Source of the DNA: Lachnospiraceae bacterium
Lineage (GTDB): Bacteria > Bacillota > Clostridia > Lachnospirales > Lachnospiraceae
Direction: 5' to 3'
Length of the DNA: 64,000 nt
NCBI GenBank assembly: GCA_018384375.1
Contig: JAHAYJ010000032.1
Span: 1 to 64,000, forward strand
Below are positions 1 to 64,000 of the stretch, one piece after another (positions within the stretch are counted from its first letter, which is position 1; the number at the start of each line of letters is the position of its first letter). Under the pieces are notes generated by a model. That model saw only the letters and a list, made by a program, of their open reading frames with translations, was not told the DNA's origin and did not search any database. A program made the translations under genes and the position numbers.

Positions 1-741
1 ACGGACGCTAAGTCCAAGAAAGGAAGACGACATACCGATTGCTCCATCATTATACAGCTAAGCAACAAGATGGATAATTCCTTACTGGCTGTAAGGTTTA
101 TTAACCATAAATATATTGTAGTAGAAAAGAGGACGAGAGAAAGGATGGATATTCTTAAAAAGGAAATTGACTATCTAAGTCAGGGAGCATTCGCAACTGC
201 CGGTAGCTATGAAAGCAGCAGGATTGCCCTTAAGGCGGAGGAAGCTTATCGGTCAGTATTTGCAGGTTGTCATAAGAAAGTGGCGATGCCCAGAATGGAC
301 GGAATTACGATGGTTATGCGGATGAGGGAAAAGGGATATGAATTTCCCGTCATCATGCTGTCGGCAAAGTCCGAGGAGGTAGATAAGATCATGGGTCTTA
401 ACATGGGGGCGGATGACTATGTGACCAAGCCCTTTACGACCATGGAACTCCTTGCAAGGGTGAATTCCCATTTAAGACGTTACTGCAAATTCCTGGAGGC
501 TGTAGTGGAGAAGAAGCAGAATGAAAAGATTCATGTGATTGGCGGGCTGGAGCTGAATGAGGAGACAGTCGAGGTGTTTGTGGATGGAAAGCCGGTGAAA
601 ATGACGCCCATCGAATTTAAAATTCTGATGCTTTTGATGAAGAATCCCGGCAGGGTTTTCAGTGCCGAGGAAATTTATGAGAGAGTCTGGAGGAACAGGC
701 GAACCAGACAGCAGGAATCATGTATGTGCTCAGTGATGTAG
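1..741 (+). pseudogene. Chimeric remnant of an OmpR-type response regulator
   Basis: The reading frame is open from base 1, so it enters from the left edge; the first ATG is at 70. From about 286 the product matches an OmpR/PhoB response regulator: MPRMDGI, then the conserved receiver threonine/serine and lysine regions (IMLSAK, GADDYVTKPF), then the start of a winged-helix domain (KMTPIEFKILMLLMKNPGRVFS). The first half of the receiver, with the acidic pocket and phosphorylated aspartate, is missing and replaced by about 95 residues I do not recognise. At the C terminus homology stops after YERVW, before the recognition helix and beta-hairpin. It is therefore truncated at both ends and fused to foreign sequence. 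A functional regulator is very unlikely. Deletion-recombination or an assembly join could each explain it. Confidence 0.7.
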
Positions 742-848
742 AGCGTATGGGCATTTTGTGTCATGATATTGCGGATGCGGCGCTGGGCAAGGTAGATATG
801 ACATATTTTATGCATATTTGTGAAAACGAAGGAGAACAGACTCGGTAG
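720..848 (+). other. Short unrecognised open frame after the regulator remnant
   Basis: A 42-codon frame starts at ATG 720, overlaps the end of the remnant in another frame, and ends at TAG 846. The frame is open upstream of the ATG as well, so it may be the tail of a different broken gene joined to the regulator fragment near 690. The product (MYVLSDVERMGILCHDIADA and following) matches no family I can name. There is no convincing ribosome binding site. I regard it as part of the same rearranged patch, not as an intact gene. Confidence 0.25.
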
Positions 849-975
849 CAGTAAATAACAGCATTTTTTGCATACCTGACCGCAGATAACATTATGTAAG
901 AGCTGAAAAAATGTGGTAAACTATTATTACAGCGCTACGGAACAGGTTCAATGACTTTTGCAGGAGGTATGCGGC

Positions 976-1815
976 ATGAAATTTACCAAGATGCACGGAT
1001 GCGGCAATGACTATATCTATGTGGATGGTGCAAAGGAGATCCTTACACCACAGGAAAAGCCGGAGGTGGTAAGACGCCTGAGCGACAGGCACTTTGGAAT
1101 CGGGGGAGATGGTGTGATCTTTATCAACCCCTCCAGGGAAGCGGACTTTGAAATGGAAATGTATAACATGGACGGCTCCAGAGCTGAAATGTGTGGGAAC
1201 GGTATCCGCTGTGTGGCTAAGTTTGTGTATGACAAGGGTCTTACGGACAAGACCTCGATCAGCGTGATCAGCTGCGGGAAGATCAAATACCTTACACTTT
1301 CCATTGAAAACGGAAAAGTGTCGACTGTAAGGGTCAATATGGGCTCTCCGATTTTTAAATCGAAAGATATTCCTGTCATTTCCGATAAAGAAGAGGTGAT
1401 TGGTGACGAAATTGAGGTTGCTGGCGAAACTTATAAAATGACATGCGTGTCAATGGGAAATCCTCATGCGGTAGTTTTTGTGGATGAGGTGGCAGGTCTT
1501 CCTCTTGAAAAGATAGGACCTCTTTTTGAGAATCATGTGCGCTTTCCCAAGCGGGTCAATACGGAATTCGTAAAGATTCTGGATGAAAATACGGTGGAAA
1601 TGCGCGTGTGGGAAAGAGGAACCGGAGAAACCCTTGCGTGCGGCACCGGTGCGTGCGCCACTGTGGTAGCCTGTGTATTAAATGGTTTGACGAAGGAGCA
1701 GGTTACTGTTAAACTATTAGGTGGAAATTTGCAGATACAGTGGGACCGGGAATCCAACCTGGTCTATATGACAGGACCGGCGACTACAGTATTTGAAGGG
1801 GAAATAGAAATCTGA
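976..1815 (+). CDS. dapF: Diaminopimelate epimerase
   Basis: Cytoplasmic, cofactor-free epimerase that converts LL-diaminopimelate to meso-diaminopimelate, the precursor of lysine and of peptidoglycan cross-links. The 279-residue product has the usual length and both catalytic cysteine motifs: MCGNGIRC (about Cys73) and ACGTGACAT (about Cys222), plus the N-terminal MHGCGNDY signature. I chose ATG 976 because CAGGAGG at 961-967 lies at ideal distance and the family starts with MKFTKMHG; an in-frame ATG at 958 lacks a ribosome binding site. dapL follows after 37 bp, so LL-DAP made by the aminotransferase is passed to this enzyme by co-transcribed genes. Confidence 0.97.
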
Positions 1816-1852
1816 CGGTAAAGAACTGAAAGGAAACAGAAGGAGGAACGAC

Positions 1853-3067
1853 ATGTTTAAAATCAATGACAACTACTTAAAGCTTCCCGGAAGCTACCTC
1901 TTTTCCACCATCGGTAAAAAGGTAAATGCCTATGCGGCGGCGAACCCGGATAAGAAGATCATCCGTCTCGGTATCGGAGATGTAACCCAGCCCCTTGCAC
2001 CCGCTATCATTACAGCTCTTCACGGTGCGGTGGATGAAATGGCAAAAGCAGAAACCTTTCGCGGATATGCACCGGATCTTGGCTATGAATTTTTAAGAAA
2101 TGCCATTGCGGAAAATGACTACAAGGCAAGAGGCTGTCAGATAGAAGCAGATGAGATTTTTGTTTCTGACGGTGCAAAGTGTGATTCCGGTAATATTCAG
2201 GAAATCTTCAGCGTGGATAATAAGATTGCAGTGTGCGATCCGGTTTACCCTGTATATGTGGACACCAATGTGATGGCAGGAAGAACCGGCGTGTATGACA
2301 GTGTAAAGGAAACCTGGAGCGATGTGATCTATATGCCCTGTACGGCAGACAACAATTTTGCCCCGGAGCTTCCGAAGGAGACGCCGGATATCATTTATCT
2401 GTGCTTCCCCAATAATCCTACCGGCTCAACCATTACCAAGACGCAGCTTCAGGAATGGGTTGATTATGCGAACAAGGTGGGGGCAGTCATCATTTATGAT
2501 GCAGCTTATGAAGCCTATATTTCCGAGGCGGATGTACCTCATTCCATTTATGAGTGCGAGGGTGCCAGAACCTGTGCGATCGAGCTGCATTCCTTCTCCA
2601 AGAATGCAGGCTTTACAGGGGTACGTCTGGGATATACCGTGATTCCCAAGGAGCTTAAGTGTGGTGAGGTGGCACTTCATTCTCTTTGGGCAAGAAGACA
2701 CGGAACCAAGTATAACGGTGCTCCTTACATCGTACAGCGTGCAGGAGAGGCCGTGTATTCCGAAGAAGGCAAGGCACAGTTAAAGCAGCAGGTTGCTTAC
2801 TATATGAATAATGCAAAGTATATTCTGGAGGGCTTAAAGAGCGCCGGATATGCTGTATCAGGCGGTGTCAATGCACCCTATATCTGGCTGAAGGCACCAA
2901 ATGGTATGACCAGCTGGGAATTCTTTGATTATCTGCTGGAGAAGGCAAATGTGGTAGGAACACCCGGCTCAGGCTTCGGCCCCAGCGGTGAGACTTACTT
3001 CAGACTGACTGCCTTCGGAAGCTATGAGAATACCGTGGAGGCAGTAGACAGGATCAAGGCATTATAA
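1853..3067 (+). CDS. dapL: LL-diaminopimelate aminotransferase
   Basis: PLP enzyme that makes LL-diaminopimelate directly from tetrahydrodipicolinate and glutamate, bypassing the succinylase/acetylase branches of lysine synthesis. The 404-residue product is full length for DapL. Visible fold-type I features are the YAPDLGY region, CFPNNPTG, and the PLP lysine in [15 protein letters not shown] (about Lys250). Start ATG 1853 is preceded by AGGAGGAACGAC. It follows dapF and is closed by a strong terminator, giving a two-gene operon. The DapL route is typical of Clostridia and supports the taxonomic assignment. Confidence 0.97.
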
Positions 3068-3091
3068 AAAGTAGATAGAGTTTGATCGGCG

Positions 3092-3125
3092 CAAAGAGTT
3101 CCGCATGCGGAACTCTTTGTTGTAT
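3092..3125 (+). terminator. Intrinsic terminator after dapFL
   Basis: Perfect 28-base palindrome at 3092-3119 (arms CAAAGAGTTCCGCA / TGCGGAACTCTTTG) followed by T-rich sequence. It separates the dapFL operon from the sigma factor gene. Confidence 0.85.
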
Positions 3126-3189
3126 CTGTTAATTATTTTTCCATAAAAAGACGCAGCATAACACGTATCAAAAGAAGAGGGAGAAAGAT

Positions 3190-3762
3190 GTGAACGAACA
3201 TCAATTTGAGGAAGCTGTGGCACGAATGGTGAGAGGAGATAAGTTCGGGTTAAAGGAAATCTATGAAAATTATATAGGTTATATCTACCGGATCATTTAT
3301 GATGTGCTGCAGAACAAGGAAAACGCAGAGGATGTCACAAGTGAATTTTTTATCCGACTTTGGGACAAGGCAGAACAGTTTAAGCCCGGCAGCGGACACA
3401 AAGGATATCTGGCAACCATGGCAAGAAACATGGCAATTGATTTCCTGAGAAAGCACAGGCGGGAAGAACTGACCGCCCTGATGCAGGATCTGGGAGCGGA
3501 GCAGGAGGAAGAAGAGCCCGGACGCAGTCGGCTCTATCAGAAAGAGGCAGAAAGTATGGTGGAGCAGGAGGTCGTTTCGGATTTGTCCATCCGGCAGGCA
3601 TTGGAAACCCTGAAACCATCGGAGCGGCAGGTGGTAAGCCTGAAGGTACTTGGGGAGCTTACCTTTAAAGAAATTGCTGATGTTATGGGAATTCCCATGG
3701 GAACCGTCACGTGGAAATACCAGAATGCGATAAAAAAGCTAAGGAGGTGTGGATATGAGTAA
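3190..3762 (+). CDS. ECF-type RNA polymerase sigma factor
   Basis: A 190-residue sigma-70 family factor of the extracytoplasmic-function group. Region 2 occupies roughly residues 20-90 (YENYIGYIYRIIYDVLQNKE, then ARNMAIDFLRKHRR), and region 4 roughly 130-188 (LKPSERQVVSLKVLGELTFK, EIADVMGIPMGTVTWKYQNA). Start is GTG 3190 after a purine-rich stretch (GAAGAGGGAGAAAG); the ATG at 3188 is immediately followed by a stop. The next gene begins inside its last codons (8-bp overlap), the classic arrangement of a sigma factor with its anti-sigma partner. The regulon cannot be inferred from this window. Confidence 0.93.
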   Translation: MNEHQFEEAVARMVRGDKFGLKEIYENYIGYIYRIIYDVLQNKENAEDVTSEFFIRLWDKAEQFKPGSGHKGYLATMARNMAIDFLRKHRREELTALMQDLGAEQEEEEPGRSRLYQKEAESMVEQEVVSDLSIRQALETLKPSERQVVSLKVLGELTFKEIADVMGIPMGTVTWKYQNAIKKLRRCGYE

Positions 3763-4522
3763 GAATCTGGAAGAAGAATACAAAAAGCTTGCGCTTGATG
3801 AAGCCCCGGATCTGTGGGACAGAATCGAAGCAGGTTTAAGTGAAAAATCCACATCTGAGGAAGATAAGAAACGAAAGCAGAGGATGACAGAGGAGGGAGG
3901 TGTCAACAAGAGGAAAGGAGCTTTGGTATTCTTTCGAAAATATGGTGGGGCTGTAGCGGCAATGCTTTGTGTAGCGATTATGATTCCGGCAGTGATCATG
4001 CTGGGGAGGACAGGGAGTCAATTTTCTTCAACAGAAAGGATGGCGGAGACTACTGCAGAAGAGGCAGCCTATGAGGAAGCTGCTGCGGAAGAATTCCCCG
4101 CAGAAGAAGCTGTCTGCGAGATGGCAGAAGAAGCATCTGAGGAAGCTCCTGCTGCAGCAATGGCAGAGAACTATAGTATTGAGGAGAAGGAAAGAGCTGT
4201 GGGAAGCGTGGCAGGAGATCTGGCAGACCGGGCAGTTACGGAAAGTATTAGCGATACGGAAGCGGAAAAGGAGGATAAGGCAGGGAAAGTCGAAAAAGTG
4301 GCTGTCAGCATTCAGGCGGAGTTAGCGGAAACATCGGAAGGCCAGAGGTTTGAAGTGGTTGTAGAAGAGGATGCATCCGGGCAGTTTGCGAAAGGTGAGA
4401 AAATTGTAGTTCTGGTACCGCTTTCCTCCTCCAGTATGGTCATCGAAGAAGGAGAAGCGCTGGAAATGGATCTTCTGTATGATCCGGAACAGGATGTCTT
4501 TATTATGGAAAAGCTGTATTAG
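3755..4522 (+). CDS. Probable membrane-bound anti-sigma factor
   Basis: A 255-residue protein with a short N-terminal cytoplasmic part (EEEYKKLALDEAPDLWDRIEAG, a signature seen in many clostridial anti-sigma proteins), one transmembrane helix at about residues 58-80, and a long Glu/Ala-rich extracellular part. No zinc-binding HxxxCxxC motif is visible, so it is not a classical ZAS domain. ATG 3755 has AAGGAGG at 3741-3747; an in-frame GTG at 3749 is too close to it. Translational coupling to the sigma gene and the topology support an anti-sigma role. The extracellular half has no recognised sensor domain and low-complexity EEA repeats, which may act as a stalk. Confidence 0.8.
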   Translation: MSKNLEEEYKKLALDEAPDLWDRIEAGLSEKSTSEEDKKRKQRMTEEGGVNKRKGALVFFRKYGGAVAAMLCVAIMIPAVIMLGRTGSQFSSTERMAETTAEEAAYEEAAAEEFPAEEAVCEMAEEASEEAPAAAMAENYSIEEKERAVGSVAGDLADRAVTESISDTEAEKEDKAGKVEKVAVSIQAELAETSEGQRFEVVVEEDASGQFAKGEKIVVLVPLSSSSMVIEEGEALEMDLLYDPEQDVFIMEKLY

Positions 4523-4539
4523 CAGGAGCGTAAAATAAA

Positions 4540-4568
4540 CAAGAACCGCCATCTGGCGGTTCTTGCCG
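4540..4568. terminator. Bidirectional terminator
   Basis: Perfect inverted repeat CAAGAACCGCCA / TGGCGGTTCTTG at 4540-4565 between the convergent anti-sigma gene and the DUF5684-like gene. A-rich sequence lies on the left, so it can act in the minus direction; T-richness on the right is modest. Confidence 0.6.
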
Positions 4569-4581
4569 TGTAAAAAATCGA

Positions 4582-4962
4582 TTACTGTTGAGGACCGATG
4601 TACTCTGCACTGCCGAATCCAAGAATGGCAATGAAAATAGGATTCAGGAAGATCAATCCGATACCGAATCCGGTGCCCTGACCAAATGCTTTTGCAAGCT
4701 TGATATACAGCATGATCATTACAACAAAGTTTACACAAGGTATGAATTGCAGCAGGAATAACCAGCCTGTTCCCCATGCAATGTCAAACAGACAGTACAT
4801 GTTATAGAACGGAATCAGACATGCCCAGCCGGGTTTGCCGGCCTTTACAAAAAGCTTCCACTGCGCAACCAGAACTAATACAGTTACTGCAAGACTGATG
4901 ATTAAGGAAAATGCGTATACTCCTAAGCCAACAGCTGCAAATGCTGCATCATAATTTTCCAT
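4582..4962 (-). CDS. Small polytopic membrane protein (DUF5684-like)
   Basis: A 126-residue protein with three to four hydrophobic helices. It carries the motif KAGKPGWACLIPFYNMY, typical of the small signal-peptidase-I-associated/DUF5684 membrane family found across Firmicutes. No function is established for this family to my knowledge. The start at 4962 has a good ribosome binding site (GGGAGGAAAT on the minus strand). It stands alone, convergent with the anti-sigma gene and divergent from the TauE-family gene. Confidence 0.75.
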   Translation of the reverse strand: MENYDAAFAAVGLGVYAFSLIISLAVTVLVLVAQWKLFVKAGKPGWACLIPFYNMYCLFDIAWGTGWLFLLQFIPCVNFVVMIMLYIKLAKAFGQGTGFGIGLIFLNPIFIAILGFGSAEYIGPQQ

Positions 4963-5177
4963 TTCATTTCCTCCCTTCGTAAGAATTGCTTTTCAGCCTT
5001 TACAGTTATTAATCATAAAGGATAGCAAAGACGATGTCAATTTGTTAATAATATATGAAATGTAAAAAATAAGTATAAACACAGTAAGAATTGTTTATTA
5101 ACAATAGCGACAGATAGTTTCCTTTTTCATCTGGCGCTGTAAAATAGAAAGCAGTTCTGAGAAAGAAGGAATAAGAG

Positions 5178-5951
5178 ATGCAGATACTGATTAAGGTTAT
5201 TGTATGTTTTCTGGCAGGGATGGGAGCCGGACTTGGAACGGGATTTGCGGGAATGAGCGCTGCGGCCGTGATCTCCCCGATATTGATCACCTTTCTGGGG
5301 ATGCCGGCCTATGAAGCAGTCGGGATCGCACTGGCGTCCGATGTGCTTGCAAGTGCAGTCTCTGCTTATACATATGGCAAAAATAAAAATCTGGATATTA
5401 AAAACGGCCTTGTCATGATGGTGACAGTGCTTGTTTTTACAACGATCGGAAGCTATATTTCCAGCCTGGTACCGAATACAACAATGGGAAGCTTTTCCGT
5501 ATTTATGACGATGCTTCTGGGAATCAAATTTATTGTTAAGCCAGTCATGACAACCAAAGAGTCCATGAATGCAGTCTCATCGAAAAAGAGAGTGCTGCAA
5601 TCCATTCTTTGCGGGTGCATCATCGGATTTATCTGCGGCTTTGTGGGAGCGGGAGGCGGCATGATGATGCTGCTCATACTCACCTCGGTTCTGGGCTATG
5701 AGCTGAAAACGGCAGTGGGAACCAGTGTGTTCATTATGGCATTTACAGCCTTTACCGGTGCAATGTCCCACTTCGCGATCGGCGGTGCACCGGATATGTT
5801 GATCCTGATCCTGTGTGTTCTCTTTACCCTGCTATGGGCAAGAGTTGCAGCCAGATTTGCCAACAAGGCTTCTGCAATTACCCTCAACCGTGCAACAGGT
5901 GTGATCCTGACCGTACTTGGGGTAGCAATTCTGGCGGTAAAGTATTTGTAG
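5178..5951 (+). CDS. TauE/SafE-family membrane transporter
   Basis: A 257-residue polytopic protein with about eight hydrophobic segments and the two inverted family repeats. These show as GMGAGLGTGFAGMSAAAV near the N terminus and CGFVGAGGGMMMLLILT in the second half. TauE/SafE proteins export or import sulfite, sulfoacetate and related anions; the substrate here is unknown and the neighbours do not reveal it. Start ATG 5178 follows GAAGGAATAAG. The stop is only 2 bp from the stop of the convergent response regulator, and no terminator fits between them, so transcripts from both sides probably overlap. Confidence 0.87.
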   Translation: MQILIKVIVCFLAGMGAGLGTGFAGMSAAAVISPILITFLGMPAYEAVGIALASDVLASAVSAYTYGKNKNLDIKNGLVMMVTVLVFTTIGSYISSLVPNTTMGSFSVFMTMLLGIKFIVKPVMTTKESMNAVSSKKRVLQSILCGCIIGFICGFVGAGGGMMMLLILTSVLGYELKTAVGTSVFIMAFTAFTGAMSHFAIGGAPDMLILILCVLFTLLWARVAARFANKASAITLNRATGVILTVLGVAILAVKYL

Positions 5952-5953
5952 TG

Positions 5954-6703
5954 TTATTCATTTTCTTCCTCAAGATTGTTCCGGAATTGTGAGGGTGAAA
6001 TTCCATAGTAATTGCGGAAGGCTTTGCTGAAATAGTGATTGTCGGCGTAGCCAAGCCGTTCTGCAATATCAATTATCTTATTTTCCTTATTTTCCAAAAG
6101 CTCTTTTGCGCGCTCCATGCGCAGCTTCAGGACATACTCATAAATACTGTAGTGATAGCGGTTCTTAAAAAGCTTGGTCAGATATTCAATGGAAAAGAAA
6201 TACTTTTCCGCAAACATGGTAATCTTTATGTTTGTGCAATAATTGGCATCAATATATTCCTTGATGATTTCGATCACCTCTTCAGGAGTGATCCTGTCTT
6301 CCCCGTTGTCCTGTCCAAAGGTTTCATCAGGATTAATCTGGAGCAAAGCCTTTTCGATAGCAGCATTCAAATCTTCCTCCACGATAGGCTTGAGAAGATA
6401 ATCCGTCACGCCGTAGCGGATCGCCTTCTGTGCATAGGAAAATTCATCATATCCGCTGATGACAATATACCGGCTGTCAGGAAACTCCTTGGAAGCCTTT
6501 TCCAGGAAGGAACATCCGTCCATAACAGGCATATTCATATCCACGAAAACAATATCGGGGCGAAGCTCCCGCATTGCGCCCAGGGCTTCCTTCCCATTTG
6601 CAGTCATTTCCGGGAGTGCAATATTGTAATGTCTCCAATGGCCGAGCTTGCTGATTGCAATACGAACCGGCTTTTCATCATCAATGATCAATGCTTTATA
6701 CAT
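5954..6703 (-). CDS. Response regulator, receiver plus AraC output (YesN type)
   Basis: A 249-residue regulator. The N-terminal receiver (about 1-120) has the acidic pair DDEKP, the phosphoacceptor Asp55 in DIVFVDMNMPVMDG, and the conserved Lys in LLKPI. The C-terminal AraC/XylS domain (about 145-245) ends with IAERLGYADNHYFSKAFRNY and YGISPSQF. Partners of this type receive phosphate from YesM-like histidine kinases and regulate carbohydrate transport operons. It lies 12 bp downstream of such a kinase, in the same orientation, and divergent from a sugar ABC transporter, which is its likely target. Confidence 0.95.
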   Translation of the reverse strand: MYKALIIDDEKPVRIAISKLGHWRHYNIALPEMTANGKEALGAMRELRPDIVFVDMNMPVMDGCSFLEKASKEFPDSRYIVISGYDEFSYAQKAIRYGVTDYLLKPIVEEDLNAAIEKALLQINPDETFGQDNGEDRITPEEVIEIIKEYIDANYCTNIKITMFAEKYFFSIEYLTKLFKNRYHYSIYEYVLKLRMERAKELLENKENKIIDIAERLGYADNHYFSKAFRNYYGISPSQFRNNLEEENE

Positions 6704-6715
6704 GATGTCCTCCTT

Positions 6716-8533
6716 TTAGTCCGGCTGTTTGGGTTTTTCTGTCATGGCAGGTAAAACCAACAAAATCTCCGTGTATTTGCCGGGTTTGGAACGAATATCC
6801 AGAGTGGCAGGCTGAGGGTAGAGCAGCTTCAGCCGGGTATATAGGTTTACCAGCCCGATACCGCCGGTAGAACCGGTTTTATCCTGCCTTTCAAAGTCTG
6901 CATATAAAAGAGAAAGCTGCTCTTCAGGAATACCGTTTCCATTATCCCGAACACAGATGTGAATATAATTTTCAACCCTTTTTGCAGAGATGTCAATCTG
7001 TATGCTGCCTGTGGCGGGACTGATCCCGTGAATAATTGAGTTTTCAACCAACGTCTGAATGCTGATTTTCGGAATTAAGAATTCTTCCGTATCAGGGTCA
7101 ATGCGGATATTGACCTGAAGATTATCATCCATCCGGATTTTCTGTAAATAAATATAGTTGTTTACATAGACCATTTCATTTCTAAGTGGAACCAGATCTT
7201 CGCTTTTGATCGTGTAGCGCAGGTTGGAGGCCAGTGAAGTGATCATTTTGTTGATTTGTGGCTGATCGTTCAGCAGTGCCTCCGTTGAGATAGCCTGGAG
7301 CGTATTGTAAAGAAAATGGGGGTTAAGCTGGGATTCCAGCGCGGTGAGCCTGGCACTTTTTTCACTCAGCTCCGCAAGGTAGGTACGACGGATCAGCTCG
7401 TCAATATGGGAAACCATCAGGTTAAAGCTTTGAGAAAGTTCAATGATTTCGCGGCTTCCATCGGTATGAACCACAGTATGAAAATCTCCGCTTCCGGTCC
7501 GTTCCATCTGCTTTGACAGAACATGAAGCGGGTTTGTCAGCATATGGATCAGAAGATTGATCAAAATGATGGTTGCAAGACCGATGAGGAGCCCACCAAT
7601 ACAGAAGGATTTCTGGATTTGGCCGATCTGTGAATCAATATAGGAAAGCGGAATGAGGGAAATTAGATGAAGACCGCCCGCAGCTGCATCCGGAGAGATA
7701 TAAAGATACTGGGAATCAGAAAGGGTTACAGTCTCATTGCTCCTGCCGTTCTGTCTCCGACTATCCATTACACTGCAAAGAGAGGTGTCATCGGGGAGCA
7801 GGTCAGTGTCGCTGGAATAGATCAGTTGTCCGTTATGATCCAGGATCAGAAAGATCTCTCCATGATCAGAATGGTTGAGCAGCAATTTATTTAAAAAGGA
7901 AGTATCCACCTGAATCTTAACCAGTGCCTGGGGATTTTTATCCTTGACCCGGATCATTGTGTGGTAATAGGTGAAGAATGAGGATGGGTTTTCGGCCGGA
8001 AAAACAGCGTGATAATAGGGACTTTCTATGCAGGTCTGATAGATATCCTCCAATTCTGAAATATCACAGGTAGAAGAGGTGATGTGCTGGTCCCTGACAC
8101 CGCGACCCACCGATAATTCCTGATTCAGCAGATAAATGTGATAATCATCAATGTCACTGCGTGTATAGTAATAGTAATACATCTGTTCCTTAAGATAGGC
8201 AAGCTGCGCCTCAGTAAAGGCAGACTGCTGTTCAATAGACTGTATCAGCCTAAGATCATAGCAGGGCAGAATACAGAAGTTGGCAAGGTCAGAGAGATAA
8301 TCTCCCAAATTTTTGGTTTCCAGAGTCAGCAGTTTTTCCGTAGTTTCTGTCAGGTTATTGATCGTGGTCTGCCTGGTGGACGTATATTCCGTATAAATCA
8401 AAGCACAGGTGATGACAGAGATAATCAATGTCATAATGAATGCAAGCTGCATCCACAGAGACATTCTGTTTAAAAGAGACTTTATTTTACAGGATATTTT
8501 TTGTCTAGTTTGTCGGAAAGATCGTCTGCTCAT
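6716..8533 (-). CDS. Sensor histidine kinase, YesM type
   Basis: A 605-residue membrane kinase. It has an N-terminal transmembrane helix (about 20-40), a large extracellular sensor region (about 45-300) and a second helix near 305-330. A HAMP region follows (MLTNPLHVLSKQMERTGSGD), then the His_kinase signature ESQLNPHFLYNTLQ with the phosphorylated His. The C-terminal ATPase domain includes VRDNGNGIPEEQL and GIGLVNLYTRL. I start at 8533, where a GAAGAGGG site precedes the ATG; an upstream in-frame ATG at 8590 has none. With the adjacent YesN-like regulator it forms a two-component system probably sensing an extracellular carbohydrate for the divergent ABC transporter. Confidence 0.95.
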   Translation of the reverse strand: MSRRSFRQTRQKISCKIKSLLNRMSLWMQLAFIMTLIISVITCALIYTEYTSTRQTTINNLTETTEKLLTLETKNLGDYLSDLANFCILPCYDLRLIQSIEQQSAFTEAQLAYLKEQMYYYYYTRSDIDDYHIYLLNQELSVGRGVRDQHITSSTCDISELEDIYQTCIESPYYHAVFPAENPSSFFTYYHTMIRVKDKNPQALVKIQVDTSFLNKLLLNHSDHGEIFLILDHNGQLIYSSDTDLLPDDTSLCSVMDSRRQNGRSNETVTLSDSQYLYISPDAAAGGLHLISLIPLSYIDSQIGQIQKSFCIGGLLIGLATIILINLLIHMLTNPLHVLSKQMERTGSGDFHTVVHTDGSREIIELSQSFNLMVSHIDELIRRTYLAELSEKSARLTALESQLNPHFLYNTLQAISTEALLNDQPQINKMITSLASNLRYTIKSEDLVPLRNEMVYVNNYIYLQKIRMDDNLQVNIRIDPDTEEFLIPKISIQTLVENSIIHGISPATGSIQIDISAKRVENYIHICVRDNGNGIPEEQLSLLYADFERQDKTGSTGGIGLVNLYTRLKLLYPQPATLDIRSKPGKYTEILLVLPAMTEKPKQPD

Positions 8534-8596
8534 GTTAAAAACCCTCTTCATTAATATACAATACTTATAAAAAAATCTCAATCGGGACAAAAAAAT

Positions 8597-8663
8597 TGTT
8601 CAAATTATTGCAACAAAGTGTTCAGATAATTCCATTTTGCGAAAAGATGACAAAATATATAAT
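8597..8663 (+). promoter_or_regulatory. Probable promoter and direct-repeat operator of the sugar ABC operon
   Basis: Two TGTTCA hexamers at 8597-8602 and 8619-8624 are 22 bp apart, on one face of the helix. They are followed by a weak -35 (TTTTGC, 8635-8640) and a perfect TATAAT (8658-8663) with a 17-bp spacer. AraC-type dimers often bind direct repeats with about two-turn spacing, so this may be the site of the adjacent YesN-like regulator. The repeat is short and could be chance. Confidence 0.45.
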
Positions 8664-8702
8664 TAGTACAGAAACAAAAACTGCAGAAGGGATGGAGGAA
8701 AA

Positions 8703-9581
8703 ATGACAAGAAAAGTCAAAAAACAGGTGGAAACAATTGTTTTTTCCATGCCGGCCTTAATTCTGGTGTGCATGATGATGTATATTCCGTTTGTGATGAG
8801 CGGCTACTATTCGCTGACAGAGTGGAATGGTATCTCCAAGGAGGCGAAGTTCATCGGACTTCAGAACTTTAAGACAATTTTTTTGGAGAGCAGTGATTTT
8901 GTCCAGTCTCTTTGGTTCACCATGAAATATACGCTGGTATTTGTCATTGCATCTAATGTACTTGCCATTGCACTTGCTGTAGTTCTGACGAAAAAATTTC
9001 GATTTGCAAATTTTTTTAGGGGAGTATTTTTTATTCCGTATATCATGAGTATGACAATCGTAGGTTTCATCTGGAAATTCATTTTTACAAGTGGATTTGA
9101 AAAGCTCTATGAGATTACGGGAATGGGTGTATGGAATCTCAGCTGGCTGGGGGATACAACACTGGTATTCTATTCGGTTGCCTTTGTGGGGGTATGGCAG
9201 TCGCTTGGCTTTTACATTGTTTTATACATAGCAGGATTGCAGGCAATTCCCCAGGATGTCCTGGAGGCGGCAATCGTGGATGGCGCCAACGGAAGGCAGA
9301 AATTCTTTAAAGTAACATTACCTCTTTTGGGACCATCTTTTACAACCTGTATTTTTATGTCCCTGACCAACGGCCTTAAAGTATTTGATATTATTCTTGC
9401 CCTGACCAAGGGGGGACCGGGAACGGCTACTAACAGCGTGACCATGCAGATTTACAAGGAAGCTTTCACCAATAACCATTACGGAACGGGATCAGCGCAA
9501 TCCATTGTGTACTTCCTGTTTGTCCTGATCGTGACGCAGCTTGTCCTGAAGGCGTTCAGTAAGAAGGAGGTGGATCTGTAA
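8703..9581 (+). CDS. Carbohydrate ABC transporter permease (MalF/UgpA type)
   Basis: Inner-membrane permease of a CUT1-family ABC importer, 292 residues with six predicted helices. The EAA loop that contacts the ATPase is seen as LEAAIVDGANGRQKFFKVTLPLLGP, near residues 195-220. GGPGTATN and a final LVLKAFSKKEVDL are typical of UgpA/LacF proteins. ATG 8703 follows TGGAGGAAAA. It is translationally coupled to the next permease (stop TAA overlaps ATG). The operon has no ATPase gene, which is usual for CUT1 systems that share one MsmK-like ATPase. Confidence 0.95.
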   Translation: MTRKVKKQVETIVFSMPALILVCMMMYIPFVMSGYYSLTEWNGISKEAKFIGLQNFKTIFLESSDFVQSLWFTMKYTLVFVIASNVLAIALAVVLTKKFRFANFFRGVFFIPYIMSMTIVGFIWKFIFTSGFEKLYEITGMGVWNLSWLGDTTLVFYSVAFVGVWQSLGFYIVLYIAGLQAIPQDVLEAAIVDGANGRQKFFKVTLPLLGPSFTTCIFMSLTNGLKVFDIILALTKGGPGTATNSVTMQIYKEAFTNNHYGTGSAQSIVYFLFVLIVTQLVLKAFSKKEVDL

Positions 9582-10420
9582 TGTCAATGAAAAAGAAAAG
9601 AAAACTGGGCAGGATCGTTATGCTGATCTGCCTGACAGTGATAGCAGGTATTTACATTTATCCGGTTTATCTGATGTTCATGAACTCCTTCAAGCCCTTC
9701 GGAGAGATTATTGCTGATGTACTGGCATTTCCTATAAAGCCGGATCTGTCTAATTATACCTATGTCATTGACAAGATGAAATATCTGAAGCTCTTTCGAA
9801 ACAATCTGATCATTACCTTGATCGGGATTGCGGGGATTGTATTATTTGCATCCCTTGCCGCATATATTCTGGACCGCAGGAGAGGGAAGTATTCGACGAT
9901 TGCTTACACATTGATCATAACACCCATGCTGATTCCCTTTCAGACGATCATGATCACTCTGCTTAAGGCAATGAATATTATTCATCTGTCGGGAAGCAAG
10001 ATCGGACTTGGTATTCAGTACTGGGGCTTTGGTATACCGATGGCAACGTTTATCTTTTACAACTTTATGAAAACAGTGCCGAGAGAACTGGATGAAAGTG
10101 CTGAAATTGATGGGGCATCAACTTTAAGGACCTATGTTTCCATTATTTTCCCCGTGCTGAAGTCAGTCACCTTTACCGTGATCGTACTGGACGTTATGTG
10201 GATCTGGAATGATTTTCTACTTCCCCTGCTGATGGTAAACAGTAATAATGAAACCAAGACGCTGGTTCTGGCAGCTTACACCTTTGTGGGGCAGATGAAT
10301 ACAAAGTGGAATTATGCGTTGACGGCAATGGTTCTGGCAGTTGTACCATCGATTATTGTTTTTATCTTCTTACAGAAGTACATTGTGGACGGTGTTGTGG
10401 CAGGAGCTGTTAAAGGGTAA
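9581..10420 (+). CDS. Carbohydrate ABC transporter permease (MalG/UgpE type)
   Basis: Second permease of the CUT1 importer, 279 residues. It has an N-terminal helix, the periplasm-facing NSFKPFGEI segment and the EAA loop DESAEIDGASTLRTYVSIIF near residues 170-195. The C terminus ends VDGVVAGAVKG, as in most MalG/UgpE proteins. The ATG at 9581 overlaps the TAA of the upstream permease (TAATG), indicating coupled translation and equal stoichiometry. Substrate specificity cannot be deduced. Confidence 0.95.
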   Translation: MSMKKKRKLGRIVMLICLTVIAGIYIYPVYLMFMNSFKPFGEIIADVLAFPIKPDLSNYTYVIDKMKYLKLFRNNLIITLIGIAGIVLFASLAAYILDRRRGKYSTIAYTLIITPMLIPFQTIMITLLKAMNIIHLSGSKIGLGIQYWGFGIPMATFIFYNFMKTVPRELDESAEIDGASTLRTYVSIIFPVLKSVTFTVIVLDVMWIWNDFLLPLLMVNSNNETKTLVLAAYTFVGQMNTKWNYALTAMVLAVVPSIIVFIFLQKYIVDGVVAGAVKG

Positions 10421-10503
10421 AATTTGAAGTTTATCTCCGTATATCAACGGAGTAAATGATAGGCCGCCCGCAGCCTGTGCGGGAAGAATAAGGAGGAAAG
10501 AGT

Positions 10504-11865
10504 ATGAAAAGGAAACTGATTAGTGTATTGTTATGCAGCGCTATGGTGATTTCTATGCTGGCAGGATGCGGCAAAGAGACGCAGGAAAGCGCAGAGCCGG
10601 CTGCGGCAGAGCAGGAGCAGGCAGAGGAAAGCAAGACACAGGAAACAGAAGCAACAGAAACCGAGCAGGCAGCATCCGATGAACCCTGTGAAATTTATAT
10701 GTTCATCAGTTCGCCGGAATATGCAGATGCAATTAATGAGTTGATTGATGCCTACAAGGAAGTTGCACCCAATGTAACAATTAATTATGAGACAACGCAG
10801 AATGATTATCCTACATTGCTGAAGGCAAAACTGAACTCAGGTGATGTGCCGGATATCTTCTCATCCACATCCGGTAAGGAAATCGATGTTTACAAAGAGT
10901 ATTCCTATGATCTGACCGGACAGCCCCTGCAGGAAACCATTCAGGACAGCGTGGCAGACAGCATGAAATCTCCTTCAGAGGGAACCGGCCTTTATGGTAT
11001 TGCAATCAAGGGTAACTATTTCGGTATAGTTTACAACAAGGCAATCTTCGAGGAATGCGGTATAACAGAATTCCCGGCTACTCTTGCAGATATGGAAAAG
11101 GCATGTGAGACAATTGCGGCAGCAGGCTACCAGCCTTTTACAACAGGCTTTAATGAGTGGTGGGTTCACAAGCATATCTGGCAGCACTTCCTGGATGCCG
11201 CTGCAGAAAATGCGGGTATGGATGTAGCGGAACTGGTTGCCAAGTTTGAAAAGGGTGAAGCAAAGGTAGCAGATTATCCGGAGCTTTATAACAATTATTT
11301 CGGCTTTATCGATCTTGCGATCAAATATGGTGATGATAAGCCCCTTGAGACTGCACTGGACGGAGAGCTTTCTGCATTCGGTACCGGCAAGGCAGCAATG
11401 GTACTCGGACAGGGTGCATGGATCGAGGCAGATTCTCTGGCAATTGATCCGGAATTACAGATCGGATTTAACGGTTATCCTGTATCGGATGATGCTTCTC
11501 AGTGCCAGGTAATCTCAGGTTCTGACCAGTCTCTTCATGTTTATAATGACTCTGAGGTTTTACAGCAGACATTAGACTTTGTAAACTGGTGGTATACATC
11601 AGATTATGGTCAGGCTTGGTTTAATGATGTGGCAGGTGTTGTACCTCCGGTTAAGACTTCACAGACCAGCAATTTCGCAATTATTAATCAGGGTGACGAG
11701 CTCTCTGCATCAGCAGGCGCAGCACCTCTGGCAATCTGCTATTCCACAGACAGCTGGCATCAGACCTTCGGTGAAATTATTCAGGAATATGTTTCTACCG
11801 GTGATAAGGATGCAGCATGTGCAAAGATCGAAGCACAGTGGAAGGAAATTGAAGGAGCACAATAA
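10504..11865 (+). CDS. Extracellular carbohydrate-binding lipoprotein
   Basis: A 453-residue solute-binding protein (family 1). The signal peptide ends in a lipobox (SMLAGCGKE, lipidated Cys22), followed by a Glu/Gln/Thr-rich linker to about residue 60. The binding domain includes DVPDIFSS and KGNYFGIVYNKAIFEECG, both common in sugar-binding proteins. ATG 10504 follows AGGAGGAAAGAGT. It delivers sugar to the two permeases encoded upstream. The order permease-permease-binding protein is less common than binding protein first, and the gene has an 83-bp leader of its own. Confidence 0.95.
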   Translation: MKRKLISVLLCSAMVISMLAGCGKETQESAEPAAAEQEQAEESKTQETEATETEQAASDEPCEIYMFISSPEYADAINELIDAYKEVAPNVTINYETTQNDYPTLLKAKLNSGDVPDIFSSTSGKEIDVYKEYSYDLTGQPLQETIQDSVADSMKSPSEGTGLYGIAIKGNYFGIVYNKAIFEECGITEFPATLADMEKACETIAAAGYQPFTTGFNEWWVHKHIWQHFLDAAAENAGMDVAELVAKFEKGEAKVADYPELYNNYFGFIDLAIKYGDDKPLETALDGELSAFGTGKAAMVLGQGAWIEADSLAIDPELQIGFNGYPVSDDASQCQVISGSDQSLHVYNDSEVLQQTLDFVNWWYTSDYGQAWFNDVAGVVPPVKTSQTSNFAIINQGDELSASAGAAPLAICYSTDSWHQTFGEIIQEYVSTGDKDAACAKIEAQWKEIEGAQ

Positions 11866-11889
11866 CTCCCGGATGAATTTGAAAAGGAT

Positions 11890-11928
11890 AAGGTCTGCAC
11901 ATGATTTATGTGCAGACCTTTCTTTTTT
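11890..11928 (+). terminator. Intrinsic terminator of the sugar ABC operon
   Basis: Stem AAGGTCTGCACAT / ATGTGCAGACCTT (11890-11920) with a short loop, followed by TCTTTTTT. Confidence 0.9.
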
Positions 11929-11976
11929 GATAGAGATAGATTAAAATAAATCAACTAAATTGATTAAATAAACACC

Positions 11977-12312
11977 TTGTGAAATGACAGAGGCTATGAT
12001 AAGATGATAACCATCAAAACTGAATACGGTAACAAAAGCAATGAGAAGGAAGAGTAGCTGAATGCGGGAAAACAGAGAACTGCCGGTTGGTGCGAGGCAG
12101 TCAGAAGCAGATAGTGAACTGGCCTTTGAGCAGCTGACCGAAAGCAGTTGTATAAGCAAGTAGGCTCAGACGGTCCTCCCGCCGTAGAAGGGGAAAGGCA
12201 TGTTTGTGCCGATGAGTGCATGGCCTTCGGGTCATGAAGTAGAGTGGTACCGCGTATGATTTACGTCTCTATAGGATTATTGAAAAGATCCTGTCGGGAC
12301 GTTTTTTGCTTT
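11977..12312 (+). promoter_or_regulatory. Leucine T-box leader of leuA
   Basis: This 560-bp gap is filled by a promoter (TTGTGA 11977-11982, 17-bp spacer, TAAGAT 12000-12005) and a complete T-box transcription-attenuation leader. Visible parts are the Stem I distal region (AGAGAACTGCC ... GGTTGGTGCGAGGCAGT, near 12074-12101) and the specifier loop GTGAACTGGCCTTTGAG with CTG (Leu) at 12119-12121. The T-box sequence AGAGTGGTACCGCG is at 12241-12254. A terminator stem (about 12264-12305) is followed by a T run. Uncharged tRNA-Leu would pair with both sites and allow readthrough into leuA. The specifier was read by eye from the conserved GAA-NNN-GCC context and agrees with the downstream gene. 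Confidence 0.93.
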
Positions 12313-12429
12313 ATAGAAAAGGCTTTTTTGTGCGGAAGCCTTTTCCATAAAGCAAAAACGCTCCGCGGGGATGCAGACTCTTTATTAGGGCCGGCGGGAA
12401 GTATGTTAACAGGAAAGGTTGGTAGAACG

Positions 12430-14433
12430 ATGAATGTAGCAGAAAAATATGGGAAAGCTTATTTTATGCCCCCGGAGGTCACCTATGACTGGGTAAAGAA
12501 GGATACGATCACAGCACCGCCCATCTGGTGCAGTGTGGATTTACGCGATGGGAATCAGGCGCTGATAGAACCTATGAGTCTGGAAGAAAAACTGGAATTT
12601 TTCCAAATGCTTGTAGAGATCGGGTTTAAGGAGATAGAGGTAGGTTTCCCTGCAGCCTCCGATACGGAGTATCAATTTGTCCGCGCGCTGATTGAGCGGA
12701 ATATGATTCCCAAGGATGTGACGATTCAGGTACTGACGCAGGCAAGAGATCATATTATCCGAAAGACCTTTGAGGCGATCAAGGGCGCACCTTCAGCAGT
12801 AGTGCACCTGTATAATTCCACATCGGTTGCACAAAGAGAGCAGGTATTCAGAAAATCGAAGGAAGAAGTGAAACAGCTTGCAATAGACGGAGCAAAGCTT
12901 TTAAAAGAAATTGCACAGACTACAGAAGGAAGCTTTACCTTTGAGTACAGTCCTGAGAGCTTTCCGGGAACGGAGGTTGACTATGCGGTTGAGGTCTGTA
13001 ATGCAGTACTTGATGTATGGCAGCCGGATCAAAGACATAAGGCAATCATCAATATTCCAACGACGGTTCAGATTGCCATGCCGCATGTGTTTGCCTGTCA
13101 GGTAGAATATATTCACAAGCATTTGAAATACAGAGATGCGGTTGTGCTGAGTGTTCATCCTCATAATGACAGAGGGTGTGGGATCAGTGATGCGGAATTC
13201 GGTGTACTGGCGGGAGCTGACCGGGTGGAAGGAACTTTGTTCGGAAACGGAGAGAGAACCGGAAATGTGGATATTGTGACGCTTGCCATGAATATGGTCT
13301 GTCATGGAGTGGAGAGTGGACTTGACTTCAGCAACATTAACAGAATTCGTGAAAAATATGAGCTGCTTACCGGTATGAGGGTGTATGAGAGAACACCTTA
13401 TGCGGGGGATCTGGTGTTTACCGCTTTTTCAGGCTCTCACCAGGATGCAATTTCCAAGGGAATGGCATGGCATCAGGAGGGCAGAAGCGGAAAACGCTGG
13501 GAGGTACCTTATCTTCCCATTGATCCGGAGGATCTGGGCAGAGAATATGAATCCGATGTGATCCGTATCAACAGCCAGTCAGGAAAGGGAGGTATTTCCT
13601 TTATTTTGAAGCAGAATTTCGGAATATCCATACCGGATAAGATGAAGGAAGAGGTGGGTTATCTGATGAAGGGAATCTCCGATCAGAGACACAAGGAGCT
13701 TGCCCCTTCGGATATCTATCGGATTTTTGAGGATAGCTATATCAATCAGAGAGATGTTTTTGATATTCCGGAATGCCATTTTAAGCAGGTAGACGGTGGT
13801 ATTACTGCCGAGGTGACAATCGAACAGAATAAGGAAAGAAGGGTGATCGAAACCTCGGGAAATGGTCGCCTTGATGCGGTGAGCAATGCGCTGAAGCTGT
13901 ATTTTGGTATCAGCTATGAGCTTTCCGTCTATGAGGAGCATGCAATAGCAAGAGGTTCTTCCGCAAGAGCGGCGGCTTATGTGGGCATTCTCTGCAACGG
14001 GAAAATGTACTGGGGAGCGGGACTTGACGAGGACATTATCAAGAGTTCCATCGCGGCGCTTGTCTCTGCCGGAAATAAGCTGGCACAGAGCGAGAATATC
14101 AAGGAGGGAAGGGAAGAGCGGATCGTGGACATCATGCATTATGTGCAGACCCATTACAAGGATGTGACGTTGGAGGAGCTTTCCGATAATTTTCATCTTT
14201 CTAAGCCCTATCTTTCCAAATATATTAAAGAGCATACCGGTGCAACCTTCCAGGAAGCGGTAAAAAAGGCAAGGATGAAGAAGGCGCGGACAATGCTCAA
14301 GGAGACAAATCAGACTGTAGAGCGTATCGCAGCCGGAGTGGGCTATGAGACGGTGGAGCATTTTAACAGGCTTTTCAAAAAAACCTACGGAATGACACCG
14401 ATCCAGTACAGAAGGGAGAAAAGAGAAGGATAG
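12430..14433 (+). CDS. leuA: 2-isopropylmalate synthase fused to an AraC-type DNA-binding domain
   Basis: First committed enzyme of leucine synthesis: acetyl-CoA plus 2-ketoisovalerate gives 2-isopropylmalate. Residues 1 to about 430 are the TIM-barrel part of the long (actinobacterial/yeast-like) LeuA class, with [17 protein letters not shown] and metal-binding HPHNDRG. About 455-555 is the allosteric LeuA dimer domain ([26 protein letters not shown]). The last ~108 residues (560-667) form a full AraC/XylS double helix-turn-helix ([20 protein letters not shown], then [20 protein letters not shown] and MTPIQYR). The frame is continuous with no stop or shift. Start ATG 12430 agrees with the family N terminus; its ribosome binding site is weak, and ATG 12403 (in frame) is an alternative. 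Expression is set by the leucine T-box. An enzyme-transcription factor fusion is unexpected. Confidence 0.93.
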
Positions 14434-14442
14434 AATTTGCTG

Positions 14443-14471
14443 TTGAAAAACGGTTCCTCTTTTAGTACAAT
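14443..14471 (+). promoter_or_regulatory. Sigma-A type promoter of the 38-residue peptide gene
   Basis: TTGAAA at 14443-14448, 17-bp spacer, TACAAT at 14466-14471, placed about 45 bp before the start codon of the small membrane peptide. Confidence 0.6.
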
Positions 14472-14515
14472 GTTTTTATGGCACAAAAGCCGATAACCAT
14501 TAAGGAGAGATGACA

Positions 14516-14632
14516 ATGGAATTTATGTTATTAGCAGGCGGTCTGCTGATTGTGATTATAGCGGTAGTGATAGCTGTGGTTTCTTCCGTAGTCTCTGCGG
14601 TTGCTGCCGAACAGGATGAAGAAGAGGAATAG
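14516..14632 (+). CDS. 38-residue single-helix membrane peptide
   Basis: A very short gene: ATG 14516, stop TAG 14630-14632. AAGGAGA at 14502-14508 is at optimal distance, and a good promoter lies just upstream. The product begins MEFMLLAGG, has one long Val/Ile/Ala transmembrane stretch (about residues 5-30), and ends in an acidic tail (EQDEEEE). It has no recognised family. The combination of dedicated promoter, strong ribosome binding site and clean transmembrane/charge layout argues that it is real. It sits just before a GtrA-type membrane protein, with which it could be co-transcribed. Confidence 0.65.
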   Translation: MEFMLLAGGLLIVIIAVVIAVVSSVVSAVAAEQDEEEE

Positions 14633-14647
14633 TCATTCCCGACGGGA

Positions 14648-15085
14648 ATGCGATGCAGCAGGATGAAAAAAATACTTGAGATTTATCATAAATATGAAGA
14701 ACTGATCAATTATGTGATCGTAGGCGGAATGACTACACTGGTCAGTTGGATCGTTTATTTTGGAAGTGTCTTTGCCTTTCTGGATGCAGAGAATGCATTC
14801 CAGCTGCAGGTTGCCAATATCCTTTCCTGGGTTGCGGGCGTAGCCTTTGCCTATGTTACAAACAGGATTTTTGTTTTTAGGAGCAAAGAAAAAAATATAC
14901 TGAAAGAGGTCTTGCAGTTCACCGGTTCCAGGGTGTCCACTCTGTTTTTGGATATGCTGGTGATGTTCCTGATGGTCACCTGTATGGGAATCCATGACGG
15001 TATCAGTAAGATCGTCTCAGCAGTACTGGTAACGATTGCCAACTATGTTTTAAGCAAAGTTTTTGTTTTCAGGAAAAAAGAATAA
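14648..15085 (+). CDS. GtrA-family membrane protein
   Basis: A 145-residue protein with four transmembrane helices and the GtrA signature (INYVIVGGMTTLVSWIVYFG; WVAGVAFAYVTNRIFVFRSK; final VFVFRKKE). GtrA-like proteins are thought to help move undecaprenyl-linked sugars across the membrane or to assist polyprenyl-sugar glycosyltransferases. The start is uncertain: ATG 14648 and ATG 14663 are both possible and neither has a strong ribosome binding site. A short hairpin (CATTCCC / GGGAATG, 14634-14650) covers the first start. No partner glycosyltransferase is adjacent; a GtrA fusion protein occurs at about 31 kb. Confidence 0.88.
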   Translation: MRCSRMKKILEIYHKYEELINYVIVGGMTTLVSWIVYFGSVFAFLDAENAFQLQVANILSWVAGVAFAYVTNRIFVFRSKEKNILKEVLQFTGSRVSTLFLDMLVMFLMVTCMGIHDGISKIVSAVLVTIANYVLSKVFVFRKKE

Positions 15086-15128
15086 TTCATTCCGGATGTC
15101 TGCATAATAAGAATGGAGGTGCAGACAG

Positions 15129-15353
15129 ATGATGGATTATGAATTTGCAAATCTGCCGCTTGGTCTGTCCATGGCACTAGCCATGAATGAGCATGCAAAG
15201 GTAGGATTTGACGGGCTCAGCGAGACAGAGAAGGAACATGTCATCTTAAAATGTAAGGATGCCAAGACAAAGGAAGAGATGGACCGGATCATTTCCTCCC
15301 TCTCCCCGGCAGAGAAGGTGAGTGACCTGTTCCGTGGACCGAGCGTGGGCTAG
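15129..15353 (+). CDS. Small soluble protein of unknown function
   Basis: A 74-residue, mostly helical, charged protein beginning MMDYEFANLPLGLSMALAMN. I do not recognise a named domain, but the layout (short N-terminal helix, then LSETEKEHVILKCKDAKTKE) resembles small conserved proteins found beside core genes in Lachnospiraceae. GGAGGT at 15116-15121 supports ATG 15129; ATG 15132 is equally possible. A terminator-like hairpin and a TATAAT lie downstream, so it may be monocistronic or end the GtrA transcript. Confidence 0.6.
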   Translation: MMDYEFANLPLGLSMALAMNEHAKVGFDGLSETEKEHVILKCKDAKTKEEMDRIISSLSPAEKVSDLFRGPSVG

Positions 15354-15396
15354 AGGGATAAAATTCTGGCAAAACAGGGAAAAATCAAGTATAATG

Positions 15397-15441
15397 AAGT
15401 ACGGGCTGGCTCAGATAGGGAAGGGCACCCGTACTTTTATT
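15397..15441 (+). terminator. Terminator-like hairpin with an embedded promoter
   Basis: Arms AAGTACGGG (15397-15405) and CCCGTACTT (15428-15436) are followed by TTATTTTT. A perfect TATAAT lies just before the stem at 15390-15395, so a transcript starting there would begin at or inside the 5' arm. The hairpin then works only for transcripts coming from upstream. Confidence 0.6.
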
Positions 15442-15455
15442 TTTAGGAATATAGG

Positions 15456-16337
15456 GTGATATACGAAAGAATGAAGAAAAAGCGGTGGAACGATTTTGTA
15501 AAAGCAAAAGCAAAGACATTTTGCAGTGTTGCCCTCTCACAGGGAATTGCTGTCTGGCTTGCGGTGGCGGTGCTGGTATCAATGGGACTTCAGGCGGAGG
15601 AAGAACTTGGAAATCCGAGAAGCAGCTACGGTCTGGGGAGTGCCGGATATCTGAAAGGAGATAATTTGCTCTACAGTCTTTTTGTGGATACACCGGAAAG
15701 CAGCTGGACCAAGGAAGAGAAGGAAAAAGCGTTGACAGAACTTTTGCTTGCAACAGATTACATAGAAGAACAGGCATCGGCTTATCACTGTGAAACAAGG
15801 CTGATCTGTGACTGGGAGGAAAATGCGGATCTTTGCTCGGATGCAGTGGTTGATTTTGCAATTAACGATGAGGAGGATTTTACGGATCGGCTGGATGAGG
15901 AGATTGCCAGGTGGGTGGAAGAAAAGGTGGATTTTGAAGGGCTGAAGGAAAGCTATCGAGCAAAGGGGATTGCGCTGCTGGTTTTTGTCAATAATCCGGG
16001 CACATCCTATGCCATTGTTTTTGACGGGACGGATAACCCCAAGGAAAGTCTGATTCTCTTCGGACAGGAACCTCCCTCTGTATTTGCCCATGAAATCCTG
16101 CATCTGTTTGGAGCACATGACCTGTATCGGGATGCTGAGTACACGCAGGAGGTGACAGCCTATGTGGGTGCTGCATATCCGTTGGAAATTATGTACACGG
16201 TGGCAGATGAAAACGGTGTACTCAGGAAGGGAAAAATTGTCAATTTGGTTTCACCGATTACAGCGTACCATCTGGGCTGGATTGATTACACGGAAGAGAT
16301 TGATTTGTTTCCTCAATTGAAAAGAGAACAGAAATAG
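15456..16337 (+). CDS. Membrane-anchored metzincin-like metallopeptidase
   Basis: A 293-residue protein with an N-terminal hydrophobic anchor or signal (about residues 24-46, SVALSQGIAVWLAVAVLVSM) and an extracellular domain. That domain contains HEILHLFGAHD (His212 to Asp222), which fits the zinc-binding pattern HExxHxxGxxD. The Asp in third-ligand position is known from snapalysin-type metzincins. A Met-containing segment (AAYPLEIMYTV) about 25 residues later could be the Met-turn. The start is GTG 15456 (AGGAAT upstream) or ATG 15471. I cannot assign a named peptidase family. Substrate and role are unknown, and its neighbour metF is probably unrelated. Confidence 0.7.
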   Translation: MIYERMKKKRWNDFVKAKAKTFCSVALSQGIAVWLAVAVLVSMGLQAEEELGNPRSSYGLGSAGYLKGDNLLYSLFVDTPESSWTKEEKEKALTELLLATDYIEEQASAYHCETRLICDWEENADLCSDAVVDFAINDEEDFTDRLDEEIARWVEEKVDFEGLKESYRAKGIALLVFVNNPGTSYAIVFDGTDNPKESLILFGQEPPSVFAHEILHLFGAHDLYRDAEYTQEVTAYVGAAYPLEIMYTVADENGVLRKGKIVNLVSPITAYHLGWIDYTEEIDLFPQLKREQK

Positions 16338-16357
16338 AAGCGAAAGAGGGAGAAAGG

Positions 16358-17230
16358 ATGAAAGCAACAGAACTATTTGAAGCAAAGAAAAAAGCAGGGA
16401 AACCGGTATTGTCTTTTGAAATTTTCCCGCCTAAGAAGGAAGAGGCATTGAAGAATATTGATGCCACGCTGGAGCGGCTTTGTGACCTGCATCCGGATTT
16501 TATCAGCGTGACCTTTGGGGCAGGCGGGAGCGCAGTTGATAACCAGACGGTGGAGCTGGCAAAAAAGATCAAGAATCGATATGGAGTGGAACCAATCGTT
16601 CATCTGACCTGTCTTCACTATGGGAAAGAGGATATCAGCACCATTTTGCATCAACTGGAGGAAAATGGGATTGAAAATGTCCTTGCTCTGCGTGGAGATG
16701 TGAATCCCAATGTTCCCATGAAGCATGATTTCCGATATGCGAATGAGCTGGTAGAATATATCAAGTCGCAGGGAGACTTCCATATCAGCGGCGCCTGTTA
16801 TCCGGAAACCCATCTGGAAGCACCGGATGCGATTACGGATATCCGCAATCTGAAAAGAAAGGTAGATGCAGGGGTGACACATCTGATCTCACAGCTCTTT
16901 TTTGATAATGAAGCCTTTTACCGTTTTTATGAAAAGACAAGAATTGCAGGGATCAATGTGCCGGTAGAGGCAGGCATCATGCCGGTGACAAACAGATCGC
17001 AGATCGAGAGAATGGTAAATATCTGTGGTGCCACACTGCCAAAGAAATTTGAAAGAATTCTTCACAAATACGATGAAAATAAGGATGCACTTTTTGATGC
17101 GGGAATGGCATATGCAGTGAATCAGATCGTGGATCTGATTGCAAATGATGTGGATGGCATCCATATCTACAGCATGAATAACCCTAAAGTGACGGAAAGA
17201 ATCTGCGACGGGATCAGAAATCTGATTTAA
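16358..17230 (+). CDS. metF: 5,10-methylenetetrahydrofolate reductase
   Basis: FAD-dependent reduction of methylene-THF to methyl-THF for methionine synthesis and one-carbon metabolism. The 290-residue TIM-barrel protein has the conserved FEIFPPK start, ISVTFGAGGS, LALRGD, ISGACYPETH, LISQLFFDN and VPVEAGIMPV motifs. Start ATG 16358 follows AGAGGGAGAAAGG. It lies 20 bp after the peptidase gene and 15 bp before an SDR gene. It lacks the C-terminal extension of MTHFRs in some acetogens, and no metV gene is present. Confidence 0.97.
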   Translation: MKATELFEAKKKAGKPVLSFEIFPPKKEEALKNIDATLERLCDLHPDFISVTFGAGGSAVDNQTVELAKKIKNRYGVEPIVHLTCLHYGKEDISTILHQLEENGIENVLALRGDVNPNVPMKHDFRYANELVEYIKSQGDFHISGACYPETHLEAPDAITDIRNLKRKVDAGVTHLISQLFFDNEAFYRFYEKTRIAGINVPVEAGIMPVTNRSQIERMVNICGATLPKKFERILHKYDENKDALFDAGMAYAVNQIVDLIANDVDGIHIYSMNNPKVTERICDGIRNLI

Positions 17231-17245
17231 TCAGGAAAGACCGGG

Positions 17246-17977
17246 ATGGGAGAAAGCGTGAAAAGGAAAGCACTTATTACCGGAGCGTCCAGAGGAATCG
17301 GGGCGCAGGTGGCAGGAGTTCTTGCCCAGGAAGGCTATGATCTGCTTCTTGTGTGTCGGAGCTCTCTCAGGGAAATGACTGTTCTAAAAGAAGAACTGGA
17401 AGAAAAATATGGAATCTGTGCGGAGACGGCACTCTGTGATGTATCAGACCCGAAGCAGGTGGAAACACTGGTGAAGAAGGCAGGAGAAATCCATGTACTG
17501 ATCAATAACGCCGCGATTTCTCATGTGGGCCTTTTGACGGACATGTCCATCGAGCAGTGGCATCAGGTGATAGACACCAATCTCAGCGCTGTATTTTATT
17601 TTTGCAGGCTGATCGTACCGCAGATGGTTCAGCGCAAGGAGGGCAGAATCATTAATGTATCCTCTGTATGGGGGAATGTGGGCGCATCCACAGAGGTTGC
17701 CTACAGCGCATCCAAGGGTGGCTTGAACAGTTTTACCAAGGCGCTTGCCAAGGAGCTTGCCCCCAGCAACATTCAAGTGAATGCAGTTGCCTTCGGTATG
17801 ATCGATACCAGCATGAATGCCTGCTTTTCCAGGGAGGAAATGGAGGCATTGAAGGAGGAAATCCCCGCAGACCGCATCGGAAGAGCCGAGGAAGCCGGGG
17901 AGATGATCCGACAGGTTTTGAATGCACCGACATACTTTACAGGGCAGATCGTCACGATGGATGGCGGCTGGATCTGA
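17246..17977 (+). CDS. Short-chain dehydrogenase/reductase, FabG-like
   Basis: A 243-residue classical SDR. It has the NADP-binding GASRGIG loop (about residues 14-20), NNAAIS, the catalytic Ser in NVSSVWG, and Tyr-x-x-x-Lys as YSASK. The C terminus is GQIVTMDGGWI. Homologues include 3-oxoacyl-ACP reductase and the elongation factor P 5-aminopentanone reductase of Firmicutes. The VSSVWGNVGASTEVAYSASK segment is seen in the latter group, so both roles remain open. ATG 17246 is used; GTG 17258, with GGGAG closer upstream, is an alternative start. It lies between metF and trxB and is likely co-transcribed with them. Confidence 0.85.
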   Translation: MGESVKRKALITGASRGIGAQVAGVLAQEGYDLLLVCRSSLREMTVLKEELEEKYGICAETALCDVSDPKQVETLVKKAGEIHVLINNAAISHVGLLTDMSIEQWHQVIDTNLSAVFYFCRLIVPQMVQRKEGRIINVSSVWGNVGASTEVAYSASKGGLNSFTKALAKELAPSNIQVNAVAFGMIDTSMNACFSREEMEALKEEIPADRIGRAEEAGEMIRQVLNAPTYFTGQIVTMDGGWI

Positions 17978-17999
17978 GAAACAGAAGGGAGAAACAACG

Positions 18000-18977
18000 A
18001 TGTATGATGTAGTGATAGTGGGCTCCGGCCCTGCGGGGTTATCTGCTTCCATTTATGCAAAAAGAGCGGGTCTTAAGGCGGTCACTCTGGAAAAGAACCC
18101 GATCAGTGGCGGTCAGGTGCTTAACACCTATGAGGTAGACAATTATCCCGGGCTTCCCGGCATAAACGGTTTCGATATGGGAATGAAATTCAGGGAACAT
18201 GCGGATCAGCTGGGTTGTGAATTTAAGGAAGCAGCTTTACTTGGAATAGAAAAAGGGATAACAGACAGTAATTGCCTTGACGAGGGCAGAGAATTGCAGG
18301 CAGCTTCCGCACAGAATGGCGGAATGAAAGGGTACACCCTGATAACAGATCAGGGGGAAATCCGGACACGGGCAGTCATTGCGGCAATGGGAGCAAGTCA
18401 TGCGAAGCTGAATGTGCCCGGAGAGGAGGAGCTTTCCGGCATGGGTGTATCCTATTGTGCAACCTGTGACGGTGCTTTCTTTAAGGATAAGGTGACAGCA
18501 GTGGTCGGCGGCGGTGATGTGGCGGTAGAGGATGCTATTTTTCTTGCAAGGGGATGCCGGAAGGTATACCTGATCCACCGCAGGAATGAGCTTCGTGCAG
18601 CAGCGGTTCTGCAAAAGGAGGTTATGGCGCTTCCTAATGTGGAGATTCTCTGGAATACAGTTGTGGATCGTATTGAAGGGGAGGATCAGGTGGAGGGTAT
18701 CTCCATCAAGAACGTAACATCGGGAGAATGTGCAAAGTTACCTGTAGACGGGGTATTTGTAGCTGTGGGAATTATTCCTGCCAGCGAGACGTTTGCGGGC
18801 GTGGCAGAATGTAATGAAAAGGGATATCTGATTGCCGGGGAGGATTGTGCTACCGGTACACCGGGAATTTTTGCAGCGGGAGATGTCAGGGAGAAAAAAC
18901 TGAGACAGATCGTAACGGCAGTTGCGGATGGCGCAAACGCGGTTACCTCTGTCCTGGAGTATCTGGCAGGAATGTGA
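18000..18977 (+). CDS. trxB: Thioredoxin-disulfide reductase
   Basis: FAD/NADPH-dependent reductase of thioredoxin in the cytoplasm. The 325-residue protein has an N-terminal FAD motif VVIVGSGPAGLSAS. The redox-active CATC pair (Cys153, Cys156) lies in YCATCDGAFF, the NADPH motif is GGGDVAVEDA followed by HRRNELRA, and the C-terminal FAD motif is GIFAAGDVREKKLRQ. ATG 18000 is set by AAGGGAGAAACAACG and by the family N terminus. An insertion of about 25 residues after KEAALLGIEK (DSNCLDEGRELQAASAQNGG) is unusual for TrxB and may mark a divergent subgroup. Confidence 0.93.
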   Translation: MYDVVIVGSGPAGLSASIYAKRAGLKAVTLEKNPISGGQVLNTYEVDNYPGLPGINGFDMGMKFREHADQLGCEFKEAALLGIEKGITDSNCLDEGRELQAASAQNGGMKGYTLITDQGEIRTRAVIAAMGASHAKLNVPGEEELSGMGVSYCATCDGAFFKDKVTAVVGGGDVAVEDAIFLARGCRKVYLIHRRNELRAAAVLQKEVMALPNVEILWNTVVDRIEGEDQVEGISIKNVTSGECAKLPVDGVFVAVGIIPASETFAGVAECNEKGYLIAGEDCATGTPGIFAAGDVREKKLRQIVTAVADGANAVTSVLEYLAGM

Positions 18978-19023
18978 AAACGGAGTACCTTGCCTCGAAA
19001 ATATTGGAAATTTCTTCCTTTGG

Positions 19024-19079
19024 TTGACAGATGGTGCATGAGGTGATATATTTATTAACAGATGTAACAATTTTGTAAT
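19024..19079 (+). promoter_or_regulatory. Promoter and WalR-like box upstream of the cell-wall hydrolase
   Basis: TTGACA (19024-19029), 17-bp spacer, TATATT (19047-19052), then TGTAAC-AATTT-TGTAAT at 19063-19079. The last element matches the WalR (YycF) consensus TGTWAH-N5-TGTWAH exactly. Since it lies just downstream of this promoter, WalR would repress it, unless a second promoter closer to the gene is used. Confidence 0.6.
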
Positions 19080-19130
19080 AATTACAAATGAGATTGTAAA
19101 AACTGTTATTTAGATAGATTGGAGGAACTC

Positions 19131-20501
19131 ATGCAGAGAAAAAGCGTGAAAGTAGCGAAGCGAGTAGCTTTCGGTGCCGTATCAGCAGTTCTCTTGTTTT
19201 CGAGCATAAATATGGATGTACTGGCCAAGGAAGCAACAGGACTTCCGTCAGCCGGTATCGATTATTTTTTGTCATCGAATGCTACCAGCGTGAAGAATCT
19301 CAAGGATGAGGAGGATGCGAAAAAGGCATCCACATCAGAGACAAAGGATAACCAGAATGATGTCGGAGCTTTGACAAGTGCCCTTCCGACAGCAACGGCA
19401 ACTGCAACGGCATCACCTACGGCAACTGCCGGAATCCCTTTTGAGAATGCGGCAACGCAGCAGGAGAAAGCGGAAGAAAAGGTTATTGAAGAAACGGTAA
19501 TAGCAACGACGACAAAAACAGTCAGTCAGATGGACAGAAAACTGGAAGCCAAAAGAGAAGAGGAAGGCTTCAAGTCTTTGGTAATTGCGAAAGTAAACGA
19601 TTATGTGAATGTCAGAAGCATTCCAAGTGAAGAAGGAGAAATCCTGGGTAAGCTTTATGATAAATCGGTAGGAGAATTCATATCGGAAGAGGATGGATGG
19701 TATGAAATCACCTCCGGAAGTGTGACAGGATATGTAAAGGCAGAGTATTGCGTGACCGGTGAGGATGCGGTAGAGCTTGCAAAGAAGGTGGGAACCAGAA
19801 TTGCAACCGTTACAACAACCACATTGAAGGTACGTGAGGAGCCCAGCCTGGATGCTACGGTTCTCGGTCTGGTACCGATTGATGATCAGCTTCTCGTCAC
19901 AGAGGAGTTAGACGGATGGGTGAAGGTTAATATCGAGGAAGGTGACGGTTATGTGTCACTTGACTATGTTACTCTTTCTACAGAATTTGTAAAAGCAGAA
20001 TCCAAGGAAGAAGAAGCGGCAAGACTTGCGAAGGAAGAGGCTGAACGGAAGGCTGCACAGGAAGCAGCAGCTAAGGCAGCACGTGAAGCAAGCTCCAAGA
20101 GTTCTTCAAACAATGAAAGCTATGAGGCTCCGGTATTTGCAACCGGTGGCGGAAGTGCGTTGGGTCAGTCGGTAGCAGATTTTGCTTGCCAGTTTGTGGG
20201 TAATCCCTATGTCTGGGGTGGAACCAGTCTGACAAACGGTGCAGACTGCTCCGGATTTGTTATGAGCGTATACCAGAACTTTGGCGTCAATCTTCCTCAT
20301 TCCTCATCAGCGGACAGAAACGTTGGATCAGCTGTCAATGGAATAGAAAATGCGCAGCCCGGTGACATTGTATGTTATTCAGGTCATGTGGCAATTTATA
20401 TCGGAAACGGACAGATTGTTCATGCTTCTACGGCAAAGACAGGTATTATCATTTCCAACGCGACATACCGTTCCATTCTTTCAGTCAGAAGAATTTTCTA
20501 A
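19131..20501 (+). CDS. Secreted SH3-NlpC/P60 peptidoglycan hydrolase
   Basis: A 456-residue exported protein. The signal peptide (about 1-36) ends near VLAKE, followed by a Thr/Ala-rich linker (PTATATATASPTATA). Two bacterial SH3 domains lie at about 149-208 and 222-280 (each with VNVRSIPS or LKVREEPS). An Ala/Lys/Glu coiled stretch covers about 288-325, then a C-terminal NlpC/P60 domain (about 345-456). The catalytic Cys373 is in NGADCSGFV and His419 in GHVAIYIGN. Such enzymes cut D-gamma-glutamyl-meso-DAP bonds, in line with the DAP pathway at the left of the window. ATG 19131 has GGAGGA; an in-frame TTG at 19119 overlaps that site. Confidence 0.93.
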   Translation: MQRKSVKVAKRVAFGAVSAVLLFSSINMDVLAKEATGLPSAGIDYFLSSNATSVKNLKDEEDAKKASTSETKDNQNDVGALTSALPTATATATASPTATAGIPFENAATQQEKAEEKVIEETVIATTTKTVSQMDRKLEAKREEEGFKSLVIAKVNDYVNVRSIPSEEGEILGKLYDKSVGEFISEEDGWYEITSGSVTGYVKAEYCVTGEDAVELAKKVGTRIATVTTTTLKVREEPSLDATVLGLVPIDDQLLVTEELDGWVKVNIEEGDGYVSLDYVTLSTEFVKAESKEEEAARLAKEEAERKAAQEAAAKAAREASSKSSSNNESYEAPVFATGGGSALGQSVADFACQFVGNPYVWGGTSLTNGADCSGFVMSVYQNFGVNLPHSSSADRNVGSAVNGIENAQPGDIVCYSGHVAIYIGNGQIVHASTAKTGIIISNATYRSILSVRRIF

Positions 20502-20528
20502 ACAGAAAACGGATAAAGATTATGTAAG

Positions 20529-20560
20529 ACCGCGGTCAGCAATTGCTGACCGCGGTTTTT
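20529..20560 (+). terminator. Strong intrinsic terminator
   Basis: Perfect 28-base palindrome (arms ACCGCGGTCAGCAA / TTGCTGACCGCGGT, 20529-20556) followed by TTTTTG, after the NlpC/P60 gene. Confidence 0.92.
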
Positions 20561-20585
20561 GTAATGGAAAAAAAGAAAATAAACC

Positions 20586-20614
20586 TTGACATTAAAGTAA
20601 CTTTAAGGTATGAT
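20586..20614 (+). promoter_or_regulatory. Promoter with 15-bp palindrome (candidate MerR-type operator)
   Basis: TTGACA (20586-20591) and TATGAT (20609-20614) are separated by 17 bp, nearly all of which is the perfect palindrome TTAAAGTAACTTTAA (20592-20606). Operators sitting between -35 and -10 are typical of MerR-family regulators, and a MerR gene lies at 23138. MerR promoters usually have a 19-bp spacer, so simple repression is also possible. Confidence 0.6.
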
Positions 20615-20687
20615 GTCAACATGATAAGTCAATGGTGATGAAAATCAGCCGTTGACTTTTTGCTTTTATAGGGAAGGAAGTGAATAC

Positions 20688-21692
20688 ATGGAATTTTCTT
20701 TTTTCTTACCAACCAGAATCGTGTTTGGCTGTAAAGCGATTCAAAGAGTAGGAACTCTGGCAAAGGAGGAAGGCGCAACTTTTGCCCAAAAGAATGATGT
20801 GGACTTCCTGGTAGCAGTGGGCGGCGGCAGCAGTATGGATACGGGAAAGGCAATTGCCGGAATGCTTGGGCATCACACAACTGATTTCTCTGTCATTCAG
20901 TATCCAAATGAGTACACACAGGAATCTTATCCGCTGATTTGTATTCCTACGACAGCGGGCACGGGAAGCGAAGTAAGCACGTGTGGTGTCGTAACAGATG
21001 AGAAGACTAAAACAAAAGTTTTTTGTTTTGATCCCAGATGTCATGCCAGGATTGCTGTATGTGATCCCGAGGTACTCATGGGGGTGCCTGAAAAAATAGC
21101 AGCGGCAACAGCACTTGATGCATTGACACATGCAATAGAAGGATTTGTTGCAAAATGTACCAATCCCGTGACGGAATGCTATGGGATACGGGCGGTAAAG
21201 CTTATTTCCGAAAATATCAGGGATTATGTATATAACAGAAACGCAAAAAATTGTGAAGCGGTCATGCTGGGCAGCCTCTTCGCAGGAATATCTTTCGGGT
21301 ATTCAGACACCTGTGCAGTACATAGCCTTTCGGAGACGATCGGGGGCGAATATGATACTCCGCATGGAGTGGCGAATGCGATTTTCCTTGCGAATGTTAC
21401 GGAGTTCAGTATTCCCGGAAATGTAAGGAAATATGCGGAAATAGCCAGAGCAATGGGAATTGAGAACAAAGGCACAGAGAGAGAACTGTGTGAGGAACTG
21501 ATCAAAGCCTTAAGGCAGTTAGTAAATGATCTGGCAATTCCAAGCTTTCGGGAACTGTCCGGGGTGAAACAGGAAGATTTTGAAAGGCTTGCCGAAAAGT
21601 GTGCAGTACATTTATCTGCAGCTGACAACCCTAGATCTGTTACTTATGATGATTTCTTAAAAATATTGAATAAAACATACGAAGAACAGTGA
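20688..21692 (+). CDS. Iron-containing alcohol dehydrogenase with an N-terminal internal deletion
   Basis: Group III alcohol dehydrogenase-like protein, 334 residues, against the usual 380-390. It starts normally (MEFSFFLPTRIVFG) and has the GGGSSMDTGKAI nucleotide-site motif and IPTTAGTGSEV. The helical metal domain keeps the expected ligands: Asp and His in ALDALTHAIEGF, His in AVHSLSE, His in PHGVANA. After IQRVGTL about 60 residues are missing, corresponding to the first Rossmann strands that read 'kalivtg...' in the family; the text resumes at AKEEGATFAQKNDVDFLVAV. The frame is intact, so it may be expressed, but NAD binding is probably damaged. Start ATG 20688 follows GGGAAGGAAG. Confidence 0.8.
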   Translation: MEFSFFLPTRIVFGCKAIQRVGTLAKEEGATFAQKNDVDFLVAVGGGSSMDTGKAIAGMLGHHTTDFSVIQYPNEYTQESYPLICIPTTAGTGSEVSTCGVVTDEKTKTKVFCFDPRCHARIAVCDPEVLMGVPEKIAAATALDALTHAIEGFVAKCTNPVTECYGIRAVKLISENIRDYVYNRNAKNCEAVMLGSLFAGISFGYSDTCAVHSLSETIGGEYDTPHGVANAIFLANVTEFSIPGNVRKYAEIARAMGIENKGTERELCEELIKALRQLVNDLAIPSFRELSGVKQEDFERLAEKCAVHLSAADNPRSVTYDDFLKILNKTYEEQ

Positions 21693-21716
21693 TAAATCAG
21701 AAGGAGGATTGGGAAG

Positions 21717-23069
21717 ATGAGAAAGGATTTTTCGGAGGTATTGGAATATTCCAATCATGCATTGGAAATGATTGCCAAAAAGGATATGTCGCAAAGTGAG
21801 CGTGAAAGCTTTACAGAAGAAATTGTGGAAAATTTTAGTGAATTTGTAAATCCCGGTCAATTGGAGTATAGAAAGTCTGCCGCTACCAATTATAAGTCAA
21901 TTGAATGGATCGATGAGGAGGATGGCTTCTATGATCTGAATGGAAAGAAATACATTGACTGGCTCGGGGGATTTGGTGTTTTTAACCATGGACACAGAAA
22001 TCCAAAAGTGGTTGAAGCAGTCAAAAATCAGCTGGATAAGCAGGCGCTTGGAAGCGCGGAGCTATTAGACGGAAACCGGGCTATGCTGGCGAAGCTTCTG
22101 GCAGATCTTACTCCGGGAGATCTACAGTATTCCTTCTTTACCAGTTCGGGAACGGAAAGCGTGGAATGTGCCATGAAGATGGCGATGATGGCGACGGAAC
22201 GCCACTATTTTATTACGGCGACAAAGGACTTTCATGGAAAAACACTAGGAGCACTCTCGCTTACCGGAAAGGGAGTTTACAGAAAGCCGTTTTTGCCAAT
22301 GCTTCAGGGAATCCGCCACGTTCCCTTCGGAGATTTTGATTATCTGAAAAAGACAGTAGAGTCCATGGCATATATCGGGGAATTGCCTGCAGCAATGATC
22401 TTTGAGCCGATCGAAGGAGAAATTGGTGTGATTATTCCGCCTGATGATTATTTCCCGAAGGTAAGGGCACTCTGCGATGAATATGATATTTTGCTGATTG
22501 CAGATGAGGTTCAGACCGGTATGGGCAGAACCGGCAAGGTCTTTGCCGTGGATCATTGGGGAGTGGCACCTGATATTCTTTGTCTTGCCAAGGCGATGGG
22601 CGGCGGCGTGATGCCTCTTTCAGCCACTGTTTCCACAAAGAGATGTTATGAAAAATATATGTTTGGAAATCCCTGGATGCACAGTACGACCACCGGTGGA
22701 AACCCTCTTGCCTGTGCAGCAGGTATTGCGGGAATCAAGGTTCTTTTGGAGGAGGACCTGGCAGGTCAGGCGGAGAAAAAGGGAAAGTATTTTATGGAAA
22801 AACTTGCCACTATTCAGCAAAAATATAAAGAACTTCTGGTAGAAGTAAGAGGAAAAGGATTGCTGATCGCCATGGAATTTTGCGATGATGCCAAGGGCTA
22901 TCAGGTAGTGACAGAGATGTTTAATGAAGGGGTACTGCTTTCGGGAACCGAGACAAATGCGCATGTGATCAGAATTGAACCGCCGCTTACCATTTCCTAT
23001 GAGCATATCGATGAGGGACTCGAAAAGCTGGACAAAGCACTCGGCATTGTATATGAAAGAATGAAATAA
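21717..23069 (+). CDS. patA: Putrescine aminotransferase-like class III aminotransferase
   Basis: A 450-residue PLP enzyme closely resembling E. coli PatA (YgjG), which transfers the amino group of putrescine to 2-oxoglutarate, giving 4-aminobutanal. Shared stretches are NPGQLEYRKS, YIDWLGGFGVFNHGHRNP, SSGTESVECAMK, DEVQTGMGRTGK, and the PLP lysine in CLAKAMGGGVMP. It lies 24 bp after the alcohol dehydrogenase gene, in the same operon, which fits oxidation or reduction of an aldehyde product. The exact amine specificity (putrescine, cadaverine or another diamine) is inference. Confidence 0.87.
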   Translation: MRKDFSEVLEYSNHALEMIAKKDMSQSERESFTEEIVENFSEFVNPGQLEYRKSAATNYKSIEWIDEEDGFYDLNGKKYIDWLGGFGVFNHGHRNPKVVEAVKNQLDKQALGSAELLDGNRAMLAKLLADLTPGDLQYSFFTSSGTESVECAMKMAMMATERHYFITATKDFHGKTLGALSLTGKGVYRKPFLPMLQGIRHVPFGDFDYLKKTVESMAYIGELPAAMIFEPIEGEIGVIIPPDDYFPKVRALCDEYDILLIADEVQTGMGRTGKVFAVDHWGVAPDILCLAKAMGGGVMPLSATVSTKRCYEKYMFGNPWMHSTTTGGNPLACAAGIAGIKVLLEEDLAGQAEKKGKYFMEKLATIQQKYKELLVEVRGKGLLIAMEFCDDAKGYQVVTEMFNEGVLLSGTETNAHVIRIEPPLTISYEHIDEGLEKLDKALGIVYERMK

Positions 23070-23084
23070 AAGCCCCAAAATATT

Positions 23085-23127
23085 CCTTTTTATGGTATAT
23101 TTGTATATGGAAATATACCATAAAAGG
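23085..23127 (+). repeat. Long inverted repeat over the ribosome binding site of the MerR gene
   Basis: TATGGTATATTT and AAATATACCATA (23091-23102 and 23111-23122) are perfect 12-bp arms around an 8-bp centre. Imperfect CCTTTT / AAAAGG extensions reach into the AAAGGAG of the next gene. On DNA it could be an operator; in RNA the stem would hide the ribosome binding site, or end patA transcription. Confidence 0.75.
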
Positions 23128-23137
23128 AGAATCAGAA

Positions 23138-23944
23138 ATGAAATACAAGTACACGATCGGAGAAGTACAAAAGCAAACAGGAATCGCAGCATCAGCATTG
23201 CGCTTTTATGATGATATTGGGCTTGTGAAACCAAGCTATACAGATGAAAATACAGGCTACCGCTATTATGGTTATCAGGAGTTCTGGCAGCTTGAGATTG
23301 TAAAAATATGCAAGAGTGTCGGTATTTCATTAAAAGAATTAAAGAAAGTATTAAGCACAAATGATCCGTCCAGATTTGTGGAGCTTATGGTCAAGGAAAG
23401 AGACAGTGCACAAAGGAAGCTGGAATCTATGCAAAACCTGGTTTCCGGGCTGAACTGGATGACAGAACGGTATGAGGCAATTGAGGGATATCAGGCGGAT
23501 ACCTTTACGAAGAAGCATATCCATGAGAGAAAAGTATTATCCGTAGAAGCACAGTCTGATATGGATTCCGATGCGTTACATTTTGCTCTTCACAGCGAGG
23601 CAGAGGAAATCTTAAACAGACGTGCAACAATAAGGCGGGAATATGGGTACGAGTTGTTCGCGGATGAGCTATTGAATGACACCATTCGCTGGAAGAAGGA
23701 ATTCCTGTTGTTAGAGGAGCAGGAGGCCACAGAACGGAGCTGGTATGAAGTAATCCCGGAAGGAGACTATATCTGTTTCCTTTGCAAGCCTTTTTGCCGG
23801 GATTTTGATATCGGGCAGATCCTGAACAAAATTCGGGAGCAGTTTCCGGGTGTCATAATAGAACGGGTCTATGCCATGGAAGCGGCATTGTTCTTTTATG
23901 ACTGGCAGGATGAAGTGTATGAAATACAAATTCTGATAAAGTAA
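23138..23944 (+). CDS. MerR-family transcriptional regulator
   Basis: A 268-residue regulator. The N-terminal MerR winged helix (YTIGEVQKQTGIAASALRFYDDIGLVKPSYTDENTGYRYYG, residues 3-45) is followed by a dimerising coiled coil (about 75-115). A C-terminal effector domain of GyrI/BmrR-like type (about 125-268) is suggested by YEVIPEGDYICFLCKPF and the final YEIQILIK. It lies between patA and an aldo/keto reductase gene and probably controls this cluster, binding small molecules in the C-terminal domain. A long inverted repeat covers its ribosome binding site region, suggesting autoregulation. Confidence 0.92.
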   Translation: MKYKYTIGEVQKQTGIAASALRFYDDIGLVKPSYTDENTGYRYYGYQEFWQLEIVKICKSVGISLKELKKVLSTNDPSRFVELMVKERDSAQRKLESMQNLVSGLNWMTERYEAIEGYQADTFTKKHIHERKVLSVEAQSDMDSDALHFALHSEAEEILNRRATIRREYGYELFADELLNDTIRWKKEFLLLEEQEATERSWYEVIPEGDYICFLCKPFCRDFDIGQILNKIREQFPGVIIERVYAMEAALFFYDWQDEVYEIQILIK

Positions 23945-24064
23945 CAGAAAAGTAACAACAAAATATTCAGTTTGGCAGAAAGACAGATCGAAGGCGATAA
24001 CATGGCTCGGTCTGTTTTTTGTTTTTAGGAAACCTGATAATTTTTTAGATGAGGAGGAAAAGCT

Positions 24065-25213
24065 ATGGAACAAAGAGACTACAGACTTGGAAATGAAAAA
24101 TTCGGAGCAATCGGTTTTGGCTCAGAGAGACTGGAGGATGTTTCCCTTGAAGAGACCGTGAGCATGTTTGACTACGCCATTGAAAATGGCGTAAACGTAC
24201 TTGATATGTATATTCCCAATCCGATCGTCAGAGATCATGTAGGAATTGCACTTGAAGGACGCAGAGATAAAATGCTCATTCAAGGGCATCTTGGTACCAT
24301 CCATAAAAATGATCAGTATGAGAGAACCAGAGATATGGATGAAATTAAATTTTCCTTCGATGATATGCTGACACGTCTGAAAACCGATTATATTGATTTC
24401 GGAATGATTCATTATGTAGATACGGAGGAAGACTTTAACAAGATTCTGGATAACAAAATTTATGATTACGCACTGGAACTGAAAAAAGCAGGTGTTATTA
24501 AGAAATTGGGCTTCAGCTCTCATGATCCGGTGATTGCCACTAAAATGGCGTCCCTTGATGAGATGGCGCTTTGTATGTTCAGCATTAATCCGGCTTATGA
24601 TATGGAAAATTCTCCGGATACGGATATTTGGAAAATGATGGAGCATGAGGGGTTTGATGTGGAAACTGCCAAAATGAATCCTGCAAGATTGAATTTTTAC
24701 AATTTCTGCGAAGCAAAGGGAATTGCTGTTACTGTTATGAAAGCTTTTGGCGGTGGAACACTTCTTTCCGATGGAACATCGCCCTTTGGAAAGGCGATGT
24801 CAATCTATCAGTGCATGAAGTATGCATTGGATAAACCGGCAGTAGTATCCACTCTGCTTGGATATGCTTCGCTTGAGGAACTCAAGGCAGCACTAAAGTA
24901 TTTTGAGGTAAGCGATGCGGAAAAGGATTATTCCGATATTTTGACAATTAAGGATTTTGGCGTTACAGGCAGATGCATGTATTGCGGACACTGCCAACCA
25001 TGTCCTAAGAGCATTACGATTGCATATGTGAATAAATTTCTGGATCTTGCAACGGTAGGGGATCAGATTCCGGATACGGTTAAGGATCATTATCTTGCTC
25101 TTCCCCATCATGCTTCCGAATGCATTAAGTGTGGAAGATGTGAAAAGAATTGTCCGTTTGGTGTACAGATCAGAGAAAAAATGCAAAAAGCAGTGGAGGT
25201 ATTTGGAATTTAG
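24065..25213 (+). CDS. Aldo/keto reductase with ferredoxin-like Fe-S domain
   Basis: A 382-residue protein. An AKR TIM barrel (about 1-290) is followed by a C-terminal 4Fe-4S domain with CMYCGHCQPCP (Cys near 305) and CIKCGRCEKNCPFG (Cys near 354). The N terminus reads FGAIGFGSERLEDVS. The usual AKR tetrad is hard to recognise: IHYVDTEEDF occupies the HxxD region, as in other Fe-S AKRs of gut Clostridia. Such enzymes are predicted oxidoreductases with unknown substrates. Start ATG 24065 follows GAGGAGGAAAAGCT. It lies between the MerR gene and a symporter gene, so a metabolite imported by that symporter is a candidate substrate. Confidence 0.88.
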   Translation: MEQRDYRLGNEKFGAIGFGSERLEDVSLEETVSMFDYAIENGVNVLDMYIPNPIVRDHVGIALEGRRDKMLIQGHLGTIHKNDQYERTRDMDEIKFSFDDMLTRLKTDYIDFGMIHYVDTEEDFNKILDNKIYDYALELKKAGVIKKLGFSSHDPVIATKMASLDEMALCMFSINPAYDMENSPDTDIWKMMEHEGFDVETAKMNPARLNFYNFCEAKGIAVTVMKAFGGGTLLSDGTSPFGKAMSIYQCMKYALDKPAVVSTLLGYASLEELKAALKYFEVSDAEKDYSDILTIKDFGVTGRCMYCGHCQPCPKSITIAYVNKFLDLATVGDQIPDTVKDHYLALPHHASECIKCGRCEKNCPFGVQIREKMQKAVEVFGI

Positions 25214-25258
25214 TAAAGTCCATTTATCTGATAAATTACATGAGAGGAGAGAATGATT

Positions 25259-26662
25259 ATGGAAAAAAACAACAGACTAACGAAAAAGCAAATGTGGGGT
25301 TTTTCAGTCGGTACGCTGGGAGAATATTTTGTTTACTTCCTGTTTTATAATTACTTCACGTATTACCTCACGGATATTATAGGAATACAGGCTGCGGTAG
25401 CAAGTACGATCCTCACCATTGCGATGATCTGGGATGCGGTCACGGATCCGATCGTAGGCTTTGTGAATGACGTCAGTAAAAAGAAATGGCGAAGAAGAGC
25501 CATGATGAAAAAGTTCTTTATTCCGTTTTGCATTACATTTGCGCTTTGCTATATCAGACCGCATCTGGAAGTCGGTCCTGCACTCTATCTCTATTACGGT
25601 GTTGTATGTCTGGCTTTCTGGCTTTCCTATACCTGTGAGCAGGTGCCCTTCTATGGCTTGCTTCCCGAGGTGGCACGTCATCCCGACGATCGACTGACAA
25701 TCAGATCCATTATGGCATTTATCGGTAATGGCGGTAATCTTGCAGTCTCTCTGGTACCGATCATTGTGGAGTTATTTTTAAATCTGGGCTTTATAGAAAC
25801 AACATCCTGGTCGCTGACGATGGGGATCCTTGGTGTGATTGGTGGTGTCGGCTTCCTTGCGACAGTGATCGCTACAAAGGGAATGGAAATGCCCGTCAGT
25901 GAAGAAACGATTCAGAAGTCCAATCTGTTTGCCAACTATAAGGAAGTTATTAAGACAAAAGGATATATTACTTCAGTCGTGATCTATCTGCTCAGCACAT
26001 TATTCATTAACCTGATTTTTGCATGTATCATGTACGTCGGAGACAGCAAGCTGGGGCTTCCGGCTTGGCAGCTTTCCATTGTCTCAGCCTGCTATACTTT
26101 TGGCGGTGTGTTTATTACGCCTTTGATCGGTGTTTTGGATAAAAAGCTGGGATCTCATAATGCGTTTAAGGCATCCGTCATTGTTGCTCTGGCTGCATAT
26201 ATTATCATTGGTCTGATTAGCTTCAATGGCATGGGAATTATGCTTGTACATGGATTCCTGACAGCAGCATGTTTTGTATTGTTTACTGCATACAACTATA
26301 TGATGCTGTACGAAGCAGCTGATATTATCCTGCTGAGAACAGGAGAGGAAAAAGAAGGTTCGGTAGTTGCGCTTGCAACCTTCGGATATAAGATTGGTGC
26401 TGCACTGAGTGCAACGACATTGGGAATTGCGCTGACAATGATCGGGTATGACGGAACTTCGGAGATTCAGGATCCTGCCCTGATGGCAAAGCTGGACTAT
26501 CTGATTACTTTTATTCCTGCTATTTTGTTAGTGCTGATCTTGATCCTGCTCTTTGTGTATCCGGTTAAGAATCATATGATTGCGCCCCTGCGTGAAGCCA
26601 AGCTTGCAAAGGAGGCCGGAAAGGAATACTCTGTTAAAGGACTGGAAAAATTGCTGAAATAG
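25259..26662 (+). CDS. GPH-type sodium/sugar symporter (MFS superfamily)
   Basis: A 467-residue membrane protein with about 12 helices, related to MelB and other glycoside-pentoside-hexuronide:cation symporters. It has FSVGTLGEYFVYFLFYNYFT near the N terminus, the cation/sugar-site region MIWDAVTDPIVGFVNDVSKKK, and EQVPFYGLLPEVARHPDDR in the central region. ATG 25259 is favoured over ATG 25253 because GAGGAG (25244-25249) is 9 bp upstream. It follows the Fe-S aldo/keto reductase by 45 bp and is probably co-transcribed. The solute cannot be named from sequence. Confidence 0.9.
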   Translation: MEKNNRLTKKQMWGFSVGTLGEYFVYFLFYNYFTYYLTDIIGIQAAVASTILTIAMIWDAVTDPIVGFVNDVSKKKWRRRAMMKKFFIPFCITFALCYIRPHLEVGPALYLYYGVVCLAFWLSYTCEQVPFYGLLPEVARHPDDRLTIRSIMAFIGNGGNLAVSLVPIIVELFLNLGFIETTSWSLTMGILGVIGGVGFLATVIATKGMEMPVSEETIQKSNLFANYKEVIKTKGYITSVVIYLLSTLFINLIFACIMYVGDSKLGLPAWQLSIVSACYTFGGVFITPLIGVLDKKLGSHNAFKASVIVALAAYIIIGLISFNGMGIMLVHGFLTAACFVLFTAYNYMMLYEAADIILLRTGEEKEGSVVALATFGYKIGAALSATTLGIALTMIGYDGTSEIQDPALMAKLDYLITFIPAILLVLILILLFVYPVKNHMIAPLREAKLAKEAGKEYSVKGLEKLLK

Positions 26663-26705
26663 TAATGTCGAAGCAACGGTTTGAAAGAGAAATGAGGTTG
26701 ATGGC

Positions 26706-27707
26706 ATGAAGAATAAAATGGAAACGTGGAAAATTACGCTGACGGGAATGCTGATCGGCATGGGACTTTTCATCCCCTATGTGACATCTCATGCCTTTGG
26801 ATTAAAAGGGACGGTATTTTTGCCCATGCATTATACTGTTTTCCTTGCAGGCTTTTTATGTGGTCCTGTGTGTGGTGCGGTTGCCGGAATGACGACACCA
26901 CTGTTATCGAGCATTCTGACCGGTATGCCGGCTCTCTTTCCTATGCTTCCGGTTATGATGTGCGAGCTGTTCGTATATGGATGGATGACAGGCATTATTT
27001 ACAAAAGGGGACAGTTGGGAGTTTATAGAACCCTGATCTGTTCCATGCTGGCAGGGCGGCTGGTACATGGTATGGTATTTGCACTTTTACTGATTGCAAA
27101 GAATACTCCGGTAACCCTGGCTTCAGCGGGAATGTTTGTGGTGGAAGGAATTCCCGGCACGATCATACAATTGATTGTGATTCCGCCAATTGTAAAGGTT
27201 TTTGGAAAAATATTTGGTGAGAGAACCGGCAGCAATAGGGAAAAGGCGGTTGAGCAGTCGGAGGTTGTAAAGGAAGAATTACTGGAGCAGGCTAAGAAGA
27301 TGATTCGATCAGAAGAGTGTTCTTTTGTGGTGATCAAAGAAGGCAGAATTGTATATCAGGATAAGGGAAACGGGGTAAAGCCCATCCTTAAGCTGATAGA
27401 TACAGACAGAGAATTATTAAAAGGTGCTGTAATTGTAGATAAGATTATCGGTAAAGCTGCTGCATTGCTTCTGGTACTCGGTGAGGTGAAAACGGTTTAC
27501 GGAATCACCATGAGCCAGGCCGGAAAGGACTATCTGGTATATGCGGGCATCGGTGTGGATTACGAAAAGTGTATTGATGTAATCAGTAACCGTAAGCGGG
27601 ACGGAATTTGCCCTTTGGAGAGAGCAGTCAGCGATATTGAGGATCCCAAACAGGCATACGAAAAATTAAAAGAAACAATTGCGCAGTTGATGAAAACAGC
27701 AGTATAA
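26706..27707 (+). CDS. ECF transporter S-like membrane domain fused to DUF1893
   Basis: A 333-residue two-part protein. Residues 1 to about 175 are a membrane domain with five or six helices, resembling the substrate-binding S component of ECF vitamin transporters (GTVFLPMHYTVFLAGFLCGP, SSILTGMPALFPMLPVMMCE). A linker (about 175-205) leads to a DUF1893 domain (about 205-310: SFVVIKEGRIVYQDKGNGVK, IGKAAALLLVLGEVK, RDGICPLERAV), a small alpha/beta fold of unknown function related to cytidine-deaminase-like domains. It is the last gene of its transcription unit. Function unknown; uptake coupled to a ligand-handling domain is inference. Confidence 0.82.
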   Translation: MKNKMETWKITLTGMLIGMGLFIPYVTSHAFGLKGTVFLPMHYTVFLAGFLCGPVCGAVAGMTTPLLSSILTGMPALFPMLPVMMCELFVYGWMTGIIYKRGQLGVYRTLICSMLAGRLVHGMVFALLLIAKNTPVTLASAGMFVVEGIPGTIIQLIVIPPIVKVFGKIFGERTGSNREKAVEQSEVVKEELLEQAKKMIRSEECSFVVIKEGRIVYQDKGNGVKPILKLIDTDRELLKGAVIVDKIIGKAAALLLVLGEVKTVYGITMSQAGKDYLVYAGIGVDYEKCIDVISNRKRDGICPLERAVSDIEDPKQAYEKLKETIAQLMKTAV

Positions 27708-27729
27708 AAATGATGCAATCCTGCACAAG

Positions 27730-27769
27730 GGCCTTCCCTGATGGAAATAGTCAGGGAAGGCCTGTTTTT
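27730..27769 (+). terminator. Intrinsic terminator
   Basis: Arms GGCCTTCCCTGA / TCAGGGAAGGCC (27730-27762) followed by TGTTTTTATTTT, closing the amine/symporter gene cluster. Confidence 0.92.
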
Positions 27770-27897
27770 ATTTTGAAAAAGTCTGAATTTAATTTTAGCG
27801 GAAAAAATGGTTGACAAAAATGAGGTTGTACATGTTTCACAAATTTAAAAATTTGACAATCAAAAAAAGAATGATTCCGAAAATCAGGCGAAAAAAG

Positions 27898-27967
27898 TTA
27901 TCCACAATCAAAAGATGATAAAAACGGAGTTTTTAATTTATACACGAAGTTATCCACATTTTCCACA
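27898..27967. promoter_or_regulatory. DnaA-box cluster in an AT-rich gap
   Basis: The 485-bp gap before hpf is AT-rich and contains TTATCCACA at 27898-27906 and 27950-27958. TTTTCCACA directly abuts the second (27959-27967), and a one-mismatch TTATACACG lies at 27938-27946. These fit the DnaA box consensus TTWTNCACA. No dnaA/dnaN genes or strand switch are near, so it is unlikely to be oriC. It may be a DnaA titration or regulatory site. Confidence 0.6.
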
Positions 27968-27997
27968 GACGGAATATCGAAATTTGAGGAGAAGCAA

Positions 27998-28033
27998 ATG
28001 AATCAATCAGAACGAACGTTTTGTGGATTGTGA
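27998..28033 (+). other. Possible 11-codon leader ORF upstream of hpf
   Basis: ATG 27998 to TGA 28033 encodes MNQSERTFCGL. GAGGAG at 27986-27991 is perfectly spaced. It lies about 100 bp before the likely hpf promoter, so it would be on a longer transcript. No run of one amino acid indicates classic attenuation. Confidence 0.25.
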
Positions 28034-28128
28034 TAGAAATGTCAAAAAAAGAAGATGTGTGTTAGAAAAATACGATAAATAAAATTGTCCGAAAAATAGA
28101 AAGATTGAAAAACAAAATACGGGAATTG

Positions 28129-28158
28129 TTGCATAACAAACACAAGCTGTGGTATAAT
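28129..28158 (+). promoter_or_regulatory. Promoter of hpf
   Basis: TATAAT at 28153-28158 (with TGG just before) and a weak -35, TTGCAT at 28129-28134, 18 bp upstream. This gives a short leader of about 28 nt. Confidence 0.55.
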
Positions 28159-28192
28159 GTTCATACAATAATCCAAGGAAAGGATGATGAAT

Positions 28193-28720
28193 ATGAAATT
28201 TGTTATTGTTGGTAAAAATATTGAGGTTACACCGGGACTTCGAAGCGCAGTTGAGGACAAGATAGGAAAGCTTGAGAAATACTTTACATCCGAAGCAGAA
28301 GCTCATGTGACTTTAAGCGTTGAGAAGGAAAGACAGAAAATTGAAGTTACCATTCCTGTAAAGGGAAGTATCATCCGTTCTGAGCAGGTGAGCAACGACA
28401 TGTATGTTTCCATTGATCTGGTGGAAGAGATCATAGAAAGACAGCTTAAAAAATACAAGAATAAATTGGTAGACCAGAAACAGTCGGCAGGCTTTTTCAA
28501 ACAGGAGTTTATTGATAAGGAATACATGGACGAGGAAGAAATTAAGATCATCCGTTCCAAGAAGTTCGATATTAAGCCAATGTATCCTGAGGATGCCTGC
28601 ATCCAGATGGAACTTCTCGGACATAATTTCTTCGTATTCTGCAATGCAGAAACAGATCAGATTAATGTCGTTTACAAGAGAAAAGGAAACACCTACGGCT
28701 TAATTGAACCGGAATACTAA
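28193..28720 (+). CDS. hpf: Ribosome hibernation promoting factor, long form
   Basis: A 175-residue long-type HPF. The N-terminal S30AE domain (about 1-95: MKFVIVGKNIEVTPGLRSAV, KIGKLEKYFTSEAEAHVTLS) binds the decoding centre. A linker leads to the C-terminal dimerisation domain (about 120-175: IIRSKKFDIKPMYPEDACIQ, MELLGHNFFVFCNAETDQIN), which joins two ribosomes into 100S particles. ATG 28193 is used because AAGGAAAGG ends 9 bp before it; ATGs at 28184 and 28187 are too close. It is monocistronic, with its own promoter and terminator. Confidence 0.96.
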   Translation: MKFVIVGKNIEVTPGLRSAVEDKIGKLEKYFTSEAEAHVTLSVEKERQKIEVTIPVKGSIIRSEQVSNDMYVSIDLVEEIIERQLKKYKNKLVDQKQSAGFFKQEFIDKEYMDEEEIKIIRSKKFDIKPMYPEDACIQMELLGHNFFVFCNAETDQINVVYKRKGNTYGLIEPEY

Positions 28721-28757
28721 AGCGTCAATTCAGACAGAATAAAAGATGAACAGAATG

Positions 28758-28788
28758 AAAAGATGTGTGGCATGCCACACATCTTTTT
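28758..28788 (+). terminator. Intrinsic terminator of hpf
   Basis: Long palindrome with arms AAAAGATGTGTGGCA / TGCCACACATCTTTTT (28758-28788). A TATAAT immediately follows at 28791-28796 and probably starts the next transcript. Confidence 0.9.
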
Positions 28789-28800
28789 GCTATAATGTAT

Positions 28801-28856
28801 CCTGTCAGCAGGAAACCAAGCGGCGGCGAAGCCGGCATTTGGTTTCATCTGACAGG
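28801..28856 (+). ncRNA. Structured 5' leader hairpin before the membrane glycosyltransferase-like gene
   Basis: Nested perfect arms are CCTGTCAG (28801-28808) with CTGACAGG (28849-28856), and GAAACCAA (28812-28819) with TTGGTTTC (28839-28846). A small GGC-GAA-GCC tip closes it. It begins only a few bases after a TATAAT, so it would be the very 5' end of the mRNA. No T run follows, so it is not a terminator. It matches no riboswitch family I know. Confidence 0.55.
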
Positions 28857-28881
28857 ATAGCGATAAGCCGAAAGGATAATT

Positions 28882-30750
28882 ATGTTTTTGGTTCAGATAA
28901 TATTTTTGATGATTTTAATACTCGGTATCGCATGGAAGTTCCGGCTCTCTTTTGTGGAGTCTGTTCCGATTGGCACATCTCTTCTCGTTTTGCTATTGTA
29001 TGTGCTGGCCTTCTTTCACTGCCTGTCGGCGTCGGATTATATTGCAATTGCTGCAGTGGCAGCAGCTGCTGTTTATGTTTTCAGAATATCTGCAGAAAAA
29101 CGCATGCAGCTGTTAGGTTTCGTAAAGCAGGAGATGACAGACGGCGCAACAATCACCGCGGTACTTATAGCAATCACTGTTGCTTTTTGCGTGAGTGGTA
29201 AGGTGGTAAGCTGGTGGGATGATTATAATTTCTGGGCAACGGATGTGAAGTCCCTGTTCTATTTGGACGGCTTTGCGGGGAAATATGCCAATGTGGCGCC
29301 GGAGTTCGGGGACTACCCTCCGGGAACACAGATGATGAAGTGGTGGTTTTTGCATTTTTCGCCCGGAGAATTTAGGGAAGGGCTGATGTTTGCCGGATAT
29401 TATTTTATGAATCTGGCGTTTCTGTTCCCACTTCTGAAATGGATTAAGAAGCACAACCCGCTCCTGTTGATTCCGGGAGGAATTTCCCTCTGGCTTTTTC
29501 CGGCGGTGGCAGAAGCATTCTGGTTGGACGGATGCTGCGCTGATCTGACGATGGCGGTTGTTTACGGTTCCTTTCTGGTTTCGGTAGTGGATGGCAGGGA
29601 AAAAGGCAGACTGCTTTATTACGGCAGACAGGCTTTATTTCTGATGATCCTGGTACTCTGTAAAAACACCGGATTTATCTGGGTGGCGTTCGGTCTTATG
29701 TTTGATTACGGGTATCATATTGTTATTGGTTGTAAGAAGGCAAAGGGAGGGAACAGGCTGGCTCTTTTCTGGGTTACGCTGCTTCCGGTTTTGACAGAGG
29801 GTTCCTGGCTCTCCTTCTGTCTGCTTAATCGTAGGGTGGCAAAGCTTACCGGAACGGCAATTCAGATGGTGACCGGTGGTATGAACCTGCCCGAATATCA
29901 GGGAGCCATGGTAAGTGCTTTTATGGAGGCTTTCGTGAGCTGGCCGCTTCACCGGGGAAAAACATTTGCAGTGGACTTAAGTCCGTTGATGCTATATCTT
30001 TTGCTGCTTATTTTCACGATTGTGTTGTATCGCAGTCATATTCTGGATAAGCGAAAAGCCTGCTATATCGGAAGCTTTCTGGCGATATCCGGAATTCTGT
30101 TTTATACATTTAATCTGATCAGCCATCTCACTATTTTTGCGGTGGAAACGCAATACCTGGAGCCATTCGGAATGGTTTCTTCCATTGAACGGTATGGTGC
30201 GCCTTTTATGATAGGAGGATTATATCTGCTGGCCTATTTTACCATGCAGGGAAGCAGGTCAATAAAAGGGGTGGTAATTTGCCTTCTCTTTGTATTCCTT
30301 ACTACAGATTATGCCGGAGCCTACCGGGGAATCTGGGGGTATCATGACACGATAGAAGAAACACTGGCCCAGAGGAACGAGGTTGTGGATGAGGCGGCTG
30401 AGGAATTTCTTGCAAGTGTAGGGGCAGGCACCAGCGAAAGCATTGGACGGGTGTTATATCTGCGGGATATTTCCGATATCAGTTGGGTGAGAAATACTTA
30501 TGTCGGCTTTGAGGCGGCACCTGTTTCTGTGATGTATGGAAACATTGATGCGAAGCAATTGGAAAGTCGGGATATTATCAATGCGATAGAGGATGCACAT
30601 GCAGAATACCTGTATGTGAATGAATTGGGAGAAGCCGGAGAAGCACTGCTTAATCCGCTTACGGATGGGGAAGACTTTGCATACGGATGCCTGTATCAGG
30701 TAGAAGAAGGTGCGGAAGGAATGAAGCTTAGGAAGGTGCAGAAGGGATAA
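28882..30750 (+). CDS. Polytopic membrane protein, GT-C glycosyltransferase-like
   Basis: A 622-residue protein with about 11-13 hydrophobic segments and a soluble C-terminal part (about 500-622). The first extracellular loop contains SWWDDYNFWATDVKSLFY and later FGDYPPGTQMMKWW. An acidic pair in the first loop, followed by a YPPG motif, is typical of GT-C lipid-sugar transferases of the ArnT/PMT superfamily. The exact reaction is unknown. ATG 28882 follows CGAAAGGATAATT. The next gene, a GT2-GtrA fusion that would make polyprenyl-phosphate sugars, starts 1 bp after its stop, so the pair probably makes and uses a lipid-linked sugar donor. Confidence 0.8.
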   Translation: MFLVQIIFLMILILGIAWKFRLSFVESVPIGTSLLVLLLYVLAFFHCLSASDYIAIAAVAAAAVYVFRISAEKRMQLLGFVKQEMTDGATITAVLIAITVAFCVSGKVVSWWDDYNFWATDVKSLFYLDGFAGKYANVAPEFGDYPPGTQMMKWWFLHFSPGEFREGLMFAGYYFMNLAFLFPLLKWIKKHNPLLLIPGGISLWLFPAVAEAFWLDGCCADLTMAVVYGSFLVSVVDGREKGRLLYYGRQALFLMILVLCKNTGFIWVAFGLMFDYGYHIVIGCKKAKGGNRLALFWVTLLPVLTEGSWLSFCLLNRRVAKLTGTAIQMVTGGMNLPEYQGAMVSAFMEAFVSWPLHRGKTFAVDLSPLMLYLLLLIFTIVLYRSHILDKRKACYIGSFLAISGILFYTFNLISHLTIFAVETQYLEPFGMVSSIERYGAPFMIGGLYLLAYFTMQGSRSIKGVVICLLFVFLTTDYAGAYRGIWGYHDTIEETLAQRNEVVDEAAEEFLASVGAGTSESIGRVLYLRDISDISWVRNTYVGFEAAPVSVMYGNIDAKQLESRDIINAIEDAHAEYLYVNELGEAGEALLNPLTDGEDFAYGCLYQVEEGAEGMKLRKVQKG

Positions 30751-30751
30751 C

Positions 30752-31834
30752 ATGGATATGGAGATGATGAGAGAGGGAAAGCAGATACCGATTGTGATCC
30801 CTTCTTATGAGCCGGATGAAAAACTGCCGGCACTTTTAAAAAAGCTGCGGGAAAGTGGTTTTACGAATATTGTAGTGATAGATGATGGAAGCGGTAAAGC
30901 ATATGCCCGCTTTTTTGACGAGGCAAGGGAGACCTACCGGTGCAAAGTGCTGCATCATGCGGTAAATCAGGGGAAGGGAAGGGCGCTGAAAACGGCCTTC
31001 AATTTCTGCCTTCAGGAATTCCCGGGACTGGTTGGTGTGATAACTGCTGACTCGGACGGTCAACATACGCCTGATTGTATTCTGGACTGCGCTGAGGCAT
31101 TGATTGAGCATCCGGACTCTCTGATCCTGGGCTGCAGATGTTTTGAGGGAGAGGATGTGCCTGTCCGTTCTGAGTTCGGAAATAAATGTACAAGAGTCGT
31201 GATGAAATATCTGACGGGAATTACAGTGTCTGATACTCAGACAGGACTCCGGGGAATACCGGCAGCTTTTATGCAGCAGCTTTTGATGGTCAAGGGCGAA
31301 CGGTTTGAATTTGAGACCAATATGCTCCTGGAGACCAAGACACGGAAAATTCCTATTGTAGAGGTACCGATCAAGACAATTTATATAGAAGAAAATAAGA
31401 CAAGCCATTTTAACCCGATTAAAGATTCTGTCAGAATATATATGATATTTGGGAAGTTTCTTTTTTCATCGCTCTCGTCCAGCGTGGTAGATCTGGTGCT
31501 GTTTTCCGTTTTCTGCTTCCTGCTTCGGGATATGGATTTTCAGGTTGTTTCCTATATTACCGCGGCAACGGTGCTTGCGAGAATCCTTTCTGCCTTCTAT
31601 AATTACTCGATGAACTATAAGGTGGTATTTCAAAGCGAAACTTCTGTTAAGCAATCACTGCCAAGATATATCGGACTGGCAGTGGTACAGATGTCCTTCA
31701 GCGCATTGCTGGTAAATAAACTTTATCCGTTGTTTGGTGGCGTGGAGGTTCTGGTAAAAATTCCCGTGGACGTGCTGCTGTTTTTCTTAAGCTTTGTAAT
31801 TCAAAGAGAATTTGTATATACGGAAAAGGACTGA
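30752..31834 (+). CDS. Glycosyltransferase family 2 fused to a GtrA domain
   Basis: A 360-residue protein. The N-terminal GT2 domain (about 8-225) resembles dolichyl/polyprenyl-phosphate mannosyltransferases (IPIVIPSYEPDEKLPALL, VVIDDGSG, GVITADSDGQH with the metal-binding D-x-D, DTQTGLRG). The C-terminal GtrA domain (about 230-355) has four helices and ends VIQREFVYTEKD. It probably charges undecaprenyl phosphate with a sugar on the inner face and helps flip it. ATG 30752 lies 1 bp after the upstream stop, so translation is coupled. Its stop lies 3 bp from that of the convergent M23 gene. Confidence 0.92.
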   Translation: MDMEMMREGKQIPIVIPSYEPDEKLPALLKKLRESGFTNIVVIDDGSGKAYARFFDEARETYRCKVLHHAVNQGKGRALKTAFNFCLQEFPGLVGVITADSDGQHTPDCILDCAEALIEHPDSLILGCRCFEGEDVPVRSEFGNKCTRVVMKYLTGITVSDTQTGLRGIPAAFMQQLLMVKGERFEFETNMLLETKTRKIPIVEVPIKTIYIEENKTSHFNPIKDSVRIYMIFGKFLFSSLSSSVVDLVLFSVFCFLLRDMDFQVVSYITAATVLARILSAFYNYSMNYKVVFQSETSVKQSLPRYIGLAVVQMSFSALLVNKLYPLFGGVEVLVKIPVDVLLFFLSFVIQREFVYTEKD

Positions 31835-31837
31835 TAG

Positions 31838-32914
31838 TCAGACAGTATTATTGCCTGACAGCTTTGTCATATTTTTGTATTCGGTGACAGAAGGGTCTCT
31901 CATCTGAAAGGAACGGAACCATTCCTTGGTTTCTTGATTTTTTTCGGTGAGGGATCTGTTTTTATATAGAAAGCGTGTAAGGGCATAGCAGTCGATCCAG
32001 ATCTCATTGTTGCCTTCCTTTTGGGATTCATCAAATATAAGCTGTAATCCCCAGTGAAGATGTACGGTATCAATGTTGTTTGTATTTTCCTTTGCACTGT
32101 AGCCGGTATGACCCATGTAGCCGATCACATCTCCGGCGGTTACAACACTGCCTTCTTCAAGGTCAAGAGCGTAGGGAAAGTTCTGGCGAAGATGAGCGTA
32201 GTAATAATAGCGTTTGCCGTCAAAGCTTCTGATACCGATGCGCCATCCACCGTACTGATTCCAGCCCAGTGCTTCCACGTAACCGGATTCCACTGCAATG
32301 ATGGGCGTACCGATCTGCCCCATCATATCATGTCCCAAATGCTGTCTTTTATAGCCGTAGCTCCGGGAGGAACCGAAATCGTCATAATCATTATAGGGAA
32401 AGCCCTTTGCAATGGGGGAAAAGGCTTTTAATCCGTAAACCTTTTTCCAGACCTTTTCGCCGGCTTCATTTTCCTGCTGAATCTCATATTCACCTACCAT
32501 ACCACCCAGAACAGCTTCATAGGCTTCATAATAATAGTCATAATATTTCATATCCTTTGTCAGTTCTTTGATCGTGATTTTCTCATCCGAGAGCTCCCCG
32601 GCAAGCTTATTGATCAGGGAAATACTGCTCTTATCAAAGGTGCCGCCGCATTTGGCACCGGCGTAGGCAAGTAATTCGATCCAATTAATATGGACGGGAG
32701 AATCATAACTGGCAACATCCAGATCATAGGCAGTGCACAGAGCTTCATAGCTGACATTGAAATCCACCCATTTAATATAGCTGCCGTCTGTTCCCGAAAC
32801 AACCTCAACAGCTTCCGGGCTGCGTCCGGATGTGTGATGATAAATTAATAGGCAGACAGCTGCAAGAAGCAGGCAGAATATGATACGGGGAATCTGAACA
32901 GGTAACTTTTTCAT
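31838..32914 (-). CDS. Membrane-anchored M23 family metallopeptidase
   Basis: A 358-residue protein with an N-terminal anchor (about residues 10-28, RIIFCLLLAAVCLLIY) and a C-terminal lysostaphin-like M23 domain (about 185-325). The domain has GHDMMGQIGTPIIAVESG (zinc His and Asp), YYYYAHL and HLHWG. The middle (about 45-170) is mostly helical and resembles the spacer in SpoIIQ-like or LytM proteins. It may cleave peptide cross-bridges or act as a LytM activator. ATG 32914 has AAGGTG at good spacing; an in-frame ATG at 33094 would run through the carB promoter. Confidence 0.9.
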   Translation of the reverse strand: MKKLPVQIPRIIFCLLLAAVCLLIYHHTSGRSPEAVEVVSGTDGSYIKWVDFNVSYEALCTAYDLDVASYDSPVHINWIELLAYAGAKCGGTFDKSSISLINKLAGELSDEKITIKELTKDMKYYDYYYEAYEAVLGGMVGEYEIQQENEAGEKVWKKVYGLKAFSPIAKGFPYNDYDDFGSSRSYGYKRQHLGHDMMGQIGTPIIAVESGYVEALGWNQYGGWRIGIRSFDGKRYYYYAHLRQNFPYALDLEEGSVVTAGDVIGYMGHTGYSAKENTNNIDTVHLHWGLQLIFDESQKEGNNEIWIDCYALTRFLYKNRSLTEKNQETKEWFRSFQMRDPSVTEYKNMTKLSGNNTV

Positions 32915-33007
32915 GAAATACACCTTAATATACAGGTTAAAAAAATATATGACGGTGCAGAAGGAGATATTCGTAGCAGATTTGCGACTGGTTGCAGACA
33001 TATCAAA

Positions 33008-33037
33008 TTGACAGTGGTTATTTGGTGATGATAGAAT
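33008..33037 (+). promoter_or_regulatory. Promoter of carB
   Basis: TTGACA (33008-33013), 18-bp spacer, TAGAAT (33032-33037), about 38 bp before the GTG start of carB. Confidence 0.7.
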
Positions 33038-33074
33038 GTTATACAATAAAATACGAAATTCGGAGGAAATTCTT

Positions 33075-36000
33075 GTGCCAAAAAGAACAGACATTCATAA
33101 AGTATTGATTATCGGCTCCGGTCCGATTATTATCGGGCAGGCCTGTGAATTTGATTATTCGGGAACACAGGCATGCAAAGCACTTCGTAAGCTTGGCTAT
33201 GAGATCGTGCTGGTAAATTCCAATCCGGCAACGATCATGACAGATCCGGAGACCGCTGATGTGACCTATATTGAGCCGTTGAATGTGGAGCGGCTTGAGC
33301 AGATCATTGCAAAGGAACGCCCGGATGCACTGCTCCCTAATCTGGGAGGACAGTCCGGCTTAAATCTGTGTGCAGAATTGAATCAGGCGGGAGTTCTGGA
33401 AAAATACGGTGTTAAGGTCATTGGAGTCCAGGTGGATGCCATTGAGCGCGGTGAGGACCGCATTGCGTTTAAGAAGACCATGAATGAGCTGGGAATAGAG
33501 ATGGCACGCAGTGAGGTGGCTTACTCGGTGGAGGAAGCGCTTGCCATTGCCGATCAGCTGGGATATCCGGTGGTTTTGCGTCCCGCTTATACAATGGGCG
33601 GTGCCGGCGGTGGCCTTGTTTATAATAAAGAAGAATTACAGACAGTCTGTGCCAGAGGGCTCCAGGCCAGTCTGGTGGGACAGGTTCTGGTAGAAGAATC
33701 TATTCTGGGCTGGGAGGAACTGGAGCTTGAGGTGGTCCGTGATGCGGACAACAATATTATTACCGTATGTTTTATTGAGAATATCGATCCGCTTGGCGTT
33801 CATACGGGAGATTCCTTCTGTTCTGCGCCGATGCTAACCATCTCTGAGGAATGTCAGAAGAGGCTTCAGGAGCAGGCGTATAAAATCGTGGAATCCGTTC
33901 AGGTGATCGGTGGAACCAATGTACAGTTTGCTCACGATCCTGTGTCGGACCGCATTATTGTTATAGAAATCAATCCTCGTACCTCCCGCTCTTCAGCGCT
34001 GGCATCCAAGGCAACCGGCTTCCCGATCGCACTGGTTTCCGCTATGCTGGCAGCAGGTCTTACCTTAAAGGATATTCCCTGTGGCAAATACGGAACCCTG
34101 GATAAATATGTGCCTGACGGAGATTACGTAGTGATCAAGTTTGCGCGCTGGGCATTTGAGAAGTTTAAGGGTGTTGAGGATAAGCTGGGAACCCAGATGC
34201 GTGCTGTGGGTGAGGTCATGAGTATCGGCAAGACCTATAAGGAGGCATTCCAGAAGGCAATCCGTTCATTGGAGACGGGGCGCTACGGATTGGGTCATGT
34301 CAAAAATTTTGATACCTTAAGTAAGGAGGAATTGCTGAAGCGCTTAACAACGCCGTCCAGTGAGCGCCATTTCCTGATGTATGAGGCACTCCGAAAGGGA
34401 GCGACTGTGCAGGAGATTTTTGAACTAACCAAGGTGAAAACCTATTTTATTGAGCAAATGAAGGAACTGGTGGAGGAAGAAGAAGCTCTTCTGAAATACA
34501 AGGGCAGTATGCCCACGGATGAAATGCTGATTACTGCCAAGAAGGATGGTTTTTCCGATAAATATTTAAGTCAGTTGCTGGAAATCTCAGAGGAGAAAAT
34601 TCGTAACCGCCGTATGTCACTTGGCGTGGAAGAGGCATGGGAGGGGGTTCATGTAAGCGGAACAAAGAACAGCGCTTATTATTACTCAACCTACAATGCT
34701 CCGGATAAAAATCCTGTAAATACCGATAAACCTAAGATTATGATTCTGGGTGGCGGTCCCAACCGCATTGGTCAGGGAATCGAATTTGACTATTGCTGTG
34801 TTCATGCTTCGCTGGCACTTAAGAAGCTTGGATTTGAGACAATTATTGTAAACTGTAATCCGGAAACTGTGTCAACCGACTACGACACCTCAGACAAGCT
34901 GTATTTTGAACCGCTGACGCTGGAGGATGTGCTAAGTATTTATAAGAAAGAAAAGCCACTGGGTGTGATTGCACAGTTTGGCGGTCAGACTCCTCTTAAT
35001 TTGGCAGCCGATCTTGAAAAGAACGGCGTGAAGATTCTGGGTACGGCTCCTTCTGTTATTGATCTGGCGGAGGATCGTGACCTGTTCCGTGCAATGATGG
35101 AGAAGCTGGAAATTCCCATGCCCGAATCGGGAATGGCTGTGAATGTGGAAGAGGCAATTGCGATTGCGAATCGGATCGGTTATCCGGTTATGGTACGTCC
35201 CTCTTATGTACTTGGCGGGCGCGGTATGGAAGTGGTCTATGACGATGAAAGCATGACGGAATATATGAACGCTGCAGTTGGCGTGACGCCTGACCGCCCT
35301 ATTCTCATTGACCGATTCTTAAATCATGCACTGGAATGTGAGGCGGATGCGATCAGTGACGGAACACATGCCTTTGTACCGGCTGTCATGGAGCATATTG
35401 AGCTTGCGGGGATTCATTCCGGTGACTCAGCCTGCATCATTCCCTCTGTCCATATTTCTCCTGAGAATGTGGAGACGATTAAGGAATATACGAGAAAGAT
35501 TGCAGAGGAAATGCATGTGAAGGGCTTGATGAACATGCAGTATGCCATTGAGAACGGCAAGGTATTTGTACTGGAGGCAAATCCCAGAGCATCCCGTACT
35601 GTCCCACTGGTATCTAAGGTCTGCAATATCCGGATGGTGCCGCTTGCCACTGATATTATCACATCGGAAATCACCGGCCGTCCTTCGCCGGTTGCCGACC
35701 TGAAGGAACAGAGTATTCCTTATTATGGTGTGAAGGAGGCAGTGTTCCCCTTCAATATGTTCCAGGAGGTTGACCCGATCCTCGGACCCGAGATGCGTTC
35801 TACCGGTGAGGTACTTGGGTTGTCCCGTACTTATGGAGAAGCCTTTTTCAAGGCACAGGAGGCAATTCAGTCCAGGCTTCCGCTTGAGGGAACGGTGCTC
35901 ATCTCAGTAAATCGTAAGGACAAGGAAGAAGTGGTAGAGGTTGCAAAGGGCTTTGCAGAGGATGGTTTCCGGATCGTAGCAACCGGAGGTACCTATGATC

Positions 36001-36299
36001 TGATTACGGCAGCGGGCATTCCTGCCACGAAGGTAAAGAAACTTTATGAGGGACGCCCAAATGTGGCTGATATGATTACCAACGGAGAAATTCAGCTGAT
36101 TGTTAATTCGCCGGTAGGGAAGGACAGCGTTAATGATGACAGCTATCTGCGCAAAGCGGCGATTAAAGCGAAGGTTCCTTATATCACAACCATTGCGGCG
36201 GCGAGAGCTACCGTTGAGGGCATTCATTATGTGAAGTCTCACAAAGGAAGCGAACTGAAATCTCTTCAGGAGCTACACAGTGAGATCCGGGAGAAATAG
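33075..36299 (+). CDS. carB: Carbamoyl-phosphate synthase large subunit
   Basis: ATP-dependent synthesis of carbamoyl phosphate for pyrimidines and arginine. The 1074-residue protein is full length. It has two homologous ATP-grasp halves (each beginning KVLIIGSGPIIIGQ or KIMILGGGPNRIGQ) with GGQ(S/T)xLNL motifs, an oligomerisation region between them, and a C-terminal MGS-type allosteric domain (ATGGTYDLITAAGI). The start is GTG 33075 with GGAGGA at 33062-33067; an in-frame ATG at 33036 lies in the promoter. The small glutaminase subunit carA is not adjacent, so it must be elsewhere. The next gene begins 1 bp after the stop. Confidence 0.97.
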   Translation: MPKRTDIHKVLIIGSGPIIIGQACEFDYSGTQACKALRKLGYEIVLVNSNPATIMTDPETADVTYIEPLNVERLEQIIAKERPDALLPNLGGQSGLNLCAELNQAGVLEKYGVKVIGVQVDAIERGEDRIAFKKTMNELGIEMARSEVAYSVEEALAIADQLGYPVVLRPAYTMGGAGGGLVYNKEELQTVCARGLQASLVGQVLVEESILGWEELELEVVRDADNNIITVCFIENIDPLGVHTGDSFCSAPMLTISEECQKRLQEQAYKIVESVQVIGGTNVQFAHDPVSDRIIVIEINPRTSRSSALASKATGFPIALVSAMLAAGLTLKDIPCGKYGTLDKYVPDGDYVVIKFARWAFEKFKGVEDKLGTQMRAVGEVMSIGKTYKEAFQKAIRSLETGRYGLGHVKNFDTLSKEELLKRLTTPSSERHFLMYEALRKGATVQEIFELTKVKTYFIEQMKELVEEEEALLKYKGSMPTDEMLITAKKDGFSDKYLSQLLEISEEKIRNRRMSLGVEEAWEGVHVSGTKNSAYYYSTYNAPDKNPVNTDKPKIMILGGGPNRIGQGIEFDYCCVHASLALKKLGFETIIVNCNPETVSTDYDTSDKLYFEPLTLEDVLSIYKKEKPLGVIAQFGGQTPLNLAADLEKNGVKILGTAPSVIDLAEDRDLFRAMMEKLEIPMPESGMAVNVEEAIAIANRIGYPVMVRPSYVLGGRGMEVVYDDESMTEYMNAAVGVTPDRPILIDRFLNHALECEADAISDGTHAFVPAVMEHIELAGIHSGDSACIIPSVHISPENVETIKEYTRKIAEEMHVKGLMNMQYAIENGKVFVLEANPRASRTVPLVSKVCNIRMVPLATDIITSEITGRPSPVADLKEQSIPYYGVKEAVFPFNMFQEVDPILGPEMRSTGEVLGLSRTYGEAFFKAQEAIQSRLPLEGTVLISVNRKDKEEVVEVAKGFAEDGFRIVATGGTYDLITAAGIPATKVKKLYEGRPNVADMITNGEIQLIVNSPVGKDSVNDDSYLRKAAIKAKVPYITTIAAARATVEGIHYVKSHKGSELKSLQELHSEIREK

Positions 36300-36300
36300 A

Positions 36301-37089
36301 ATGAGACATATTCCGCTGAAAAACGCATTTAATGTTCGTGATATGGGAGGATATCCCACAACAGACGGTAAAAGTACAAAATGGGGTATGCTGTATCGAA
36401 GTGATGCGCTATCTTCCCTGACAGAAGAGGATTGGCAGGTGCTGAAGGCCCGCAAAATTCATACGGTGATAGATCTGCGCAGCCTTTCAGAGATATCAGC
36501 AGCACCGGTGCAGGTACCGGAGGGAACGGAATATGATCACTTTTCCCTGATGCCGGAGATGGATAAATTGGGAATGGATTTTCGGGAAATGGGTACTGAG
36601 AAAATAATTGAAAGTATGAAGCTTGATTATGGGAAATCGCTGTTCCGGGGAGTCTCATGCTGCGCCCGCATTCTGGAGACTATCCTGAAAAGAAGTGAGG
36701 TGGGAAGTGTTCTTTTTATGTGCTCTGCAGGGAAGGACAGAACCGGAATCATTGCGGCACTCATTCTCTATCTGTGTGATGTTGTCAGAGAAGATATCAT
36801 TGCAGATTATATGGTCAGCAGTGTTTACAATACCAACGGCATCAATAGAAAAATCAAGGCCATGCCGGAAGAGATCAGAAAGCTTATCCCGGATCCCAGG
36901 CTGATTGACGACTGCCTGGATTCAAAGCCGGAGACCATGATGCAGCTGCTTTGCGAAATGGAAGCAGGGGATATCAGAACCGCGCTTGACAAGGCGGGTT
37001 TTTCGACTGCCTGTCAAAAGCAGTTGAAGGAAAAAATGACAGGTCTGGCAGAAGAAAATAATCATGAAAATATATTGACAAATAATTAA
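36301..37089 (+). CDS. Tyrosine-protein phosphatase (Y_phosphatase3 type)
   Basis: A 262-residue soluble phosphatase of the LipA/IphP-like family. It has the N-terminal NVRDMGGYPTTDG motif, LYRSDAL and VIDLRS, and the Cys-x5-Arg loop CSAGKDRTG (nucleophile Cys141). Members dephosphorylate tyrosine, serine or phosphoinositide substrates; many bacterial ones have unknown targets. ATG 36301 is one base after the carB stop, with GGGAG inside the carB end, so it is co-translated with carB. No functional link between the two is known to me. Confidence 0.93.
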   Translation: MRHIPLKNAFNVRDMGGYPTTDGKSTKWGMLYRSDALSSLTEEDWQVLKARKIHTVIDLRSLSEISAAPVQVPEGTEYDHFSLMPEMDKLGMDFREMGTEKIIESMKLDYGKSLFRGVSCCARILETILKRSEVGSVLFMCSAGKDRTGIIAALILYLCDVVREDIIADYMVSSVYNTNGINRKIKAMPEEIRKLIPDPRLIDDCLDSKPETMMQLLCEMEAGDIRTALDKAGFSTACQKQLKEKMTGLAEENNHENILTNN

Positions 37090-37113
37090 CGATATGCTAT
37101 GATCATCCTATCA

Positions 37114-37243
37114 GATAAAAGGGAGTAGCTTATATCCCGGGATATATTTGAAACGTCAGGACGATGATAGCATCCGTTTCAAATCAGGCAAACTGTAGCA
37201 AGACTTTTATCGTAGCGTAAATGCTGCGGGAAAGTCTTTTTTT
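37114..37243 (+). promoter_or_regulatory. yybP-ykoY (Mn2+) riboswitch with terminator, upstream of hflKC
   Basis: The aptamer starts GATAAAAGGGAGTAGC (37114-37129) and ends GTAGCAAGACTTTTATC (37195-37211). This matches the conserved GGGGAGTAGC ... AGCAAGACC core of the yybP-ykoY class, which binds Mn2+. P1 pairs GATAAAAG with CTTTTATC perfectly. The expression platform is a terminator whose 5' arm AAGACTTT (37200-37207) overlaps P1 and pairs with AAAGTCTT (37231-37238) before a T run. Ligand binding would hold P1 and block the terminator, an ON switch. The downstream genes are hflK and hflC. Confidence 0.88.
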
Positions 37244-37277
37244 ATGCGAATGGAAACTTTGTTTCCGCAGCATTTAC
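37217..37277 (+). repeat. 13-bp inverted repeat overlapping the riboswitch terminator
   Basis: GTAAATGCTGCGG (37217-37229) and CCGCAGCATTTAC (37265-37277) are perfectly complementary. The first arm lies in the loop of the riboswitch terminator, the second just before the hflK ribosome binding site. The long-range stem encloses the terminator 3' arm and T run, and could act as an alternative fold. Confidence 0.7.
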
Positions 37278-37298
37278 CAAAACAAAGGAGGAAAAGAT

Positions 37299-38378
37299 AT
37301 GTTCGGAAAGAAACCAAACAATGTTTATGAACAAAAGGAGCCGGGAAGAATGGGGACAACCATCGGCAAAATTGCAGGAATCGTAGTGGGATTTTTTGTT
37401 GTGATCTACCTGCTTGCAGGAAGCATTTATTCTTTGAAGGAGAATGAATACGCGGTAATCAGTACCTTTGGGGTACCTAAGGTTGTGGAGCAGTCCGGTA
37501 TTCACTTTAAGGTTCCTTACGTGCAGAGAATGCGTAAGGTGCCTAAGACCATCAACGGATTTCCCATTGGCTATCGCGCAGACACAGATGAATCTGTGGA
37601 CTCTGAATCCTTTATGATTACCAGGGATTACAATTTCGTGAATGTGGACTTTTATGTGGAATATAGAGTGACTGATCCGGTCAAATATCTTTATGCATCG
37701 GAAAGCCCGGTAGATATTCTGAAAATGCTCACCCAGAGCTATATCAGAGATACCATCGGCTTATATGATGTAGACAGTGTGATCACCACAGGAAAGAATG
37801 AGATTCAGGCATCGATTAAGGAAAAGATCGTCGGGCGTCTGGAACAGGAGGATATCGGTGTCCAGCTGGTGAACATTACCATACAGGATGCAGAACCGCC
37901 TACCCAGGAGGTTATCAGTGCTTTCAAAAATGTAGAAAATGCAAAGCAGGGAAAGGAAACCTCCATCAATAAGGCAAACCAGAAGAGAAACGAGGATATT
38001 CCGGCAGCCAGAGCACAGGTGGATGAAACCTTAAAGACGGCACAGGCGCAGGCCGAGGAGAGAATCAATGAGGCAAAGGGACAGGTGGCAAGGCTGAATG
38101 AGCTCTATGCGGAATATCAGAAGTATCCTCTGATCACCAAGCAGAGAATGTTCTATGAGACAATGGAAGATATTCTTCCCGATATGAAGGTGATCATTGA
38201 AAAGAGTGACGGCTCCACCCAGACTATGCTTCCGCTTGAGTCCTTTGTGGATCTATCTGCAGCAGAAGGAACCGGAGGGAATGCAGGGGCAGGAGGCCTT
38301 GGCACATCCTACGGAGCAACATCCGGAAGCTATGGAGGCAGTGACACAGAGAATACAGAAGAAACAATAGAAGAATAA
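37299..38378 (+). CDS. hflK: SPFH/band-7 protein HflK-like
   Basis: A 359-residue membrane protein. One N-terminal helix (about 25-47) precedes a band-7/SPFH domain (about 50-215: LKENEYAVISTFGVPKVVEQ, ITRDYNFVNVDFYVEYRVTD, EQEDIGVQLVNITIQDAEPP). A long coiled coil (about 225-290) and a Gly/Ser-rich C terminus (about 320-359) follow. With HflC it forms a cage that, in E. coli, surrounds the FtsH protease. ATG 37299 has AAAGGAGG; an in-frame ATG at 37221 lies in the riboswitch leader. FtsH is not nearby. Control by a Mn2+ riboswitch is the notable feature. Confidence 0.93.
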   Translation: MFGKKPNNVYEQKEPGRMGTTIGKIAGIVVGFFVVIYLLAGSIYSLKENEYAVISTFGVPKVVEQSGIHFKVPYVQRMRKVPKTINGFPIGYRADTDESVDSESFMITRDYNFVNVDFYVEYRVTDPVKYLYASESPVDILKMLTQSYIRDTIGLYDVDSVITTGKNEIQASIKEKIVGRLEQEDIGVQLVNITIQDAEPPTQEVISAFKNVENAKQGKETSINKANQKRNEDIPAARAQVDETLKTAQAQAEERINEAKGQVARLNELYAEYQKYPLITKQRMFYETMEDILPDMKVIIEKSDGSTQTMLPLESFVDLSAAEGTGGNAGAGGLGTSYGATSGSYGGSDTENTEETIEE

Positions 38379-38400
38379 GCAGGAAAGAGAGGAACAAACG

Positions 38401-39264
38401 ATGAAGAAAAAGTCAGTTTTTATAGTTGCAGCCATAGTCTTACTGGCACTTTTTATCATAGATTCCAGTATGGTAGTTACCAACCCGAACGAATATACGG
38501 TGATCAAGCAGTTTGGGAGAATTGAAAGTATCCGTCAGGAGCCGGGACTGAGCATGAAGATTCCCTTTATCCAGACAACGGAGAAAATTGAGAACGAGGT
38601 GCTTCTGTATGACCTCGCAGTCAGTGATGTGATGACCAAGGATAAAAAATCCATGATCGCAGACTGCTTTGTATTATGGAAGATTGAGGATCCCTATAAA
38701 TATACCCAGACCTTAAGTGCCCAGAAGAGCAATGCAGAATTCCGTATTGATACCATTACCTATAACAGTCTGAAAAATGTGATCAGCAGTCTGAGCCAGG
38801 AGGAAGTGATCAGCGGACGTGACGGGGAGCTTGCAAAGGCAATACAGGACAATATCGGGGATACCCTGGAGCAGTACGGAATTGAGCTTCTCGCAGTGGA
38901 GACCAAATCCCTGGATCTTCCAGATGAAAACAAGAATGCGGTCTATGAGCGTATGATTTCCGAAAGAAATAATATTGCAGCTACCTACAAGGCAGAGGGC
39001 GAGGAGGAAGCAAAGGAAATTTCCAACAATACCAATGCGGAGATCATCGTGATGCAGTCAGAGGCAGATGCCCAGGCGGAGGAGATCATTGCAAAGGGTG
39101 AGGCAGAATACATGCGTATCTTAAGCGAAGCCTATAACGATCCGGAGAAGGCTGATTTCTATATTTTCCTTCGTTCCCTGGATGCAGCCAAGGCGACAAT
39201 GACGGGAAATAATAAGACGCTCATTATTGATGAAACATCGCCGATTGCTCAGATATTCTATTAA
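38401..39264 (+). CDS. hflC: SPFH/band-7 protein HflC-like
   Basis: A 287-residue partner of HflK. The N-terminal helix (about 5-22) is followed by an SPFH domain (about 25-185: VTNPNEYTVIKQFGRIESIR, AVSDVMTKDKKSMIADCFVL, QYGIELLAVETKSLDLPDEN). A coiled coil (about 190-245: EGEEEAKEISNNTNAEIIVM) and a conserved C-terminal FYIFLRSLDA region follow. It starts 22 bp after hflK with AAAGAGAGG before the ATG. HflKC modulates membrane-protein quality control; in Firmicutes its role is little studied. Confidence 0.94.
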   Translation: MKKKSVFIVAAIVLLALFIIDSSMVVTNPNEYTVIKQFGRIESIRQEPGLSMKIPFIQTTEKIENEVLLYDLAVSDVMTKDKKSMIADCFVLWKIEDPYKYTQTLSAQKSNAEFRIDTITYNSLKNVISSLSQEEVISGRDGELAKAIQDNIGDTLEQYGIELLAVETKSLDLPDENKNAVYERMISERNNIAATYKAEGEEEAKEISNNTNAEIIVMQSEADAQAEEIIAKGEAEYMRILSEAYNDPEKADFYIFLRSLDAAKATMTGNNKTLIIDETSPIAQIFY

Positions 39265-39269
39265 ATCCA

Positions 39270-39329
39270 TTGCAAAAATAAATGCCCTATGTTATAATGA
39301 AAAAGTCGCAAATGATAAAAAATTAACAA
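39270..39329 (+). promoter_or_regulatory. Promoter and Rex-like operator of the butyrate operon
   Basis: TTGCAA (39270-39275), 17-bp spacer, TATAAT (39293-39298). At 39312-39329 lies ATGATAA-AAAA-TTAACAA, which matches the Rex consensus TTGTTAA-N4-TTAACAA at 12 of 14 positions with one perfect half-site. It lies just downstream of the start point, suitable for repression relieved by high NADH. Rex control of this operon is known in other Clostridia. Confidence 0.65.
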
Positions 39330-39378
39330 TCATTGCGAAGCATAAAAATAACTGTTTATCAAACGGAGGAAAGAGATA

Positions 39379-40563
39379 ATGGCAAAGAAAGTAGTTTTGG
39401 CCGGCGCATGCCGTACTGCTATCGGTACTATGGGTGGTTCTTTAAGCACAACACCTGCTGCAGAACTCGGCGCAATTGTAATTAAGGAAGCTTTAAACAG
39501 AGCAGGTGTAGCACCTGAACAGGTTGACCAGGTTTACATGGGCTGTGTAATCCAGGCAGGACAGGGACAGAATGTTGCCCGTCAGGCATCTATCAAGGCT
39601 GGTCTTCCGATTGAAGTACCGGCTGTTACCATGAACGTTGTTTGTGGTTCCGGTCTTAACTGTGTGAACCAGGCTGCACAGATGATCATGGCCGGTGATG
39701 CTGATATCGTAGTAGCCGGTGGTATGGAAAATATGTCCATGGCTCCTTATGCAGTTCCTCAGGCACGTTTCGGATATAGAATGAACAACGGTGTTCTGGT
39801 TGACACCATGATCAAGGATGCTCTTTGGGATGCATTCAATGACTATCATATGATCACAACAGCAGACAATATCTGCAGAGAATGGGGACTTACAAGAGAA
39901 GAGCTTGATGAGTTTGCATTAAAGAGCCAGCAGAAGGCTGAGGAAGCGCAGAAGAACGGTGCATTCGACGCAGAAATCGTACCTGTTATGGTTAAGAAGA
40001 AAAAAGAAATGATTGAATTTAAGGTGGATGAAGGCCCTCGTGCAGGTTCTACCATTGAAGGTCTTGCAAAGCTTCGCCCGATCAATCCCGATGGATTTGT
40101 TACGGCAGGTAACGCATCCGGAATCAATGACGGTGCAGCAGCGATCGTTGTTATGAGCGAAGAGAAGGCAAAAGAGCTGGGTGTTAAGCCTATGGCTACC
40201 TTTGTAGCAGGTGCTCTTGCAGGTGTAAGACCCGAGGTTATGGGTATCGGTCCTGTGGCTTCTACAAAGAAGGTTATGGCAAAGACAGGAATGAAGATCG
40301 AAGACTTTGATATCATCGAGGCAAACGAAGCATTTGCAGCACAGTCTGTTGCAGTTGGTAAGGAGCTTGGCATTGATGTTGACAAGCAGCTCAATCCTAA
40401 CGGCGGTGCAATTGCACTGGGACATCCTGTGGGAGCTTCAGGCTGCCGTATCCTTGTAACACTGCTTCACGAGATGCAGGCTAAGGGTGCTAAGACCGGT
40501 CTTGCAACCCTGTGTATCGGCGGTGGTATGGGATGCTCTACAATCGTTAAGATCGAAGATTAA
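39379..40563 (+). CDS. thl: Acetyl-CoA acetyltransferase (thiolase)
   Basis: Condenses two acetyl-CoA to acetoacetyl-CoA, the first step of butyrate formation. The 394-residue protein has the nucleophile Cys89 in VVCGSGLNC, the [11 protein letters not shown] motif, the base His in GHPVGASG, and the second Cys in [11 protein letters not shown] 39379 follows GGAGGAAAGAGATA. It leads the operon thl-crt-hbd-bcd-etfB-etfA. A second thiolase at 57.3 kb is very similar, particularly at the N terminus. Confidence 0.97.
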
Positions 40564-40582
40564 TTTAGTAAGCTGGAATAAG

Positions 40583-40616
40583 GATAAGCAGACTTAAGCT
40601 TTTAGGTCTGCTTATC
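40583..40616 (+). other. Intercistronic hairpin between thl and crt
   Basis: Perfect 11-bp arms GATAAGCAGAC (40583-40593) / GTCTGCTTATC (40606-40616) with a 12-nt loop and no T run. In an operon this is more likely an mRNA stability or processing element than a terminator. It might set a high thl to crt ratio. Confidence 0.6.
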
Positions 40617-40669
40617 GGAATGTCTGGGATATTGTAAGAATGAAGATGAAAGAAAAGGAGTAACGAAAA

Positions 40670-41455
40670 ATGGAATTTATCGTATACGAGCAAAAGGGCG
40701 CATACGGCATTATCACAATCAGCCGTGAAAAGGCGCTGAACGCACTGAACTCACAGGTACTTGAGGAGCTTGATGCAACTCTTGATGCAGTAAATCTGGA
40801 TGAGGTAAGATGTCTGATCTTAACCGGTGCCGGACAGAAGTCCTTCGTAGCCGGTGCTGATATCGGTGAAATGAGCACATTGACAAAGGCTGAAGGCGAA
40901 GCCTTCGGTAAGAAGGGAAATGATGTATTCCGCAAGCTGGAAACATTCCCCATTCCTGTGATCGCAGCAATAAACGGCTTTGCACTGGGCGGGGGCTGTG
41001 AAATTTCCATGAGCTGTGATATCAGAATCTGTTCTGACAACGCTGTTTTCGGACAGCCAGAGGTTGGTCTCGGAATCACACCGGGCTTTGGCGGAACCCA
41101 GAGACTTGCCCGTCTTGTAGGAGCCGGCATGGCAAAGCAGATGATTTATACAGCCAGAAACATCAAGGCTGACGAAGCATACAGAATCGGCTTAGTAAAT
41201 GCGGTTTATACCCAGGAAGAGTTAATGCCTGCAGCAGAGAAGATGGCAGCAGGAATTGCAAAGAATGCGCCTATCGCTGTCCGCAACTGCAAGAAGGCTA
41301 TCAATGAAGGCCTCGATGTCGATATGGATCAGGCAATCGTGATCGAAGAGAAGCTTTTTGGTGACTGCTTCGAGACCGAGGACCAGAAGTATGGCATGGC
41401 ATTCTTCCTTGACAAGAACAAGGAAAAGGTAAAGGAACCCTTTAAAAACTGCTAG
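40670..41455 (+). CDS. crt: 3-hydroxybutyryl-CoA dehydratase (crotonase)
   Basis: Removes water from 3-hydroxybutyryl-CoA to give crotonyl-CoA. The 261-residue enoyl-CoA hydratase-fold protein shows the oxyanion-hole segments FVAGADIGEM and AINGFALGGGCE. The catalytic glutamates lie in GGGCEISMSCD and FGQPEVGLGITPGFGGTQRL. The C terminus is KEKVKEPFKNC. ATG 40670 follows AAAAGGAGTAACGAAAA. Third step of the butyryl-CoA pathway encoded in this operon. Confidence 0.97.
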   Translation: MEFIVYEQKGAYGIITISREKALNALNSQVLEELDATLDAVNLDEVRCLILTGAGQKSFVAGADIGEMSTLTKAEGEAFGKKGNDVFRKLETFPIPVIAAINGFALGGGCEISMSCDIRICSDNAVFGQPEVGLGITPGFGGTQRLARLVGAGMAKQMIYTARNIKADEAYRIGLVNAVYTQEELMPAAEKMAAGIAKNAPIAVRNCKKAINEGLDVDMDQAIVIEEKLFGDCFETEDQKYGMAFFLDKNKEKVKEPFKNC

Positions 41456-41524
41456 AAGGATATCGGATTTCATACTGCATGAGCAGTAAAAATACAAATC
41501 AATAAATTTTAGGAGGATTTTAAA

Positions 41525-42397
41525 ATGAAAGTAGGCATTATTGGTGCTGGTACCATGGGACAGGGCATTGCAAAGGCATTTGCCCAGGTTGACGGATATG
41601 AGGTTGCTCTCTGCGATATTAAGCAGGAGTGGGCTGAAGGCGGAAAGGCCAAGATTGAAAAGGGCTATGCTAAGCTCGTTGAAAAAGGGAAAATGACACA
41701 GGAGGCAGTAGATGCCATTCTTGCTAAGATCACTCCCGGACTGAAGGAGAATCTTTGTGCAGACTGTGACCTGATCGTAGAAGCAGCATTTGAAAATATG
41801 GAAGTGAAGAAGACAACCTTTGCTGAACTGGACAAGATTGCAAAGCCCGAATGTGTATTTGCATCCAACACTTCCAGTCTTTCCATCACAGAGATTGGAA
41901 ATGGCTTGAACCGTCCGATGATCGGTATGCATTTCTTCAACCCGGCAGACCGCATGAAGTTGGTTGAGGTAATTGCAGGTGTGAACACTCCCGTAGAGAC
42001 AGTAGATACAATTAAGAAGATCTCTGAGGAAATCGGCAAGACACCGGTTCAGGTAAATGAAGCAGCAGGCTTTGTTGTAAACCGTATTCTTGTTCCGATG
42101 ATCAATGAAGCTGCTTTCATCAAAATGGAAGGTGTTTCTGATGTTGCAGGTATCGATGCTGCTATGAAGCTTGGCGCAAATCATCCCATGGGTCCCCTGG
42201 AACTGGGCGATTTCATTGGTCTTGATATCTGCCTTGCTATTATGGATGTCCTTTATAATGAGACCGGTGACAGCAAATACCGTGCATGTCCTCTTCTTCG
42301 TAAGATGGTTCGCGGTGGTAATCTTGGTGTTAAGAGCGGTAAGGGCTTCTATATTTACAATGCAGACAGAACCAAGACCCCTGTTGATGCTCAATAA
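41525..42397 (+). CDS. hbd: 3-hydroxybutyryl-CoA dehydrogenase
   Basis: NAD(P)H-dependent reduction of acetoacetyl-CoA to 3-hydroxybutyryl-CoA. The 290-residue protein has the N-terminal Rossmann motif GIIGAGTMGQGIA, the catalytic His in GMHFFNPADRMKLVEV, and the C-terminal 3HCDH domain (AAGFVVNRILVPMINEA, NHPMGPLELGDFIGLD). ATG 41525 follows TTAGGAGGATTTTAAA. It lies between crt and bcd, the usual clostridial order. Confidence 0.97.
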   Translation: MKVGIIGAGTMGQGIAKAFAQVDGYEVALCDIKQEWAEGGKAKIEKGYAKLVEKGKMTQEAVDAILAKITPGLKENLCADCDLIVEAAFENMEVKKTTFAELDKIAKPECVFASNTSSLSITEIGNGLNRPMIGMHFFNPADRMKLVEVIAGVNTPVETVDTIKKISEEIGKTPVQVNEAAGFVVNRILVPMINEAAFIKMEGVSDVAGIDAAMKLGANHPMGPLELGDFIGLDICLAIMDVLYNETGDSKYRACPLLRKMVRGGNLGVKSGKGFYIYNADRTKTPVDAQ

Positions 42398-42433
42398 TAA
42401 AAATTTATCATATTAAATGGAGGAATTAAAATC

Positions 42434-43588
42434 ATGGATTTTATGTTAGACAAAAAACATGAAATGGCAAGAACTCTTTTCAAAGAGTTTGCAGAAAAAG
42501 AAGTAAAGCCTCTGGCACAGGAAGTTGATGAGACAGAAGTGTTCCCCAGAGGAACTGTTGAGAAGATGGCTAAGGCCGGTTTCCTAGGAATTCCTGTTCC
42601 GAAGGAGTACGGCGGACAGGGCTGTGATCCTCTTACCTATGCAATGTGTGTAGAGGAGCTTTCCAAGGTTTGCGGTACAACAGGCGTTATTGTATCTGCT
42701 CATACATCACTTTGCTGTGATCCTATCCAGACCTACGGTACAGAAGAGCAGAAACAGAAATATCTGGTTCCCCTTGCAAAGGGTGAGAAGCTTGGTGCAT
42801 TTGGTCTGACAGAGCCCGGAGCAGGTACCGATGCACAGGGACAGCAGACAAAGGCTGTTTTGGATGGAGATGAATGGGTACTGAACGGTTCCAAGATTTT
42901 CATCACAAACGGTAAGGAAGCTGACGTTTATGTTATCTTTGCTGTAACAAGCGTTGTAACAGATGCTAAGGGCAGAAGCAAGAAGATGATTTCTGCATTT
43001 ATCGTAGAAAAAGGAACACCCGGATTTACCTTTGGTACCAAGGAAAAGAAAATGGGTATCCGTGGTTCATCCACTTATGAATTAATCTTTACAGATTGCC
43101 GTATTCCTAAGGAAAATCTGCTAGGTCAGGAAGGCAAGGGCTTCGGTATTGCTATGCATACCCTGGATGGCGGACGTATCGGTATCGCTGCACAGGCACT
43201 TGGTCTTGCAGAAGGCGCATTAGAAAGAACAATCGAGTATGTAAAGGAAAGAAAGCAGTTCGGAAGAGCAATCGGTGCTTTCCAGAATACACAGTTCCAG
43301 ATCGCAGATATGGCTACTAAGGTTCAGGCAGCGCAGTACATGGTTTACAGAGCAGCTATGGCTAAGGCAACCCAGAAGTCCTATACGGTTGAAGCAGCTC
43401 AGGCTAAGTTATATGCTGCTGAGGTTGCTATGGAGGTTACAACCAAGGCTGTACAGCTTCACGGCGGTTACGGTTATATCAGAGAATATGACGTTGAGCG
43501 TATGATGCGTGATGCTAAGATTACCGAGATCTACGAAGGTACATCTGAGGTACAGAGAATGGTTATCTCCGGTGCACTGCTTAAGTAA
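42434..43588 (+). CDS. bcd: Butyryl-CoA dehydrogenase
   Basis: FAD enzyme that reduces crotonyl-CoA to butyryl-CoA. With EtfAB it forms the electron-bifurcating complex that also reduces ferredoxin with NADH. The 384-residue acyl-CoA dehydrogenase has FGLTEPGAGTDA, QGKGFG-like GQEGKGFGIAMHTLDGGRIG, and the base glutamate in EIYEGTSEVQRM. ATG 42434 follows TGGAGGAATTAAAATC. The following 125 bp before etfB is longer than other gaps in the operon. Confidence 0.97.
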   Translation: MDFMLDKKHEMARTLFKEFAEKEVKPLAQEVDETEVFPRGTVEKMAKAGFLGIPVPKEYGGQGCDPLTYAMCVEELSKVCGTTGVIVSAHTSLCCDPIQTYGTEEQKQKYLVPLAKGEKLGAFGLTEPGAGTDAQGQQTKAVLDGDEWVLNGSKIFITNGKEADVYVIFAVTSVVTDAKGRSKKMISAFIVEKGTPGFTFGTKEKKMGIRGSSTYELIFTDCRIPKENLLGQEGKGFGIAMHTLDGGRIGIAAQALGLAEGALERTIEYVKERKQFGRAIGAFQNTQFQIADMATKVQAAQYMVYRAAMAKATQKSYTVEAAQAKLYAAEVAMEVTTKAVQLHGGYGYIREYDVERMMRDAKITEIYEGTSEVQRMVISGALLK

Positions 43589-43657
43589 GACGGCTTGAAA
43601 TTTGGATTGAACAGCTGCACAGCTTGCAGTGACAGATGTGCAGGAGGAGATTTTTGC

Positions 43658-43699
43658 ATGCCGGCTTTAGACGGCACGCACAGAAAAAATAGAAAATAA
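43658..43699 (+). other. Possible 13-codon ORF between bcd and etfB
   Basis: ATG 43658 to TAA 43699 encodes MPALDGTHRKNRK, with AGGAGGAG at 43642-43649 at ideal spacing. The etfB ribosome binding site follows directly. It could couple translation into etfB, or be a relic of an earlier start. Nothing else supports a functional peptide. Confidence 0.25.
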
Positions 43700-43713
43700 G
43701 GAGAGATAATACA

Positions 43714-44496
43714 ATGAAAATCGTTGTTTGTATTAAACAGGTACCTGATACCAAGGGTGGCGTTAAGTTCAATCCCGATGGTACACTTGACAGAGGTGCA
43801 ATGCTTACAATCATGAATCCTGATGACAAAGCAGGTCTTGAAGCAGCACTTAGATTAAAGGATCAGTATGGTGCAGAAGTAACTGTAGTAACCATGGGTC
43901 TTCCCAAGGCAGAAGAAGTTCTTCGTGAAGCAATGGCTATGGGTGCTGACAAAGGAATTCTTGTAACAGACAGAGTTCTTGGTGGCGCTGATACATGGGC
44001 AACCTCCCAGACACTTGCAGGTGCGATCCGTAACCTTGAATATGACCTGATTATCACAGGCCGTCAGGCAATCGATGGTGATACTGCACAGGTTGGTCCT
44101 CAGATTTCCGAGCATCTTGGAATTCCGGTAATTTCCTATGCTCAAAAGATTGAAATCGAAGGAAACAGTGTAATTGTTGAACGTCAGTATGATGACAGAT
44201 ATCATGTATTAAAGGCACAGATGCCTTGCTTAATTACAGCACTTGCTGAATTAAACGAGCCTCGTTATATGACTCCCGGCGGAATTTTCGATGCATATGA
44301 TGCAGAGATCACTGTTTGGGGAAGAGCAGATCTGAAGGATGTAGAGGATTCCAACTTAGGTCTTAAGGGGTCACCTACACAGATCGCTAAGGCTTCCGAT
44401 AAGGTAAGAAAGGGTGCCGGTGAAAAGGTTACTCTTGATCCTACAGAAGCAGTTAACTATATCGTTGATAAGTTAAAAGTAAAACATGTCATCTAA
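43714..44496 (+). CDS. etfB: Electron transfer flavoprotein, beta subunit
   Basis: A 260-residue subunit of the bifurcating EtfAB. Typical motifs are IVVCIKQVPDTKGGVKFNPD at the start, MNPDDKAGLEAALRLKDQYG, VTMGLPKAEEVLREAMAMGA and GRQAIDGDTAQVGPQ. In bifurcating Etfs this subunit binds the beta-FAD near the NADH site. ATG 43714 follows AAGGAGAGATAATACA. etfA follows after 32 bp. Confidence 0.97.
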   Translation: MKIVVCIKQVPDTKGGVKFNPDGTLDRGAMLTIMNPDDKAGLEAALRLKDQYGAEVTVVTMGLPKAEEVLREAMAMGADKGILVTDRVLGGADTWATSQTLAGAIRNLEYDLIITGRQAIDGDTAQVGPQISEHLGIPVISYAQKIEIEGNSVIVERQYDDRYHVLKAQMPCLITALAELNEPRYMTPGGIFDAYDAEITVWGRADLKDVEDSNLGLKGSPTQIAKASDKVRKGAGEKVTLDPTEAVNYIVDKLKVKHVI

Positions 44497-44528
44497 TACT
44501 TCGATTACGAAAAATATGGAGGTTCAAA

Positions 44529-45572
44529 ATGAATATTCAAGATTATAAGGGAGTATTTGTCTTCGCTCAGCAGGTAGACAATGTACTTAGCGGAATTGCT
44601 TTAGAATTAGTTGGCAAAGGAAAAGACCTTGCCAAGGATTTAGGCACAGAAGTAACAGCAGTATTGGTTGGTTCAGGCGTTGGTGCTCTGGCTGACGAGC
44701 TTGCTGAATATGGTGCTGACAAGGTTATCGTTGTTGATGATCCTGAGCTTGCTGAATACAGAACAGAGCCCTATGCGCATGCGCTGGCATCTGTTATCAA
44801 TGAATTTAAGCCTGAAATCTTCTTAGTAGGTGCTACGGCAATCGGACGTGACCTTGGCCCCAGAGTTTCTGCAAGAATTCATACGGGACTTACAGCAGAC
44901 TGTACACAGCTTGAAATCGGTGATTTCCCGATCAACCCGATTCCCGGTAAGGAACAGCTTCACAATCAGCTTCTGATGACTCGTCCTGCATTCGGTGGTA
45001 ACACAATTGCTACCATTGCCTGCCCGGATTTCCGCCCTCAGATGGCAACAGTTCGTCCCGGCGTTATGCAGAAGGCACCCAGAGAGGCTGGAAAGAAGGC
45101 GGTTGTTGTAGAGTACAATCCCGGATTTACTCCCAACAACAAGTATGTTGAAATCTTAAAGGTTGTCAAAGCTGTTTCAGACGTAGCTGATATCATGGAT
45201 GCCAAGATTCTGGTATCCGGCGGACGTGGTGTGGGAAGCCCTGAAAACTTCAAGCTTCTGGAAGATCTTGCAGAGGTACTTGGCGGTACCGTAAGCTGCT
45301 CCCGTGCAGTTGTGGATGCAGGCTGGAAGCCTAAGGATTTACAGGTTGGACAGACCGGTAAGACTGTTCGCCCCAATGTTTACTTTGCAATCGGTATTTC
45401 CGGTGCAATCCAGCACGTAGCAGGTATGGAGGAATCTGATATCATCATCGCGATCAACAAGGATGAGACAGCTCCTATCTTTGAAGTTGCTGACTACGGC
45501 ATCGTAGGTGATCTGAACAAGATCCTTCCTGCTCTGACAGAAACCTTAAAGGCAGAGATTGCAAATAAATAA
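44529..45572 (+). CDS. etfA: Electron transfer flavoprotein, alpha subunit
   Basis: A 347-residue partner of EtfB. The N-terminal domain has LVGATAIGRDLGPRVSARIH. The C-terminal FAD domain includes SGGRGVGSPENF, VDAGWKPKDLQVGQTGK and FAIGISGAIQHVAGM, ending with AINKDETAPIFEVADYGIVG. It is the mobile flavin domain that carries electrons to Bcd. There is no N-terminal ferredoxin extension as found in some EtfA proteins. ATG 44529 follows TGGAGGTTCAAA. Last gene of the operon. Confidence 0.97.
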   Translation: MNIQDYKGVFVFAQQVDNVLSGIALELVGKGKDLAKDLGTEVTAVLVGSGVGALADELAEYGADKVIVVDDPELAEYRTEPYAHALASVINEFKPEIFLVGATAIGRDLGPRVSARIHTGLTADCTQLEIGDFPINPIPGKEQLHNQLLMTRPAFGGNTIATIACPDFRPQMATVRPGVMQKAPREAGKKAVVVEYNPGFTPNNKYVEILKVVKAVSDVADIMDAKILVSGGRGVGSPENFKLLEDLAEVLGGTVSCSRAVVDAGWKPKDLQVGQTGKTVRPNVYFAIGISGAIQHVAGMEESDIIIAINKDETAPIFEVADYGIVGDLNKILPALTETLKAEIANK

Positions 45573-45618
45573 GTAATAGCAAGTAATCTTGTGATCCGTA
45601 TCATAAGAACTTAAAACT

Positions 45619-45660
45619 AAGCCGCAATTCCTCGTTTTTGAGGGGTTGCGGCTTTCTTTG
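45619..45660 (+). terminator. Terminator of the butyrate operon
   Basis: Arms AAGCCGCAA (45619-45627) / TTGCGGCTT (45646-45654), with an inner CCTC/GAGG stem and TCTTTG after it. Confidence 0.85.
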
Positions 45661-45682
45661 ATGTAAAAACAAATATTTGGTA

Positions 45683-45713
45683 TTGACTCTCTCGTAACGT
45701 AACGGTTTACGAT
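45683..45713 (+). promoter_or_regulatory. MerR-type promoter with 19-bp spacer
   Basis: TTGACT (45683-45688), 19-bp spacer, TACGAT (45708-45713). The overlong spacer contains TCGTAA-N9-TTACGA (arms 45692-45697 and 45707-45712). This is the standard architecture of promoters activated by DNA twisting by MerR proteins, and a MerR/TipA-like gene starts 20 bp downstream, so autoregulation is likely. Confidence 0.7.
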
Positions 45714-45733
45714 TAATGCGAAAGGAGGAGAAC

Positions 45734-46573
45734 ATGAAGACTGTAAAAGAGGTATCTATGATAACCGGAGTAAGTATAAGGACGCTGCGATATTATGATG
45801 AAATCGGTTTGTTAAAGCCGACGGAATTAACAGAAGCTGGTTATCGGCTCTATGACAACAAAGCGTTAGAAAAGTTGCAGGAAATCTTGTTCTTTAGAGA
45901 ATTGGAAATAACGTTAACTGATATTAAGAAAATCTTGGATACTCCGAATTATGACAAAGAGCAGATTTTAGCAACACAAAAGCTTTTGCTGGAACAGAAG
46001 CGAAACCGTTTAAATGGGATTATAGAGCTGATCACGGATGTAATGAAAGGAGTCAATACGATGAGTTTTGAAGCGTTTAGTAATGATGAAGTGCAGAAAA
46101 TTGTGAATCATACGCTAAAATGTATGTCAAAAGAGAATATTGATGAACAGGTGCAAAAGTTTGGGAGTCTGGATAATTATAAAGAGTACTTATCATCCGG
46201 TTTTGCAAATGAACAGGCTATGGCGGACTTAATGAAGTGGTATGGAAGCAAAGAAAAGGCGATGGAAGCAATCATGCAGTCAACTGGTGATACTGAGGAA
46301 ATAAAGCAGGAACAGGATGAGAATGCAAAAATCTACAAGCTGTTTATGTCTGCAAAAGAAAGTGGCAATATGGATATGGAACGGTCTGCTGTAGAGTTGC
46401 TTGCGGAGAATTACAAAAAGATGTTTGCACTTGATAATGCAAGAAGTATTTTACTTGATTTGTCAAAAGAATATCTGCAGAATTCAAAATTGGCAGAGAT
46501 TACCGACAGTCAGTTTGGAATAGGTTGTTCAGAATATGTTGCAAATGCCATTAAGCGTTATTATGGAATGTAG
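45734..46573 (+). CDS. MerR/TipA-like transcriptional regulator
   Basis: A 279-residue regulator. The N-terminal MerR winged helix (MKTVKEVSMITGVSIRTLRY, then EIGLLKPTELTEAGYRLYD, residues 1-45) is followed by a coiled coil (about 75-110). A C-terminal TipAS-type domain (about 150-275) has YLSSGFANEQAMADLMKWYG and a final YVANAIKRYYGM. TipAS domains bind thiopeptides and related compounds and trigger efflux or detoxification genes. ATG 45734 has AAAGGAGG at 45721-45728. No target gene other than itself is adjacent on this strand, so it may act on a distant promoter. Confidence 0.92.
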   Translation: MKTVKEVSMITGVSIRTLRYYDEIGLLKPTELTEAGYRLYDNKALEKLQEILFFRELEITLTDIKKILDTPNYDKEQILATQKLLLEQKRNRLNGIIELITDVMKGVNTMSFEAFSNDEVQKIVNHTLKCMSKENIDEQVQKFGSLDNYKEYLSSGFANEQAMADLMKWYGSKEKAMEAIMQSTGDTEEIKQEQDENAKIYKLFMSAKESGNMDMERSAVELLAENYKKMFALDNARSILLDLSKEYLQNSKLAEITDSQFGIGCSEYVANAIKRYYGM

Positions 46574-46658
46574 TATCTCCATTTATATTGAGTTTCTCAA
46601 ACTGTAGACAAAGCATGTTTATGAAACGGTAAAGAATTTGTCGAAAAGACAAACAAAT

Positions 46659-46690
46659 CCCAGAGCAAGCTTGCTTGCCCTGGGAATTTT
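46659..46690. terminator. Bidirectional terminator
   Basis: Arms CCCAGAGCAAGC / GCTTGCCCTGGG (46659-46684, one mismatch) with AATTTT on the right and AAACAAAT on the left, between the convergent MerR and uxuB genes. Confidence 0.7.
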
Positions 46691-46708
46691 CCATGGTGCG
46701 GGTTATTT

Positions 46709-48337
46709 TTATGTAAGAGAAATATATTTTTCAAGCACTCTTGCAACACTGCCGGGTCCCTCAGTCATTTCAACAAAGAAACCGAGCACCTTCTGCGCCA
46801 TACCGCAGGAGTAAAGGTTGACGCCGAAAATGTCTTCCCGTTCAAGGAGCGGCTTCAAGGCGGCCTCTGCCTGAGCAGCATCCTTAACTGCTCCAAGTGA
46901 TAAACCGGCAACATAAGGTGTTACCGTATCGAGAAGCGGATCGGGACTTAAGGAAAAAGCATTGCCCTGATCATCGATCGCCATCAGGTAGCGCAACCAT
47001 CCTGCAAATACCAGAGGAATCTTATGAAGCTCTGCCGTGTCACGGTCAGGGGCTTTCTGGTATGCCTTGATGGTCTCGCCAAAGCGGATGGAAAGTTTCT
47101 GGGAGGTGTCCGTTGCGATCCTCTGAGGGGTATCCGGCATGAAAGGATTGGGAATGCGTACCTCAAGTACCTCCCTGATAAAGCTCTTTGGATCAATGAT
47201 TCCCGGATTGACAACCACCGGGAGCCCCTCCTCATAGCCGATGATCTCAACCAGCTTTTTGAGGTAGGGATTCTTCATTTCCTCTGAGATCAATTCATAT
47301 CCAAGCAGACAGCCGAAAATTGCCAGTGTGGTATGAAGCGGATTTAGGCAGGTACATACCTTCATTTTCTCAACATTGTTTACGGTTGCCTGGTCAGTGA
47401 AGATGATGCCTGCCTTTTCCAGGGGAGGTCTGCCGTTGGGAAACCGGTCTTCGATCACGAGATACTCACATTCTTCTGCGTTGACAAAAGGAGCTACATA
47501 GGTGTTCTTTCCGGTGATGACGGGGGTAAGCCCTTCTATATTGTCTTTGTCAAGAAGCTCCTGTACCTTAGGGTCCGGTCTTGGAGTGATCTTATCGATC
47601 ATGGTCCAGGGGAAGGAGACCTTGTCCGGGTTTTCAATGTAGGAAAGAAAATCCGGATCAGCAAGCCCCGCAGCACACCATTTTTCTGCAAAGGCATGTA
47701 CTGCTGCGTAAAGCTTGGAACCATTGTGGGAGCAATTATCCATGCTGACCAGGGCAAGTGGCAGCTGCCCGGCTGCGAAACGTTCATAAACCAATGCTGT
47801 CAATTTCCCAATATAGCTTTCGGGTGTGGCAGGACCGTCTGCAAAGTCTTTCTCTACAGCTGGCAGTAATTCACCCTTTCCGTTTACAAGACTATAGCCC
47901 TTTTCGGTGATGGTAAAGCTGGCCATCTGCAGGGAAGGGGAGCAGAAAATCTCTTTTAATCTGTTAAATTCGTCTGTATTTTTACTGTCAAGGATCAAAG
48001 ATTCTACAATGCTTCCGATAACTGTTTTTTCAATATTGCCATCAGCCTTCAGGGTGACAAGAATAGAATAATCATCGTGCGGGCGGTTCATTTTCTCAAT
48101 AATTTCATAGTCGAAGCCCTCTGCAACCAGAAGCCCGGTATCGACAATTCCTTTGTTCAGGAGCTGCTGCATTACATTGGCCTGAAAAGCGCGGAATATA
48201 TTTCCGGCACCAAAGTGAATCCAGGCCGGTGCTTCTTTGGTTTTTGCGGTAACTGCATTTCTGTCAAATTCAGGGAGTGTGTAGCCGGCCCTTTCCCAGG
48301 CGGATCTGTCCTGTAAGCCTTCGTTATTTAGCTGCAT
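46709..48337 (-). CDS. uxuB: Fructuronate reductase (mannitol dehydrogenase family)
   Basis: NADH-dependent reduction of D-fructuronate to D-mannonate in glucuronate catabolism. The 542-residue protein has the N-terminal Rossmann part (WIHFGAGNIFRAFQANVMQQ), MDNCSHNGSK, and the mannitol-dehydrogenase C-terminal motif KVCTCLNPLHTTLAIFGCLL with conserved His and Asn. The family also contains tagaturonate reductase and mannitol dehydrogenase. Fructuronate is preferred because its start overlaps the end of uxuA by 14 bp and the two enzymes are consecutive. Confidence 0.9.
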   Translation of the reverse strand: MQLNNEGLQDRSAWERAGYTLPEFDRNAVTAKTKEAPAWIHFGAGNIFRAFQANVMQQLLNKGIVDTGLLVAEGFDYEIIEKMNRPHDDYSILVTLKADGNIEKTVIGSIVESLILDSKNTDEFNRLKEIFCSPSLQMASFTITEKGYSLVNGKGELLPAVEKDFADGPATPESYIGKLTALVYERFAAGQLPLALVSMDNCSHNGSKLYAAVHAFAEKWCAAGLADPDFLSYIENPDKVSFPWTMIDKITPRPDPKVQELLDKDNIEGLTPVITGKNTYVAPFVNAEECEYLVIEDRFPNGRPPLEKAGIIFTDQATVNNVEKMKVCTCLNPLHTTLAIFGCLLGYELISEEMKNPYLKKLVEIIGYEEGLPVVVNPGIIDPKSFIREVLEVRIPNPFMPDTPQRIATDTSQKLSIRFGETIKAYQKAPDRDTAELHKIPLVFAGWLRYLMAIDDQGNAFSLSPDPLLDTVTPYVAGLSLGAVKDAAQAEAALKPLLEREDIFGVNLYSCGMAQKVLGFFVEMTEGPGSVARVLEKYISLT

Positions 48338-49406
48338 GGCATTTTTCTCCTTTCACGATGGCCTCCCAGAGACCGTTTAAGTAGGTAGCACCCAGGGCGC
48401 GGTCATAAAGTCCGTAGCCCGGCATAGCAACCTCGTCCCAGATCATACGTCCATGGTCGGGGCGGATAGGACCTGTAAAATGGATATCATAAAGTGCCTT
48501 CATAATTTCATACATATCAAAGCTTCCATCGGAGGAAAGATGTGCCGATTCCTCAAAGTCACCGGGGAAGTTGTGCTGCAGATTGCGGACATGGGCAAAG
48601 TGGATGCGTCCCTCAAGGGCGCGGATCATTCCCGGAAGATCATTGTCAGGGTTGGTGCCGTAGGAACCGGAACAGAAGGTAACACCGTTGTGGCGGTTAT
48701 CCACCATCTTCATCATCCTCTGCAAATTGGGTAGGTTAATGATGATCCTGGGCAGACCAAACACGCTCCAGGCAGGATCGTCCGGATGAATTGCCATATT
48801 AATGTCGTACTTATCGCAGACAGGCATGATAGCTTCCAGGAAGTATTTCAGATTGGCAAAGAGCGTTTCCTCATCCACGTCCTTGTACATTTCAAAGAGT
48901 TCTTTGATCTTGGCCATGCGCTCAGGCTCCCAGCCGGGAAGGACAAAACCATTGGAGTCGGAGGAAATGGAATCAAACATTTTCACCGGATCGATGCTGT
49001 CCACAGCCTTCTGGCTATAAGCGAGCACTGTGGAGCCGTCAGGGCGTACCCTTGCAAGCTCGGTGCGGGTCCAGTCAAAGACCGGCATGAAATTGTAGCA
49101 TACAAGATGAATATCCTCTTCACCAAGGTGCTCCAAGGTCTTAATATAATTGTCAATATATTTGTCTCTGTCCGGGGAACCGATCTTGATGGAATCGTGA
49201 ATATTCACACTTTCGATGCCGGAAAGATTGAGCCCGGCAGCATTTACTTCCGCCTTGCGGGCATGGATTTCCTCGCGGCTCCATAGGTCGCCGGGAGCAG
49301 TTTCGTAGAGTGTGGTAATGACTCCGGTAACGCCCGGAATCTGCCTGATCTGTTTCAGAGTAACGGAATCGGATTTGCTTCCGTACCAGCGAAGTGTCAT
49401 TTCCAT
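48324..49406 (-). CDS. uxuA: Mannonate dehydratase
   Basis: Fe2+/Mn2+-dependent dehydration of D-mannonate to 2-keto-3-deoxygluconate. The 360-residue TIM-barrel protein has MTLRWYGSKSDSVTLKQIRQ at the start, HLVCYNFMPVFDWTRT, NMAIHPDDPAWSVFGLPRII, TFCSGSYGTNPDNDL and HFAHVRN, all typical of UxuA. The start is ATG 49406 with GGAGGG upstream on the minus strand; an in-frame TTG at 49421 overlaps that site. It precedes uxuB in transcription. An imperfect inverted repeat ATGATAT / ATATCAT lies just upstream (about 49422-49461) and may be an operator. Confidence 0.95.
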   Translation of the reverse strand: MEMTLRWYGSKSDSVTLKQIRQIPGVTGVITTLYETAPGDLWSREEIHARKAEVNAAGLNLSGIESVNIHDSIKIGSPDRDKYIDNYIKTLEHLGEEDIHLVCYNFMPVFDWTRTELARVRPDGSTVLAYSQKAVDSIDPVKMFDSISSDSNGFVLPGWEPERMAKIKELFEMYKDVDEETLFANLKYFLEAIMPVCDKYDINMAIHPDDPAWSVFGLPRIIINLPNLQRMMKMVDNRHNGVTFCSGSYGTNPDNDLPGMIRALEGRIHFAHVRNLQHNFPGDFEESAHLSSDGSFDMYEIMKALYDIHFTGPIRPDHGRMIWDEVAMPGYGLYDRALGATYLNGLWEAIVKGEKCHAAK

Positions 49407-49523
49407 ATGTGTTCCCTCCAATATGATATCGTTTTAAATAAACTTTGATTTTATCATATCATGGGAAAAAGAAGGGGAGAATGGCAGAGATTGGATAAAA
49501 CATTACAAAAATTGCGGTAATTG

Positions 49524-50411
49524 CTATTCCGTTGTGATTGATGAAGCGCGAAGAGCGCTTTCACGGTATTCCCTCGGAGAGATACCAAACTCCTTCCGGA
49601 AAGCGCGGAAAAAGGTGGTATAGTTAGCAAATCCGTAGTATTCTGCCACTTCCTTTAAGGGCATACCGGAGAGAATATGATGCCTGCTGGCATGAAGTCT
49701 TTGTTTTAAAATGTACTGATGGGTGGAAATTCCTATGTTCTCTTTAAAAATATGGGAAATATAGTATTTGCTCACATAAAATGTCCCTGCAAGGGAGTTC
49801 AGGGTCAGTTCCTCCTCAAGATGAGCGTGAATATAGTCGCAGATCTGGGAAAAAAGCGGTTTTTTGATTTCCTGACCGGCAGGATTTAGCTGCGTATAAA
49901 TGCTGCGGTTCAACTGAAGGAGAAAGGCAGCTGTACAGCAGGTAAGAACCGCTTTTTGAAACGGAGCGGCACAGTGATATTCCTCTATTAAGTCAAACAG
50001 CTTTCCAAAGAGTATCTGCGCGGTTCCGGCATCATTGGAAAAATGATACTGTTTTTCACGTGCAGCAAATAAAAAGCCGTAATCGATTTCGGGATAGCTT
50101 GCTTTCAGTTGGTGAAAGCATTCGGGGGAAATCCATAATACGATCCGGCGATAAGGTACTTTATCGTCGTGAAAGACCGGTTTGTGAAATATGCCCGGAG
50201 GCATCAGACAGATATCCCCGTAGGTAAGAGGATAAGTGTGTTCTTCTATACTGCAGCTCACATGACCACTGATAAAAAAGTAGATTTCATAGTGATCGTG
50301 TCTGTGGCTTGAAACAGGCTGGAGAATCTTGTCCTCATAGTAAAAGATTTCCAGATCCGGTCGCTGCATCTCCTGTCTGGTATTAAAGGTAGAAGTGTAA
50401 TGTCTTGCCAT
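49524..50411 (-). CDS. AraC-family transcriptional regulator
   Basis: A 295-residue regulator. The N-terminal cupin sensor (about 20-110: SSHRHDHYEIYFFISGHVSC, GDICLMPPGIFHKP) is followed by a C-terminal double helix-turn-helix (about 185-288: LTLNSLAGTFYVSKYYISHI and AEYYGFANYTTFFRAFRKEF with GISPREYR). It lies directly upstream of uxuA-uxuB in the same direction, so it is a strong candidate for their hexuronate-responsive activator. The start at 50411 has GAAAGGAGGCTATC; the in-frame extension to 50798 overlaps ybaK and lacks a site. Confidence 0.93.
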   Translation of the reverse strand: MARHYTSTFNTRQEMQRPDLEIFYYEDKILQPVSSHRHDHYEIYFFISGHVSCSIEEHTYPLTYGDICLMPPGIFHKPVFHDDKVPYRRIVLWISPECFHQLKASYPEIDYGFLFAAREKQYHFSNDAGTAQILFGKLFDLIEEYHCAAPFQKAVLTCCTAAFLLQLNRSIYTQLNPAGQEIKKPLFSQICDYIHAHLEEELTLNSLAGTFYVSKYYISHIFKENIGISTHQYILKQRLHASRHHILSGMPLKEVAEYYGFANYTTFFRAFRKEFGISPREYRESALRASSITTE

Positions 50412-50525
50412 GATAGCCTCCTTTCGCACAATTATACCTTTGTTTTGCAGATATCGCAATGAAGATGATGCAAAATCACGCAAGGTATAGTAAAATATTA
50501 TCTGGAAAAAGGAGTTTGAAGAGGA

Positions 50526-51020
50526 ATGGCAAAGAATAAAGAAAGCAAAACCAATGCAATGCGAATTCTTGAAAAGGAAAAGATTCCATATGCGCATTAT
50601 ACCTATGAATGTGACGAGTTTATTGACGGACTTCAGATTGCAGATATGCTCTCTCTTCCCTATGAGAAGGTCTATAAAACATTGGTGACACAGGGCAGCA
50701 GCAAAAACTATTTTGTGTTCGTGATTCCCATTGCGCAGGAGCTTGATCTGAAAAAGGCTGCGGGAAGCGTGGGTGAAAAGTCGGTTGCCATGCTTCATGT
50801 AAAGGACATTAACAGTGTAACAGGCTATATCAGAGGCGGCTGTACGGCGATCGGCATGAAAAAGCAGTATGTGACCAGACTGGATGAATCGGCACGAGAA
50901 CAGAAAACGATTATCGTCAGCGGTGGAAAACTGGGATCACAGATTGAACTTTCACCGGATGATCTGCTCAAGGCATGTCATGGCGAATATGGGGATGTCG
51001 TGGCAAAGAGCAGGAACTGA
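50526..51020 (+). CDS. ybaK: Cys-tRNA(Pro)/Cys-tRNA(Cys) deacylase
   Basis: A 164-residue YbaK/EbsC protein that hydrolyses Cys mischarged on tRNA-Pro. Diagnostic features are NAMRILEKEKIPYAHYTYEC, VYKTLVTQG (catalytic Lys), FVIPIAQELDLKKAA, GYIRGGCTAIGMKK and VSGGKLGSQIELSPDDL. ATG 50526 follows GAAGAGGA. It starts an operon with a small membrane protein and mtnA. The upstream region contains TATAG-like -10 sequences but no clear promoter. Confidence 0.95.
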   Translation: MAKNKESKTNAMRILEKEKIPYAHYTYECDEFIDGLQIADMLSLPYEKVYKTLVTQGSSKNYFVFVIPIAQELDLKKAAGSVGEKSVAMLHVKDINSVTGYIRGGCTAIGMKKQYVTRLDESAREQKTIIVSGGKLGSQIELSPDDLLKACHGEYGDVVAKSRN

Positions 51021-51048
51021 TAGAGGTTAACCATAGGAGTCAACAATA

Positions 51049-51240
51049 ATGACAAGCGCATCACAAGACAAATTAAAGAAGAAACAGGAACGAAAAAAGC
51101 AAAAGGAAAGGCAGAAAAGGTGGAAACGCATCAATAAAAAAATTGACACCATACTGGCAGCAATGATCATTGTAATCTTTACAGGAATCACAGTATTGGA
51201 TGCACAGATTCAACGAAAAAATAAGGAGATGAAAAAATGA
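51049..51240 (+). CDS. Small basic single-pass membrane protein
   Basis: A 63-residue protein. Residues 1-32 are very rich in Lys, Arg, Gln and Glu; one transmembrane helix (about 34-52, [18 protein letters not shown]) and a short basic tail follow. I recognise no family. AGGAG at about 51034-51038 is distant but acceptable. Its last codons overlap the mtnA start (ATGA), so translation is coupled between ybaK and mtnA. Topology would leave the charged N terminus in the cytoplasm. Confidence 0.6.
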
Positions 51241-52343
51241 GTGACAGTTCCCAAAATATATTGGATTATGAAACGGTAGCTTTGAGTGACGATGACACAA
51301 GTGTCATTATTATTGATCAAACAAAACTGCCCGGAAAAACAGAAATGATTAAGCTTGAGACGGCAAAGGAAATCTGGGATGCCATTTATCTGCTTCAGGT
51401 GCGCGGCGCCCCTGCGATCGGTGTGGCGGCAGCATCGGGAATTTATGTGCTTGCAAGAGCATTGAAGAAGGAAATCGCTGAAAATGATTATCCGTCCTTT
51501 TATGCAAAGTTTACGGAATATAAGGAATATTTGAATTCTGCAAGACCTACGGCAGTCAATTTATCCTGGGCCTTAGGCCGGATGGATGCCGTGTGCAGGA
51601 CGGCCCATGAGGAAGGCCGGACGGTCGACGGGATCGTGGAGATACTCGGCAGGGAAGCAAGGAAGATAAAGGAAGAGGATATCAGAGTCTGCCGGGCAAT
51701 CGGAGAAAATGGGCTTTCCCTGGTGAAGCCCGGAGACGGTATTCTGACTCACTGCAATGCGGGACAGCTTGCTACCTGTAAATACGGAACAGCTACCGCA
51801 CCAATCTACCTGGGACAGGAGAGAGGCTATCACTTTAAGGTGTTTGCGGATGAAACAAGACCTCTCTTGCAGGGAGCCAGACTGACGGCTTATGAACTGC
51901 ACTCTGCGGGGGTGGATGTGACTCTGATCTGTGACAACATGTCTGCCATGGTGATGAAAAACGGCTGGATCAATGCTGTATTTGTGGGCTGCGACAGAGT
52001 GGCGGCTAACGGGGATACGGCGAATAAAATCGGAACATCGGTTGTGGCGACTGTGGCGAAGCGGTATGGCGTTCCTTTTTATGTGTGCGCGCCTACCTCT
52101 ACCATTGATCTTAATACGCCTACAGGGGATGAGATTCATATTGAACAGCGTCCGGCAAAGGAGGTAACGGAGATGTGGTATCGGGAGCGGATGGCACCGG
52201 AGGGGGTCAAGGTATATAATCCGGCTTTTGATGTGACGGACCATGAACTGATCACGGCAATTGTGACAGAGCATGGGATCGCAAGGGCTCCTTTTACGGA
52301 ATCCTTACGGGAACTGTGTCATTTTGGGGAGAAATTGCATTAA
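51237..52343 (+). CDS. mtnA: S-methyl-5-thioribose-1-phosphate isomerase
   Basis: Isomerises methylthioribose-1-phosphate to methylthioribulose-1-phosphate in methionine salvage; related enzymes also act on 5-deoxyribose phosphates. The 368-residue protein has [11 protein letters not shown], the active-site Cys173 in HCNAGQLAT, and Asp253 in [25 protein letters not shown] follows near the C terminus. No other mtn genes are adjacent, so the deoxyribose/aldolase salvage variant known in some Firmicutes is a possible context. ATG 51237 overlaps the preceding stop. Confidence 0.95.
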
Positions 52344-52364
52344 GGAGAAATCACAGAAAGTCTA

Positions 52365-52446
52365 TTGACTTTTTTAGAAATCGTGCTAAGATGAATTCAA
52401 GTTATTCAGAGAGGAAGACTGAGGTCTTTCTCTCTATTTTTTTTTG
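52365..52446 (+). promoter_or_regulatory. Promoter with immediate attenuator-like terminator
   Basis: TTGACT (52365-52370), 16-bp spacer, TAAGAT (52387-52392). About 10 nt after the expected start point comes a 12-bp stem AGAGAGGAAGAC / GTCTTTCTCTCT (52408-52435, 4-nt loop) and a run of about 11 T, ending right before GGAGG of the next gene. It can terminate mtnA transcripts and also limits the amino-acid transporter transcript. Confidence 0.7.
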
Positions 52447-52458
52447 GAGGAAATTATT

Positions 52459-53385
52459 ATGAAGAAAAAAGTTTTGTCAGTATTGTTGAGTGTAATGCTT
52501 ACAGCAGCTATGATGGGTTGCGGTTCAACTGAAAAAGAGGCTGAGGTGCCTGCACAGAGCACAGAGACTGCCGAGGCGGAGGCTTCCGGAGAAGATGGCG
52601 CGGCAGAGGATAAACAGGAGGAAAGCAGCACAGAAGTGAAGGTTTTGAAGGTGGCTATGGAATGTGGCTATGCCCCCTACAACTGGACACAGCCGGATGA
52701 TGCGAATGGTGCAGTGCCCATTAATGACAGCTCTGATTATGCTTACGGATATGATGTGATGATTGCAAAGAAGATTGCAGAGGAACTGGGATATGAGCTT
52801 CAGATCGTAAAGCTGGACTGGGATTCTCTGGTGCCTGCCGTGCAGTCGGGCACGATCGACTGTGTGATCGCCGGGCAATCCATTACCTCGGAACGTCTTG
52901 AAATGGTGGATTTCTCCACACCATATTATTATGCATCCATTGTGGGACTGGTAAAAAATGACGGACCTTATGCAGAAGCAGCGGGACTTGCTGACTTAAA
53001 GGGTGCCACATGTACCTCACAGCTGGGAACAATCTGGTATGATGTTTGTCTGCCGCAGATCGAGGATGCACAGATACAGCCTGCGCAGGAATCAGCTCCT
53101 GCAATGCTGGTTGCTTTGGAAAGCGGAAGAACAGATCTGATCGTAACAGATATGCCGACGGCAATGGCGGCATGCGTTGCATATCCGGATTTAAAGCTCC
53201 TGGATTTCTCGGGGTCAGAGGATGATTTTGCAGTCTCTGAGGAGGAAATCAATATCGGTATTTCTGTCCAGAAGGGAAACACAAAACTGCTGGATGGGAT
53301 CAACAGTGTCCTTGCGGGAATGACAACAGAGGATTTTGACAGCATGATGCAGGAGGCAATCAGCGTACAGCCACTGTCAGAATAG
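52459..53385 (+). CDS. Polar amino-acid ABC transporter binding lipoprotein
   Basis: A 308-residue family 3 solute-binding protein. Its lipobox is AAMMGCGSTE (Cys21), followed by a Glu/Ala/Ser-rich linker to about residue 55. The binding domain has AMECGYAPYNWTQPDD, YGYDVMIAKKIAEELG, IDCVIAGQSITSERLEMVDF and STPYYYASI. The substrate is a polar amino acid; which one cannot be read from sequence. ATG 52459 follows TTGGAGGAAATTATT. It leads a three-gene importer operon (binding protein, permease, ATPase). Confidence 0.94.
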   Translation: MKKKVLSVLLSVMLTAAMMGCGSTEKEAEVPAQSTETAEAEASGEDGAAEDKQEESSTEVKVLKVAMECGYAPYNWTQPDDANGAVPINDSSDYAYGYDVMIAKKIAEELGYELQIVKLDWDSLVPAVQSGTIDCVIAGQSITSERLEMVDFSTPYYYASIVGLVKNDGPYAEAAGLADLKGATCTSQLGTIWYDVCLPQIEDAQIQPAQESAPAMLVALESGRTDLIVTDMPTAMAACVAYPDLKLLDFSGSEDDFAVSEEEINIGISVQKGNTKLLDGINSVLAGMTTEDFDSMMQEAISVQPLSE

Positions 53386-53430
53386 GAATCAGACAGGATG
53401 CGGCATTGACAGTTAAAGGAGTATAAAAAG

Positions 53431-54228
53431 ATGATATCGGAGATGAACTTTTTAGAGAGAATTCTATACATATTGCAAAAGTATGGGACTTCCTATTTGA
53501 AAGGAGCCGGAACCACGCTGCTGATTGCCCTGGTTTCCACTTTTATCGGATGTATCATCGGCTTCCTTGTGGGGATCATACAGACAATTCCGGTGGATAA
53601 GACCCGTGGTAAGGGAAACCGTGATCCGTTTCTGAAAAGAATTGTTTTGGGTGTAGTCAATGCTGTTTTGAAAATTTATATTGAAGTATTTCGCGGAACC
53701 CCTATGATCGTACAGGCTGTCTTTATCTATTACGGAATGTCACAGCTTTTCGGAATTCAACTGGGAATGTGGCAGGCAGCGTTTCTTGTGGTTTCGATCA
53801 ATACAGGCGCATATATGGCAGAGTCGGTAAGGGGCGGTATTATTTCGGTAGACCCGGGACAGATGGAGGGAGCCAAGGCGATCGGGATGAACCACGTGCA
53901 GGCAATGACCAGTGTGATCCTGCCCCAGGCCTTTCGGAATATCCTTCCACAGATAGGAAATAACCTGATCATTAACATTAAAGATACCTCGGTACTGTCT
54001 GTAATCAGTATTGTAGATCTGTTCTTTGTACATAAAAGTGTTTCCGGTGCCTTGTATACATACTTTGAGTCTGCAACAATCGTTATGGTCATTTATCTGT
54101 CAATGACACTTCTCACCTCCAAACTGCTGCGTCTCTGGGAAAGCAGGATGGATGGGGATGAAAATTACGAGCTGGTTGATGTCATGGATATCGGCAGACA
54201 GCTCGGAACAAAAGATAAAAGAGCGTAA
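53431..54228 (+). CDS. Polar amino-acid ABC transporter permease
   Basis: A 265-residue His/Glu/Gln/Arg/opine-type permease with five helices. It shows [38 protein letters not shown] and the ATPase-contact loop [20 protein letters not shown] followed by [14 protein letters not shown] 53431 follows AAAGGAGTATAAAAAG. It forms a homodimer with the ATPase encoded 14 bp downstream. An N-terminal insertion of about 20 residues ([17 protein letters not shown]) is present, as in several gut Firmicutes. Confidence 0.94.
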
Positions 54229-54242
54229 GGGAGGTGCCTGGA

Positions 54243-54992
54243 ATGGATACAAATCAGGTGATATTGGAGGTTTCCCATTTGGAAAAATCCTTCGGGTCGC
54301 ATTCCGTGCTGAAGGATATTGATTTTAAGGTAAAAAAGGGTGATGTGGTGTCTGTGATCGGCGCGTCCGGATCCGGAAAATCAACGATGCTTCGCTGTAT
54401 TAATCTGTTGGAGACGCCCACAAAGGGGCACATTTATTATCAGGGTAAGGACATCACGGAGCCGGGAACCAATGTCTGTGCCTACCGGGAAAAGGTGGGG
54501 ATGGTCTTTCAGAATTTTAACCTGTTCAACAATATGAATGTGCTTGAGAACTGTATGGCCGGACAGATAAAGGTTGCGAAGAAAGCCAAGGAAGAGGCCG
54601 AGAAAAATGCACTGCATTTCCTGGAAAAGGTTGACATGGCTGCCTACATCAATGCAAAACCCAGGCAGTTGTCCGGAGGGCAGAAACAGCGTGTGGCGAT
54701 TGCCAGAGCACTGGCCATGGAACCGGAAATCCTGCTATTTGATGAGCCTACCTCGGCACTGGATCCACAGATGGTGGGGGAAGTGCTGAATGTCATGCGA
54801 ACACTTGCAAAAGAGGGTCTTACCATGATCATAGTGACGCATGAGATGGCATTTGCAAAGGATATTTCCAGCCATGTAATCTTTATGGCAGACGGCGTGA
54901 TTGCGGAGGAAGGAAACGCACAGCAAATTTTTGAGACGCCGCAAAAGAAGGAAACAAAGGAATTCCTGGCAAGATTCCGCCAGGGGATTTAA
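54243..54992 (+). CDS. Polar amino-acid ABC transporter ATPase (GlnQ type)
   Basis: A 249-residue ATP-binding subunit. It shows Walker [10 protein letters not shown] (about 40-48), the Q-loop in [14 protein letters not shown], the ABC signature [15 protein letters not shown], Walker [14 protein letters not shown], and the switch His in [13 protein letters not shown]. It powers the importer encoded by the two preceding genes. ATG 54243 has GGGAGG 8 bp upstream; the in-frame GTG at 54234 overlaps it. Confidence 0.96.
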
Positions 54993-55029
54993 ATAGTATT
55001 TGCATATGAAAAAGTAATATGATATAGTA

Positions 55030-55200
55030 TGTTCTGTTGGGAAAAGAGATTTCCCTGACTCTGGAGAGTCCCTGGAATGACAGGGCGCCGAAGGTGTACG
55101 GCAGTCTGCGACTGCTAATCTCTCAGGCAAAAGGACAGAGCATTCTATATGCATGTTCTACTCTTTAGAGGGCTGATGATTCATCAGCTCTTTACTTTTT
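55030..55200 (+). promoter_or_regulatory. Single-aptamer glycine riboswitch with terminator
   Basis: The core GGAGAGTCCC (about 55063), GCGCCGAAGG (55085-55094) and CTCTCAGGCAAAAGGACAGAG (about 55120-55140) defines one glycine aptamer. TGTTCTGT (55030-55037) pairs with ACAGAGCA (55135-55142). A small hairpin GGGAAA/TTTCCC (55039-55055) takes the place of a second aptamer. The platform is a terminator (55167-55200; arms AGAGGGCTGATGA / TCATCAGCTCT with T run). It controls the alanine/glycine symporter gene downstream. Confidence 0.93.
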
Positions 55201-55232
55201 TACCAAAATACACGAATGAGAGGGAAGAACAA

Positions 55233-56639
55233 ATGTTGGAAACAATCAGTAACGTATTAACGGCAATCGACGATTTTGTCTGGGGTATCCCGCTGATCGT
55301 CCTGATCCTGGCAGTCGGTATTTTCCTGACAGTCCGCCTGAAGGGCTTGCAGATTACCAAACTGCCTATGGCAATCAAACACATTATTGCAAATGAAACG
55401 AGTGGGGAACACGGAGAGGTGTCCAGCTTTGGCGCTCTTTGTACTGCGCTTTCAGCAACCATCGGTACCGGAAACATTGTAGGTGTTGCGACGGCACTTG
55501 TTGCAGGCGGCCCCGGCGCGCTGTTCTGGATGTGGCTGGCAGCTTTGCTCGGAACGGCAACCAAGTATTCCGAGTGTCTGCTTGCTGTCAAGTATCGTGT
55601 GGTAGCAGAGGATGGACATATCATCGGAGGTCCTTTCTATTACATAGAAAAGGGAATGGGCGCTAAGTGGAAGTGGCTCGGAAAGCTGTTTGCGTTCTTT
55701 GGCGTAGGGGTAGGACTGTTCGGAATCGGTACCTTTACCCAGGTAAACGGTATCACCAGTGCAGTGAAGAACTTTTTTGATCCTGACAGTCAAAGTACAA
55801 TCCGTTTGTTTGGGATGGATTATTCCTGGGCAGTTATCATTGCCGGTATTATCCTTACCATCTGCGTGGCACTTGTTATCATCGGCGGATTGAAGAGAAT
55901 TTCCAAGGTTGCAGAGGTGATCGTGCCTTTTATGGCAGTTCTCTATGTAGTTGCAGCGCTGGTAATATTAATTTGTAACATTACGAAGATTCCGGCAGCT
56001 GTTGTGCTTATCGTACAGAGCGCGTTTGGTCTGAAGGCAGCAGCAGGCGGTATGATGGGAGCTATGATCGTGGCAATGCAGAAGGGAATTGCAAGAGGTA
56101 TCTTCTCTAATGAGGCAGGTCTTGGAAGTGCACCCATTGCAGCTGCGGCAGCACAGGTGGAGGAGCCTGCAAAGCAGGGGCTTGTTTCCATGATGGGAAC
56201 CATTATCGATACGCTGGTAATCTGTACTATGACAGGGCTTTCCATTGTTATTACGGGAACCTGGGATATGGGGCTTGAAGGAGTAGCGGTTACGACGAAG
56301 GCATTCCAGCTGGGACTTCCTTTCCCGGATCAGCTTTGTTCCTTTATTTTGATGATCTGTCTGGTATTCTTTGCCTTCACGACAATTCTCGGTTGGGATT
56401 ACTATTCCGAGAGATGTCTGGAATATCTGTCAAACGGAAACCAGAAGCTTGTGAAGGGATATCGCTGGGTATATATCCTTGCGATCTTTATCGGACCTTT
56501 CATGACGGTATCTGCTGTATGGACCATTGCGGATATCTTTAATGGGTTGATGGCGATTCCGAACCTTATTGCAATTGTTGCATTAAACGGTGTGGTAGTT
56601 GCGGAAACCAAGAAATATTTAGACAGCCTGAAAAAATAA
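55233..56639 (+). CDS. Alanine/glycine:cation symporter (AGCS family)
   Basis: A 468-residue sodium-coupled amino-acid carrier with about 11 helices. Family motifs are GIPLIVLILAVGIFLTVRLK, SATIGTGNIVGVATALVAGG, GPGALFWMWLAALLGTATKY and IFSNEAGLGSAPIAAAAA. It imports alanine and/or glycine; glycine is favoured by the riboswitch in its leader. ATG 55233 follows GAGGGAAGAACAA; the in-frame ATG at 55149 lies within the riboswitch expression platform. Confidence 0.95.
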   Translation: MLETISNVLTAIDDFVWGIPLIVLILAVGIFLTVRLKGLQITKLPMAIKHIIANETSGEHGEVSSFGALCTALSATIGTGNIVGVATALVAGGPGALFWMWLAALLGTATKYSECLLAVKYRVVAEDGHIIGGPFYYIEKGMGAKWKWLGKLFAFFGVGVGLFGIGTFTQVNGITSAVKNFFDPDSQSTIRLFGMDYSWAVIIAGIILTICVALVIIGGLKRISKVAEVIVPFMAVLYVVAALVILICNITKIPAAVVLIVQSAFGLKAAAGGMMGAMIVAMQKGIARGIFSNEAGLGSAPIAAAAAQVEEPAKQGLVSMMGTIIDTLVICTMTGLSIVITGTWDMGLEGVAVTTKAFQLGLPFPDQLCSFILMICLVFFAFTTILGWDYYSERCLEYLSNGNQKLVKGYRWVYILAIFIGPFMTVSAVWTIADIFNGLMAIPNLIAIVALNGVVVAETKKYLDSLKK

Positions 56640-56652
56640 AAGAGTTATAAAG

Positions 56653-56686
56653 ACGGAGCCTTGCTTAGCAGCAGGGCTCCGTTTAT
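56653..56686 (+). terminator. Terminator after the symporter gene
   Basis: Arms ACGGAGCC (56653-56660) / GGCTCCGT (56675-56682) with a 14-nt loop and a weak T stretch. Confidence 0.7.
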
Positions 56687-56729
56687 GATTATCTGGAAAA
56701 GCGTAAGAGCATTTAGGGTTATCTCTTCA

Positions 56730-57134
56730 TCAGAGTCCCAATACTTCCTGAACCACCTCTACGCCACAGCGGATGCAGTCCGGACAGGAGCAGAGGACGG
56801 TTCCCGTATCCACACCCTTTAATTCCCTGCAGACAGTGCTGCCGGTCTTTTCCTTGAAACGGGTGACCAGTTCCCGGGAAAGCTTGTAGGTATCCTGCTT
56901 CGTGCCGGGAGCATCGATAGCTCCGTCACTGTTTTTCAGTCCTGCAAGCATAACAGCCCCGGAAAGGGCACCGCAGGTGGCATCCATGCCGCCCATACCG
57001 AGACCAAAGCCTTCTCCCGCCTGAAAAACAGTCTTTTCATCCATGCCGACCTCAGAGGCAAAGGCGCAGGCAACCGCCTGGCAGCAGTTGAATTTCTTGT
57101 CGTGAAGTGCAATTGCTTTTTCTTTTTTATCCAT
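56730..57134 (-). CDS. C_GCAxxG_C_C family redox protein
   Basis: A 134-residue protein with the family cysteine pattern: NCCQAVACAF near the N terminus, then TCGALSGAVMLAG. CRELKG and CSCPDCIRCGVEVV lie in the C-terminal part. The family (PF09719) is thought to be redox-active and metal- or disulfide-linked; its function is not established. The start at 57134 follows AAAGGACACAAAAGAA on the minus strand. It is divergent from the second thiolase gene. Confidence 0.9.
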   Translation of the reverse strand: MDKKEKAIALHDKKFNCCQAVACAFASEVGMDEKTVFQAGEGFGLGMGGMDATCGALSGAVMLAGLKNSDGAIDAPGTKQDTYKLSRELVTRFKEKTGSTVCRELKGVDTGTVLCSCPDCIRCGVEVVQEVLGL

Positions 57135-57292
57135 TTCTTTTGTGTCCTTTCTTTATGCATGATCAGCGAGTAATATCATTGTATCATTTTTCAGCATGAT
57201 TGTCAGTAATTCCTCATATGCAAAACAGTAGACAAAAAAAAGGGAAAGTAGTAGATTAGTAATAGTGATATTTTCGGAATGGAGGAAGAAAA

Positions 57293-58474
57293 ATGGCAAG
57301 AAAAGTTGTTTTGGCAGGTGCATGCCGTACAGCGATCGGCACCATGGGTGGTGCATTGAGTACAACACCCGCACCCGATCTTGGAACGGTAGTAATTAAG
57401 GAAGCGTTACGAAGAACCGGCATCAAACCGGAGCAGGTTGATGAAGTATATATGGGATGTGTGATCCAGGCAGGACTTGGACAGAATCCCGCAAGACAGG
57501 CAGCAGTCAATGCAGGAATTCCCGTGGAGGTACCGGCTACCACCATTAACGTTCTCTGCGGTTCCGGACTGCATTGTGTGAACCTGGCAGCAAAGCTGAT
57601 CGCATGCGGTGATGCGGATATCATTGTGGCAGGCGGTATGGAAAACATGTCAAAGGCACCCTATCTTCTCTATGATGCCAGATTCGGCTATCGCATGGGT
57701 GCAGCCAAGATGGATGATGCGCTGCTTAGAGATGCACTGCATGATGCCTTCGGCGGCTATCACATGGGTATTACCGCTGAAAACGTGGCAGAGGATTGGG
57801 GATTGACCAGACAGCAGCTGGACGAGTTCGCGGCATGGAGTCAGAACAAGTGTGAAAAGGCACAGAAGGAAGGCAGATTCAAAGAGGAGATCGTTCCGGT
57901 AGAAGTGAAGAAAAAGAAAGAAACCATTCTTTTTGATACAGATGAGGGACCGAGAGCAGGAGTTACTGCAGAGGGAATCAGCAAGCTTCGTCCCGCATTT
58001 AAGGAAGGCGGACTGGTGACCGCAGCCAATTCCTCCGGTATTAATGACGGTGCGGCAGCCATTATCGTGATGAGCGAGGAGAAGGCAAAGGAGCTTGGAG
58101 TAACTCCTATGGGAACCTGGATCGGAGGAGAGCTTGCAGGGGTAGAACCCCGTATCATGGGTGTGGGTCCTGTGGCTTCTACCAGGAAGGTGATGGCAAA
58201 GACAGGATACAAGATTGAAGACTTTGATCTGATCGAGGCAAACGAGGCTTTTGCGGCACAGTCTGTTGCAGTCGGTCATGACCTTGGATTTGATATGGAC
58301 AAATTGAATGTAAACGGCGGTGCGATAGCACTGGGGCATCCGGTGGGTGCATCGGGCTGTCGTATTCTGGTTACACTTCTTCATGAGATGGCAAAGCGCG
58401 ATGCGAAAAAGGGACTTGCAACCCTGTGTGTAGGCGGTGGCATGGGCTGTTCTGCCATTGTGACGAGAGATTAG
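57293..58474 (+). CDS. thl: Second acetyl-CoA acetyltransferase (thiolase)
   Basis: A 393-residue thiolase with the same landmarks as the butyrate-operon enzyme: Cys89 in [28 protein letters not shown] and CVGGGMGC. The two proteins are nearly identical over the first 75 residues and diverge more in the middle ([20 protein letters not shown] versus [20 protein letters not shown]). It starts at ATG 57293 (GGAGGAAGAAAA) and ends 17 bp before gatC. The paralogue may serve another acetoacetyl-CoA use or different growth conditions. Confidence 0.96.
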
Positions 58475-58491
58475 CAGAAAGGAATAGATCG

Positions 58492-58785
58492 ATGGCAAAT
58501 ATCATTTCGGACGAAACCATTGAGTATGTAGGAATTCTTGCCAAGCTGGAGCTTTCCGATGAGGAAAAGGAGCAGGCAAAAAAGGATATGGGCAGCATGC
58601 TGGATTATATTGATAAGCTGAGTGAACTTGACACGGAGGGTGTCGAGCCCATGTCCCACGTATTTCCGGTGAAAAATGTATTCCGTGAGGACGTTGTAAC
58701 AAACGGTGATACACGGGAGCAGATTTTGAAGAATGCACCCGGACAGAAGGATGGCATGTTTGTTGTGCCCCGTACGTTTGAATAG
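58492..58785 (+). CDS. gatC: Asp/Glu-tRNA amidotransferase subunit C
   Basis: A 97-residue small subunit that wraps around GatA and GatB in the transamidosome making Gln-tRNA(Gln) and Asn-tRNA(Asn). It starts [20 protein letters not shown], contains [20 protein letters not shown] and ends [16 protein letters not shown], as in other GatC proteins. ATG 58492 follows AGAAAGGAATAGATCG; an in-frame upstream ATG at 58426 lies inside the thiolase gene. gatA follows after 11 bp. Confidence 0.96.
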
Positions 58786-58796
58786 GAGGATGACAG

Positions 58797-60257
58797 ATGA
58801 ATATATTAGATATGACTGCCGTTTCTCTCGGGGCGGCAATTAAGAACAAGGAAGTAACGGTCCTTGAAGCAACGGAGGCTGTCCTTGCGCAGATAGAGGC
58901 AAAGGAAAGTGAGTATCACTGCTATGTGACCGTGGATCGGGAAGGCGCCCTTGCTGCGGCCGAGAGGATTCAGAAGAAGATTGATGCAGGAGAGCTGACG
59001 GGTCCCCTTGCAGGCGTGCCGGTTGCCATTAAGGATAACATGTGTACGGAAGGGATGCTTACCACCTGTTCCTCCAAAATTCTTGGCAATTTTGTGCCCA
59101 CCTTTTCCTCGGAGGCGGTACTGAATTTGCAGAAGGCAGGTGCGGTGATCTTAGGCAAGACCAATATGGATGAATTTGCTATGGGTTCTACCACAGAGAC
59201 CTCCGCTTTTGGTGTGACGAAGAATCCCCGGAATCCGGAGCATGTGCCCGGCGGCTCTTCCGGCGGAAGTGCAGCGGCTGTGGCAGCACAGGAATGCTTT
59301 TATGCTCTTGGCTCCGATACAGGCGGTTCCATCCGTCAGCCCGCTTCCTATTGCGGTGTGGTCGGATTGAAGCCGACCTACGGAACGGTTTCCCGTTACG
59401 GCTTGATCGCCTACGGTTCTTCTCTTGATCAGATCGGGCCCTTGTGCAAGGACGTGACAGACTGTGCAACCATTATGGAGATTATTGCGACTCACGATCC
59501 CAAGGACTCAACTTCCGTACAAAGAGATGACACTGATTTTACCGGTGCACTTGTGGATGATGTAAAGGGAATGAAGATTGGTATTCCAAGAGACTACTTC
59601 GGGGAGGGACTTGACCCGGAGGTCAAGGAGGCGGTTCTTGCTGCGGCAAAGGTGCTGGAGGCAAAGGGTGCTATTGTAGAGGAATTTGATTTAAGCCTGG
59701 TGGAGTATGCCATTCCTACCTATTATACCATTGCAGCGGCAGAAGCAAGCTCAAATCTGGAGCGCTTTGACGGCATCAAGTACGGTTATCGCACGGAGGA
59801 ATATGAAGGACTTCACAACATGTACAAGAAATCCCGCTCCGAAGGCTTTGGACCGGAGGTAAAGCGCAGAATCATGCTGGGAAGCTTTGTGCTGAGCTCA
59901 GGCTATTATGATGCTTACTACCTGAAAGCACTGCGCGTAAAGGCATTGATCAAGAAAGCGTTTGATGAAGCCTTTGCAAAATATGATGTAATCCTGGGAC
60001 CGGTAGCGCCCACTACAGCGCCGAAGCTTGGTGCGAGCCTTTCGGATCCCATTAAAATGTATTTAAGTGATATCTATACGATTTCCGTGAATCTTGCAGG
60101 ACTTCCGGGCTTAAGTATCCCTTGTGGTATGGACTCCAAGGGACTGCCTATTGGCTTGCAGATGATCGGCGATTGCTTTAACGAAAAGAAACTGATCAGG
60201 GCAGCCTTTGCTTATGAGCAGGCAAGAGGCGCATTCGGCAAAAAGGAGGATGAGTAG
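58797..60257 (+). CDS. gatA: Asp/Glu-tRNA amidotransferase subunit A
   Basis: Glutaminase/amidase subunit, 486 residues, amidase-signature family. The Ser-cisSer-Lys site is visible: PVAIKDNMCTEG (Lys), GGSSGGSAAAVA, and GSDTGGSIRQPASYCG with the nucleophile Ser. It releases ammonia from glutamine, which is channelled to GatB. ATG 58797 follows AGGAGGATGACAG. gatB begins 1 bp after its stop. Confidence 0.97.
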   Translation: MNILDMTAVSLGAAIKNKEVTVLEATEAVLAQIEAKESEYHCYVTVDREGALAAAERIQKKIDAGELTGPLAGVPVAIKDNMCTEGMLTTCSSKILGNFVPTFSSEAVLNLQKAGAVILGKTNMDEFAMGSTTETSAFGVTKNPRNPEHVPGGSSGGSAAAVAAQECFYALGSDTGGSIRQPASYCGVVGLKPTYGTVSRYGLIAYGSSLDQIGPLCKDVTDCATIMEIIATHDPKDSTSVQRDDTDFTGALVDDVKGMKIGIPRDYFGEGLDPEVKEAVLAAAKVLEAKGAIVEEFDLSLVEYAIPTYYTIAAAEASSNLERFDGIKYGYRTEEYEGLHNMYKKSRSEGFGPEVKRRIMLGSFVLSSGYYDAYYLKALRVKALIKKAFDEAFAKYDVILGPVAPTTAPKLGASLSDPIKMYLSDIYTISVNLAGLPGLSIPCGMDSKGLPIGLQMIGDCFNEKKLIRAAFAYEQARGAFGKKEDE

Positions 60258-60258
60258 G

Positions 60259-61689
60259 ATGGCAAAGCAGTATGAAACCGTCATCGGACTGGAGGTCCAT
60301 GTAGAGCTGGCTACCAAGACTAAGATATTCTGCGGATGCTCCACAGAGTTTGGCGGTGAGCCCAATACCCATACCTGTCCGGTGTGCACCGGTATGCCCG
60401 GTTCTCTTCCGGTATTGAATAAGCAGGTGCTGGAATATGCGGTGGCAGTAGGACTTGCAACCAACTGTACCATTACGCAGTATTGTAAATTTGACCGCAA
60501 AAACTATTTTTATCCCGACAACCCGCAGAACTATCAGATTTCCCAGCTTTATCTTCCCATCTGCCGGGATGGCAAGGTAGAGATTGAGACAGAAAACGGA
60601 AAGAAATTCGTGGGCATCCATGAAATTCATATGGAGGAGGATGCAGGAAAGCTGATCCATGATGAGTGGGAGGACTGTTCTCTTGTGGATTACAACCGTT
60701 CCGGTGTACCCCTGATTGAAATTGTATCCGAGCCGGATATGAGAAGTGCTGAGGAGGTAATTGCTTATCTGGAAAAGCTTCGCATGACCATTCAGTATCT
60801 GGGGGCTTCCGATTGTAAGCTTCAGGAGGGCTCCATGCGTGCGGATGTGAACCTTTCCATCAGGGAGGTGGGCGCAAAGGAATTTGGCACCCGTACCGAG
60901 ATGAAGAATCTGAACTCCTTCAAGGCGATCGCAAGAGCCATTGAGGGGGAAACGGAGCGTCAGATCGACCTGCTTGAGAGCGGGCAGAAGGTGGTGCAGG
61001 AGACCAGAAGATGGGATGATAATAAAGGTGAATCCTATGCTATGAGAAGCAAGGAGGATGCGCAGGATTACCGCTATTTCCCGGACCCTGATCTGGTACC
61101 GATCGTGCTGGATGATGCGTTCCTTGAGGAAATCCGAAAAAGGCAGCCGGAGTTCCGGGAGGAAAAGATGCTTCGCTATAAAGAGGAATTTGACATCCCG
61201 GAATATGACATTGAGATCATTACCGGCAGTAAGCATATGGCAGATATTTTTGAAGCCACCGTTGCCCTGGGAAGCCAGCCCAAAAAGGTTTCCAACTGGC
61301 TGATGGTTGAAACCTTAAGACTTCTGAAGGAAAATAATATGGATCCGGAGGATATCCGTTTCTCGCCGGAGAATCTTGCCAAGCTGATCGCCCTGACGGA
61401 CGGGAAGGCGATCAACAGCTCCGTCGCAAAGGAAGTGTTTGAGGTCATGTTTGAGCAGGACATTGATCCTGAGAAATATGTGGAGGAGAAGGGACTTAAG
61501 ACCGTCAATGACGAGGGAGCCCTTCGAAAGACCATTGAAGAGATTGTGGCAGCAAATCCACAGTCGGTAGAGGATTACCACAATGGAAAGGAAAGGGCGA
61601 TCGGCTTTCTGGTAGGACAGACCATGAAGGCGATGAAGGGTAAAGCTGATCCCGGTCTGGTCAATCAGATTCTGAAGGAGTTATTATAA
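60259..61689 (+). CDS. gatB: Asp/Glu-tRNA amidotransferase subunit B
   Basis: A 476-residue kinase/amidase subunit that phosphorylates Glu or Asp on tRNA and accepts ammonia. It shows YETVIGLEVHVELATKTKIF, CGCSTEFGGEPNTHTCPVC, the zinc-site cysteines and PVCTGMPGSLPV. The C-terminal helical tail (YqeY-like, VEDYHNGKERAIGFLVGQTM) binds tRNA. ATG 60259 is used because AAAGGAGG (60242-60249) is 9 bp upstream; ATG 60250 directly abuts that site. Confidence 0.97.
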   Translation: MAKQYETVIGLEVHVELATKTKIFCGCSTEFGGEPNTHTCPVCTGMPGSLPVLNKQVLEYAVAVGLATNCTITQYCKFDRKNYFYPDNPQNYQISQLYLPICRDGKVEIETENGKKFVGIHEIHMEEDAGKLIHDEWEDCSLVDYNRSGVPLIEIVSEPDMRSAEEVIAYLEKLRMTIQYLGASDCKLQEGSMRADVNLSIREVGAKEFGTRTEMKNLNSFKAIARAIEGETERQIDLLESGQKVVQETRRWDDNKGESYAMRSKEDAQDYRYFPDPDLVPIVLDDAFLEEIRKRQPEFREEKMLRYKEEFDIPEYDIEIITGSKHMADIFEATVALGSQPKKVSNWLMVETLRLLKENNMDPEDIRFSPENLAKLIALTDGKAINSSVAKEVFEVMFEQDIDPEKYVEEKGLKTVNDEGALRKTIEEIVAANPQSVEDYHNGKERAIGFLVGQTMKAMKGKADPGLVNQILKELL

Positions 61690-61757
61690 ATAACAAAAAA
61701 TATGATGTAGAAGTGGATTGACAGTAGGCAGATACGAATGATCCGGAGGTACTCATT

Positions 61758-62558
61758 TTGAAGAAGCCTAAATCACTGACTTATGTTTCCAATAAAAAAG
61801 AGATATCAATTGATATGAATACCATTCTCTATGTGACAATGAATCGCAATGTTGCCAATATTCATACGCTGGGGAATCACATCTACAATGCAAGAATGAC
61901 GCTTGAGCAGATTAAGGAAAGAGCAGAGGATGACTTTATTATGGTTCACCGAAGCATCCTTGTATCCGTTATGGCGATCCATGAGATTGGTGACAGAATC
62001 TATCTGAGTAATGGGGAAGCCCTTGACTATGTGGTGCGAAAGAAAAAGGCTATCCGGGAAGAATTTTTGGAAAAGCAGAAGAAAATCATCGGAAGCTTCG
62101 TAGGGGAGGATATCCCGAAAACAGAGGAAGAATATCGAAAGTATTACAGCGGATTTGAACATATGCCGTTTGCCTTTGCAGATATCGAAATGATATTTGA
62201 TGAAAAAAAGCATGCAGTGGACTGGATATTCAGGTATGGCAATTCGGCACTGGCAAAGCTGGAAAAGCTTCCGCTTGAAAAGCTGATCGGCTATTCCTTT
62301 GGAAGCCTCTTTTCCAATATGGATTCCAAGTGGCTAAGGAGCTATGAGCGCGCAACCCTTTATGGAGAAAAGCTGGAGATCATCGACTACAGTCCGGAGA
62401 TTGATACCTATCTCAAGGTAATCTGTTTTCCCACCTTTCGGGGACACTGCGGATGCATCTTATTTAATATTGAAGAGATACAATTCACAAAGAACAGTTC
62501 TGATGCAGAGAAAGCATTGATGCTGTATTTCGGGAAATTGCCGGAGAGAAACACCTGA
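61758..62558 (+). CDS. LytTR DNA-binding regulator with C-terminal PAS-like domain
   Basis: A 266-residue protein with inverted domain order. The LytTR domain comes first (about 8-98: ILYVTMNRNVANIHTLGNHI, MVHRSILVSVMAIHEIGDRI, LSNGEALDYVVRKKK). A linker leads to a PAS-like domain (about 130-245: AFADIEMIFDEKKHAVDWIF, LIGYSFGSLFS). No receiver domain is present, so it is not an ordinary response regulator. The start is TTG 61758 with GGAGG at 61745-61749. A terminator overlaps its 3' end and a tandem 20-bp repeat follows immediately, upstream of a secreted-protein gene that is its likely target. Confidence 0.85.
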   Translation: MKKPKSLTYVSNKKEISIDMNTILYVTMNRNVANIHTLGNHIYNARMTLEQIKERAEDDFIMVHRSILVSVMAIHEIGDRIYLSNGEALDYVVRKKKAIREEFLEKQKKIIGSFVGEDIPKTEEEYRKYYSGFEHMPFAFADIEMIFDEKKHAVDWIFRYGNSALAKLEKLPLEKLIGYSFGSLFSNMDSKWLRSYERATLYGEKLEIIDYSPEIDTYLKVICFPTFRGHCGCILFNIEEIQFTKNSSDAEKALMLYFGKLPERNT

Positions 62559-62578
62559 TGGTGCTCTCCGGCTTTTCT
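62540..62578 (+). terminator. Terminator overlapping the end of the LytTR gene
   Basis: Arms GCCGGAGAG (62540-62548) / CTCTCCGGC (62564-62572) followed by TTTTCTT. The 5' arm is inside the coding sequence (stop at 62556-62558). Confidence 0.85.
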
Positions 62579-62650
62579 TATGTCGATTCGTCCCAAACTA
62601 TGTCGATTCGTCCCAAACCTATTGTTTATAAAAATGCCAGATGGTAGAAT
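62579..62650 (+). promoter_or_regulatory. Tandem 20-bp repeat (candidate LytTR operator) and promoter
   Basis: TATGTCGATTCGTCCCAAAC occurs twice without gap or mismatch (62579-62598, 62599-62618). Four bases later comes TTGTTT (62622-62627), a 17-bp spacer and TAGAAT (62645-62650). LytTR proteins typically bind pairs of direct repeats about two helical turns apart just upstream of the -35. Position, period and the adjacent LytTR gene agree. Confidence 0.75.
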
Positions 62651-62714
62651 TGAATCGATAATTTTCGTAAAGGAGAAAAGGAATAACAAAAAGGAGTAAG
62701 AAGGAGAAAGTGCT

Positions 62715-63581
62715 ATGAGTAAGACACTGAAAAGATTAATGACAACAGTATTGACCCTGGCCATGATGATTGGCGTATTTGCAGTGGGGGGGGTACAGGT
62801 AAAGGCTGCACCAACATATGAGCTTGTTGCTGTGGGGGATGATGTTACCTATGAAGAGGCAAAAGCCTTGGTGTCGGATAACCCATCCAGTCAAGTAGCC
62901 AATGAATGGGATTCAGAGTTCCTAACAATAATAAGGGAGCTCATTCCAGAAGCGGGGTTATCTTCCGGTAAATTAGTTGTGTTTTACAACATAAGTACTC
63001 AAGGTAGTATAAATAGCGCAGTTTGGGAGCAGCAGGCGTATGGAGGCTGGACAACTATTAGTATTGAAGTTCAATATAATGGTATGAAGAGTATGGGATA
63101 TGCTTATTATTATTTAGTAATAAATGAAGATACATCACAAACACCCACTCCCAATCCTGTTAAATCAGAGGAGCCTGTACACGAGCATTCCTATTCCTGG
63201 GTAACCGTGCAGGAAGCTACCACAGAGCAGGACGGAATAGAGGAATACAGATGCTCCTGCGGAGCAGTAGCAGAAAGAAGTGTGATTCCGGCAAGCCAGG
63301 TGTTTGTAAAGGGTCTTTATGGGGAAATCAAGAATGCTCCTTTAAATGGAACCGTAACATTTGATTCCGGCAGACTGTACACCATGTCCGATTATATTAT
63401 TAAGAAACTGGCAGAGCGAAGTGATGTCACAACAGTGGTAACGTTTGAGTATAACAAGACAGCTTACAGGATGACGATACCTGCCGGAGCGGATTATTCT
63501 GCATTACTTGCAGATGAAGATTATTTCTATGGATATTTCTATTTTGCACAGCTTGTTGGCGCAACGATAGAAGAACTTTAG
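62715..63581 (+). CDS. Secreted protein with a HxHxY-CxCG module
   Basis: A 288-residue exported protein. The signal peptide (about 1-31) ends VQVKAAP. An N-terminal domain of unknown fold (about 35-140) is followed by a Thr/Pro linker (TSQTPTPNPVKSEEPV). A short module HEHSYSWVTVQEATTEQDGI with RCSCGAV (about 155-190) resembles repeats common in Lachnospiraceae surface proteins. The C-terminal domain (about 195-288) is unrecognised. ATG 62715 follows AAGGAGAAAGTGCT. The tandem repeat and promoter upstream suggest control by the LytTR-PAS regulator. No enzymatic motif is visible. Confidence 0.8.
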   Translation: MSKTLKRLMTTVLTLAMMIGVFAVGGVQVKAAPTYELVAVGDDVTYEEAKALVSDNPSSQVANEWDSEFLTIIRELIPEAGLSSGKLVVFYNISTQGSINSAVWEQQAYGGWTTISIEVQYNGMKSMGYAYYYLVINEDTSQTPTPNPVKSEEPVHEHSYSWVTVQEATTEQDGIEEYRCSCGAVAERSVIPASQVFVKGLYGEIKNAPLNGTVTFDSGRLYTMSDYIIKKLAERSDVTTVVTFEYNKTAYRMTIPAGADYSALLADEDYFYGYFYFAQLVGATIEEL

Positions 63582-63637
63582 CATAGATCATTTATTTGAA
63601 TAAACAGGAAAAATCGTGGGGAATTTTTTCTTTAGAT

Positions 63638-63669
63638 AGGAGAGATGACGAAAGGTTGTCTCTCCTTTG
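63638..63669 (+). terminator. Terminator after the secreted protein gene
   Basis: Arms AGGAGAGA (63638-63645) / TCTCTCCT (63659-63666) with a 13-nt loop and TTT after it. Moderately strong. Confidence 0.6.
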
Positions 63670-63738
63670 TCATGTGCGCCTGGCGGCGCACGTTTTCAAC
63701 GGGTGTATGCCGGGCACAAATATGCTACAAATTACACA

Positions 63739-64000
63739 CTACATATAGAGGGATATTCTTTTTGCCTTGTAGATCAGTCCGCAGTCAAGCGTCCTGGAAT
63801 CAACATGTTTGCCGAAATCACCCTCATATTGTCGCACAATATCACTTTGCATTTGCTGAACCTCCTGATAATCCTTTTTCTCCCATAGCACATAAAAATT
63901 CGCGGAAGTTTAGCGGATATAAGCCCGGAATATCTATCTGAAAAACATCGCTCATGCGTTTATTATTATAAAAAGAGATATAGGCAACCTTCTCATAACA
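63739..64000 (-). pseudogene. Deleted remnant of an AAA ATPase (AAA_14/DUF4143 type)
   Basis: Read on the minus strand from the right edge, one frame gives YEKVAYISFYNNKRMSDVFQ, then IPGLYPLNFREFLCAMGEK. After a frame change comes DYQEVQQMQSDIVRQYEGDF with GKHV, then DCGLIYKAKRIS, and a stop at 63739-63741. These match, in order, separate parts of the ATP-binding DUF4143 family: the strand after Walker A, the LYPLxFxEFL motif, the helix ending DFxKH, and the LxYKVxR region. At least three internal deletions and one frame change separate them. The gene is dead and its 5' part lies outside the window. Confidence 0.7.

Follow-up and report, generated by a model that had tools for sequence, protein, structure and literature searches.

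A predicted yybP-ykoY (Mn2+) riboswitch before hflK-hflC and other SPFH genes in Lachnospiraceae

Introduction

HflKC is a regulator of FtsH, and to our knowledge the signals to which HflKC and bacterial flotillins respond are poorly defined. Two lines of work in Bacillus subtilis connect FtsH to manganese physiology at the protein level. According to the parts of the TerC study drawn on here (PMC10550928), FtsH and flotillins co-purify with MeeY (YkoY) and with its paralogue MeeF, and cells that lack both MeeY and MeeF depend on FtsH for viability. According to the portions used of a second study (PMC7231995), high Mn2+ with low Mg2+ promotes the degradation of the transporter MgtE by YqgP-FtsH.

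Mn2+ is also sensed by RNA. In the yybP-ykoY riboswitch class, as set out in the sections of the published work drawn on here, Mn2+ docks loop L1 on loop L3, stabilising helix P1.1 and blocking a terminator; stabilisation of P1.1 by Mn2+ against the terminator is described in this way for members from Xanthomonas oryzae and Lactococcus lactis (PMC6754395, PMC11087558). The Mn2+ site of the L. lactis RNA, in the corresponding portions of PMC9190785, consists of G9, U39, C40, A41, U44 and C45, with N7 of A41 as the selective contact and a backbone contact at U44.

Here, a leader placed before hflK-hflC is examined in a window of 64,000 nucleotides (the whole stretch of DNA that was analysed: positions 1 to 64,000 of contig JAHAYJ010000032.1, assembly GCA_018384375.1) from a Lachnospiraceae gut bacterium. 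The RNA class is already known; its recurrent placement before SPFH genes (hflKC and flotillins) is the part that appears new, as judged from openly licensed literature, in which no account of a Mn2+ or yybP-ykoY riboswitch before hflKC or flotillins was found. An initial annotation of this DNA, made from the sequence alone, had likewise known of no described case of a Mn2+ riboswitch linked to hflKC, and the same literature yielded none.

Materials and methods

Sixty related genomes with HflK were searched, giving 28 genus loci (counting that of the window) whose HflK match reached 76% identity or more. Covariance model R1 was built from 23 hflK leaders alone, including the window leader. Covariance model R2 was built from 23 of the 24 loci found with the Rfam model RF00080 (all except L050), cut back to roughly the extent of the R1 matches; its alignment was our own, made with MAFFT, and its structure came from RNAalifold. 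By sequence clustering, no SPFH gene lies behind the R2 training loci.

Of 397 family genomes searched with R1, 136 gave a match at E<=0.001. From the matches listed (to near E 6e-5), 144 were examined, leaving aside the window genome, G060, G128 and G750 (contig edge). The target was taken to be the longest ORF starting within 800 bases, and one was found for 143 of the 144 (none for L266). Targets were grouped by sequence similarity, and Pfam was run on representatives. For the HflK tree, 20 controls were picked by hand and not at random, 18 ranking in the upper part of the list of HflK matches and two in the lower.

Results

Positions 37075-37243 of the window contain a promoter match and a complete predicted yybP-ykoY (Mn2+) aptamer that overlaps an intrinsic terminator, and hflK and hflC come next (Table 1). 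The NCBIfam equivalog cut-offs for hflK and hflC are both passed, and the genes stand in tandem, K then C. The initial annotation had described two SPFH genes with intact ribosome binding sites, and this description holds: both products carry Band_7, AAAGGAGG lies just 5' of the ATG at 37299, which is most likely the hflK start, and GAGAGGAA was found 5' of hflC. A listed hflK ORF start at 37221 was discarded because it falls within the terminator, whereas a ribosome binding site precedes 37299. A gene of the tyrosine phosphatase family lies upstream of the leader, and the next ORF on the same strand starts at 39379, with a promoter-like site of its own at 39270-39298. Three FtsH genes above the family cut-off are present in the window genome. 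Elsewhere in the window, a T-box leader (12032-12273) and a glycine riboswitch aptamer (55051-55148) score above their Rfam cut-offs.

Table 1. Features of the hflK-hflC locus, in window coordinates
Feature	Position	Strand	Evidence
Sigma-70-type promoter, TTGACA-17-TATGAT	37075..37103	+	11/12 consensus, TG before -10; consensus match, start site not mapped
RNA leader	37109-37243	+	Between promoter match and hflK
Predicted yybP-ykoY (Mn2+) riboswitch aptamer	37109..37214	+	R2 58.3 bits, E 3.8e-11; R1 120.5 bits (element among R1's 23 training rows)
P1 (P1.1 switch helix) 5' strand GATAAAAG	37114..37121	+	98.4% of cells paired, 23 sequences
Loop L1 GGAGUA and P1.2 5' strand GCU	37122..37130	+	GNGAGUAGCU invariant 23/23; minimum-energy fold of window aptamer
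P2 hairpin	37132..37145	+	94.8% of cells paired; double changes C-G/U-A
P3.1 / L3 (GUCAGGAC + C) / P3.2 arm	37146..37184	+	Double changes in 4/9 P3.1 pairs; L3 U,C,A...C invariant 23/23
P4 hairpin CAG...CTG	37185..37195	+	97.1% of cells paired
AGCAAGAC and P1 3' strand CTTTTATC	37197..37211	+	Block GUAGCAAGACUUUUAU invariant 23/23
Intrinsic terminator, 5' arm spanning P1 3' strand	37201..37243	+	-17.2 kcal/mol plus 7 T
hflK (SPFH)	37299..38378	+	Band_7; TIGR01933 204.1 bits, cut-off 159.4
hflC (SPFH)	38401..39264	+	Band_7; TIGR01932 155.9 bits, cut-off 134.4

The full leader was found in 23 of the 28 genus loci, the window counted. Among the other five, L020 and L024 have no leader and L007 retains the 3' part only; contig ends interrupt L023 and L025, and the L025 genome has a leader, L362, at the end of a contig. 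When the named structure was laid over the 23-row alignment, 96.3% of its cells were paired and eight pairs were changed on both sides (33 such cells), values reached by none of 500 shuffles. Versions of the structure slid along the alignment paired at most 40.5% of cells; this control is biased in favour of the structure, which had been drawn from the first sequence. The count of further pair types was not above that of shuffles (146 of 500 were as high), one P3.1 pair fails to form in 11 of the 23 leaders, and at least five of them (L008, L009, L021, L022 and L028) have a minimum-energy fold that differs in part from the drawn aptamer. Together, the number of loci with a full leader and the covariation confirm that the leader is conserved beyond chance.

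Direct reading places GGGAGTAGC at 37121-37129 and AGCAAGAC at 37197-37204, and P1 is a perfect helix of 8 bp (37114-37121 with 37204-37211). The conserved core and perfect P1 reported by the initial annotation are thereby borne out, and the blocks GNGAGUAGCU and GUAGCAAGACUUUUAU are invariant in 23/23 leaders. Energy alone folds the window aptamer into P1, L1, P1.2 and the arms P2, P3.1-L3-P3.2 and P4 of a four-way junction. From the published numbering and the L. lactis sequence, we take U39, C40, A41, U44 and C45 to be equivalent to U37156, C37157, A37158, A37161 and C37162, and G9 to G37123. A37158 then corresponds by position to the Mn2+-binding adenosine A41, and the equivalent of U44 in the window leader is an A. 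The Mn2+-site letters U, C and A and the last C of L3, as well as G37123, do not vary in any of the 23 leaders. The class feature of conserved L1 and L3 loops with an equivalent of the Mn2+-binding adenosine thus appears to be present.

A search with RF00080 over the region had been set beforehand as the refuting test, and it gave no match in the window, either at the gathering score or at E<=10. This miss is not counted as a refutation because RF00080 also gave no match, at E<=5, to the mntP riboswitch of the same genome. Its sole match in that genome is an unrelated place of 8.6 bits, its 24 matches in 146 order-level genomes are all below the cut-off, and one of its alignments, from the mntP control search, stops near P4 and lacks AGCAAGAC and the P1 3' strand. 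The Rfam miss of the window element reflects the RF00080 model. Because real Mn2+ riboswitches escape that model here, a survey relying on it would give too low a count for the Mn2+ regulon of the family.

The two models built for this study find each other's loci. Of the 24 RF00080-found loci, R1 recovers 22 at E<=0.02 (all but L033 and L050) and 20 at E<=0.0021. R2, in turn, finds the window element at the score given in Table 1, and it scores the other 22 leaders of the genus at 40-61 bits; no R2 match at E<=10 was obtained in L007, L020, L023, L024, L025, L031 or L032. The mntP riboswitch of the same genome scores 60.5 bits with R2, and the protein encoded downstream of it is PF02659 (Mntp). 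These reciprocal matches, the conserved L3 letters and the covariation support the prediction that the window element belongs to the yybP-ykoY class, as the initial annotation had proposed, and its recurrence before hflK in 13 genus groups (see below) points the same way.

Two further predicted Mn2+ riboswitches were seen in this genome. The one before mntP (G000:C124:4321-4416, L344) is an R2 match that is absent among the R1 matches listed, and the other (G000:C59:9707-9819; L087, L345) precedes a gene for the beta-subunit of a Na+-transporting oxaloacetate decarboxylase (OAD_beta).

The terminator stem pairs 37201-37216 with 37223-37237, leaving A37209 bulged, and is followed by a T-run at 37237-37243. 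Its 5' arm, as claimed from the first reading, spans the P1 3' strand (37204-37211), and the two helices are therefore mutually exclusive. This overlap recurs in 23/23 leaders, each of which has a terminator stretch of -17.2 to -24.1 kcal/mol with a T-run, so that the P1-versus-terminator expression platform of the class is likewise present. Across the 23 leaders a fold with P1 forced is less stable than the free fold by 7.1-12.6 kcal/mol, and because of this cost termination (OFF) is taken to be the default state. A second hairpin (37217-37232 with 37262-37277) was considered as an extra regulatory layer and dropped, as it is not general among relatives: the inverted repeat at 37217-37277 forms an unbroken duplex of 16 pairs in the window (G-U allowed), spanning the terminator loop and 3' arm and beyond, and the longest such duplex in the 22 other leaders has 4-12 pairs, mostly no better than shuffles.

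The genes behind the riboswitch were then compared across the family. The 143 targets comprise 61 P-type ATPases, 20 Na_Ca_ex proteins, 14 HflK, 12 OAD_beta, nine small proteins without a Pfam match, five CNNM/CorC, four flotillin-type proteins, three AI-2E_transport, two YccF, two ABC, one TerC and 10 singles, some of which (a transposase, for example) are probably not true targets. The initial annotation had stated that this class usually controls exporters and had suggested a survey of gene neighbours; in the present survey, 14 targets are hflK and four are flotillin-type genes, and most of the others are cation pumps or exchangers. When scanned one by one, all 18 SPFH proteins have Band_7, and a Flot domain is also present in all four flotillin-type loci, as seen for the fourth in the full-length protein. 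Among the 14 hflK loci, L149 (genome G029) is from a congener and is the same place as L013, a training row of R1. At three to four SPFH genes per ~3000, less than one SPFH target would be expected among 143; a binomial calculation with an assumed rate of 0.0015 gives 4e-29, a figure that serves as a guide only because the genomes are related.

All 19 SPFH leaders that the family surveys yielded are confirmed by R2 (15 before hflK, including congener L149 and the leader in G128, and four before flotillin genes), and R2 gives a match in none of 20 hflK loci that lack an R1 match. Each of these 19 leaders contains CGUCA; the AGACTTTT terminator arm is found in 18, and in L225 the arm is visible further on, past an earlier AGAC. 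A second SPFH-like ORF lies within ~105 bases of hflK in 12 of the 14 loci fetched, and by our reading it is hflC in these 12; the four that were checked have Band_7. Of the other two, L147 has a truncated second ORF with no Pfam match, and the sequence of L148 ends too soon.

The small-protein group mentioned above lies behind nine Mn2+ riboswitches (L191, L227, L240, L258, L273, L277, L282, L284 and L289), and four of its members, when scanned, had no Pfam match. Paired riboswitch matches were seen 410 bases apart in G287 (L146) and ~1.15 kb apart in G472 (L062/L145).

At E<=1.7e-78, HflK is encoded in 128 of the 397 family genomes; relaxing the cut-off to E<=1e-25 gives 129, one of them by a weak match only. 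Among the matches listed, R1 has a match before hflK in 16 of the 128, from 13 genus groups, and none before hflK in the other 112, 20 of whose hflK loci were fetched and gave no match with R1 or R2. Four further HflK genomes have a weaker R1 match, which is on a contig other than that of hflK. Riboswitch control is not essential, given that some close relatives lack the leader, namely the congeners L020 and L024 and also G758 (HflK identity 83%). Mapping the riboswitch label onto a tree of 36 HflK proteins takes at least seven changes, four of them forced by starred branches. A single clade of riboswitch-bearing HflK was rejected by an AU test on the quick tree (p 5.5e-6), and the pairing was therefore gained, or gained and repeatedly lost, more than once.

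A motif scan of genome contigs returned 48 records. The motif precedes hflK in Parablautia muri, P. intestinalis and many records of uncultured Lachnospiraceae, and precedes other genes in Butyrivibrio, Faecalimonas and Geobacter-type records. In Butyrivibrio (L291, L304, L310, L333 and others) the riboswitch lies before a CitMHS/ArsB-type transporter gene, as scanned for L291. In Geobacter, a leader carrying this motif stands before a gene for a Peptidase_M48 membrane protease that reads as HtpX (L341:1779-2633, minus strand); HtpX is among the co-purifying proteins in the portions of the B. subtilis TerC work drawn on here (PMC10550928).

Discussion

We consider it highly probable that the leader is a transcriptional yybP-ykoY Mn2+ riboswitch that switches hflK-hflC on as cytosolic Mn2+ rises. 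The predicted ON response is inferred from the stabilisation of P1.1 by Mn2+ in the X. oryzae and L. lactis members; it had already been suggested by the initial annotation, and the reciprocal covariance models, the conserved Mn2+-site letters and the recurrence before hflK back it. When Mn2+ is absent, the terminator would form and hflKC would be off; when Mn2+ is present, P1 would persist and RNA polymerase would read through into hflKC. HflK and HflC would then alter FtsH proteolysis at the membrane under Mn2+ excess, perhaps clearing mismetallated or import-competent membrane proteins, or jammed translocons. HflKC may thus be raised to handle membrane damage or transporter turnover in Mn2+ excess.

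The alternative that fares best, and which we nevertheless regard as unlikely, is a yybP-ykoY fold whose ligand has changed, or which answers also to pH or another divalent ion, such that hflKC would follow a signal other than Mn2+. The targets are membrane scaffolds and not transporters, and the position beside the C just before GUCA, always U in the RF00080-found set, varies between A, U and C among the hflK leaders. However, L3 U, C, A and C and the L1 block show no variation among the 23 leaders, every SPFH leader of the family surveys retains CGUCA, and cation pumps, exchangers, TerC and MntP are among the other targets found with these models. A conventional attenuator under the control of a protein or of translation, which only looks like a riboswitch, is very improbable: such a device needs nothing beyond a terminator and a competing helix, and the reciprocal covariance-model matches and the four-way junction with conserved loops exceed it. 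Least probable is a decayed riboswitch, inherited without function, which the partial leader of L007 and the leaderless L020 and L024 might suggest, but which the compensatory double changes, the invariant loops and the terminator in 23/23 leaders oppose.

Taking the leader as a Mn2+ riboswitch, we lean towards a wider reading in which the Mn2+ riboswitch regulon of Lachnospiraceae has an SPFH branch. HflKC and, separately, flotillins would be Mn2+-responsive, the hflK pairing would have been gained (or gained and lost) more than once, and Mn2+ efflux would be paired with remodelled FtsH proteolysis and membrane microdomains. An RNA sensor directly before HflKC and flotillin genes names a candidate signal for these proteins, Mn2+, and its use there points to a link of manganese stress to membrane upkeep.

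Several features of the leader are those of described yybP-ykoY members (RF00080; L. lactis yoaB and X. oryzae): P1.1, L1 GGGAGUAG, P1.2, P2, P3.1-L3-P3.2 and P4 around a four-way junction, the U-C-A...C Mn2+ site, the overlap of P1 with the terminator and, as predicted here, the ON logic. The differences are that the window element precedes hflK-hflC and not an exporter gene, and that the RF00080 model does not match it. In the B. subtilis MeeF/MeeY system, as presented in the parts of PMC10550928 drawn on here, co-purification and genetics similarly tie the TerC protein MeeY (YkoY, whose gene names the riboswitch class) to FtsH and to SPFH scaffolds; the link there is at the protein level, and those parts describe no riboswitch before hflKC or flotillin genes. 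In the YqgP-FtsH/MgtE system of the same organism the Mn2+ sensor is a domain of the YqgP protein and not an RNA, and HflKC is absent from the portions of PMC7231995 used here, but there too FtsH proteolysis at the membrane protects from Mn2+ toxicity. The arrangement in Lachnospiraceae would connect metal stress with membrane proteolysis through gene control, in agreement with these protein-level links in B. subtilis.
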